Shown piece after piece: positions 1 to 34,029 of a DNA stretch of 34,029 nt. The position numbers and the translations under genes are program-made. The stretch comes from Syntrophaceae bacterium (GTDB lineage Bacteria > Desulfobacterota > Syntrophia > Syntrophales > UBA2185): positions 1-34,029 of the forward strand of contig PLMX01000207.1 in the NCBI GenBank assembly GCA_003142635.1, in the 5' to 3' direction. How positions within the stretch are numbered: position 1 is the stretch's first letter; every line of letters starts with the position of its first letter. The notes under the pieces are model-generated. The model had not been told where the DNA came from. It was given only the letters and a program-made list of their open reading frames with translations, and ran no database searches.

Positions 1-17
1 ATTTATGAAACGTTATA

Positions 18-1529
18 CTAGTCCTTACTATCATCCACTTCAGCCGGGTCAACGGACATTTCGGGTGATTGCAGCGACCGTGTGGACCTGTCTATATTTT
101 CCGGAGCAACTATATCTGCGCCTGTAGAGGCACCGAGTTCTTTGAATTTCCGCGCCGTCACCAGCACCCTACCTTCCAGAGAGCCTACGGCTTTGTTATA
201 GAGCTCCACCGTCTGATCGAGACTTTTTCCCATCTTGAAAAAATGCTCGGCCAATACGCCGATACGATCATACAGGGTCTTGGCTAAACTGCTTATCTCC
301 TCCGCATTCTCCGCAATCTTCTCCTGACGCCATCCATAGGCAACCGCCTTCAGAAGCGCAATTAAAGTGGTAGGCGTTGCCAGGATAACACGCTGATCGA
401 CGCCGAACTCAATCAGGGCCGGGTCCTGTTCGAGAGCCGCGCTGAAGAAGGTTTCGCCGGGCAGAAACAGCACGGCAAATTCGGGAGTAGGCTTGAATTG
501 ATCCCAGTATGTCTTCGTCCCCAGGTTCGTGAGGTGTGTGCGTATCTGCCGCGCGTGTTCCTTCAATTTTACGACACGACTGGCCTCGTCCTGACATTCC
601 AACGATTCGAGGTAGGCCTGCAGGGGCGCCTTTGCATCCACAACAATGTTCTTCATATTGGGAAGCTTGATGACCATATCCGGCCGGAGGCGGCCGTCTT
701 CAGTCGTAACGGATTCCTGCTGCAGGAAATCGCAGTACTCGAGCATGCCGGCAATTTCCACAACTCTCTTCAATTGGATTTCACCCCAGCGCCCGCGCAC
801 GGTAGGCGCGCGGAGTGCCCTCGCGAGGTTTGTAGTCTCCAACTGGAGCAGATTCTGGGTAGACGCGAGCGACTTTATCTGCTCCGTGAGAGAAACGTAG
901 GAGGTAGTACGCGCATGCTCAATCTCGGTAATCTTACTATCGACCTTCTCGAGAGACTCCTTCAAAGGTTTAACGAGATCGTCGATGGCCTTTTGCCTTG
1001 TCATGAGATCGGTTCTGGCGGATTCCTGATATCTCTCCAAGGTCTCCCTTGCCAGTTCAAGAAAGGATTGATTGCTGCTCTTTAGTGCGTCTGAAGAGAG
1101 CGCCTTGAACGCATCGGACAATTTCTCCCGTGCCTCATCAAGGAGCTTGAGTTTTTCCTCTCCCGCCTTTCGTTCTTCTATCAGCCGCGTCTCAAGCTCT
1201 GAGAGCTTTGACTTTAGATCCGCATTTTCTGTCTGTATCTCCGCCAACTTCTTTTCCTTGAGTAGAATTACGGACTCAACTTCAGGTATGCGTGTGCACT
1301 TTTCCTCCGCCGCTGAGCGTCTATCCGACTGGAGTTTAACCTCCTCGCGGAGGCCGGCAACCTCTTCCTTTGTCTTATCAAGAGAAGACTGCAATTCCTG
1401 CGCTTGCGTCTCTCTGTTTCTGAGTCGCTCCGCGAGCGTGGCTCCTTTCGATCTCAGCACAAGATAAACGCCAACGACTCCCAGACAGGCCCCCAGCAGG
1501 AAAAAAATAACTTCGGTAAGGTAATTCAT
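18..1529 (-). CDS. rmuC: DNA recombination protein RmuC
   Basis: RmuC-family protein of 503 residues. The family limits recombination between inverted repeats and is thought to be a membrane-tethered, nuclease-fold protein. The N-terminus carries one hydrophobic segment (about residues 6-24), followed by a long charged coiled coil (about 30-190) and then the conserved RmuC domain with [14 protein letters not shown] and DAKAPL (the latter near residue 300). Domain order and length match the family. I chose ATG at 1529, which has GGGGA about 8 nt upstream; an in-frame TTG at 1544 would add five residues. It is transcribed divergently from the PolX gene across a 226-bp AT-rich gap and ends 17 bp from the window edge, so its downstream neighbour is unseen. 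The assignment is secure; the precise biochemical role of RmuC is not established. Confidence 0.95.
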
Positions 1530-1674
1530 AAGGCAGATCCCCAATTCATATCGTGTCGGTTCAAGGAAGAAAATTTAACAAACAAACGGTATAAGATTAT
1601 TTCTTACTGTTCTATTTACCACCTCTTGCGATTTATCTCAATGTAAAGGAAGGCAAGTCTCATTGAATTTAGCA

Positions 1675-1703
1675 TTGCGGAATTGGGATATATTAAATAA
1701 TAT
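1675..1703 (+). promoter_or_regulatory. Weak candidate promoter for polX
   Basis: TTGCGG and TAATAT are separated by 17 bp within a very AT-rich stretch; an overlapping TATAAT lies at 1701-1706. The match is modest (3/6 and 4/6), so this is only a candidate for the rightward PolX transcript. No convincing element was seen for rmuC in the rest of the 1530-1755 gap. Confidence 0.25.
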
Positions 1704-1755
1704 AATTAATAGTTGATGCAGAACCGGTCCATTAACATAGCGGAATATTTCTAAG

Positions 1756-3474
1756 ATGAAGAATTCGGAAATCGCCAGGGTGTTTCATGATATGGCCGAC
1801 CTTCTCGAAATGAAGGGGGAGAACGTATTTAAGATACGCGCCTACAGGCGGGCCGCCCAGGTTATCGAACACCTCCCCAAGGAGATGGCGGTCATGCTGG
1901 AGCAAGGAGAGGACTTTCAGAAAATCCCCGGCGTGGGCGACGCAATAGCAAAGAAGAGCACCGAACTGATAGAAACGGGAAAGCTCGGAGCCTACGAAAG
2001 CCTGAAGGACGAATTTCCCGAAGGCATAACGCGGCTCCTGGAGATTCCCGGTATCGGACCGAGGACGGCACACCGTCTTTCATCGGAACTGAAGATAACA
2101 TCGGCAGAACAACTGGAAGAAGCAATACAGGAGGGCAAGGTTGCCGATCTTTTCCGGATGGGGGACAAGACCGCGCAGAACATACTCCACAAGATTCAGG
2201 CCATGCGCCGCAAGGATCAGCGCATCCCCATCGGTCAGGCACTGCCCATCGTTGAAGATATATTGAAGAGCCTCAGCAGCCTTCCGGGGGTGAAGAACAT
2301 GATCTCTGCCGGGAGCCTCCGGCGTTTCCGCGAAACAGTGGGGGATATAGATATCATGGGGACCGCTGACAATCCGGAGAAGGTCATCAATAAATTTGTC
2401 GCCCTCCCTGTTGTAAAGGAAGTCCTCGCCAAAGGGCCGACCAAGGCGAGCGTCATTCTCTCAGCCGGTCTCCAAGCGGATTTAAGAATGGTTGAGCATG
2501 ACTTCTTTGGATCTCTTCTGCAATATTTCACGGGCAGCAAGGAGCACAATATCGCCCTCAGAACGAAGTATCAGAAGAAGGAACTCAAGCTCAGCGAATA
2601 CGGAATCACGGATGTCGCTCATGACAAGCTGGAAACATTCACCACGGAAGAGGCTTTCTACAAGCGCCTCGGGATGCAATACATTCCCCCGGAAATCAGG
2701 GAGGATCAGGGGGAAATAGAATTGTCGGAAAAACACGAAATCCCCCGCCTTGTCGATCTCCGGGATATCAAGGGAGACTTTCATGCACACTCGAAGTGGA
2801 GCGACGGCAACAATACCATCGAAGAAATGGCACTGGCGGCAAAGGATGCGGGCTACAAGTACATAGCGATTACCGACCATTCCAAAGGGCTCGGCATAGC
2901 GCACGGCTTGACGGAAGAGCGTCTGAAGGAACAGGTCGTGGAAATTCGCAGGCTCAATCAGAAATTAAAAGGCTTTCGCATACTCTCAGGTATGGAGGTC
3001 GATATAAGGGCGGACGGTTCGATCGATATGCCAGACAGCATGTTAGCGGAGCTTGATTGCGTCGTCGGCGCCATTCACTCATCTTTCAATCAGAGCGAGG
3101 AGCGGATCACACGGCGCATTATAAAGGCCATCGAACATCCTCACATCGACATCATCGCGCACCCGACGAGCCGCCTCATAGGAGAGCGGGAAGCAACGGC
3201 CGTCGATATGGAAGCTGTTTTCAAGGCAGCAGTGAAACACAAGAAGGCGCTGGAGATCAACGCGATGCCCAGCCGCCTCGACCTCAAGGACATCCACATC
3301 AACCGCGCACGGGAGCTGGGCATTATGCTTGCCATCGGGACGGATTCCCATATAGCAGGCCAGTTAAAACTGATGCGCTTCGGTATAGGCATCGCCCGCC
3401 GCGGCTGGTGCGAGCCCAAGCATATCTTGAACTGCCTCTCCCTCGAAAAAGTTCTGGCCTTCTTCAAAAGATGA
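1756..3474 (+). CDS. polX: DNA polymerase/3'-5' exonuclease PolX (X family with PHP domain)
   Basis: Bacterial family-X DNA polymerase of 572 residues, the usual family length; these gap-filling enzymes act in base-excision and end repair. Residues 1-150 hold helix-hairpin-helix motifs (IPGVGDAIA near 58, IPGIGPRTA near 98). The nucleotidyltransferase motif is GSLRR (186-190) followed by the metal-binding pair D198/D200 in GDIDIM. From about 335 a C-terminal PHP domain begins, with HAH (343-345), TDH (373-375), AHP and GTDSH, all metal ligands of the 3'-5' exonuclease/AP-endonuclease activity. Both active sites look intact. The gene converges on the SDR gene, with only one base between the stop codons. 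The ribosome site is weak. Assignment is secure. Confidence 0.96.
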   Translation: MKNSEIARVFHDMADLLEMKGENVFKIRAYRRAAQVIEHLPKEMAVMLEQGEDFQKIPGVGDAIAKKSTELIETGKLGAYESLKDEFPEGITRLLEIPGIGPRTAHRLSSELKITSAEQLEEAIQEGKVADLFRMGDKTAQNILHKIQAMRRKDQRIPIGQALPIVEDILKSLSSLPGVKNMISAGSLRRFRETVGDIDIMGTADNPEKVINKFVALPVVKEVLAKGPTKASVILSAGLQADLRMVEHDFFGSLLQYFTGSKEHNIALRTKYQKKELKLSEYGITDVAHDKLETFTTEEAFYKRLGMQYIPPEIREDQGEIELSEKHEIPRLVDLRDIKGDFHAHSKWSDGNNTIEEMALAAKDAGYKYIAITDHSKGLGIAHGLTEERLKEQVVEIRRLNQKLKGFRILSGMEVDIRADGSIDMPDSMLAELDCVVGAIHSSFNQSEERITRRIIKAIEHPHIDIIAHPTSRLIGEREATAVDMEAVFKAAVKHKKALEINAMPSRLDLKDIHINRARELGIMLAIGTDSHIAGQLKLMRFGIGIARRGWCEPKHILNCLSLEKVLAFFKR

Positions 3475-3475
3475 T

Positions 3476-4279
3476 TCAGATGAGACCCTTTGCACCCATC
3501 CGGGAGATAATCATGGACATGAGTCTCGGGCAGTGACGCTGAAGGAAGACGGCGATCTTGCCGTGACCGGTAATAATCCTCTCACGCTCGCGCCTGTACA
3601 TCGCCCGTGCGATCTGGCGCGCAGCCTCCTCGCGCGATATTTGCAGCCACGCAGGAATGCGGTCCTTCATTTCAGGATGATGCACACCCGATTTATCAAC
3701 CTGACGGATCTCTGTTTGCACATACCCGGGAACAATCAGGACCACGGCTACACCCTGTCGCCGGAACTCTTGCCGGAGCGATTCGGCAAGCCCATGGAGC
3801 GCAAATTTACTCATTGAGTACGCCGAGAGGCGGGGAGTTGCGACATACCCGTTAATGCTGCCGATGATTACGAGACATCCGTGAGAGGCGGTGAGGTGTT
3901 CGCGCGTCGCGTAAATTGTCTTCAAAACGCCGAAAACATTCGTCTCGAACTGACGACGGAAATCTTCAATGGTGAGCTTTTCAAAGCGTCCCGCAATACC
4001 GAAACCCGCATTGGCAACAACATAGTCGATGCGGCCAAATTGATTTATTGTTTTTTCTGCGGCAGCCTGAAGATCATCATCATTGCTTACGTCGCAGGAA
4101 AGCACCAGCGCCTGCCGTCCTATCGACTCAATCTCCAGGGCAAGTTTCTGCAATCGTTCCTCGCGACGCGCAGCCAGTGCCACATCGCCGCCCTGACGCG
4201 CAACCTCCAGGGCCAACGCTGCCCCTATGCCTGACGAGGCCCCTGTAATAAATGTTACCGTACCGGAAAATTTTGCCAT
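3476..4279 (-). CDS. Short-chain dehydrogenase/reductase (classical SDR)
   Basis: Classical NAD(P)-dependent short-chain dehydrogenase of 267 residues. The N-terminal Rossmann fold has TGASSGIGAA (about 12-21); ARR at about 37-39, after the second strand, is typical of NADPH-preferring members. NAG is present near residue 90, and the catalytic serine is in IGSINGY. The active-site YSMSK places Tyr and Lys four residues apart near 153-157. The substrate cannot be told; the family acts on ketones, sugars, lipids and aromatics. A basic C-terminus (QRHCPRLMSMIISRMGAKG) resembles membrane-associated SDRs of the DltE/YqjQ kind. It is a single gene with its own candidate promoter, convergent with polX and divergent from the AmmeMemoRadiSam operon. 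Confidence 0.9.
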   Translation of the reverse strand: MAKFSGTVTFITGASSGIGAALALEVARQGGDVALAARREERLQKLALEIESIGRQALVLSCDVSNDDDLQAAAEKTINQFGRIDYVVANAGFGIAGRFEKLTIEDFRRQFETNVFGVLKTIYATREHLTASHGCLVIIGSINGYVATPRLSAYSMSKFALHGLAESLRQEFRRQGVAVVLIVPGYVQTEIRQVDKSGVHHPEMKDRIPAWLQISREEAARQIARAMYRRERERIITGHGKIAVFLQRHCPRLMSMIISRMGAKGLI

Positions 4280-4308
4280 TTTGTATAAGAGTCCCTTGTA
4301 TCATTTGC

Positions 4309-4338
4309 ACTATACATTCTCCCCGCCCTTTTCGTCAA
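4309..4338 (-). promoter_or_regulatory. Sigma-70-like promoter for the SDR gene
   Basis: Read on the minus strand: TTGACG (4338-4333), an 18-bp spacer and TATAGT (4314-4309), each one base from consensus. The start of transcription would lie near 4303, giving a short leader of about 24 nt before the SDR start at 4279. Confidence 0.6.
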
Positions 4339-4392
4339 TATGATTAGCTGCCGTTTCTTCCCATTGACTTGCCGTCCTCACTTCCCTTATAC

Positions 4393-4421
4393 TTGACAAC
4401 AAGCTTTACGATGGCAATCAT
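4393..4421 (+). promoter_or_regulatory. Candidate promoter for the AmmeMemoRadiSam operon
   Basis: A perfect TTGACA at 4393-4398, a 17-bp spacer and AATCAT (4/6) at 4416-4421, about 35 bp before the first gene. The -10 is weak, so the call rests mainly on the -35 and the spacing. Confidence 0.4.
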
Positions 4422-4456
4422 AAGTATGATAGTAGGCAGACCCAAATAATAATGTC

Positions 4457-5638
4457 ATGATTTCGAGACGTGATTTTTTGACAAATTGTGTGAGGCTTGC
4501 TCCCATCATCGGCGGCGCGGGCATAGTTCTCTCCGATCCCTTCTGGCAGGGGCTTTTGTCTGGCGACGATTTCGGCGTCGCACTCGCAGGCAATTCCGCA
4601 GATGCGATAGATGCGCTGGTGCAGTCCGCGCCCCGGGCGCGTTACTGGACTTCCCTGCACAAAGACAACGTCGTCAGATGCTTCCTGTGCCCACATAACT
4701 GTATCATCGGTGATGGCGAGCGGGGCAAATGCCGCACACGCGTGAACGTTAAGGGTGGGCTGCGGAGCCTCGTCTATGGCCGGCCGGTGAGCATCCATGT
4801 CGATCCGATAGAGAAGAAACCTTTTTATCACTTCCTGCCCGGGGTCCAAGCCTATTCCCTCGCTACCGCCGGTTGCCCGCTTCAGTGCAAGTGCTGCCAG
4901 AACTGGGAAATCTCTCAGGCGAGGCCGGAGGATTATCAGGGTCCGTATACTCCACCGGAAAAGATCGTCAGATCAGCATCCGCCGGCAAGACGCGCGTCG
5001 TGGCATTTACCTACAATGAGCCGACGGTCTTTGCCGAATACATGCTGGACATAGCGCGGGATGCTAAGAAGCAAGGCCTCCGCTGTGCATTGATAAGCTG
5101 CGGATTCGTAAACGAGACGCCTCTTGCGGAAATGTGCAAGGCGCTTGACGCGATCAAGATAGACCTGAAGGGCTACAGCGAGGATTTTTATCGCAACGTG
5201 TGCGGTGCGGAGCTGAAGCCCGTGCTTGCAGGCATCAAACAGATAGCCAAGAGCCGCGCCCATCTCGAGATCGTTAACCTCGTGGTCCCCACATTGAACG
5301 ATTCCGACAAAATGCTCCTGGATCTGATAGACTGGGTATTGGGCGAATGCGGCCCCGACGTGCCCCTGCACTTCTCCCGTTTCCATCCCGCCTACCAGAT
5401 GCTCAATCTCCCACCCACGCCTGTAGCCACTCTCGAGCGTGCGCGTGACATGGCTCTCAGCAGAGGCATTCACTTTCCATACGTGGGAAATGTGCCGAGT
5501 CATCCGGGGGATAATACTTATTGCCCGAGCTGCAAGAAAGCCTTGATACAAAGGCAGGGCTTTTTCGTCACGGAGATGAATATAAAAAATGGACGCTGCA
5601 AATTCTGCAGCCGGAAAATCGCAGGAGTCTGGGTATAG
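4457..5638 (+). CDS. amrS: AmmeMemoRadiSam system radical SAM enzyme with Tat-like signal
   Basis: Radical SAM protein of 393 residues matching the AmrS family, whose substrate is unknown. An N-terminal cysteine set (C75, C78, C82 and C92 in CFLCPHNC...GKC) is followed by the SAM-cluster motif CPLQCKCC, with C140, C144 and C147 in CX3CX2C spacing. A C-terminal ribbon has two further Cys pairs (CPSC, CKFC). The N-terminus MISRRDFL is a twin-arginine consensus, followed by a mildly hydrophobic stretch and a possible ALA cleavage site at 42-44. Tat export would fit a folded Fe-S protein, but a SAM-dependent enzyme outside the cytoplasm would be surprising; the segment could instead be retained as an anchor. 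It lies 17 bp before the AmrB-AmrA fusion and starts the operon. Family is certain, location inferred. Confidence 0.93.
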   Translation: MISRRDFLTNCVRLAPIIGGAGIVLSDPFWQGLLSGDDFGVALAGNSADAIDALVQSAPRARYWTSLHKDNVVRCFLCPHNCIIGDGERGKCRTRVNVKGGLRSLVYGRPVSIHVDPIEKKPFYHFLPGVQAYSLATAGCPLQCKCCQNWEISQARPEDYQGPYTPPEKIVRSASAGKTRVVAFTYNEPTVFAEYMLDIARDAKKQGLRCALISCGFVNETPLAEMCKALDAIKIDLKGYSEDFYRNVCGAELKPVLAGIKQIAKSRAHLEIVNLVVPTLNDSDKMLLDLIDWVLGECGPDVPLHFSRFHPAYQMLNLPPTPVATLERARDMALSRGIHFPYVGNVPSHPGDNTYCPSCKKALIQRQGFFVTEMNIKNGRCKFCSRKIAGVWV

Positions 5639-5655
5639 AAAGAGGTCATCAAAAA

Positions 5656-7194
5656 ATGAAGATTCTGAGATGGTGTGCTGTACTATTCGTCGTTAGTCTT
5701 GGTTTTGCTCTCGCGTGTCAGGCTACGAAAGCGCCGGACGCTGACGTTCGCGAACCTGCAGTGGCGGGAGCATTCTACCCGGATTCCGCATCCAAACTGA
5801 AGCTCGACATTAAAAAATTCATGGAGGAAGCCCTCCCCGCCAGGACCAAGGATGTTGTGGCCATTCTCGTCCCGCATGCGGGCTACATCTATTCCGGCCA
5901 GATATGCGCCGACGCGTTTGCGCAGGTTAAGGACAAACAGTATGACGTGATCGTCATCCTCGGAACAAATCACACAACCCCGGGATTTGAAAAAATTTCT
6001 CTCTATCCGGGGACAGGATTCCGCACGCCGCTCGGCATCGCGCCGATCGAAAGAGAAGTCGTCTCTGAAATCCTGGCTGCGGACCCCCACGATTGTGTAT
6101 TGGATAAGTCGGTCCACGCGCGTGAACACTCGGTTGAAGTGATAGTGCCGTTTGTCCAGGTCGTTTTTCCTGAGGCGAAGATCGTCCCCGTTGTCGTTGG
6201 CTCTCCCGATGTGGCCATGTGCACGCGCTTCGGCCGAGCCCTGGCGAAGGTATTGAAAAACAAGCGCGCATTGCTAGTCGCCAGTTCCGACCTTTCCCAC
6301 TATCCTGCGGCGGAGGATGCAGTCGCAGTGGACAGGAAGACCCTTAAGGCGATTACAACGCTTGACCCTGCCCTGCTGCACTCGGTCACCGAATCGCAGA
6401 TGAATATGCGAGTCCCCAATCTCGTTACCTGCGCCTGCGGAGAGGCGCCCGCCATGGCCGCCATGGCGGCGGCGAAAGCCTTGGGCGCCACGCAAGGTGA
6501 AATTATAAAATATACGAACTCCGGAGATGTCCCTTTCGGTGATAAGTCGAGGGTCGTCGGCTACGGCGCAGTCGTCCTGACCAGAGACGCCAGCGAAAAG
6601 AACGTGAGCAAAGGGGATGTCCCCTCCCCTGCTCTTCTTTCTGAACCGCTCAGCCTCTCCGACAAGAAGGCCCTGCTTACCTTTGCGAGGGAAAGCATAT
6701 CCAGAAAATTTTCGACTGATACAGTTCCCCTGGCCAGAGGTTTCAGTGCGAATCTCCAGCAGCCACGGGGCGTTTTCGTAACACTCAAGAAAAAAAATGA
6801 GCTCCGCGGTTGCATCGGCCGGATAATAGGAGACGAACCACTCGGGAAGCTCACAGGCGCCATGGCTTGGCACTCAGCATTTGATGACCCGCGCTTCAAC
6901 CCGGTGACCGCCGATGAGCTTCGTGACATCGAAATCGAGATATCGGTGCTCACTCCGTTGAAAGAGGTTTCCGGCCCCGAGCAAATAGTCGTCGGGCGGG
7001 ACGGTGTTCTGCTCGTAAAACAGGGACGTTCGGCCGTCTTCCTTCCCCAGGTGGCTACAGAACAGAAATGGAACCGCGACGAAACGCTCGATAACCTCTG
7101 TGCAAAAGCGGATCTCCCCCGCGGATGCTGGAAACAGGGCGCGCAATTGTTAACCTTCCAGGCAGTGGTGTTCAGCGAGGCGGACTTCAAGTAA
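5656..7194 (+). CDS. amrB-amrA: AmrB-AmrA fusion (Memo domain + AMMECR1 domain) with lipoprotein-like signal
   Basis: One polypeptide of 512 residues joins the Memo-like AmrB part (about 33-310) to the AMMECR1-like AmrA part (about 335-510). Memo metal-site candidates are H74 (VPHAGY), H106 (GTNHT), H215 (SDLSHY) and C261, equivalent by pattern to the His/His/His/Cys set of human MEMO1. The AMMECR1 signature LRGCIG lies at 383-388. I chose ATG 5656, preceded by an AG-rich site and directly followed by a signal peptide MKILRWCAVLFVVSLGFALA with C21 as a possible lipidated cysteine (ALAC, an imperfect lipobox). An upstream in-frame ATG at 5521 lies inside amrS and would bury the signal. A 5-bp gap separates it from the next gene. 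The family function is unknown; tripartite association with AmrS is established. Confidence 0.92.
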   Translation: MKILRWCAVLFVVSLGFALACQATKAPDADVREPAVAGAFYPDSASKLKLDIKKFMEEALPARTKDVVAILVPHAGYIYSGQICADAFAQVKDKQYDVIVILGTNHTTPGFEKISLYPGTGFRTPLGIAPIEREVVSEILAADPHDCVLDKSVHAREHSVEVIVPFVQVVFPEAKIVPVVVGSPDVAMCTRFGRALAKVLKNKRALLVASSDLSHYPAAEDAVAVDRKTLKAITTLDPALLHSVTESQMNMRVPNLVTCACGEAPAMAAMAAAKALGATQGEIIKYTNSGDVPFGDKSRVVGYGAVVLTRDASEKNVSKGDVPSPALLSEPLSLSDKKALLTFARESISRKFSTDTVPLARGFSANLQQPRGVFVTLKKKNELRGCIGRIIGDEPLGKLTGAMAWHSAFDDPRFNPVTADELRDIEIEISVLTPLKEVSGPEQIVVGRDGVLLVKQGRSAVFLPQVATEQKWNRDETLDNLCAKADLPRGCWKQGAQLLTFQAVVFSEADFK

Positions 7195-7199
7195 TCTCC

Positions 7200-9362
7200 A
7201 TGATCATCTCACTTTTTTCCATTGGGCTCGTTTCCATTCTGGGACAGGTCATACTGCTCAGGGAATTGAACGTGTCCTTCTATGGCGTCGAGCTGGTTTA
7301 TCTCCTGGCCCTCGGCATCTGGCTTTTTTGGACAGCCATAGGGGCGCTTGTCGGCCGCCGCACTGATTTTCCCTCAGGTAAAGCTCTTGCGCTCCTTTTT
7401 ATTTTCTTCGGAATCCTTCTTCCCCTCGATATCGTATTCATCCGCGCGAGCCGTCTACTCGTGGGCGGCGTGCCAGGTGCATACCTCAGCTTCCTCCAGC
7501 AATTTACGATTGCTGTCATTTCACTCATGCCCGCGGCAATACTGTCCGGCATTCTATTCCAGTTCACTGCAAAGTTATACGTTGCGAAGGGAAAAGCAGT
7601 GGCCATTGCCTACGCCATCGAGAGTATCGGCGGGTTGATGGGCGGCCTGGCCGCAACCCTTTTCCTCAAATGGGGAATGCAGAACTTTGCCATCGCCTTT
7701 GCATGCGCTTTCGCTGCAGTGATCACCCCCCTTGTGTTTCTAAAACCAAAGAGAACATCCCCATTGCAATGGACGGCGACAGTCCTCGCATGTATCCTTC
7801 TCCTGCTCTTCTGGAAGGCATTTCCCCTCGATCATCTTATGGTTGCCTGGAACCATCCGAATCTGCTTGCCAGTAAAGACTCTCCATACGGCAGAATCAC
7901 TGTCGCACAATCGTATGGGCAAATCTCAGTTTTCGAAAATGACGCCCTTGCCTTTGATACTGAAGGAACAGAAGCCGAATACTTCACCAATCTGGCGGCC
8001 CTCCAGCACGCAAATCCCGAGCAGGTCTTGATCCTGGGAGGAGGGATTGAAGGGATCGTCAGAGAGATGCAAAAATACAAACCGAAGAGTATCGATTACG
8101 TGGAACTGAATCCTGTCATGCTCGATCTGGTCACGCAACATCTTCCCGGTGAGATTCAGAAATCCTTGAGCGAACCGAATGTCCGCATTACCCTCGCCGA
8201 TCCGCGCCGCTTTCTGAAAGACAGCGGCAGGTATGATCTCATACTGGTCGGCATGCCGGAACCAGCGTCGGGCCAGGCAAACCGTTTTTATACGAAGGAG
8301 TTCTTCGAACTTTGCGGAGCGAAACTGAATCCCGGAGGCATTCTCGCTTTCCGGCTCCGGTCGGCAGAAAACATCTGGACACTGCCGCTCATGCGGCGCA
8401 CTGTGAGCATCTGCCGCGCCCTCGAAACTGTTTTTCCTGAGATATTGTTTCTTCCGGGACAGACGAATATCATCACGGCCTCCCGCGCGCAATTGCCGCG
8501 GACGCCGGAGATCATGTCCCGGCGCCTCCTGGATCGAAAAATTGCTACACGGCTGGTTTCACCGAATTACATCAGATACCTCTTTACGAACGACAGATTT
8601 GGCGAAATCAAAAATATGCTGAGGACGGAAGCTGCACCCGCAAACACCGATGTCAGGCCTGTCTGCTACCAGTATGCCTTAACGATCTGGCTCTCAAAAT
8701 TCTTCCCCGGCATTGCCTTGGTAGATTTTTCTTCCCTTCCGGATAAGATCGCGGCAAGACCTGCCCTGCCGCTTCTGCTTTGGATCAGCCTGCCGCTTCT
8801 GTTTCTGCTCTCCCGCTTCGCGCCTTCCTGCCGTCGCGTCTTGCTGGTCGCTGCCGCAGGCTTTCTCGGCATGGTTCTCGAAACAATCCTCATTCTCTAT
8901 TACCAGGTGAAATACGGGGTACTCTATCAGGATATAGGGCTCCTGCTTATGAGTTTCATGGCGGGGCTTGCCCTCGGTGCAATGAGCATTGAGAGATTGA
9001 TGGCCAGGTTCGCCGATCGACCAAGATTGGTCAGATGGTATGGCGTCGCGCTGCTTGCCGGATTTTGTTTCCTGTGCGTAGTGACAGCAACCCGGCTGAC
9101 GGTGAGCGCGGCAACGGGTTTGCTGCAAACCTCATGGTTCCTTATGGCGGCGGGATTTCCTGTTGCCGGTATTTTTGCCTACGCGACCCTTTACGAAATA
9201 AAAGACCAAAGAAGCGTAATCTCTCCCCTCTACGCAGCGGACTTGCTGGGAGGATGCGCCGGCTCTCTTCTCGGCAGCCTTCTTTTAATTCCGGTGCTGG
9301 GTCTCGATATCACAACGCAAGGGATGCTTCTCCTCGCCGCCTTTTCTATTCTTCTCGTTTAG
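7200..9362 (+). CDS. Polytopic membrane protein with embedded spermidine-synthase-like domain
   Basis: A 720-residue protein with about seven hydrophobic helices (7-208), a soluble Rossmann domain (about 225-510) and about seven more helices (525-720). The middle has the SAM/dcSAM-binding pattern LILGGGIEGI (277-286) and the acidic YVELNP (300-305), typical of spermidine-synthase-like domains. Where true aminopropyltransferases have the catalytic DS[ST]DP, this protein reads GMPEP (351-355), so polyamine synthesis is doubtful. The two membrane halves look like repeats: YAIESIGGLMGG (138-149) matches YAADLLGGCAGS (678-689). The start at 7200 is 5 bp after the AmrB-AmrA stop, indicating translational coupling; an ATG at 7125 would overlap that gene. 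The context makes it a candidate membrane partner of the AmmeMemoRadiSam proteins. Function unknown. Confidence 0.85.
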   Translation: MIISLFSIGLVSILGQVILLRELNVSFYGVELVYLLALGIWLFWTAIGALVGRRTDFPSGKALALLFIFFGILLPLDIVFIRASRLLVGGVPGAYLSFLQQFTIAVISLMPAAILSGILFQFTAKLYVAKGKAVAIAYAIESIGGLMGGLAATLFLKWGMQNFAIAFACAFAAVITPLVFLKPKRTSPLQWTATVLACILLLLFWKAFPLDHLMVAWNHPNLLASKDSPYGRITVAQSYGQISVFENDALAFDTEGTEAEYFTNLAALQHANPEQVLILGGGIEGIVREMQKYKPKSIDYVELNPVMLDLVTQHLPGEIQKSLSEPNVRITLADPRRFLKDSGRYDLILVGMPEPASGQANRFYTKEFFELCGAKLNPGGILAFRLRSAENIWTLPLMRRTVSICRALETVFPEILFLPGQTNIITASRAQLPRTPEIMSRRLLDRKIATRLVSPNYIRYLFTNDRFGEIKNMLRTEAAPANTDVRPVCYQYALTIWLSKFFPGIALVDFSSLPDKIAARPALPLLLWISLPLLFLLSRFAPSCRRVLLVAAAGFLGMVLETILILYYQVKYGVLYQDIGLLLMSFMAGLALGAMSIERLMARFADRPRLVRWYGVALLAGFCFLCVVTATRLTVSAATGLLQTSWFLMAAGFPVAGIFAYATLYEIKDQRSVISPLYAADLLGGCAGSLLGSLLLIPVLGLDITTQGMLLLAAFSILLV

Positions 9363-9372
9363 AGTTAATCGT

Positions 9373-9401
9373 TTGACACATGGAATCTATTTTCCTATAA
9401 T
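9373..9401 (+). promoter_or_regulatory. Perfect-consensus sigma-70 promoter
   Basis: TTGACA (9373-9378), a 17-bp spacer and TATAAT (9396-9401) match the sigma-70 consensus at every position. It begins 11 bp after the membrane-protein stop and predicts a start near 9408. This supports ATG 9442, not the upstream TTG, as the start of the next gene, with a leader of about 34 nt. Confidence 0.85.
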
Positions 9402-9441
9402 CCCATTCAAAGACATTCATTGCAGCAGGAGGAAAATCTCG

Positions 9442-11088
9442 ATGGCGAAGATTACTGGCGGGCAACTGGCAGCGAGAACACTGAAGCAGATAGGCGTTAC
9501 AACCGTATTCACTCTTTCCGGCGGCCACATCATCGATATCTACAACGGCTTTGTGGATGAGGGGATCAGGATCATCGACGTGCGGCATGAGCAAACGGCA
9601 GCCCATGCCGCTGAGGCGTGGACAAGGCTTACTGGTTCTCCCGGCGTTGCTGTGGTGACGGCCGGTCCCGGCGTGACCGACGCCATCACCGGCATAGCCA
9701 ATGCCTTCCGCAACCAGGTACCCATGCTTGTAATCGGCGGTCAGGCCCCGCGGAAGCAGCTTCTAAAAGGCGGGCTACAGGAGCTCGACCATGTTGCGCT
9801 CACGAAACCCATAACCAAGCTTTCCATCTCTATTTCCGATACGGAGCGCATTCCCGAATTAATCGCCACCGCCTTGAGAGAGGCGTATAACGGGCGTCCG
9901 GGACCGTCCTTTATCGAAATCCCCATAGACGTGCTGGATAATGCTGTGGACCTCGATACGGTCACCTTCCCTTCATACATACGTTCACAGGGGCGCAAAT
10001 ACGGCGACCCCGCTCTCATCAAAGAGGCGGCAGAGCTGCTGGAAAAGGCCGAGAGGCCGGCCATCATCGCAGGCACGCAGGTGTGGTACTGCCGCGCCGA
10101 TGACGAGATCTCGACATTTGTGGACAAGGCCTGCATCCCCACCTATCTCAACGGCGCTGCGAGGGGATGCCTTTCCGGTGATTGTCCCTCTTTCATGGTC
10201 CGCTCGCGAAGGCACGCCCTTTCCAAGGCCGATGTGGTCATGGTTATCGGCACGCCCTTTGATTTCAGACTCGCATACGGCAACCGCATCGCGAAAGATG
10301 CAAAGGTAATTCAGGTAGATTTAGACTACGGTGAACTGGGACACAACAGAGAAATCGCAATTGGCATCGAGGGCGATATAAAGGCGGTGCTCACGCAGCT
10401 TACAGAAGTGTTCACGACTTCTCGGCGGGGCGGAGGATGGCTCGATGAACTGTGTCAGCTCGAAAAGAAATTGCTCGATAAAGACAGGCCGTACCTTGAA
10501 TCCGATGCCGTGCCCATCCATCCCCTGCGCCTCGCGAGCGAGATTAAGGCATTCATGCGGGAAGACACAATCTTTATCGCCGACGGTGGGGACGTGGTGA
10601 CAATGTCCGCGAGCGTCGTCACACCGTGCATACCAGGGCGCTGGCTCGACCCGGGTCCCTTAGGCACCCTCGGCGTGGGGACGCCGTTTGCCATCGCCGC
10701 CAAAGCGGCCATGCCTGATACGGAGGTTATCGTCCTCTTCGGTGACGGGGCCTTCGGACTGACGGGCTTTGATTATGATACGCTCATCCGCTTCAATATG
10801 CCGGTAATCGGTATCGTGGCAAACAATGCAGCATGGAATCAGGTTCGCTACGGACAGATGGAAAGATACGGCCGGGCGCGCGGCGAGGTGGCGAATGTAC
10901 TCAGTCCGCTTCGTTATGACCGCGTGGTGGAGGCCATGGGCGGCTACGGCGAGAATGTCACCGAACCCGCACAGATCCGCCCTGCCCTTGAGCGGGCACG
11001 TCAGTCCGGAAAGCCGTCTTTGATAAATGTGATGGTGGACCCGAATGTATTCAGTTCCGGCACGATGACACAATCCATGTTTAAATAA
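9442..11088 (+). CDS. Thiamine diphosphate-binding protein (acetolactate synthase/2-hydroxyacyl-CoA lyase-like)
   Basis: A ThDP enzyme of 548 residues. The N-terminal pyrimidine-binding domain has the activating glutamate in VRHEQTAAHAAEAW (about 47-60) and GPGVTDAITG. The central domain follows (about 190-325). The C-terminal pyrophosphate-binding domain has GDGAFGLT...NN (about 434-462), the Mg/ThDP motif. It resembles large subunits of acetohydroxyacid synthase, but no small regulatory subunit or branched-chain amino acid gene is nearby, so an oxalyl-CoA decarboxylase, 2-hydroxyacyl-CoA lyase or other role is equally possible. GGAGG lies 10 nt before ATG 9442. Transcription is likely from the perfect promoter just upstream, and the DUF4124-glutaredoxin gene follows 26 bp later. 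The family is certain, the substrate unknown. Confidence 0.85.
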   Translation: MAKITGGQLAARTLKQIGVTTVFTLSGGHIIDIYNGFVDEGIRIIDVRHEQTAAHAAEAWTRLTGSPGVAVVTAGPGVTDAITGIANAFRNQVPMLVIGGQAPRKQLLKGGLQELDHVALTKPITKLSISISDTERIPELIATALREAYNGRPGPSFIEIPIDVLDNAVDLDTVTFPSYIRSQGRKYGDPALIKEAAELLEKAERPAIIAGTQVWYCRADDEISTFVDKACIPTYLNGAARGCLSGDCPSFMVRSRRHALSKADVVMVIGTPFDFRLAYGNRIAKDAKVIQVDLDYGELGHNREIAIGIEGDIKAVLTQLTEVFTTSRRGGGWLDELCQLEKKLLDKDRPYLESDAVPIHPLRLASEIKAFMREDTIFIADGGDVVTMSASVVTPCIPGRWLDPGPLGTLGVGTPFAIAAKAAMPDTEVIVLFGDGAFGLTGFDYDTLIRFNMPVIGIVANNAAWNQVRYGQMERYGRARGEVANVLSPLRYDRVVEAMGGYGENVTEPAQIRPALERARQSGKPSLINVMVDPNVFSSGTMTQSMFK

Positions 11089-11114
11089 CTTATAAGGAAG
11101 AATTTAGGAGCGAT

Positions 11115-11639
11115 ATGAAGCAAGGGATTAAGAAAAACAAGCCTGGAAGAAAAGGGAAAGAGACAATTATATTTGTCTTCATTCTATTGGCTTTGACGCT
11201 TTATCTCTGCACCACAGCAGCGGCCGAAATTTACAAATGGGATGATGACAAAGGGGAGATGCATATCTCGGACTCGCCGCCGCCTGGGGCCAAATCAGGC
11301 GGCAAAATAGAAGTCTACAAAGACACACAGGAAGACAGCCCCGGCACGACGACGATGCCAGTCAAGAATAAAGGAGATTCAAGACCGTCCCTCGAAAGGA
11401 AGAAGAAGGCTGACGTAGTGCTCTATACTACCAGCTGGTGCCCATAATGCCGCAAGGCGCGCGAATACTTCCGGTCTCGGGGGATTGATTTCACCGAGTA
11501 TGACATAGAGAGGGACAAAGAAGCGGCAATCCGCAAAAGGCAATTGGACGGTAGAGGCGGAGTTCCCTTTGCCGTTATCAACGGCCGCTTCATCCGCGGG
11601 TTTTCTGCATCGGCATATGACAGGGCGCTGCAAGAATAG
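11115..11639 (+). pseudogene. DUF4124-glutaredoxin protein interrupted by in-frame TAA in the CPxC motif
   Basis: The frame from ATG 11115 (GGAG 5 nt upstream) encodes a signal peptide/anchor (about 22-37), a DUF4124 segment (EIYKWDDDKGEMHISDSPPP) and the start of a glutaredoxin fold (DVVLYTTSWCP). It stops at TAA 11445-11447, codon 111. The same frame then continues without another stop to TAG 11637-11639, reading CRKAREYFRSRGIDF and GGVPFAVINGRFIRGFS, the rest of a typical glutaredoxin with its cis-Pro site. The stop occupies the third motif position, C-P-stop-C, where homologues commonly have Tyr; TAC or TAT to TAA is one substitution. The remainder shows no other lesion, so the break is very recent, a sequencing error or, least likely, read through. 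The 110-residue truncated product would lack a working redox site. Confidence 0.85.
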
Positions 11640-11740
11640 AGATTTAAGGTTCATCCCGTTCATGCGCACTTTTGAGTTGATAATCTGTTGAATTCGGTAG
11701 CGAGCAAATGACGAACTACTGTTGCTTAAGAATCAAAGAT

Positions 11741-11762
11741 TCTCCGCAGCACTCTGCGGAGA
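11741..11762. repeat. Hairpin between the broken glutaredoxin gene and the ACAD remnant
   Basis: A 9-bp perfect stem, TCTCCGCAG/CTGCGGAGA, around a 4-nt loop. There is no T-tract on either side, so it is not a textbook terminator, though it sits between convergent genes where one is expected. The rest of 11640-11861 shows no recognisable gene on either strand. Confidence 0.55.
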
Positions 11763-11861
11763 GGTTCAATTGAGCCTTCACTGACAACACCTACTTATCA
11801 GTACATGACTGTATCGTTGAGAGTCATTGATTACGGTTCGTACTGTTGAATATGCCACCAT

Positions 11862-12102
11862 CTATTCTCTGTCTAACTCTTTCATCACGGCAAGCCCGAG
11901 GGTCAGCCAGTCCAGATCAAGGCCGCCGTATTCGACAGGCGATTTGATCCCGAGAAGGCCCGGTACCCAACTTTTTAAATACATCGTGGGGCGATTTTGC
12001 AGTCTCTGGCCCATTGCCTCACATGGGCTGGAACTCCCTGATCGCGAATCCCTTTGTCATATCCTTGAACATCATCTGTTCGGTCGAGAGCTCAAAATCT
12101 AT
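11862..12102 (-). pseudogene. Remnant of a second acyl-CoA dehydrogenase (N-terminal part)
   Basis: Reading leftward from 12102 gives IDFELSTEQMMFKDMTKGFA and IREFQPM, the classic N-terminus of an acyl-CoA dehydrogenase, with ATA where ATG is expected. A TGA follows at 12021-12019 (codon 28). After it DVFKKLG is still recognisable, and after a frame change near 11965 the frame reads VPGLLGIKSPVEYGG and LTLGLAVMKELDRE before TAG at 11864-11862. The order and spacing match the first 75-80 residues of the family (compare ELGYFG...PPRFGG in the intact neighbour), but the sequence differs from that neighbour, so this was a paralogue and not a recent duplicate. It sits at the downstream end of the catabolic operon. 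At least three lesions are visible, so it is dead. The remaining 12103-12226 gap holds no other gene. Confidence 0.85.
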
Positions 12103-12226
12103 ATTCTTTTATTTCTCTCTTTAAAGATTGGTTACAGTTGGTTATGATTAAAGAGTTGCCTGGATTGCCCGCCGGCGTGTGGGGAAGCGGCTTTGCCGCC
12201 CTGCGGGATTCCGATCCGGCTCAATC

Positions 12227-13408
12227 CTATTCCAATCCCCGGAACTCGCTCGGCAGATGAACCCTCGGCCGATTGGCGGTCTTGATCCCCAAAGCATCAT
12301 CGGCGATCAGCAGGCGCATTATATTTACGGTCCCTTCGCCGACCTGGTACAGCTTGGAATCCCGGTAATATTTCTCCACAGGCATTTCGAGGGAATAGCC
12401 CATGCCGCCATGAACCTCCATTGCCATTCCCGCGCATTTCACAACCGCCTCTCCGGCAAAATACTTGGCTATTGCTATTTCACGCGAGAAAGGAAGGCCC
12501 TGGTCATTGAGCCAGGCCGCCCGCCGAACCAGGAGCCGCGCCGCTTCGACCTGCGTCGTCATTTCTGCAATGACAGCTTTGACCATCTGATATTCACGGA
12601 TCAGCTTCCCGAACTGGACCCTTTGGTTGGCATAAGTTATGGAAGCATCCAGACAGGCCTGAGCCAATCCAACCGCACCGCTGGAAACGCTGATCCGGCC
12701 TCTATCAAGAGCGGTCATGGCGACAATGAAGCCTTGGCCCATTTTTCCAAGGAGATTTTCCTTGGGTGCGCGGACGTTCTCTATATGGATTTCAGCTATT
12801 GGCGAAGACTTGTCCCCGAGTTTCGGCGTTTCCCTGGTAGTCCATCCGGGCTGATTTGTCTCAACCACAACAGCGCATAGGCCTTGGTATTTCTTGCTCC
12901 TATCGAAACTGCCATAAACGACGGCGTAATCCGCAACAGTACCGTTTGAGATCCAGGTTTTTTCGCCGTTTATCTCGAAATGGTCTCCCTTGTCCACTAT
13001 TTTGGTTTCTATGGAAGCGAGGTCCGATCCGGCATTCGGCTCCGAAAAGCAGGTGCATCCAAGCTTTTTCCCCATGACCAGATCAGCCACATATTTATTC
13101 CTGACACTCTCGGTGCCCCATTCCATCATTGTGTAAGGTACGGTCATGGCCTGAAGATTAAAAAGGGCGCGCAATCCCGAATCGGCGCGCGAGATTTCCT
13201 CACATACCACCGCATGGGCCAAAAACCCTGAATCCGAGCCTCCGAACCGGGGCGGGAAAGCGCATCCGAAGTACCCCAATTCCCCCATTTTGGAAACTAT
13301 GTCTCGATTAAATCCTTCTTCTTTGGCTCTGGGTTTTATTTCCTTTTCAACAAAACGTCGCGCCGCATCCAGCATGGCTTTGGTTTCATTGCTCAATTCA
13401 AAATTCAT
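12227..13408 (-). CDS. Acyl-CoA dehydrogenase, glutaryl-CoA dehydrogenase-like
   Basis: FAD-dependent acyl-CoA dehydrogenase of 393 residues, full length. Family motifs include CFSEPNAGSD with ISNGT (substrate/FAD binding), RVQFGK and the C-terminal base region QVGEGTVNIMR with E358. The segment RADSGLR (74-80) resembles the RVDSGYR of glutaryl-CoA dehydrogenases, whose Arg binds the distal carboxylate; R80 is its apparent equivalent. Two residues linked to decarboxylation in human glutaryl-CoA dehydrogenase (E87 and Y369, recalled from the literature) align with S73 and G357, suggesting dehydrogenation without decarboxylation. Electrons would pass to EtfAB. AGGAG lies 7 nt before ATG 13408. 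Last intact gene of the minus-strand catabolic operon. The ACAD call is certain; dicarboxylyl-CoA specificity is inferred. Confidence 0.92.
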   Translation of the reverse strand: MNFELSNETKAMLDAARRFVEKEIKPRAKEEGFNRDIVSKMGELGYFGCAFPPRFGGSDSGFLAHAVVCEEISRADSGLRALFNLQAMTVPYTMMEWGTESVRNKYVADLVMGKKLGCTCFSEPNAGSDLASIETKIVDKGDHFEINGEKTWISNGTVADYAVVYGSFDRSKKYQGLCAVVVETNQPGWTTRETPKLGDKSSPIAEIHIENVRAPKENLLGKMGQGFIVAMTALDRGRISVSSGAVGLAQACLDASITYANQRVQFGKLIREYQMVKAVIAEMTTQVEAARLLVRRAAWLNDQGLPFSREIAIAKYFAGEAVVKCAGMAMEVHGGMGYSLEMPVEKYYRDSKLYQVGEGTVNIMRLLIADDALGIKTANRPRVHLPSEFRGLE

Positions 13409-13485
13409 CATTAATCTCCTGAAAATTTAAATTATTAATCTATTTATTTATCTGACAATTCTTACTAATAATCTCTATCCGGCTT

Positions 13486-14892
13486 TTAAACAGACGTAGA
13501 TTCCTCGCAATCTTTCTTGCGGGTCACCGTACTGATAATTACCAATGTCAATAATCCCACTATTAGACCAGGGTACAAAGGATCAATCCCTTTTGGAAAA
13601 GCCAGCTGCCATATGAGGTTTGTGGCAGGGCCCAATATGGCAGATGCCAAGCCGGCAATAGGAGTGACATAACGACTGAAGAACATAGCCCCCAACATAG
13701 GCATCAGAATACTGCAGCCCCGTAATCCCATAGACAGGAAAGCCCAGCTGAGAACCATGCTCTTGAGGTTCCCCGTAATGAACAAAACGCCGATTAAGCT
13801 TACGGCGAGAATCAGCGCCCTCTGCAAATACAAGATTGTCCTGTCTGCGGCCTCTGGATTGATTATCTTTTTATAGATATCCGTGGTGAGCATGGTGGAA
13901 ATTCCGAGTGTCAGACCTGCCCAAGTCCCGATCGTTGTTATCAGCAACACCGCCAGAATTATTCCTGCAACTGCGGCCGGCACATAATTCATTATGAACA
14001 TCGGGAGCGCCTGGGACGCCGCCATTGTCGGGAAGTTAGCCCTCATGTAAAGTCCCACCATAATTCCGAATATTCCCAGGGGCGGTATCATACAGGCGGA
14101 AATAAGAGCGCCTTTTCTTGCTTCCTGAAAAGTCCTGCCTGAAAAAATCGCCTGGATGTAAGTTTGCGTTGAAATTACGCCGACCACCAATGAAAAACCC
14201 GCCGCCAAGTCTGTCGTGACACCGCGGCCGAAAAACGAGAACCAGGGATAAGCGGGAAATTTCGCCACCGCCCCGGACCAGCCGCCGATCATATAATACG
14301 CCATTGCGCCGGTGAGGATAGTGGCCGGATAAAGCAACGCCATTTTAGCCGTCCCCACCATTCCGGTGCCGAATACCCCGCCAAATGCGACGTAACCCAA
14401 AACAAGGATAACTCCGATGAAAGCAGCTGCGTATGGACTCAGGCCAAACATGGAGGTGATCAGGGCGACAACAGCCAATCCCTGGGCAACAATGCTCAGG
14501 AACATCCCGATTGATAAGAATATACTTGTAATCGGTCCTATGTTCTTCCCATATGTTCGCAGTAGATACTGGGGGATGGTTTGAAGAGAGCTTTCATGCA
14601 GACTCTTGGCAAGGGCTAACCCCAGTATGGCACATCCAATGCCGCATCCTATATGGAACCACCAGGCAGCCATACCGTATTTGAATGCCAGCTCTGCCGT
14701 GCCCACGGTAGCCGATCCCCCCACCAATGTACCCATAATAGTTCCTGAAACCACTGTCGCACTGGCCTTTCTACCGCCAATGGCAAAATCCGCCGCTGAT
14801 TTGACCCTGCGCCCCGAATAAATCCCCAAGGCCGAAAAACCGATCAGCGTGATTACAATCCCTATAATATGGATAGTTGACAGACTATACAT
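13486..14892 (-). CDS. Sodium:solute symporter family transporter
   Basis: Integral membrane protein of 468 residues with about 12-13 hydrophobic helices and the features of the sodium:solute symporter (SSS) family. The N-terminal region has SAADFAIGGRKAS after the first helix, then SGTIMGTLVGGSATVGTAE in the second, the region that forms part of the Na+ and substrate site. It probably imports a carboxylate or other organic acid together with Na+; the exact substrate cannot be read from sequence. GGGAGG lies 8 nt before ATG 14892. Its place between the CoA-transferase gene (71 bp upstream in the operon) and the acyl-CoA dehydrogenase gene points to uptake of the compound degraded by these enzymes. 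Confidence 0.9.
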   Translation of the reverse strand: MYSLSTIHIIGIVITLIGFSALGIYSGRRVKSAADFAIGGRKASATVVSGTIMGTLVGGSATVGTAELAFKYGMAAWWFHIGCGIGCAILGLALAKSLHESSLQTIPQYLLRTYGKNIGPITSIFLSIGMFLSIVAQGLAVVALITSMFGLSPYAAAFIGVILVLGYVAFGGVFGTGMVGTAKMALLYPATILTGAMAYYMIGGWSGAVAKFPAYPWFSFFGRGVTTDLAAGFSLVVGVISTQTYIQAIFSGRTFQEARKGALISACMIPPLGIFGIMVGLYMRANFPTMAASQALPMFIMNYVPAAVAGIILAVLLITTIGTWAGLTLGISTMLTTDIYKKIINPEAADRTILYLQRALILAVSLIGVLFITGNLKSMVLSWAFLSMGLRGCSILMPMLGAMFFSRYVTPIAGLASAILGPATNLIWQLAFPKGIDPLYPGLIVGLLTLVIISTVTRKKDCEESTSV

Positions 14893-14963
14893 TTTTAAAC
14901 CTCCCTATTTCCGGGACATTTACCCCAGTGGACATCCTGTTTCTGCTGCATATGGCTTCGGGA

Positions 14964-16289
14964 TTATTTTGCACTGAGCAGCCCGGCCTTTTTCGCCTGT
15001 TCAGTAAGGGTATCCCTGAATTTCGGGTGGGCCAGTTTAATTAGACTCCTGGCCCTGTCTATATTATTTTTTCCTTTTAAAGCGGCTACGCCGTATTCGG
15101 TTACGACGTAATCCGCCATATACCTCGACACCATCGGGATCTGAGGTGCACATGGGTTGTCTGTCCGCGTAGGATGCAGGACGATTCTCGAATATTTTTC
15201 ATCGCCCGTGGTCGCCGACAGCGTAGTTACAAATTTGGCATCATCGGATATCGCACAGCCTAGGGCAAAATCCACCTGGCCACCCGATCCGGTATACTGG
15301 TCTTCAAGACCGAGGACATCAGCATAGATATTTCCATATAGGTCCACCTGGAGGGCGGCATTTATCGCAACCATTTTGCTGTTCCTGGCGATGACCCACG
15401 GATTATTGCAATAATCAACCGGCTGCATCTCAATAAGGGGATTATGGTTCAGCCAATCATATAATTTATGGGTTCCACCATGGAACGTGCATACGATTTT
15501 TCCCTTGTGTATAGCCTTTTTTGAATTATTGAGAACCCCGCTTTCGACGAGCGGCACCACGTGCTCGGGAACCATTTCGCCATGCATTCCCAAGTCCTTT
15601 TTATCCTTCAAGAAGAGAATCGCGGCTTCGCTGATCGCTCCGTATCCTATCTGGATCGTCGAGCCGTCCTCTACCAGGCTGGCGACATTTTCTCCTATTC
15701 TCCTTTCGATATCTGTGACAGTAAATTGTTCAAGCTCGAAAATTTTATCGTTCACCTCGACCGCATAGTCGATATCCGATACATGGATGAAAGATCTCCC
15801 GTAAGTCACGGGCATGTTGGGATTTATTTCTGCCATTACCAGGCGGCAAGGGCGTTCAAGCGCTGCGAATATGTAGTCGACAGATACACCGAGACTGCAG
15901 TAGCCATTCTTATCCGGCGGGGAAACAGTCAGCATGAGGACATCGCTTTTAAAGTCACCCTCCCTGAGCAGTTTGGGATAATTCCCGAAAGATATTGCAT
16001 AGAAATCGGCCCGCCCCTCTCTCAATAACTGGCGAACGGCTTTACGCCTTCCGCAGAAGGGTGTAGCGATGCGGATATGTTTCTCCATGCCCGGCTCCGC
16101 CATCTTTTGCTGGAACGGTCCGAATGGGGTAAGATGGAATATCCTGCATCCCTCAAGTTCCTTCGCCCTGTTCACCAAAGCCATAGGAAGATGTCGCGGT
16201 TCGGCACAAAAATTCGCTAGAACAATTTCGTCTTTGGATTTGATCGCTTTTACTGCTTCCTCGGCCGTTACCCATTTTGTTTTCTTCAT
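14964..16289 (-). CDS. Acetyl-CoA hydrolase/4-hydroxybutyrate CoA-transferase family protein
   Basis: CoA-transferase of 441 residues in the acetyl-CoA hydrolase/transferase family (Cat1/AbfT group), which exchanges CoA between acetyl-CoA or another donor and a carboxylic acid. The N-terminal half starts WVTAEEAVKAIKSKDEIVLA. The C-terminal half has IQIGYGAISEAAIL, DLGMHGEMVPEHVV and the CoA-site region AINAALQVDLYGN with SGSGGQVDFALG equivalents (TGSGGQVDFALG), all family landmarks. ATG 16289 has AGGAGG 11 nt upstream; an alternative in-frame start at 16316 precedes that site. Next to the symporter gene it is best read as the activation step for the imported acid, costing no ATP. Family certain, acceptor unknown. 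Confidence 0.9.
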   Translation of the reverse strand: MKKTKWVTAEEAVKAIKSKDEIVLANFCAEPRHLPMALVNRAKELEGCRIFHLTPFGPFQQKMAEPGMEKHIRIATPFCGRRKAVRQLLREGRADFYAISFGNYPKLLREGDFKSDVLMLTVSPPDKNGYCSLGVSVDYIFAALERPCRLVMAEINPNMPVTYGRSFIHVSDIDYAVEVNDKIFELEQFTVTDIERRIGENVASLVEDGSTIQIGYGAISEAAILFLKDKKDLGMHGEMVPEHVVPLVESGVLNNSKKAIHKGKIVCTFHGGTHKLYDWLNHNPLIEMQPVDYCNNPWVIARNSKMVAINAALQVDLYGNIYADVLGLEDQYTGSGGQVDFALGCAISDDAKFVTTLSATTGDEKYSRIVLHPTRTDNPCAPQIPMVSRYMADYVVTEYGVAALKGKNNIDRARSLIKLAHPKFRDTLTEQAKKAGLLSAK

Positions 16290-16386
16290 TTGAGCTAATT
16301 CCTCCTTTCTCACCATGAATTGTTTTTATTCGATTGTGATAACCTGTTTTGGACATATGAAAGCGTCAGGTTTTGATCAATCATTC

Positions 16387-16944
16387 TTAAGTTTTGGCAC
16401 GGACACGTTTGGCTACTTTCTTCATCTCACCGAGTCGGCGAGCAAGCGGTCCGTCTTCCCTCCATAGATGACAACTGTTAATCAGCAGAGAGTCGTCAAG
16501 ATCCGAACGCTTCACCCTTCCATCTTCACGCACACGATTGTAATACGTATATGAGCCTTGGATGGCGGCGCTGCTCATGAACAAGATTAAATTCATAATA
16601 TGGATACATCCGACCTTACCCCCGAGAAGCTCTGTCACCTTGCGCTTGAATCCCTGGGTCAACTGTAACCCCACGATTTTGCCTGAGAGCGCCTCTACCT
16701 CATGGCACTTTGCGTTGGGTATGATCGCCATCTCTATCTCCGCGGACTCGATGATCAATTTAGGAAGCGACAGTGTCATCCTTACCATCATACGGTGAAT
16801 CATGCCTGGATTAACGACCTGTTTGCGTGAATAGATGAAGGACGGGCAGAAACGCTCATCGACAAGCAGACCCTCGATCTTAATCTTGTCTTCACCGATC
16901 TCGAAGATCTTAATCGACACTCCTCTTTCATGAATCAGATCCAT
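16387..16944 (-). CDS. DUF2889 family protein
   Basis: Protein of 185 residues matching DUF2889 by its conserved core: IPNAKCHEVEALSGKIVGLQ, GFKRKVTELLGGKVGCIHIM and NLILFMSSAAIQ. Conserved His and Cys residues (C and H in KCHEV, C and H in GCIHIM) could bind a metal or form an active site, but no function is established. There is no signal peptide and no membrane helix. ATG 16944 was preferred over an upstream TTG at 16959 that directly abuts the GGGAGG. It lies inside the CoA-ester operon between the MaoC and CoA-transferase genes, so an auxiliary role in that pathway is likely but unproven. Confidence 0.8.
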   Translation of the reverse strand: MDLIHERGVSIKIFEIGEDKIKIEGLLVDERFCPSFIYSRKQVVNPGMIHRMMVRMTLSLPKLIIESAEIEMAIIPNAKCHEVEALSGKIVGLQLTQGFKRKVTELLGGKVGCIHIMNLILFMSSAAIQGSYTYYNRVREDGRVKRSDLDDSLLINSCHLWREDGPLARRLGEMKKVAKRVRAKT

Positions 16945-17045
16945 TTTACCCGACCCCAACCTCCCTGATCATTGCCATCCGGCATTCAGATAAATATGTT
17001 GCTCCCGCAGATCCCTTCCCCGAGACGTTGGGCGGAAGCCTTTGC

Positions 17046-17489
17046 TTACGATTCTTTCTCTTCTTGAAGATTCAAGTCGACCAGATAAAGATGGAACCCT
17101 TCCAGCACGCATTCCTCCCGTTGATTCATGATCAGCGTTTTGAAGCGGACAAACCCCTGATCACCCTTTCTCCATTTTTTCTCCGCACTGAAACGAATAG
17201 AGATCGTATCTCCTACCACGACCGGCTTGAGAAAGCGGCACCCCTGCTCCAGGAAAATGAATCCGTCCAGTTTGCTGTTGATGTAGGATCCGCCGAGCGC
17301 CGTCATGGAGGCAAGCAGGAGCCCATGTGCCACTGGCTTACCGAACCTTGTCTTCCGACAAAATTCCACATCATAGTGCGAAGGATGATTGTCACCCGTC
17401 AGACCGGCAAAAAACAGATAATGGGCATCGGTGATCGTCCTTGACGGTGAAACAAACTCATCGTTAATCTTCAATTCGTCAAAAAACAT
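17046..17489 (-). CDS. MaoC-like hot-dog dehydratase/hydratase
   Basis: Single hot-dog-fold MaoC domain of 147 residues. The hydratase-2 signature is FAGLTGDNHPSHYD (about 27-40), with the Asp and His of TGDNHPSH as the probable catalytic pair, followed by GKPVAHGLLLAS. These enzymes add or remove water across a 2-enoyl-CoA, giving (R)-3-hydroxyacyl-CoA, or act on mesaconyl-type branched enoyl-CoAs. GGAG lies 6 nt before ATG 17489. It lies between the DUF2889 and CaiB genes in the minus-strand operon, which also holds an S-type enoyl-CoA hydratase, so two stereochemically different hydrations may occur. Fold certain, substrate unknown. Confidence 0.9.
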   Translation of the reverse strand: MFFDELKINDEFVSPSRTITDAHYLFFAGLTGDNHPSHYDVEFCRKTRFGKPVAHGLLLASMTALGGSYINSKLDGFIFLEQGCRFLKPVVVGDTISIRFSAEKKWRKGDQGFVRFKTLIMNQREECVLEGFHLYLVDLNLQEEKES

Positions 17490-17557
17490 ACACTCTCCTT
17501 AGTTGAATGACTATATTCGCCCTAAGGTTGACCAAATAAGACAGATCATCTAGTGGG

Positions 17558-18787
17558 TTAAATCACCCCTTCAGCCCGCAAGGTCTCCAAATGATCCGGA
17601 TCAAGACCTATTGAACCGAATACCTCCCCGTTATGCTCGCCCAGCAGCGGTGCTCCTTTTTTGTATTTGGCAGGCGTCAGGGACAGCTTGACAGGAAATC
17701 CGAGCTGCTTGATCTTTCCTGACACCGGGTGATCAACCTCAAAAATCATTTCACGCGCAATCACACGCGGGTCAAGGAATGCCTCATCAAGGGTCCGCAC
17801 CGGTGTAAGGCAAAGTTCCCAATCTGCAGCAGCCGTCATCCATTCGGCTAACGTGCGTGTGCTGAATCTCTCCTGCAGGCAGGCGATCATCCTGGATTGA
17901 TGGGAGGGATTTTTCTGTAATGGAATGAATTCCTCAAGCCCGATCCATATACAAAAAGCGCCCCAGAATTTAGGTTCCAATGCTCCCAAGGTGAGGTATT
18001 TCTTATCTTTTGTCCGGTAACTGTTATAGCAGGCAAGCGAGCCGGTATAGGTATGTTCACCGGGTTTTGGAACCTTACCGCTTACCATGTATTCATTAAA
18101 GACAAGGGGCAGCCAGCTGGTAATGCCATCCGTCATCGATACATCTACATACTGTCCTCTATTCGTGTTCACACGGGCGGCCAAGGCGACCAAAATACCC
18201 ATTACCGCCATCAGGCTGCCGCCACCTAGGTCCGCGATCTGGACACCCGGAAGGGGAAGACTCTCTCCCGAGGTAGACGTAAGCCCTAGAATCCCGGTGT
18301 TGCTGATGTAATTGATGTCGTGGCCGGGTTTGTCTCGGTCGGGTCCCGTTTGCCCATATCCCGTCAGGGAACAATAGATTAACGTTGGGTTAATCTCCTT
18401 CAAGCGACTGTAACCCAAGCCAAGCCCGTCCATGTATCCAGGCCGGAAGTTCTCGATCAAGACATCCGCTTTTTTTGCGAGCTCAATGAGTAATTCCCGG
18501 CCACGCGCTTTTTTAAGATCAAGGGTTATGCTTTTTTTATTGCGATTCAGCAGTAAGTGACGGGCGCTCAACCCTTTTATAAAAGGACCGATATGCCGCC
18601 CCGGTTCACCTGCCGGGTGTTCGACCATGATAACCTCGGCACCGTAATCGGCAAGCATGAGCGAGGTGAAGGAGCCAGGCAACAGGCGAGTCAGGTCCAA
18701 AACCTTTACTCCTTCTAATGCCTGCACCTCGGTACTCCTTTCTGCTGCTTTTTCTTTTAAGCTAACTTTGCTGCTTTTAATATTCAA
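17558..18787 (-). CDS. CaiB/BaiF family protein, alpha-methylacyl-CoA racemase-like
   Basis: Class III CoA-transferase-fold protein of 409 residues. The N-terminus reads GVKVLDLTRLLPGSFTSLML, followed by ADVLIENFRPGYMDGLGLGY and SLTGYGQTGP. Next comes GHDINYISNTGILG, the segment with the catalytic Asp that in alpha-methylacyl-CoA racemases is written GHDINY. This places it closer to racemases than to formyl-CoA or succinyl-CoA transferases, although family members switch functions easily. A racemase would convert 2R- to 2S-methylacyl-CoA for the dehydrogenase, implying a branched substrate. Its first codon overlaps the end of the enoyl-CoA hydratase gene by 4 bp (ATGA), a mark of translational coupling. 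Confident family, moderate subfamily. Confidence 0.88.
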   Translation of the reverse strand: MNIKSSKVSLKEKAAERSTEVQALEGVKVLDLTRLLPGSFTSLMLADYGAEVIMVEHPAGEPGRHIGPFIKGLSARHLLLNRNKKSITLDLKKARGRELLIELAKKADVLIENFRPGYMDGLGLGYSRLKEINPTLIYCSLTGYGQTGPDRDKPGHDINYISNTGILGLTSTSGESLPLPGVQIADLGGGSLMAVMGILVALAARVNTNRGQYVDVSMTDGITSWLPLVFNEYMVSGKVPKPGEHTYTGSLACYNSYRTKDKKYLTLGALEPKFWGAFCIWIGLEEFIPLQKNPSHQSRMIACLQERFSTRTLAEWMTAAADWELCLTPVRTLDEAFLDPRVIAREMIFEVDHPVSGKIKQLGFPVKLSLTPAKYKKGAPLLGEHNGEVFGSIGLDPDHLETLRAEGVI

Positions 18788-19533
18788 TCCTTTCCTTGTT
18801 CCAGCCGGTAGTGGAAGTTTCTTAATGCATCAACAGCTTCCAAATTGAGCATGTCCCCGAACTTCCCGTCACTGGCCTGCCTGAGAGCCATCTTAATTAC
18901 TTTCAGAGTCTTTGACGGTTTCGATGAAAATTTGTCGATATACCCCTGAAGTGCATCCCCAAGCTTATCAGAAGGTACTTTCTTGTTAATTAAATTGAGC
19001 TCCTCGGCGTCATCAACGGATAAGGATTCTCCCAAAAACAGAAACTCCCGCGTCTTGGCGGAACCGATATTATCTAAAAGTATTTTATGGCCGCCGCACA
19101 ACACCGTCGATCCGACATCTATTTCCGGCAGACGAAAAACAGTACCTTCGGCCGCTATTCTTATGTCGGCATAAAGGCTCATAATCATTCCGCCGCCCAC
19201 AACATGGCCATGCAGGACAGCTATGATTATCTTTTCAGTTTCTCTCAAAAGCGACGCTATCTCTTGAAGCGTTGACACTCTCTCAAAATAGGTATTAAAG
19301 GATACGCCTCCCTTGATCTCCTTTACGTCTCCTCCCACACAAAAGGTTCGGCCCTCTCCCCGCAAAACAATTATGTTTTGTGGTAAAGAGTTGATATAAG
19401 AAAGGGCTGAACGTATTTCCTTTAGCATGGGCGTGCTTAAGGCGTTGAGGGAATTAGGCCTGTTTAAAACCAATTCTACGGCATTGTCTTTTTCGATAAT
19501 CTTAATGAACTCATATTCCATTCGATTCAGCAT
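18784..19533 (-). CDS. Enoyl-CoA hydratase/isomerase family protein
   Basis: Crotonase-fold protein of 249 residues. It shows LNRPNSLNALS near the N-terminus, the first oxyanion-hole segment GRTFCVGGDVKEI, and the second, HGHVVGGGMIMSLYADIRIA. FRLPEIDVG follows, where the Glu is at the position of the catalytic E164 of classic enoyl-CoA hydratase. The other catalytic Glu of the classic enzyme is replaced (GGGMIM, not GGGxEL), so an isomerase, lyase or hydrolase activity is as possible as hydration. I chose ATG 19533, which has GGAG 5 nt upstream; ATG 19521 and TTG 19548 are alternatives. It heads the minus-strand catabolic operon. Confidence 0.88.
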   Translation of the reverse strand: MLNRMEYEFIKIIEKDNAVELVLNRPNSLNALSTPMLKEIRSALSYINSLPQNIIVLRGEGRTFCVGGDVKEIKGGVSFNTYFERVSTLQEIASLLRETEKIIIAVLHGHVVGGGMIMSLYADIRIAAEGTVFRLPEIDVGSTVLCGGHKILLDNIGSAKTREFLFLGESLSVDDAEELNLINKKVPSDKLGDALQGYIDKFSSKPSKTLKVIKMALRQASDGKFGDMLNLEAVDALRNFHYRLEQGKD

Positions 19534-19614
19534 CCTCTCTCCAAGCAATTCATACTTGATTACAATTCTTAATTATGTTAATCAAAAATTTAATTAAATA
19601 TTTAATTTATGTTT

Positions 19615-19643
19615 ATTGTGCTAATAAATTATTTTTATGTCAA
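19615..19643 (-). promoter_or_regulatory. Promoter candidate for the leftward catabolic operon
   Basis: On the minus strand: TTGACA (19643-19638), a 17-bp spacer and CACAAT (19620-19615, 4/6). It lies about 80 bp before the enoyl-CoA hydratase start, in the AT-rich divergent region shared with the gntR gene. A perfect -35 with correct spacing makes it the best candidate in this gap. Confidence 0.55.
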
Positions 19644-19711
19644 GGTTATTTTAATCATGAATATTGAATTTGAAAATCTAATACTTATAGCTGCACGAGT
19701 ATTTCCAGATT

Positions 19712-19744
19712 ATTCAAAAGTTGCTTATTAGGCAACTTTTGAAT
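19712..19744. promoter_or_regulatory. 13-bp perfect inverted repeat, candidate regulator site
   Basis: ATTCAAAAGTTGC and GCAACTTTTGAAT face each other across 7 nt. There is no GC-rich stem or T-tract, and it lies between two divergent gene starts, so an operator is more likely than a terminator. Its position upstream of both the GntR gene and the catabolic promoter fits autoregulation. Confidence 0.5.
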
Positions 19745-19846
19745 CGGAAATTGATGATAGTTAAATTTAAATCTGATTTGATTTTGGTAAATGTAAATAC
19801 TGTGATAAAAATAGAGAAGATCAAGGTTGATTGCTAAGGATTGTAC

Positions 19847-20509
19847 ATGGATAAAAAGAAGCGTAACGGGCTTATCCTGGATAATATTTATCAGAAGATA
19901 AAAGAAATGCTCTACAGCAACCAACTTGTTCCAGGACAAAAGATTATCTATGGTGATATCGCGAGAAAGATGAATACGAGTATAACGCCGGTAGTCCAGA
20001 CGCTGAAGCGATTGGAGGCATCAGGGACGGTTAAATATATCCCCAATAAGGGATATTTTGTCGGGGAGGTCTCGGGCGCCGAGATCAAAGAGCTGTATGA
20101 AGCAAGGGAAGCATTGGAATTATATGTCCTTCCCAATATTTTAGAAAACACTACTCCAAGTCTAATTGAATCGTTGAGGAACAATTTTCGCAAGCACGAT
20201 ATCTCCGATCCCAGGATATTGGGTATTCAGGATGCCCAATTCCATCTAGAAATTATAAAGTTCGCGGGAAATAATACTATTTATAATCTCTTAAGGGAAA
20301 TTTACGAACAAATTTACCTTCGCTATAAACCCCAATATGTTGGACCTCAACGACCGAAGGAGGCCTTAAAAGAACACAAGGCTATCCTTAATGCCATCGC
20401 CAAGCAGGATTTGAAGGAGGCTCGCAAAGTTATTAAGAAACATATCCGGTATCAGATAGAACACATGGCCCAATTCTTTGAGAAATCAAAATTCAAGCAT
20501 CGAATCTGA
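19847..20509 (+). CDS. GntR family regulator, FCD subfamily
   Basis: Transcription factor of 220 residues. The N-terminal winged helix-turn-helix (about 8-75) includes GDIARKMNTSITPVVQTLKRLEASG and YIPNKGYFV. The C-terminal FCD domain (about 85-205) has DAQFHLEII, EHKAIL and KKHIRYQI, giving the Asp and three His of the usual metal-containing ligand site. FCD regulators generally bind a carboxylate related to the regulated pathway and often repress. It is divergent from the catabolic operon and lies before gcdA, so it is the likely switch for both. ATG 19847 with AAGGA upstream is preferred to TTG 19841. The DNA is AT-richer than the flanking genes. Confidence 0.92.
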   Translation: MDKKKRNGLILDNIYQKIKEMLYSNQLVPGQKIIYGDIARKMNTSITPVVQTLKRLEASGTVKYIPNKGYFVGEVSGAEIKELYEAREALELYVLPNILENTTPSLIESLRNNFRKHDISDPRILGIQDAQFHLEIIKFAGNNTIYNLLREIYEQIYLRYKPQYVGPQRPKEALKEHKAILNAIAKQDLKEARKVIKKHIRYQIEHMAQFFEKSKFKHRI

Positions 20510-20546
20510 AAACATGCGGTTTCGCGATACTTGAATTCCCTGTTTT

Positions 20547-20573
20547 GTGACCCCATAGAAATGGGATTGTCAC
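20547..20573. repeat. Bulged hairpin downstream of gntR
   Basis: GTGAC-CCCAT-AGAA-ATGGG-ATT-GTCAC: two 5-bp arms on each side, with a 3-nt bulge on one. It lies about 40 bp after the gntR stop and could end that transcript, but no T-tract follows. Confidence 0.35.
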
Positions 20574-20690
20574 GTTCCGGCAAGTTGTAGATAACATTCT
20601 TGTCAAACGGAAGCTGATCTATAATTTGAATCACAAGCTTTTGCAAATAGGTAAGCAGCTTTATCTTGCGAGTTCAATTATTGGAACCAA

Positions 20691-20722
20691 AATATCTATC
20701 AAATGGTTCTAAAACTGCTGAT
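20691..20722. promoter_or_regulatory. Imperfect inverted repeat upstream of gcdA, candidate operator
   Basis: TTGGAACCA (20691-20699) and TGGTTCTAA (20714-20722) are inverted repeats with one mismatch in nine, spaced 23 bp centre to centre, about two helical turns. The TGGT...ACCA-like half-sites recall GntR/FCD operators. No similar site was seen at the leftward promoter. The rest of 20510-20796 shows no gene I recognise. Confidence 0.4.
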
Positions 20723-20796
20723 AAACAATTCGCTCTGCTCCTATAGACCGTTGTGAAAATACTTACAAACAAATTAGAACTGTCTGGAGGTAATAT

Positions 20797-22515
20797 ATGA
20801 GACCGTATTTCGCGAAGATGCAGGACTGGGGAAAGCCTGCAATAGAGAATAAAGCGAATGTCGATGAAATTAAAAAGGTCGAGCAGGAGATTGCCAAACT
20901 GCTTACTAAAAACAAGAAAGCAGGCATGTCGCAGGAAGTATTAAACAAAAGAGGTGAGTGGACAGTCTACCAAAGACTAGAATATATAGTTGAGCCGGGA
21001 ACATGGGCGCCACTGCATATGCTCTATGATCCAATGGACGAAGAATCAGGAACAACCGGAGTAGTGGATGGCCTTGGCAGAATCAATGGCAGATGGTGCG
21101 TTATTATCGGCTTTGATAACAAGGTCATGGCAGGCGCCTGGATTGCCGGTCAGTCAGACAACATTCTTCGGGTTACCGACATGGCCAAAAGACTCCACTG
21201 CCCCCTCGTATGGCTTGTTAACTGCAGCGGCGTGAAGCTCCCCGAGCAGGAAAAGGTCTATGCAAACAGACGTGGAAGTGGAACAACATTCTTCAGGCAC
21301 GCGGAACTGAACATACTCGGGATCCCTGTTCTTGCAGCGATCTATGGAACGAACCCGGCAGGCGGCGGATATCAGGGCATCTCTCCGACAATTCTTCTGG
21401 CACATAAAGACTGTAACATCGCTGTCGGCGGCTTAGGCATCGTCAGTGGTATGTCCCCCAAGGGTTATTTCGATGAAGCCATGGCGGAACAGCTCATTGA
21501 AGCAACAAGGACATTCAAATCAGTGCCTCCTGGCAGGGTTGAAATACATCATGATGCTACCGGTTTCTTTAAACAGGTATTTCAGACAGAAGAAGCGATT
21601 CTTGATGCCGTTAAAGAATGGGTGAGCTATCTTCCCGCATACAACAGCAAATTCTTCAGGGTAGCAGAACCGGCAGCACCGAAATGGCCAGCAGAAGACC
21701 TTTATAGCATTGTACCCTTTAATCAGAAGAGGACATATGACGCGGAAGAAGTTATGGCAAGGCTCGTTGATGGAAGCGAGCACATGGAATTCAGACCTGA
21801 CTATGGTCCGGAACTCTATACGGGTCTCGTGAAAATCGATGGCTTCCTCATGGGTATAGTAGCGAACAGACAAGGTCTGATGCCGAAGGGTTATCCTTAC
21901 TACGCTACTTATCCCGGAATCGGCGGCAAGTTCTACCGCGAAGGCCTCATCAAGGTCAACGAGTTTGTCGCCCTCTGTGGCAGAGATAGGGTGCCCATGA
22001 TCTGGATCCAGGATACATCGGGTATCGATGTCGGCGACATCGCAGAAAAAGCAGAGCTTCTGGGTTTAGGTCAGGCATTGATATACTCCATCGAGCAGAG
22101 CGATCTGCCTATGATGACCGTCATATTGCGGAAGGGTACCGCAGCAGCCCACTACATCATGGCAGGGCCACAGGCGAACAACAACAACGCCTTCACCCTC
22201 GGCACGGCAACAACGGAAATCTACGTTATGCACGGTGAGACGGCGGCAGCGGCAAGCTTTGCGAGAAGGCTCGTAAAAGAGAAAGACGCAGGCAAACCTC
22301 TTGCTCCAGTCATCGAGCAGATGAACAAACTTGTCAAGGAATACTATGAGAAATCAAGACCGGCATACTGCGCAAAGGCAGGGCTTGTCGATGAAGTTGT
22401 GAAAATGACAGACCTGAGAACATACTTTGTCGCATTTACGAACTGCTGTTACCAGAACCCGATATCCATAACACCACAGCACCAGATGATTCTTCCGAGG
22501 ATCATAAAGGGTTAA
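20797..22515 (+). CDS. gcdA: Acyl-CoA carboxyltransferase, glutaconyl-CoA decarboxylase alpha-subunit-like
   Basis: Biotin-dependent carboxyltransferase of 572 residues, close in length to GcdA of glutaconyl-CoA decarboxylase (about 587). The tandem crotonase-like halves are visible: the first with GTTGVVDGLGRINGRWCVII, AGQSDNI and NPAGGGYQGI, the second with IWIQDTSGIDVGDIAEKAEL and AAAHYIMAGPQANNNNAFTLG. It would transfer the carboxyl of glutaconyl-CoA to biotin, giving crotonyl-CoA; in Na+-pumping complexes further subunits (beta, gamma/delta, biotin carrier) complete the reaction, and none is in this window. Other members of the family act on 3-methylglutaconyl- or propionyl-CoA, but the YPGIGGKFYREGLIK region and length favour GcdA. 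GGAGG lies 7 nt before ATG. It starts a short operon with a 36-residue ORF and etfB. Confidence 0.85.
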   Translation: MRPYFAKMQDWGKPAIENKANVDEIKKVEQEIAKLLTKNKKAGMSQEVLNKRGEWTVYQRLEYIVEPGTWAPLHMLYDPMDEESGTTGVVDGLGRINGRWCVIIGFDNKVMAGAWIAGQSDNILRVTDMAKRLHCPLVWLVNCSGVKLPEQEKVYANRRGSGTTFFRHAELNILGIPVLAAIYGTNPAGGGYQGISPTILLAHKDCNIAVGGLGIVSGMSPKGYFDEAMAEQLIEATRTFKSVPPGRVEIHHDATGFFKQVFQTEEAILDAVKEWVSYLPAYNSKFFRVAEPAAPKWPAEDLYSIVPFNQKRTYDAEEVMARLVDGSEHMEFRPDYGPELYTGLVKIDGFLMGIVANRQGLMPKGYPYYATYPGIGGKFYREGLIKVNEFVALCGRDRVPMIWIQDTSGIDVGDIAEKAELLGLGQALIYSIEQSDLPMMTVILRKGTAAAHYIMAGPQANNNNAFTLGTATTEIYVMHGETAAAASFARRLVKEKDAGKPLAPVIEQMNKLVKEYYEKSRPAYCAKAGLVDEVVKMTDLRTYFVAFTNCCYQNPISITPQHQMILPRIIKG

Positions 22516-22527
22516 AACAAGGAAGAG

Positions 22528-22638
22528 ATGGTCCGTAAGAGACTCTCGTCAGGTCTTCTGGAAATGCAGTTTCTGGCGAAGCATTTGATCACGGTCGATG
22601 AACTAATGAGTAAGGTAGGATTTGAGGTTATCAAATAA
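22528..22638 (+). CDS. 36-residue ORF between gcdA and etfB
   Basis: A short frame, MVRKRLSSGLLEMQFLAKHL then ITVDELMSKVGFEVIK, begins 12 bp after gcdA and ends 14 bp before etfB. AAGGA lies 5 nt before the ATG, and the frame fills the gap neatly. The composition is protein-like: amphipathic, with a basic N-terminus and no rare codons. I do not recognise it. It may be a genuine small subunit or regulator, a remnant of a larger gene, or chance; only conservation next to gcdA elsewhere would decide. Confidence 0.45.
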   Translation: MVRKRLSSGLLEMQFLAKHLITVDELMSKVGFEVIK

Positions 22639-22652
22639 CCGGGGAGGAAAAA

Positions 22653-23423
22653 GTGAATGTCATTGTATGTGTAAAGCAGGTTCCGGACACAGAAGCCCTT
22701 ATCAAGGTGAAGCCTGATGGATCAGGGATCGAAGAAACTGGTATTAAATGGGTAACGAATCCCTATGATGAGTTTGGCGTCGAAGAAGCTCTGAAACTGA
22801 AGGAAAAGTTCGGTGGAGATGTTACCATTGTTTCCGTCGGTCCAGCGAGGGCATTGGACACCATCAGAACAGCTCTTGCCATGGGAGCCGACAAAGGAAT
22901 ACATATAAACGATCCGGCCCTTGAAGGTACTGACGCCTATAGCATAGCCTCTGCTCTGGCCGCGGCAATCAAGGGTATCGCATACGACATTATCTTTTGC
23001 GGACAGAGGGCCATAGACGACGACGCCGGTCAGGTAGGTTCCGTCCTTGCAGAATTGTTGGGCATCCCTCAAGTAACATTTGTAACAAAGCTCGATGTCG
23101 AAGGTAACGCCATAAAAGTGGTGAGGCCGATTGAAGGGGCCCAGCTTCTGATTCAAAGTTCACTGCCGTGTGTAGTCACCGCGCAGAAGGGACTGAACGA
23201 GCCTCGCTTCGCATCCATGCTGGGAATAATGAAGGCAAAGAAAAAACCTGTCGATGTTAAGAATGCTGCAGAGCTGGGAGTAACTGTCGCCCCGAAAGCA
23301 AACATCACGAGGCTCTTACCGTCTCCTGCCAGACCTCCTGGAAAGATTATCTGCGGTGAGGAACCTGCGGAAAAGGCCAGAGAACTGGCGAAACTGCTCA
23401 GGGAAGAGGCGAAAGTTATTTGA
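22653..23423 (+). CDS. etfB: Electron transfer flavoprotein subunit beta
   Basis: EtfB/FixA family protein of 256 residues, full length. It has VCVKQVPDTE at the N-terminus, NPYDEFGVEEAL, the nucleotide-binding region ALAMGADKGIHI, and FCGQRAIDDDAGQVGSVLAELL. The C-terminus LLREEAKVI is the usual end. EtfB pairs with EtfA to carry electrons from acyl-CoA dehydrogenases; EtfB of bifurcating complexes looks similar. It starts with GTG behind GGGGAGG. The usual etfA neighbour is missing: the stop codon TGA is the first three bases of what appears to be the inverted-repeat end of an IS3-family remnant. The gene likely still makes a complete beta subunit, with EtfA supplied from elsewhere. Confidence 0.93.
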   Translation: MNVIVCVKQVPDTEALIKVKPDGSGIEETGIKWVTNPYDEFGVEEALKLKEKFGGDVTIVSVGPARALDTIRTALAMGADKGIHINDPALEGTDAYSIASALAAAIKGIAYDIIFCGQRAIDDDAGQVGSVLAELLGIPQVTFVTKLDVEGNAIKVVRPIEGAQLLIQSSLPCVVTAQKGLNEPRFASMLGIMKAKKKPVDVKNAAELGVTVAPKANITRLLPSPARPPGKIICGEEPAEKARELAKLLREEAKVI

Positions 23424-23618
23424 CCTACCCCCGATACTTGTACCACATGTTAAGTTAGAGTTCAGCCATTTTGTTTTTCAATTTAGATCCGCCCCTGGTG
23501 CTGAAGGACGGTTATTCGATGAGCTGTGCGACCTGAATGTGTTGTATTCAATGCGCCATATTTCAATTAGCACCTGAGCTTTCTTATTTGTAAGGTCTTC
23601 AAGGAATACTGTTTGAAA
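23421..23618 (-). mobile_element. IS3-family transposase 3' remnant with terminal inverted repeat
   Basis: On the minus strand from 23618 to a stop at 23480-23478 the frame reads FQTVFLEDLTNKKAQVLIEI, then WRIEYNTFRSHSSSNNRPSA and PGADLN. This is the conserved C-terminal tail of IS3-family DDE transposases (compare the common pattern VLIExWRxEYNxxRPHSSLxxRPPAPEA). Beyond the stop, the plus strand at 23421 reads TGACCTACCCCC, like the TGACCTGCCCCC terminal repeats of some IS3-family elements. The upstream two thirds of the transposase and the other end are absent; 23619-23683 holds nothing further. It is an inactive fragment abutting etfB. Confidence 0.8.
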
Positions 23619-23683
23619 GGAAGCCTGTTTGTCCAAAATGCTGGATGCAACAAGGAAGTACGCATCAACCGGATGAACCGGAC

Positions 23684-24943
23684 TTAATCCTGAACCTCAA
23701 CCGCCCATCTGTCATATCGAAGAAGGAGAAGCAAGCCGGGAACGGCGAGAGCCGTACAGATGACAAAAAACATCACCCAGCCCCCGGCGTCGGCGAGGTA
23801 ACCTGTCGGCGCACCCGTCACGTTGCGGCCCACGGCCATAAGGCTGCTGAGCAATGCATACTGCGTTGCGGTAAACTTCCTGTTGCAAAGGCCCATGAGG
23901 AATGCCGTATATGCCGACGTTCCCATGCCTCCGCAGAAATTCTCAATACCGATGACCGTGGCCAAGGCCCAGATCTCGCGGCCCGTAAATTCGAGCAGAA
24001 TAAAAGCGAGGATTGATACCCCCTGCAGCACCCCAAAGACAAAGAGAGACCTTTTCAGAGGCCACCTGGACATGAGGGCGCCACCCATGAGGGCTCCCAC
24101 GATCGTCGCCGCCATGCCGAAGCCCTTGTAAATGGTCCCCAGCTCTGTCCGCGAAAAACCCACGTACTTCAGAATATACGGTGTTGTCATCTGGGCAGCG
24201 GCAATATCTCCCAGCTTGTAAAGCATGATAAAGAGGAGAATCTCGAGAGAGCCGGGTCTTCTGAAAAATTCCAGAAACGGCGCAACTGCCGCTTCGTAGA
24301 GACTCTTCGGGGCCTCGACCGTTTCGCCCGCAGGATTTATCTTGAGAGGCTCGGGAGCAAGCAGCGTGGCAATGCAGCCGATGACCATGAAAAGGCCCAT
24401 TATTAAATAGACCATCTTCCAGGACACATAATCGGAGAGGATGAGGGCCGCGGCGCCGCCCACCAGGAGGGCAATCCTGTAGCCCATGATCCACACGCCG
24501 ACACCCGCACCGCGCTCTTCAGGCTTCAGGTACTCCGTCCGGTACGCGTCGAGGACGATGTCCTGGCTCGCGCTGAAAAAGGCAAGACTGAGCGCCGCGG
24601 CGGCGACGAGCAGGGGCATGGAAGCAGGGTTGAAGAACCCCAGTGCGGAAATCGTGAAGATGAGAAAAAGTTGCGTGATTATCATCCAGCCCCGCCTCCT
24701 CCCGAGGAAGGGCGGCACGAAGCGATCCATCAGCGGCGACCACAGGAACTTGAAGGCGTAAGGCAACCCTACGAGTGAATACAGTCCGATGGTTTTTATA
24801 TCCACCCCCTCCGCCACCAGCCACGCGGAAAGAGTCGACCCCGTGAGTGCGAGAGGCATGCCGGAGGAAAATCCGAGGACCAGCATGAGGAGCATTTTCC
24901 CGCTCAGGTAAACCTTGAACCAGTTGAAAGGGTTTCGCTCCAT
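23684..24943 (-). CDS. ampG: AmpG-like MFS permease
   Basis: Major facilitator protein of 419 residues with about 12 hydrophobic helices. The N-terminus KMLLMLVLGFSSGMPLALTG, GLPYAFKFLWSPLMDR and FLGRRRGWMIITQ are hallmarks of the AmpG group, which imports muropeptides released during cell-wall turnover (GlcNAc-anhMurNAc peptides). Later landmarks are SASQDIVLDAYRTE and ENFCGGMGTSAYTAFLM. It is shorter than the E. coli protein (491) because it lacks extra C-terminal helices. The ribosome site is weak. It lies 26 bp after the amidotransferase-like hydrolase gene on the same strand, and both probably come from the promoter at 25806-25834. Related transporters can take other substrates, so the muropeptide role is probable, not certain. 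Confidence 0.87.
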   Translation of the reverse strand: MERNPFNWFKVYLSGKMLLMLVLGFSSGMPLALTGSTLSAWLVAEGVDIKTIGLYSLVGLPYAFKFLWSPLMDRFVPPFLGRRRGWMIITQLFLIFTISALGFFNPASMPLLVAAAALSLAFFSASQDIVLDAYRTEYLKPEERGAGVGVWIMGYRIALLVGGAAALILSDYVSWKMVYLIMGLFMVIGCIATLLAPEPLKINPAGETVEAPKSLYEAAVAPFLEFFRRPGSLEILLFIMLYKLGDIAAAQMTTPYILKYVGFSRTELGTIYKGFGMAATIVGALMGGALMSRWPLKRSLFVFGVLQGVSILAFILLEFTGREIWALATVIGIENFCGGMGTSAYTAFLMGLCNRKFTATQYALLSSLMAVGRNVTGAPTGYLADAGGWVMFFVICTALAVPGLLLLLRYDRWAVEVQD

Positions 24944-24969
24944 CGTTCAATCAATAAGTGTCAAAGGAA

Positions 24970-25755
24970 TTATTTTTTCCGGGCCGCCTCAATCAGGGCG
25001 CGAAAGACATTCCGATGCGGTTCTTCATCCTGCATCTGTTCCGGATGCCATTGGACCCCCAGGATGAATCTGCCGGAGAGGGCCAAGGGCGAGCCTTCCG
25101 CGGGCTCTATCGCTTCTATCACACCGTCCGGCGACCAGGCTGAGGCGCGCAGGTCCTGGCCGATCCTCTGAGGATGGACTGCCTGATGGTGGCTGGAATT
25201 TGTCGAGAGCACGCCGCCCGCGGGTATATTTACTGCCTGTGCAGCGAGGCTTTCCTTCTCAAGAAGCACGGAGTGACGGAAGTTCGGCTCCTCATCTGCC
25301 CTCTCCTTCTTGGAGTGCGGAATGTGGGATATGCCCGCGGGCGCATCCCATTCCGTTCTGATATCCTGTATCAGCGCACCCCCCTGCGCTATACTGATAA
25401 GCTGATGGCCGCCGCAGATGCCAAGGATCGGAAGTGTAGTCTTATGCAGCGCCCATTTCGCGAGCTCCATGTCAAAGCGGTCACGGCGTTTCGGCATCAG
25501 TTCATCTTCGGGCTGCGGATGCCCGCCGAAGTGATCCGGCCAGTAGTCGTCGCCTCCGATGAGGACTATACCGTCAATAAGCGTCAACAGCGCTTGTATC
25601 GTAATTAAATCTTCGCACGGGGGAAGGCAAAGCGGCGTTCCGCCCGCGCCCGCAACGGCATCCACGTAACTGACGTGGACAAGAAGCCCGTATTTTTCAT
25701 ATTTGTCTATGATGTCCATAGACATGTTGAGCCCGATTATGGGACGACTCTTCAT
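24970..25755 (-). CDS. Gamma-glutamyl-gamma-aminobutyrate hydrolase family protein (peptidase C26)
   Basis: Class I glutamine amidotransferase-like hydrolase of 261 residues. The nucleophile elbow is LGICGGHQLI (Cys near residue 114), and the partner His and Glu are in GVQWHPEQM (near 243-247), so the catalytic triad is intact. Family members hydrolyse gamma-glutamyl amides such as gamma-glutamyl-GABA (PuuD) or related compounds. Cell-wall gamma-D-glutamyl bonds are another possibility given the AmpG-like neighbour, but that is inference. No other polyamine-catabolism (Puu) gene is nearby. First gene of a two-gene operon, divergent from the ferredoxin gene. Confidence 0.9.
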   Translation of the reverse strand: MKSRPIIGLNMSMDIIDKYEKYGLLVHVSYVDAVAGAGGTPLCLPPCEDLITIQALLTLIDGIVLIGGDDYWPDHFGGHPQPEDELMPKRRDRFDMELAKWALHKTTLPILGICGGHQLISIAQGGALIQDIRTEWDAPAGISHIPHSKKERADEEPNFRHSVLLEKESLAAQAVNIPAGGVLSTNSSHHQAVHPQRIGQDLRASAWSPDGVIEAIEPAEGSPLALSGRFILGVQWHPEQMQDEEPHRNVFRALIEAARKK

Positions 25756-25805
25756 GCGGTTTCTCTTTTCCTCTGCACCAAGTAATGTTCCATCAACGTC
25801 GCGCC

Positions 25806-25834
25806 ACTATAGGGGAAATGGGCCCGTGTGTCAA
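25806..25834 (-). promoter_or_regulatory. Near-consensus promoter for the hydrolase-AmpG operon
   Basis: On the minus strand: TTGACA (25834-25829), a 17-bp spacer and TATAGT (25811-25806), one mismatch in twelve. The transcript would start near 25799, about 45 nt before the first gene. It stands back to back with the promoter at 25868-25896. Confidence 0.75.
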
Positions 25835-25867
25835 CTGCCCTGTATTTGTCTTAACACCGCTTTCCCT

Positions 25868-25896
25868 TTGACATATAACCAGCTTTCCCGTATACT
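25868..25896 (+). promoter_or_regulatory. Near-consensus promoter for the ferredoxin-aldolase operon
   Basis: TTGACA (25868-25873), a 17-bp spacer and TATACT (25891-25896), one mismatch in twelve. The predicted start near 25903 leaves a leader of about 50 nt before the ferredoxin gene. The -35 boxes of this and the leftward promoter are about 33 bp apart. Confidence 0.75.
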
Positions 25897-25953
25897 TACT
25901 CAGAAAATTGCATATGTCGTGATCAAAAAATCAAGAAAGGTGATGGGCATATT

Positions 25954-26142
25954 ATGAAAGTAAGCGTTGACAAGGATCTTTGTACAGGATGCGGATTATG
26001 TGTTGATACAGTCTCGGACGTTTTCGAACTCGTAGATGAGCAGGCCTCTGTAAAGGTGGCGACAGTGAAGAAATCGCTTTATGACGCCGTAAGAGAAGCG
26101 GCGGACGATTGCCCCACGGAAGCAATCATCGTAGAAGAGTAA
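25954..26142 (+). CDS. Monocluster [4Fe-4S] ferredoxin
   Basis: Small ferredoxin of 62 residues with one cluster motif: C10, C13 and C16 in CTGCGLC and a distant C54 in DDCPTEAI. Because the second position is Cys (CTGC), a [4Fe-4S] cluster is expected, as in Desulfovibrio-type ferredoxins. The protein is acidic and cytoplasmic, a low-potential electron carrier. A GAAAGGTG site precedes ATG 25954, and a near-consensus promoter lies 58 bp upstream. The stop is 6 bp before the aldolase gene, so the two are co-transcribed, an unusual pairing with no obvious metabolic link. Confidence 0.93.
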   Translation: MKVSVDKDLCTGCGLCVDTVSDVFELVDEQASVKVATVKKSLYDAVREAADDCPTEAIIVEE

Positions 26143-26148
26143 GAAGCC

Positions 26149-27120
26149 ATGGTGCATTACGAAGAATTAGGACTGGTAAATACCAGGGATCTGTTCAAGA
26201 AGGCCATGCGCGGCGGCTATGCCATACCCGCATTCAACTTCAACAACATGGAGCAATTGCAGGCCATAGTGGCTGCCAGCGTCGAAACGAAATCCCCGGT
26301 CATACTGCAGGTCTCAAAAGGGGCCCGTCAATATGCAAATCAGACACTGCTGCAATACATGGCCAAGGGCGCAGTGGAAGTGGCAAGGGAGATGGGTTAT
26401 GCAATCCCCATAGCCCTGCATCTGGATCACGGCGATTCCTTTGACCTCGCGAAATCCTGCATCGAGACCGGCTTCTCATCGGTGATGATCGACGGGTCGC
26501 ATCTGCCTTACGAAGAGAACATAAAACTTACCAAGCGCGTTGTTGAATTTTCCCACAAGTACAATGTGACGGTTGAAGCGGAGTTGGGTGTGCTTGCAGG
26601 CGTTGAAGACGATGTTTCATCCCAGCAGAGCCACTACACCAAACCGGAAGAAGTGGAAGACTTTGTGAAACGCACGGGTGTAGATTCGCTCGCCATATCC
26701 ATCGGAACCTCCCACGGCGCATTTAAATTCAAGGTGAAACGCGGCGAGACCCCGCCGCCGCTGCGGTTTGACATACTTGAAGAAGTGGAAAGGCGGATAC
26801 CGGGTTTCCCGATAGTTCTGCACGGCGCCTCTTCCATACCGCAAAATATAGTTGATGAGATCAACAAGTACGGCGGCAAGCTCGATGATACAGCGGGGAT
26901 TTCCGAAGACCAGTTGCGCAGGGCCGCGAAGTCCGCCGTATGCAAGATAAACATCGACTCCGACGGAAGATTAGCTATGACAGCGGCGATCAGAAAAGTC
27001 TTCTATGAAAAACCGGACGAATTCGACCCGAGAAAATATCTCGGTCCAGCCCGTGATGCGTTGAGGGAACTCTACAAACAGAAGATCATCAATGTCCTGG
27101 GAAGTGACGGCAAAGCCTGA
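26149..27120 (+). CDS. fba: Class II fructose-bisphosphate aldolase
   Basis: Zinc-dependent class II aldolase family protein of 323 residues. It carries the signature HLDHGDSFDLAKSCIETGFS with the first zinc His pair region, VEAELGVLAGVEDD, and the later zinc/phosphate sites GTSHGAFKF and VLHGASSIP. The usual reaction is cleavage of fructose 1,6-bisphosphate to glyceraldehyde 3-phosphate and dihydroxyacetone phosphate, here probably in gluconeogenic direction in an acid-degrading anaerobe; tagatose-bisphosphate aldolases look alike. No strong ribosome site; translation may be coupled to the ferredoxin gene just upstream. Assignment secure at family level. Confidence 0.93.
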   Translation: MVHYEELGLVNTRDLFKKAMRGGYAIPAFNFNNMEQLQAIVAASVETKSPVILQVSKGARQYANQTLLQYMAKGAVEVAREMGYAIPIALHLDHGDSFDLAKSCIETGFSSVMIDGSHLPYEENIKLTKRVVEFSHKYNVTVEAELGVLAGVEDDVSSQQSHYTKPEEVEDFVKRTGVDSLAISIGTSHGAFKFKVKRGETPPPLRFDILEEVERRIPGFPIVLHGASSIPQNIVDEINKYGGKLDDTAGISEDQLRRAAKSAVCKINIDSDGRLAMTAAIRKVFYEKPDEFDPRKYLGPARDALRELYKQKIINVLGSDGKA

Positions 27121-27180
27121 CACTTTCACTGTCGTAGAAATAAGACGGAAAATTTATGCGCCACAAGATGGGAGCCAGCA

Positions 27181-27480
27181 ATGATTAAAGTTACGCCCGA
27201 TAAGCTCCAGCCGGGAATGCGGCTTGCTAAGCCGGTCATGAACAGGGCCGGTATGGCGCTCCTCGGCGAGGGCACGGAGCTTACAGAAACATGGGTAGCG
27301 AGAATCCAGGATATGGAACTGGAGGGAGCGATCTACGTGGAAGGAAAACTGGAAATGGAAGTTCCCATGGATGAGATGGTCGCCGCTCTGGAAAAGCGCT
27401 TCCAGTCTGCTCATGGGAATCCGAGAATGGAAATGATAAAGAGAGCCGCCGAAAAACACATCAGGACACTTTATGAGTGA
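27181..27480 (+). CDS. Small protein with a domain found beside HD/HDOD modules
   Basis: Protein of 99 residues. The first 55 residues (VTPDKLQPGMRLAKPVMNRA, LLGEGTELTETWVARI, GAIYVEG) follow the short beta-rich pattern that often precedes HD-GYP domains in signalling proteins, here as a free-standing gene. The remainder is a charged helix. GGGAG lies 6 nt before ATG. Its end overlaps the HDOD gene by 8 bp, so the two are translationally coupled and the products likely act together. No enzymatic motif is present; the role is inferred to be regulatory. Confidence 0.8.
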   Translation: MIKVTPDKLQPGMRLAKPVMNRAGMALLGEGTELTETWVARIQDMELEGAIYVEGKLEMEVPMDEMVAALEKRFQSAHGNPRMEMIKRAAEKHIRTLYE

Positions 27481-28315
27481 AGTCATAGAATCCAAGATCC
27501 TCCGCCACCGCATCGAGAACATAGGCAGTCTCCCCACGGTGCCCGATACCCTGAGGAAGCTTTCCCGTATCATGGAAAAGCCGAACGTCTCTATGACTGA
27601 GGTCGCCTCTTTCGTTCAATCGGACCCTGCCCTGACTTTCCGCATCCTCAAGATGGTAAACTCCGCAGTCTACGGCTTTCCCGGGCGCATCGCTTCCGTA
27701 TCCCACGCGATCATGCTCCTCGGACTCAATGTCGTTAAAGGACTGCTCCTCGGCGTCTCGGTTTTTGAACTCATGCAAAAGGCAATGTCCGGTCTCTATG
27801 AACATTCCATGGGATGTGCAACCGCCGCAAGGACGATAGCCCAGAAGAAAGGGCTGAGAGAGCCGGAGGAAGCGTATGTTGCCGGCCTTATCCACGACAT
27901 AGGCAAAGTCGTTATGGCGCTGGAATTCACCAAGGCATACGAGGGCGCACTGGCCTTGGCGGAAACGGAGCATATCGCAATTATGCAGGCGGAAAAGAAA
28001 TTCTTCGCAGACAACCACGCGGCGCTTGGCGGCGTCCTTTCTGAGAAGTGGCGATTCCCCAAAAAGCTTACCGAAGCGATTCTTTACCACCACCAGCCGC
28101 GGTCGGCTGTGCTCTTCCCTCTCGAAACCGCCATCGTGCACCTTGCGGACATCCTGACAAAGGCGAGGGGGCTCGGCTTTTCGGGCGACCAGATAGTGCC
28201 CATCGTGGATGATGCCGCCTTTGACAGGCTTGAGCTTTCGGAAGAGGATGTTATCGACATATTCCGGGAGCTGGAAGGGTCTATTGAGGCGACACAGGAG
28301 GTCTTGCAGCAATAA
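27473..28315 (+). CDS. HDOD domain signalling protein
   Basis: HDOD-domain protein of 280 residues. Family landmarks are LPTVPDTLRKLSRIMEKPNV (about 16-35), SVSHAIMLLGLNVVKGLLLG (about 75-95) and VAGLIHDIGKVVMAL (about 138-152), keeping the HD of the related HD hydrolases but lacking the full metal set. There is no signal peptide or other domain. HDOD proteins are non-enzymatic hubs in two-component and cyclic di-GMP signalling; the exact target is unknown. It overlaps the preceding gene by 8 bp and the GGDEF gene by 1 bp (TAATG), giving a tightly coupled trio. Confidence 0.92.
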   Translation: MSEVIESKILRHRIENIGSLPTVPDTLRKLSRIMEKPNVSMTEVASFVQSDPALTFRILKMVNSAVYGFPGRIASVSHAIMLLGLNVVKGLLLGVSVFELMQKAMSGLYEHSMGCATAARTIAQKKGLREPEEAYVAGLIHDIGKVVMALEFTKAYEGALALAETEHIAIMQAEKKFFADNHAALGGVLSEKWRFPKKLTEAILYHHQPRSAVLFPLETAIVHLADILTKARGLGFSGDQIVPIVDDAAFDRLELSEEDVIDIFRELEGSIEATQEVLQQ

Positions 28316-29247
28316 TGGAAGCGGTCACGATTATCAGCAGAGACCCTGCCTTTCAGGAGATGGCGAGCCGGATACTGCAGGACCATTTCCGCACGGTCTC
28401 ATTCAGCGATTTAAAACCCGCCTCGGACTACATCTACAATGACACGCCCTCTCTCGTGGTGGTCGATATTCCCAAAGGCGATGATGCCACTATCTCCTTC
28501 ATCAACCTCATCAAAGAAGACCCCCTTTTCAGCCGACTGCCGATCCTTGTTGTCTTTGACGGCGACATCGATCCCCGGGGCTGGGAAAATATTCTCTGCG
28601 AAGACTATCTCAGGAAGGCGGATGCGGAGAGAGATATTCTCCCGAGGGTCAAATTAGGCATCATGCGTTTTGAAAGAGTGGTGGAGATTAGTCCGCTCAC
28701 GCGCCTGCCGGGCAATCTCTCCATCGGCCGGCAGATACAGAGGAGGCTTGACAACAACGAGATTTTCGCCCTCGCCTACGCGGACCTCGATAACTTCAAG
28801 CCCTTCAATGACCGCTACGGGTTCGGCCGCGGCGACGAGCTGATAAGAATGACGGGAAGGATCATCCTCAACACCGTCAAGGAAAGCCAGTCGCAGGGAT
28901 TTTTTGTAGGACACATCGGGGGCGATGATTTTGTCGTCATTATGAAGCCCGATCTGATTGAAAAAGCAGCAGAGAATATCATTGAACGGTTCGACACGAT
29001 GATTGCAGGGTTCTACGACACGGCAGACTGGGATGCCGGCTACATCTTTGCCGCCGACCGGAAGGGCGTCTGGTCAAAACTACCGGTTACGAGTATTTCC
29101 ATAGGCATAACGGATACGGAGAGACGCGCTTTCAGCCATCACGGTGAACTGATGCAGAGGGCTTCGGAGATGAAGAGCTACGCAAAAAAATTCGCGGGAA
29201 GCTGCTGCAAGATGGATCAGCGGGAAAAAAAGACGAATCCGGCTTGA
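28315..29247 (+). CDS. Receiver-like GGDEF protein (probable diguanylate cyclase)
   Basis: Protein of 310 residues with an N-terminal receiver-like fold (about 1-115; the probable phospho-acceptor Asp is in LVVVDIP near 44, but the acidic pocket at the start is incomplete) and a GGDEF domain (about 125-300). The active-site loop reads GGDDF, with Asp in place of the usual fourth-position Glu; substrate-site residues DLDNFKPFND and YGFGRGDEL are intact. No RxxD inhibitory site precedes the loop. Cyclic di-GMP synthesis is likely but the Glu-to-Asp change and degenerate receiver reduce certainty. The start codon overlaps the HDOD stop (TAATG). Ends 92 bp before queD. Confidence 0.88.
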   Translation: MEAVTIISRDPAFQEMASRILQDHFRTVSFSDLKPASDYIYNDTPSLVVVDIPKGDDATISFINLIKEDPLFSRLPILVVFDGDIDPRGWENILCEDYLRKADAERDILPRVKLGIMRFERVVEISPLTRLPGNLSIGRQIQRRLDNNEIFALAYADLDNFKPFNDRYGFGRGDELIRMTGRIILNTVKESQSQGFFVGHIGGDDFVVIMKPDLIEKAAENIIERFDTMIAGFYDTADWDAGYIFAADRKGVWSKLPVTSISIGITDTERRAFSHHGELMQRASEMKSYAKKFAGSCCKMDQREKKTNPA

Positions 29248-29339
29248 TCATGCTGATGGCTCTTCAGGCAACTGCCCTCTCGGTCGGTATCGGGTCATCG
29301 TCGGAGCCGCATGATAATTACAAAGAGGAGCGAGTATTT

Positions 29340-29720
29340 ATGCCGGGAATCTTTGAGATCTCCGTAGCAACCGAATTTTCCGCTGCCCACTCCCTGCGAG
29401 GCTATCCGGGCAACTGCTCCGAGGTGCACGGACATAACTGGACCGTGGAAGTTTTTGTGAGATGCCGGGCTTTGAATGACATAGGCATCGGTATTGACTT
29501 CCGGGAAGTGAAGCGGGCCATAAAAGAATCCATAGAAAATCTTGACCACTCCTTCCTGAATGAACATCCGGCGTTCGAACATGCAAATCCCTCTTCCGAG
29601 AATATCGCCAGATTCCTGTACAGAGAGCTCGGCGGGAGAATCAATTCGGAGAATGTAAAAATTTTTAGAGTGAAGGTCTCCGAAACGCCGAAGACGGGGG
29701 CCTGTTACTGGGAGGAATAG
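29340..29720 (+). CDS. queD: 6-carboxy-5,6,7,8-tetrahydropterin synthase
   Basis: QueD of 126 residues, converting 7,8-dihydroneopterin triphosphate to 6-carboxytetrahydropterin, the second step to the 7-deazaguanines of queuosine. FSAAHSL (zinc His) and GNCSEVHGHNW (catalytic Cys and two zinc His) are intact, and the later SSENIARFLY and KVSETPKTGACYWEE match the family, including the terminal substrate-binding Glu. ATG 29340 has GAGGAG 9 nt upstream and gives normal length; an in-frame ATG at 29244 would overlap the GGDEF stop and add 32 unlikely residues. queE follows with no gap. Confidence 0.94.
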   Translation: MPGIFEISVATEFSAAHSLRGYPGNCSEVHGHNWTVEVFVRCRALNDIGIGIDFREVKRAIKESIENLDHSFLNEHPAFEHANPSSENIARFLYRELGGRINSENVKIFRVKVSETPKTGACYWEE

Positions 29721-30365
29721 TTGCTGAAGGTAAATGAGATTTTTTACAGCATCCAGGGCGAATCTTCCTATGCCGGGAGGCCCTGCGTTTTTGTCAGGCT
29801 TACCGGATGCAACCTCCGGTGTTCATACTGCGATACCCGGTATGCATATGACGATGGCGAAGATCTTGAGATAGGAGAGATCATTGACAGGATAACATTC
29901 CACCGATGCGCGCTGGTTGAAATCACGGGCGGCGAACCGCTGATGCAGAAAGACACGCCCCTTCTCATACGGAAGCTGCTCGATATGGGCTTCGAGGTGC
30001 TCGTCGAGACCAACGGCAGCATGGACATAAGCGCAATCGACGACCGTTGTGCGAAGATCGTAGACATCAAATGCCCCTCAAGCGGAGAGGCAGCAAAGAA
30101 CGATCTCGCGAATCTCAAGAGGGTCCAGACGAAAGACGAAATCAAGTTTGCCATAGGAAGCAGGGAGGACTATGATTACGCGAAAAACATCCTGTCTTTC
30201 ATAAACAGCGCCAACGGAAATATCAAGCCGCCTCTTTTTTCACCTGTCTACGGAAAAATGAATCCGGAACTTCTGACACAATGGATACTCGCGGATCATC
30301 TCAATGTGAGAGTGCATATCCAACTCCACAAGGTCATCTGGGGCTCTGAAACGAGGGGGGTTTAA
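29721..30365 (+). CDS. queE: 7-carboxy-7-deazaguanine synthase (radical SAM)
   Basis: QueE of 214 residues, the radical SAM enzyme that contracts 6-carboxytetrahydropterin to 7-carboxy-7-deazaguanine. [20 protein letters not shown] precedes the cluster motif [11 protein letters not shown] (CX3CX2C), and [10 protein letters not shown] is the SAM-binding glycine-rich loop. The start is TTG at 29721, immediately after the queD TAG; GGGAGGAA lies inside the end of queD, which supports this non-ATG start and translational coupling. The next gene, queC, begins 10 bp later. Confidence 0.94.
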
Positions 30366-30375
30366 AAGAAGCTCT

Positions 30376-31071
30376 ATGAGCCACCACAAGAAGGCCATCG
30401 TTCTTTCCAGCGGCGGTATCGACTCCACTACTGCAATGGCCATGGCCAAAGCGGAAGGTTACGAGATTTACAGTCTGAGTTTTTTCTACGGCCAGCGCCA
30501 TTCTCTGGAGATGGAGGCGGCAAAGAGGGTTGCCCGTTTCCTCGGCGCGAGGAAACACCTCGTCGTCAATATCGATCTGCGAGCGTTCGGGGGATCGGCC
30601 CTCACCGACGATATAGAAGTTCCCAAAGGCCGCGATGAGAAAGACATGCAGCGAAGCATCCCTGTCACCTACGTACCCGCGAGAAACACGATCTTCCTTT
30701 CCTATGCGCTCGCGTGGGCGGAGGTTCTCCGGGTCCCGGACATATTCATCGGTGTTACCGCCGTCGATTACAGCGGTTATCCTGACTGCCGGCCCGAGTA
30801 TATTGCGGCCTTCGAGAAGATGGCCAATCTCGCAACCAAGGCCGCCGTGGAGGGGAAGACCAGGGTAAGAATAAGGACGCCCCTTATCGCAATGTCCAAG
30901 GCCGATATCATCAGGCGCGGAAGTGAACTGGGCGTTGACTACGGCATTACCCACAGCTGCTACGATCCTTCGCCGGACGGGCATGCCTGTGGCCGGTGCG
31001 ACAGCTGCGTTCTGCGGAAGAAGGGATTTGCCGAGGCCGGGATTCCCGACTCCACGATCTATATCGACTGA
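30376..31071 (+). CDS. queC: 7-cyano-7-deazaguanine synthase
   Basis: QueC of 231 residues, which uses ATP and ammonia to turn 7-carboxy-7-deazaguanine into preQ0. The N-terminal PP-loop is [11 protein letters not shown], followed by [11 protein letters not shown]; the middle has [17 protein letters not shown]. The C-terminal zinc site is [18 protein letters not shown], with four Cys. All family motifs are present. The last gene of the que operon, ended by the strong hairpin at 31089-31121. QueF, FolE and Tgt are not in the window, so the end product (queuosine or another 7-deazaguanine) is not shown here. Confidence 0.95.
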
Positions 31072-31088
31072 GAATAGCTTTAACACAA

Positions 31089-31121
31089 AAAAAGCCGTGG
31101 CACCAGGAACCACGGCTTTTT
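31089..31121. terminator. Bidirectional rho-independent terminator
   Basis: AAAAAGCCGTGG, a 9-nt loop, CCACGGCTTTTT: a 12-bp stem whose GC core is flanked by A and T runs, so it works in both directions. It separates the convergent queC and thiolase genes. Confidence 0.93.
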
Positions 31122-31145
31122 CTTTACAGACCAACCTGGGGAAGG

Positions 31146-32333
31146 CTACAGCATCTCGAAGATGCCCGCTGCGCCCATTCCTCCCGCGATGCACATGGAG
31201 ACTATGCCTCTTTTCCCTTTACGTCTCTTCAATTCATAGAGGAGCTGCGCCGTCAGCTTGCCGCCAGTGGCGCCGAGGGGATGCCCGAGGGCAATGGCGC
31301 CACCGTTAGGATTGATATCACCTGCGGCGAGCCTGTCTTCAATGCCTACAACCTTTATGGAGTAGAGGGCCTGACAGGCGAAGGCCTCATTAATTTCGAA
31401 AACATCGATGTCTTTTGTCGTCAACCCTGCCATTTTAAGAACCTTGGGTATCGCGAGGGCCGGCCCTATGCCCATCTCTTCCGGCTTGCAGCCGGCAACA
31501 GCGAAGTGGGTCAGCTTCGCGATGGGCTTCAATCCATACGCCCTGGCCTTTTCGTCGCTCATTAACAGGGCAAACCCGGCGCCGTCAGTCATCTGCGATG
31601 AATTACCCGCAGTAACCGAACCGCCCTGTTTGAAAGGCGACTTCAAGCGTCCCAGACCTTCTATAGTAGTGGGCCATCTCACGCCGTCGTCCATGTCAAA
31701 TACGAACTGTTCCCTGACCCTCTTGCCGTTCTTCGATTTCGCATAGCGATAGGCGGTAATCGGTATGATCTCTTCTTTGAACTTGCCCGCCTTAATCGCC
31801 TCGTTCGCCTTGCGGTTGCTCTCCAAACTGAACTTGTCCTGATCTTCACGGGAGACCTTGTAATTCGCCGCTACATTCTCCGCCGTGATGCCCATGGATA
31901 CGTAGACATTCGGTAGATCTCCCCAGTCCGGATGAGGACGGAAGGCACTGCCTGTCATGGGAACATGGGACATGCTCTCACACCCCCCAGCGATGATCAC
32001 AGACGACCAGCCCGCCCTGATCTTCGCTGTGGCATCGGCAATCGCCTGCAGCCCTGAAGAACAGAAACGGTTGATCGTCATAGCGGAGGCGGTTACCGGA
32101 ATGCCTGCCCCCATCGCTATGACCATTGCCAGGTTCATGCCCTGCTCTGCTTCCGGAAAGGCACACCCGCAAATTACGTCGTCCACGTCTTCCAGCTTCA
32201 GTTGCGGAACCCGCGCTATCAGTCCCTTCACCACCTGGATACCTATTTCATCACTCCGGGTATACGCAAGCCCGCCTCTCTTGTAGCGACCGCCCGGGCT
32301 TCTCACAGATTCGACGATAACAGCATCACTCAT
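31146..32333 (-). CDS. Acetyl-CoA acetyltransferase / 3-ketoacyl-CoA thiolase
   Basis: Thiolase of 395 residues. The nucleophilic Cys is in INRFCSSGLQA (near residue 88), the substrate residues are in NEAFACQA, and the two C-terminal motifs are GGAIALGHPLGATGG and CIAGGMGAAG, with the catalytic His and Cys. It cleaves 3-ketoacyl-CoA to acetyl-CoA and a shortened acyl-CoA, completing beta-oxidation. It lies 73 bp after the FadN-type gene, reading the same way, and its transcript ends at the shared terminator. A degradative thiolase (FadA-like) is favoured by this pairing. Confidence 0.94.
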   Translation of the reverse strand: MSDAVIVESVRSPGGRYKRGGLAYTRSDEIGIQVVKGLIARVPQLKLEDVDDVICGCAFPEAEQGMNLAMVIAMGAGIPVTASAMTINRFCSSGLQAIADATAKIRAGWSSVIIAGGCESMSHVPMTGSAFRPHPDWGDLPNVYVSMGITAENVAANYKVSREDQDKFSLESNRKANEAIKAGKFKEEIIPITAYRYAKSKNGKRVREQFVFDMDDGVRWPTTIEGLGRLKSPFKQGGSVTAGNSSQMTDGAGFALLMSDEKARAYGLKPIAKLTHFAVAGCKPEEMGIGPALAIPKVLKMAGLTTKDIDVFEINEAFACQALYSIKVVGIEDRLAAGDINPNGGAIALGHPLGATGGKLTAQLLYELKRRKGKRGIVSMCIAGGMGAAGIFEML

Positions 32334-32406
32334 AATATTCCTCCTTCATTAACGAAGCCGTTCAGCTAAACCCCGTTTCAGATTATTTAAGATGTCTTCC
32401 CTCTAA

Positions 32407-34029
32407 TCAGTTGCGCAACGGCTTGCCCGTATTCAGCAAATGCATGATCCTGTCCTGGGTCTTCTGCTCGCCGCAGAGGCTCAAGAACGCCTCTCTCTCC
32501 AGGTTCAGGATCTCCTGTTCCGTGACCAGCGTACCTTCCGGACAGTCACCGCCGGAGAGTATGTAGGCAAGTTTTCCGGCAATGTGAACGTCATAGTCTG
32601 ATATGAAATTCCCCTGCCTCATGTTGTACAGAAGGGCACTGCACATACCCCGCAGATTCTCCCCCATGACGGGAATAAGCGCAGGCTTGGATTTCGTATA
32701 AAATTTTGCGAGACCGAGGACCACCTGTTTCGCGTCCCAGATCTGCTGATCCCTGTTCATGCTGATGTTATCTGTCTTCCTGACGTACCCCAGTTCCATG
32801 GCTTCGGCGGCGCTCGTCGCGACCTTTGCCATGGCTATATTTTCGAATGCCTTGGAATAGAAGTGCTGAAGGTTCAAGCCCGCTTCAATGGCGCCGTCGG
32901 GAATTCCTTCGGTGACTCTCACCATCAATTCTTTGCAGCCGCCCCCCGCGGGTATCACACCGACGCCGACTTCCACAAGTCCTATGTATGTTTCTCCACA
33001 GGGCTGGCATTTCGCGGCGTGCATGGCGATCTCGCATCCTCCGCCGAGGGCCATGCCTGCAGGGGCCGTGACGACCGGCTTGGCGAGATACTTCATTCTC
33101 ATATTGGCATTCTGGAAGTCCTCCACCATCTTCTCCAGAACGTCCCAGTCGCCTTTCTGGGCGCCCACAAGAACCATGAATACATTTGCGCCGACAGAGA
33201 AGTTCACGGCGTGGTTGCCCACAACCATCCCTGCAAAATCCTTTTCCACGATGTCGCAGCCATCCATCATCATCTCGACGATGTACTGATCCACGGAGTT
33301 CATCTTCGTATGGAACTCAAGGCAGATAACCCCGTCGCCTATGTCAATTAAGCTTGCGCCAGGATTCTGCTTCACAATCTTCTTTCTCTCCTTGAGGGCG
33401 GGGAGAATTATGATCGTAGGGTTCTCCTTAAGTTTCACATAACTCTTCGTTTCGAAATCATAGTAATAAAGCTCATCATTCTTCTTTGTGTAGAATGACT
33501 CAAAGCCGGCATCGAGCATTTGGTCGATCTTCTTGGGGACCTGCTTGCCCAGTTTCTTCATCACGTCAACCGCGGCCCGGACGCCCACTGCATCCCAGGT
33601 CTCGAACGGGCCGAGCTGGTGGTTGTAGCCCCATTTCATGGCGTTGTCTATGGCCACGATGCTCTCACAAATCTCCGGCACGCGGTTGGCGGCGTAAATG
33701 AAATTGTTGCAGAGGTATTCGCGGGCGAGTTCCGCCGCCTTGTCCGTCCCGTTAAATACGGTCCTGATCATCTTGGGAACGTCATCTTCCATCTTCTTCG
33801 CCTGCGAAATAGAATCGAACTTCGGTCTGGTCGCCGGCATGTACTCCATGGTGGTATAGTCGAGAACCAGTTTTTCCTTCTTGCCCTTGCCGCCCGGCGC
33901 CCGTTTGTAGAACCCCTGCTTTGTCTTGTTCCCGAGCCATTTGCGTTCCATCATCGCGTTCATGACGTCCGAAGGAATGAACATATCCCGCATCTCGTCG
34001 TCGGGGACCGCTTCATAGAGGTTCTTCAT
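32407..34029 (-). CDS. FadN-type 3-hydroxyacyl-CoA dehydrogenase/enoyl-CoA hydratase (5' end outside window)
   Basis: C-terminal 540 residues of a bifunctional beta-oxidation protein; the frame is open to the window edge, and the ATG there is probably internal. Residues 1-190 are the C-terminal lobe of a 3-hydroxyacyl-CoA dehydrogenase (WLGNKTKQGFYKR; then LGPFETWDAVGV). From about 205 a crotonase-fold hydratase follows, with KPVVTAPAGMALGGGCEIAM and GLVEVGVGVIPAGGG, both catalytic Glu present. Dehydrogenase-first order is that of FadN (about 790 residues), not of FadB/FadJ; the NAD-binding domain, some 250 residues, lies beyond 34029. With the thiolase downstream it forms a core fatty-acid or acyl-CoA oxidation operon. 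Confidence 0.92.
   Translation of the reverse strand: MKNLYEAVPDDEMRDMFIPSDVMNAMMERKWLGNKTKQGFYKRAPGGKGKKEKLVLDYTTMEYMPATRPKFDSISQAKKMEDDVPKMIRTVFNGTDKAAELAREYLCNNFIYAANRVPEICESIVAIDNAMKWGYNHQLGPFETWDAVGVRAAVDVMKKLGKQVPKKIDQMLDAGFESFYTKKNDELYYYDFETKSYVKLKENPTIIILPALKERKKIVKQNPGASLIDIGDGVICLEFHTKMNSVDQYIVEMMMDGCDIVEKDFAGMVVGNHAVNFSVGANVFMVLVGAQKGDWDVLEKMVEDFQNANMRMKYLAKPVVTAPAGMALGGGCEIAMHAAKCQPCGETYIGLVEVGVGVIPAGGGCKELMVRVTEGIPDGAIEAGLNLQHFYSKAFENIAMAKVATSAAEAMELGYVRKTDNISMNRDQQIWDAKQVVLGLAKFYTKSKPALIPVMGENLRGMCSALLYNMRQGNFISDYDVHIAGKLAYILSGGDCPEGTLVTEQEILNLEREAFLSLCGEQKTQDRIMHLLNTGKPLRN

Follow-up and report, generated by a model that had tools for sequence, protein, structure and literature searches.

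The window analysed here, a 34,029-nucleotide stretch of DNA from a Syntrophaceae bacterium, carries a three-gene operon that is best read, on balance, as encoding a variant of the AmmeMemoRadiSam system that is located outside the cytoplasm and has a SAM-handling membrane partner of its own. Confidence differs between the parts of this reading. An extracytoplasmic location is well supported by sequence and is very probable, no protein having been localised, and it is almost as probable that AmrS and AmrB-AmrA work together with the membrane protein as one unit. The supply of SAM by the membrane protein and a haem-based reduction are inferred, and both are put forward tentatively.

AmmeMemoRadiSam, Memo and AMMECR1 are already known; what is new is the exported version with its membrane partner, here designated SpdS-TM. 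No description of a radical SAM enzyme bearing a Tat signal, or of an exported form of AmmeMemoRadiSam, was found in the open-access literature, most subscription journals being outside the scope of the search. To our knowledge, SAM chemistry has been assumed to be confined to the cytoplasm, and we know of no bacterial function established for the AmmeMemoRadiSam, Memo or AMMECR1 families. A widespread exported set, if confirmed, would imply that SAM is present in the periplasm, along with a means of delivering it, and would open a route to the function, so far unknown, of Memo and AMMECR1, both of which occur in humans too. AMMECR1 has been described as a marker of anaerobes (PMC13386939) and is counted among the uncharacterised archaeal proteins (PMC6393860); human MEMO1 binds copper or iron (PMC11918410).

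Layout and family assignment of the locus

The features of the locus are as follows.

4457..5638, + strand: AmrS, AmmeMemoRadiSam radical SAM enzyme, 393 aa (TIGR04337 365 bits, cut-off 220)
4463..4480, + strand: twin-arginine motif SRRDFL at AmrS residues 3-8, the start of a putative Tat-type signal, with a hydrophobic stretch after it
4874..4897, + strand: radical SAM cluster motif C140-x3-C144-x2-C147, invariant in exported and cytosolic AmrS
5656..7194, + strand: AmrB-AmrA fusion (Memo and AMMECR1), 512 aa (TIGR04336 257 bits, cut-off 26; TIGR04335 169 bits, cut-off 99; PF01875 209 bits; PF01871 173 bits)
5656..5718, + strand: signal peptide of AmrB-AmrA with lipobox-like ALAC (Cys21)
5752..6573, + strand: Memo (AmrB) domain
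6679..7173, + strand: AMMECR1 (AmrA) domain with LRGCIG motif
7200..9362, + strand: SpdS-TM, 14-TM MFS-like membrane protein with an inserted spermidine-synthase-like domain, 720 aa
7203..7814, + strand: TM1-TM7, N-terminus predicted cytoplasmic (AlphaFold helices, positive-inside count)
7845..8762, + strand: spermidine-synthase-like domain, residues 216-521, predicted periplasmic (PF01564 74.6 bits; SpeE fold, Z 29.8)
8763..9359, + strand: TM8-TM14 (AlphaFold helices, positive-inside count)

The intergenic gaps are 17 bp (AmrS to AmrB-AmrA) and 5 bp (AmrB-AmrA to SpdS-TM), and these spacings, together with the coordinates and motifs given in an earlier note on this DNA, were all reproduced. 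Membership of the AmrA, AmrB and AmrS families, which that note had read from motifs, is now borne out by TIGR04337, TIGR04336 and TIGR04335 scores far in excess of their cut-offs. The gene clustering criterion for an AmmeMemoRadiSam system is also met, all components being adjacent, with AmrB and AmrA in one chain. Description of the third product as a 14-helix membrane protein stands, with the helices arranged as 7+7, but a spermidine-synthase-like (SAM-binding-type) domain located between the two sets of helices had been overlooked.

After the operon, positions 9373-11088 of the window encode what appears by eye to be an acetolactate-synthase-like thiamine enzyme; this gene probably does not belong to the system, as it is present only in the window and near relatives. 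Positions 11115-11447 encode a small protein with a signal-like start, the frame of which ends in a glutaredoxin-like TTSWCP, as if it had been shortened there or were extended via a recoded codon.

The genome from which the window derives (G000, with the window as contig C69) encodes a further AmrS, without a signal, on contig C180 and a separate AmrB/AmrA pair on contig C55. Because the genome keeps these, the exported set is a paralogous addition. At least two AmrS proteins above the cut-off are encoded by 23 of the 26 other cassette-bearing genomes. Contig C179 of the same genome encodes a divergent third Memo protein (L068:5457-6680) with an N-terminal extension of ~115 residues, possibly PqqD-like by eye, which is adjoined by a phosphofructokinase-like gene (L068:6883-7980). 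Memo proteins of the C179 type are also found near AmrS in loci L059, L062, L063 and L066, and a phosphofructokinase-like gene adjoins AmrS in L060 and L064.

Export signals and co-occurrence of the set

The AmrS protein of the window meets the sequence criterion for a Tat substrate, namely a twin-arginine motif followed by a hydrophobic stretch, and TatC is encoded in its own genome (261.6 bits). Signals were called throughout using motif and hydropathy scripts, with no trained predictor. Tat-like signals are found in 64 of 67 distinct AmrS proteins linked to SpdS-TM but in only 1 of 22 that are unlinked (Fisher 3e-16), a comparison that takes in 80 named loci from the search for the membrane protein. 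The sole signal-bearing unlinked AmrS (L177) comes from the Desulfonema magnum genome, whose SpdS-TM is encoded elsewhere. The three linked proteins without a Tat call are those of L095 (at a contig edge), L113 (N-terminus unresolved by the script) and L149, a Patescibacterial AmrS in which an N-terminal membrane anchor replaces the Tat signal of other members.

The pattern [ST]-R-R-x-[FLI] is present near the N-terminus of 63 of the 64 signal-bearing distinct cassette-linked AmrS proteins, compared with 0.6% of shuffled N-termini, and is not the product of chance. Across 60 relatives the AmrS proteins split into two score groups. When complete signal-bearing AmrS proteins are aligned, RR is present in all of them, whereas cytosolic AmrS proteins start directly at the domain. 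Among AmrS proteins from SpdS-TM genomes in the phylum sample (n = 31), 24 have RR signals, the corresponding motif reads KR in 5, and the remaining two have a hydrophobic N-terminus in which the motif is unresolved. A strictly single origin for the exported AmrS clade was not upheld and holds only approximately: in the tree, L149 sits on a long branch among the unlinked proteins, whereas L177 groups with the linked ones.

In AmrB-AmrA of the window, Cys21, singled out earlier as a possible lipobox residue, lies within the lipobox-like sequence ALAC. Of the 66 relatives whose start could be read, 61 have a hydrophobic stretch, as signal or anchor, that exceeds the set cut-off. A lipobox was detected by simple pattern in 30 of these 66 and is missing from others.

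The membrane partner is nearly always found with the exported set and is mostly missing from genomes with the signal-less set alone, which makes the question directly testable. In a sample of 60 genomes from the order, 29 encode both an exported-type AmrS and SpdS-TM, none AmrS only, three SpdS-TM only and 28 neither (p 4e-14). The equivalent figures for the phylum sample of 247 genomes, in which the AmrS groups were set by score, are 77, nine, four and 157 (p ~3e-48), with SpdS-TM present in 77/86 genomes with an exported-type AmrS. Of the nine phylum genomes with AmrS only, four have signals (KR in one case) and five look cytosolic, leaving as exceptions four genomes with signal-bearing AmrS but no detected SpdS-TM and four with SpdS-TM but without the exported AmrS type. 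The p values overstate independence, as the genomes are related. Three genomes of one family (G021, G037 and G049) encode a lower-scoring SpdS-TM relative and no exported-type AmrS. According to the earlier note, its proposal would have been refuted by the lack of Tat or lipoprotein signals across orthologues or of conserved co-occurrence with the membrane protein; neither outcome was obtained.

The three-gene order is found in the Desulfobacterota, Latescibacterota, Bacteroidota, Ignavibacteriota, Kryptoniota, Calditrichota, KSB1, Acidobacteriota, Eisenbacteria and Chloroflexota; in the Altiarchaeota, Woesearchaeota and Nealsonbacteria the components lie near one another. All these names were taken from record titles, mostly those of MAGs. 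The set is thus spread over many phyla and occurs in some archaea as well. Analysis of neighbouring genes identified no consistently linked substrate gene, the flanks varying among loci with only the three genes constant. In Acidobacteria, a gene for a DUF362 protein with a Tat-like start adjoins that for the exported AmrS in two loci (L157:9499-10683 and L162:5832-6854, the latter assigned by Pfam).

The membrane protein, the haem motif and a possible mechanism

The AlphaFold model of SpdS-TM (mean pLDDT 89) has 7+7 helices, the long final model helix (residues 670-719) being counted as two. With loops assigned from these helices, the mean number of lysine and arginine residues is 18.2 in the predicted inside loops and 5.0 outside, with the same sense in 57/57 sequences. 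Because positive charges favour the inside loops in this way, the soluble domain is predicted to face the periplasm. This domain has the SpeE fold (1uir, Z 29.8, rmsd 2.4, 272 residues aligned) and the membrane part, which was not folded alone, has the MFS fold (9okg, Z 28.3 with 327 aligned; 8vzo, 24.1; 4ja3, 23.7), the MFS proteins aligned being SV2A, FLVCR2 and XylE (Z 23-28). Alignment to 6o64 and 3anx places GGG(I283)EG where GGGDGG would be expected and G351 at the position of the catalytic Asp. No relative whose motif was read has an acid at the I283 site, which in the synthases is the decarboxylated-SAM acid. With both of these residues lost, a canonical spermidine synthase can be rejected, but the nucleoside-site acids E302 and D334 are retained. 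In three loci (L061, L063 and L064) genes for a protein-L-isoaspartate methyltransferase, the N-terminus of which resembles a signal, and for a small membrane protein adjoin the SpdS-TM gene; this apparently exported SAM-dependent enzyme is suggestive of SAM in the periplasm but is not a general feature.

Exported and cytosolic AmrS proteins alike conserve the cysteines of the radical SAM cluster, along with the YxEPT..EY stretch and further residues of the SAM site. Given the conservation of these residues, and of E302 and D334 in SpdS-TM, SAM binding seems still to be under selection. The AlphaFold model of a close AmrS orthologue (L088) matches pyruvate formate-lyase (PFL) activating enzyme (3cb8, E 1.4e-14), an enzyme that generates a protein radical.

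Many relatives have, between signal and AmrS domain, a CxxCH motif followed by a His, found in 36/64 distinct linked AmrS proteins and 10/17 near relatives. The motif is absent from the window AmrS sequence and present in just one of 31 AmrS proteins of the more distant phylum sample; it cannot be considered universal, haem is thus not a general feature of exported AmrS and the electron source of the window protein is not accounted for by haem. That the insert is a zinc site is doubtful, and would affect the electron route only. CxxCH and a following His could also bind zinc, and next to the CxxCH lies a CxxCxxxC motif that belongs to the AmrS core, but two Chloroflexota loci (L139:2102-4448 and L140:3959-5963) have ResB and CcsA genes upstream of exported AmrS on the same strand, with CcsA adjoining, and amongst 26 genomes tested a cytochrome c assembly gene is present in 18/18 with CxxCH, the three genomes without that gene all falling amongst the eight without the motif (p 0.02).

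Taken together, these observations allow a mechanism to be outlined for the extracytoplasmic system, although much of it is inferred. AmrS would be exported via the Tat pathway, and AmrB-AmrA would also be exported, remaining attached to the membrane as a lipoprotein or through an anchor. SpdS-TM may supply SAM to the periplasmic side or hold it there, acting as an exporter or through a domain that captures and presents SAM. Exported AmrS may then cleave SAM to generate a radical on an exported target, with AmrB-AmrA either binding or positioning the target or itself being modified. The electron may come, in many relatives but not in the protein of the window, from a c-type haem beside the AmrS domain. 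The fullest version of this, in which the system is self-contained outside the cytoplasm, the MFS-like part exporting SAM, the periplasmic SpdS-like domain handing it to a Tat-exported AmrS that is haem-reduced in many lineages, and AmrS with AmrB-AmrA modifying an exported protein or lipid, is possible but should be regarded as conjecture. SAM and low-potential reductants are cytoplasmic, the periplasm is not known to contain available SAM, and the open-access literature searched yielded no SAM exporter.

AmrS might instead be exported but no longer perform SAM chemistry, serving in the periplasm as a redox protein with iron-sulfur and, in some relatives, haem, and with the SpdS-like domain as a ligand sensor or scaffold. 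Such a role would explain export without periplasmic SAM, a haem motif in 36/64 proteins suits electron transfer, and the SpdS-like domain lacks both the catalytic Asp (G351) and the GGGD acid. Nevertheless we consider it unlikely, since it leaves unexplained the conserved radical SAM cysteines, YxEPT..EY stretch and SAM-site residues of exported and cytosolic AmrS, and the retained nucleoside-site acids E302 and D334.

A still weaker case can be made that the signals merely attach the proteins to the inner face of the membrane or direct them there, the chemistry taking place inside the cell, with its SAM and reductant; an uncleaved signal sequence can function as a membrane anchor. This is improbable given a full Tat motif maintained across distant phyla, lipoprotein or Sec-type signals on AmrB-AmrA, a charge bias that sets the SpdS-like domain outside in 57/57 sequences, and CxxCH motifs with neighbouring ResB/CcsA genes that indicate the outer face, where haem c attachment occurs. 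Retention as a mere membrane anchor, the alternative offered in the earlier note, is likewise made less likely by the AmrB-AmrA signals, the SpdS-TM topology, CxxCH in many AmrS proteins and the L149 anchor. The inference in that note of a single extracytoplasmic or membrane-associated modification system is supported by the signals and co-occurrence, with nothing as yet shown experimentally.

Comparison with known systems

The closest solved structure to AmrS is that of the PFL-activating enzyme (3cb8), which differs in being cytoplasmic, without a signal and without an AmrB/AmrA partner. SpdS-TM shares its soluble fold and nucleoside-site residues E302 and D334 with spermidine synthase (the aminopropyltransferase SpeE) but lacks the decarboxylated-SAM acid and catalytic Asp and is fused to a transporter-like membrane part. 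That part has the fold of MFS transporters, with the difference that SpdS-TM has 14 helices and a soluble domain between TM7 and TM8; transport is only inferred. Against the family of fused MFS/spermidine synthases (NF037959) it scores 28.9, under the cut-off of 40.

An architectural precedent, though not a functional proof, is NHMT, a fungal seven-transmembrane N-terminal histidine methyltransferase that combines a 7TM region with a spermidine-synthase-like domain and methylates secreted proteins (PMC10349129). Both proteins have seven TM helices followed by an SpdS-like domain in which Ile replaces the acid of GxG(D/E)G. In SpdS-TM, however, the helices are 7+7, the domain lies mid-chain and the membrane fold is MFS-like; no methyltransferase activity has been shown for it, nor has homology of the membrane parts been established.

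With respect to the AmmeMemoRadiSam system itself, the three defining proteins, the cluster and SAM motifs of AmrS and the LRGCIG motif of AMMECR1 are all kept here, to which the window set adds export signals, an AmrB-AmrA fusion, a fixed membrane partner and a coexisting signal-less set.
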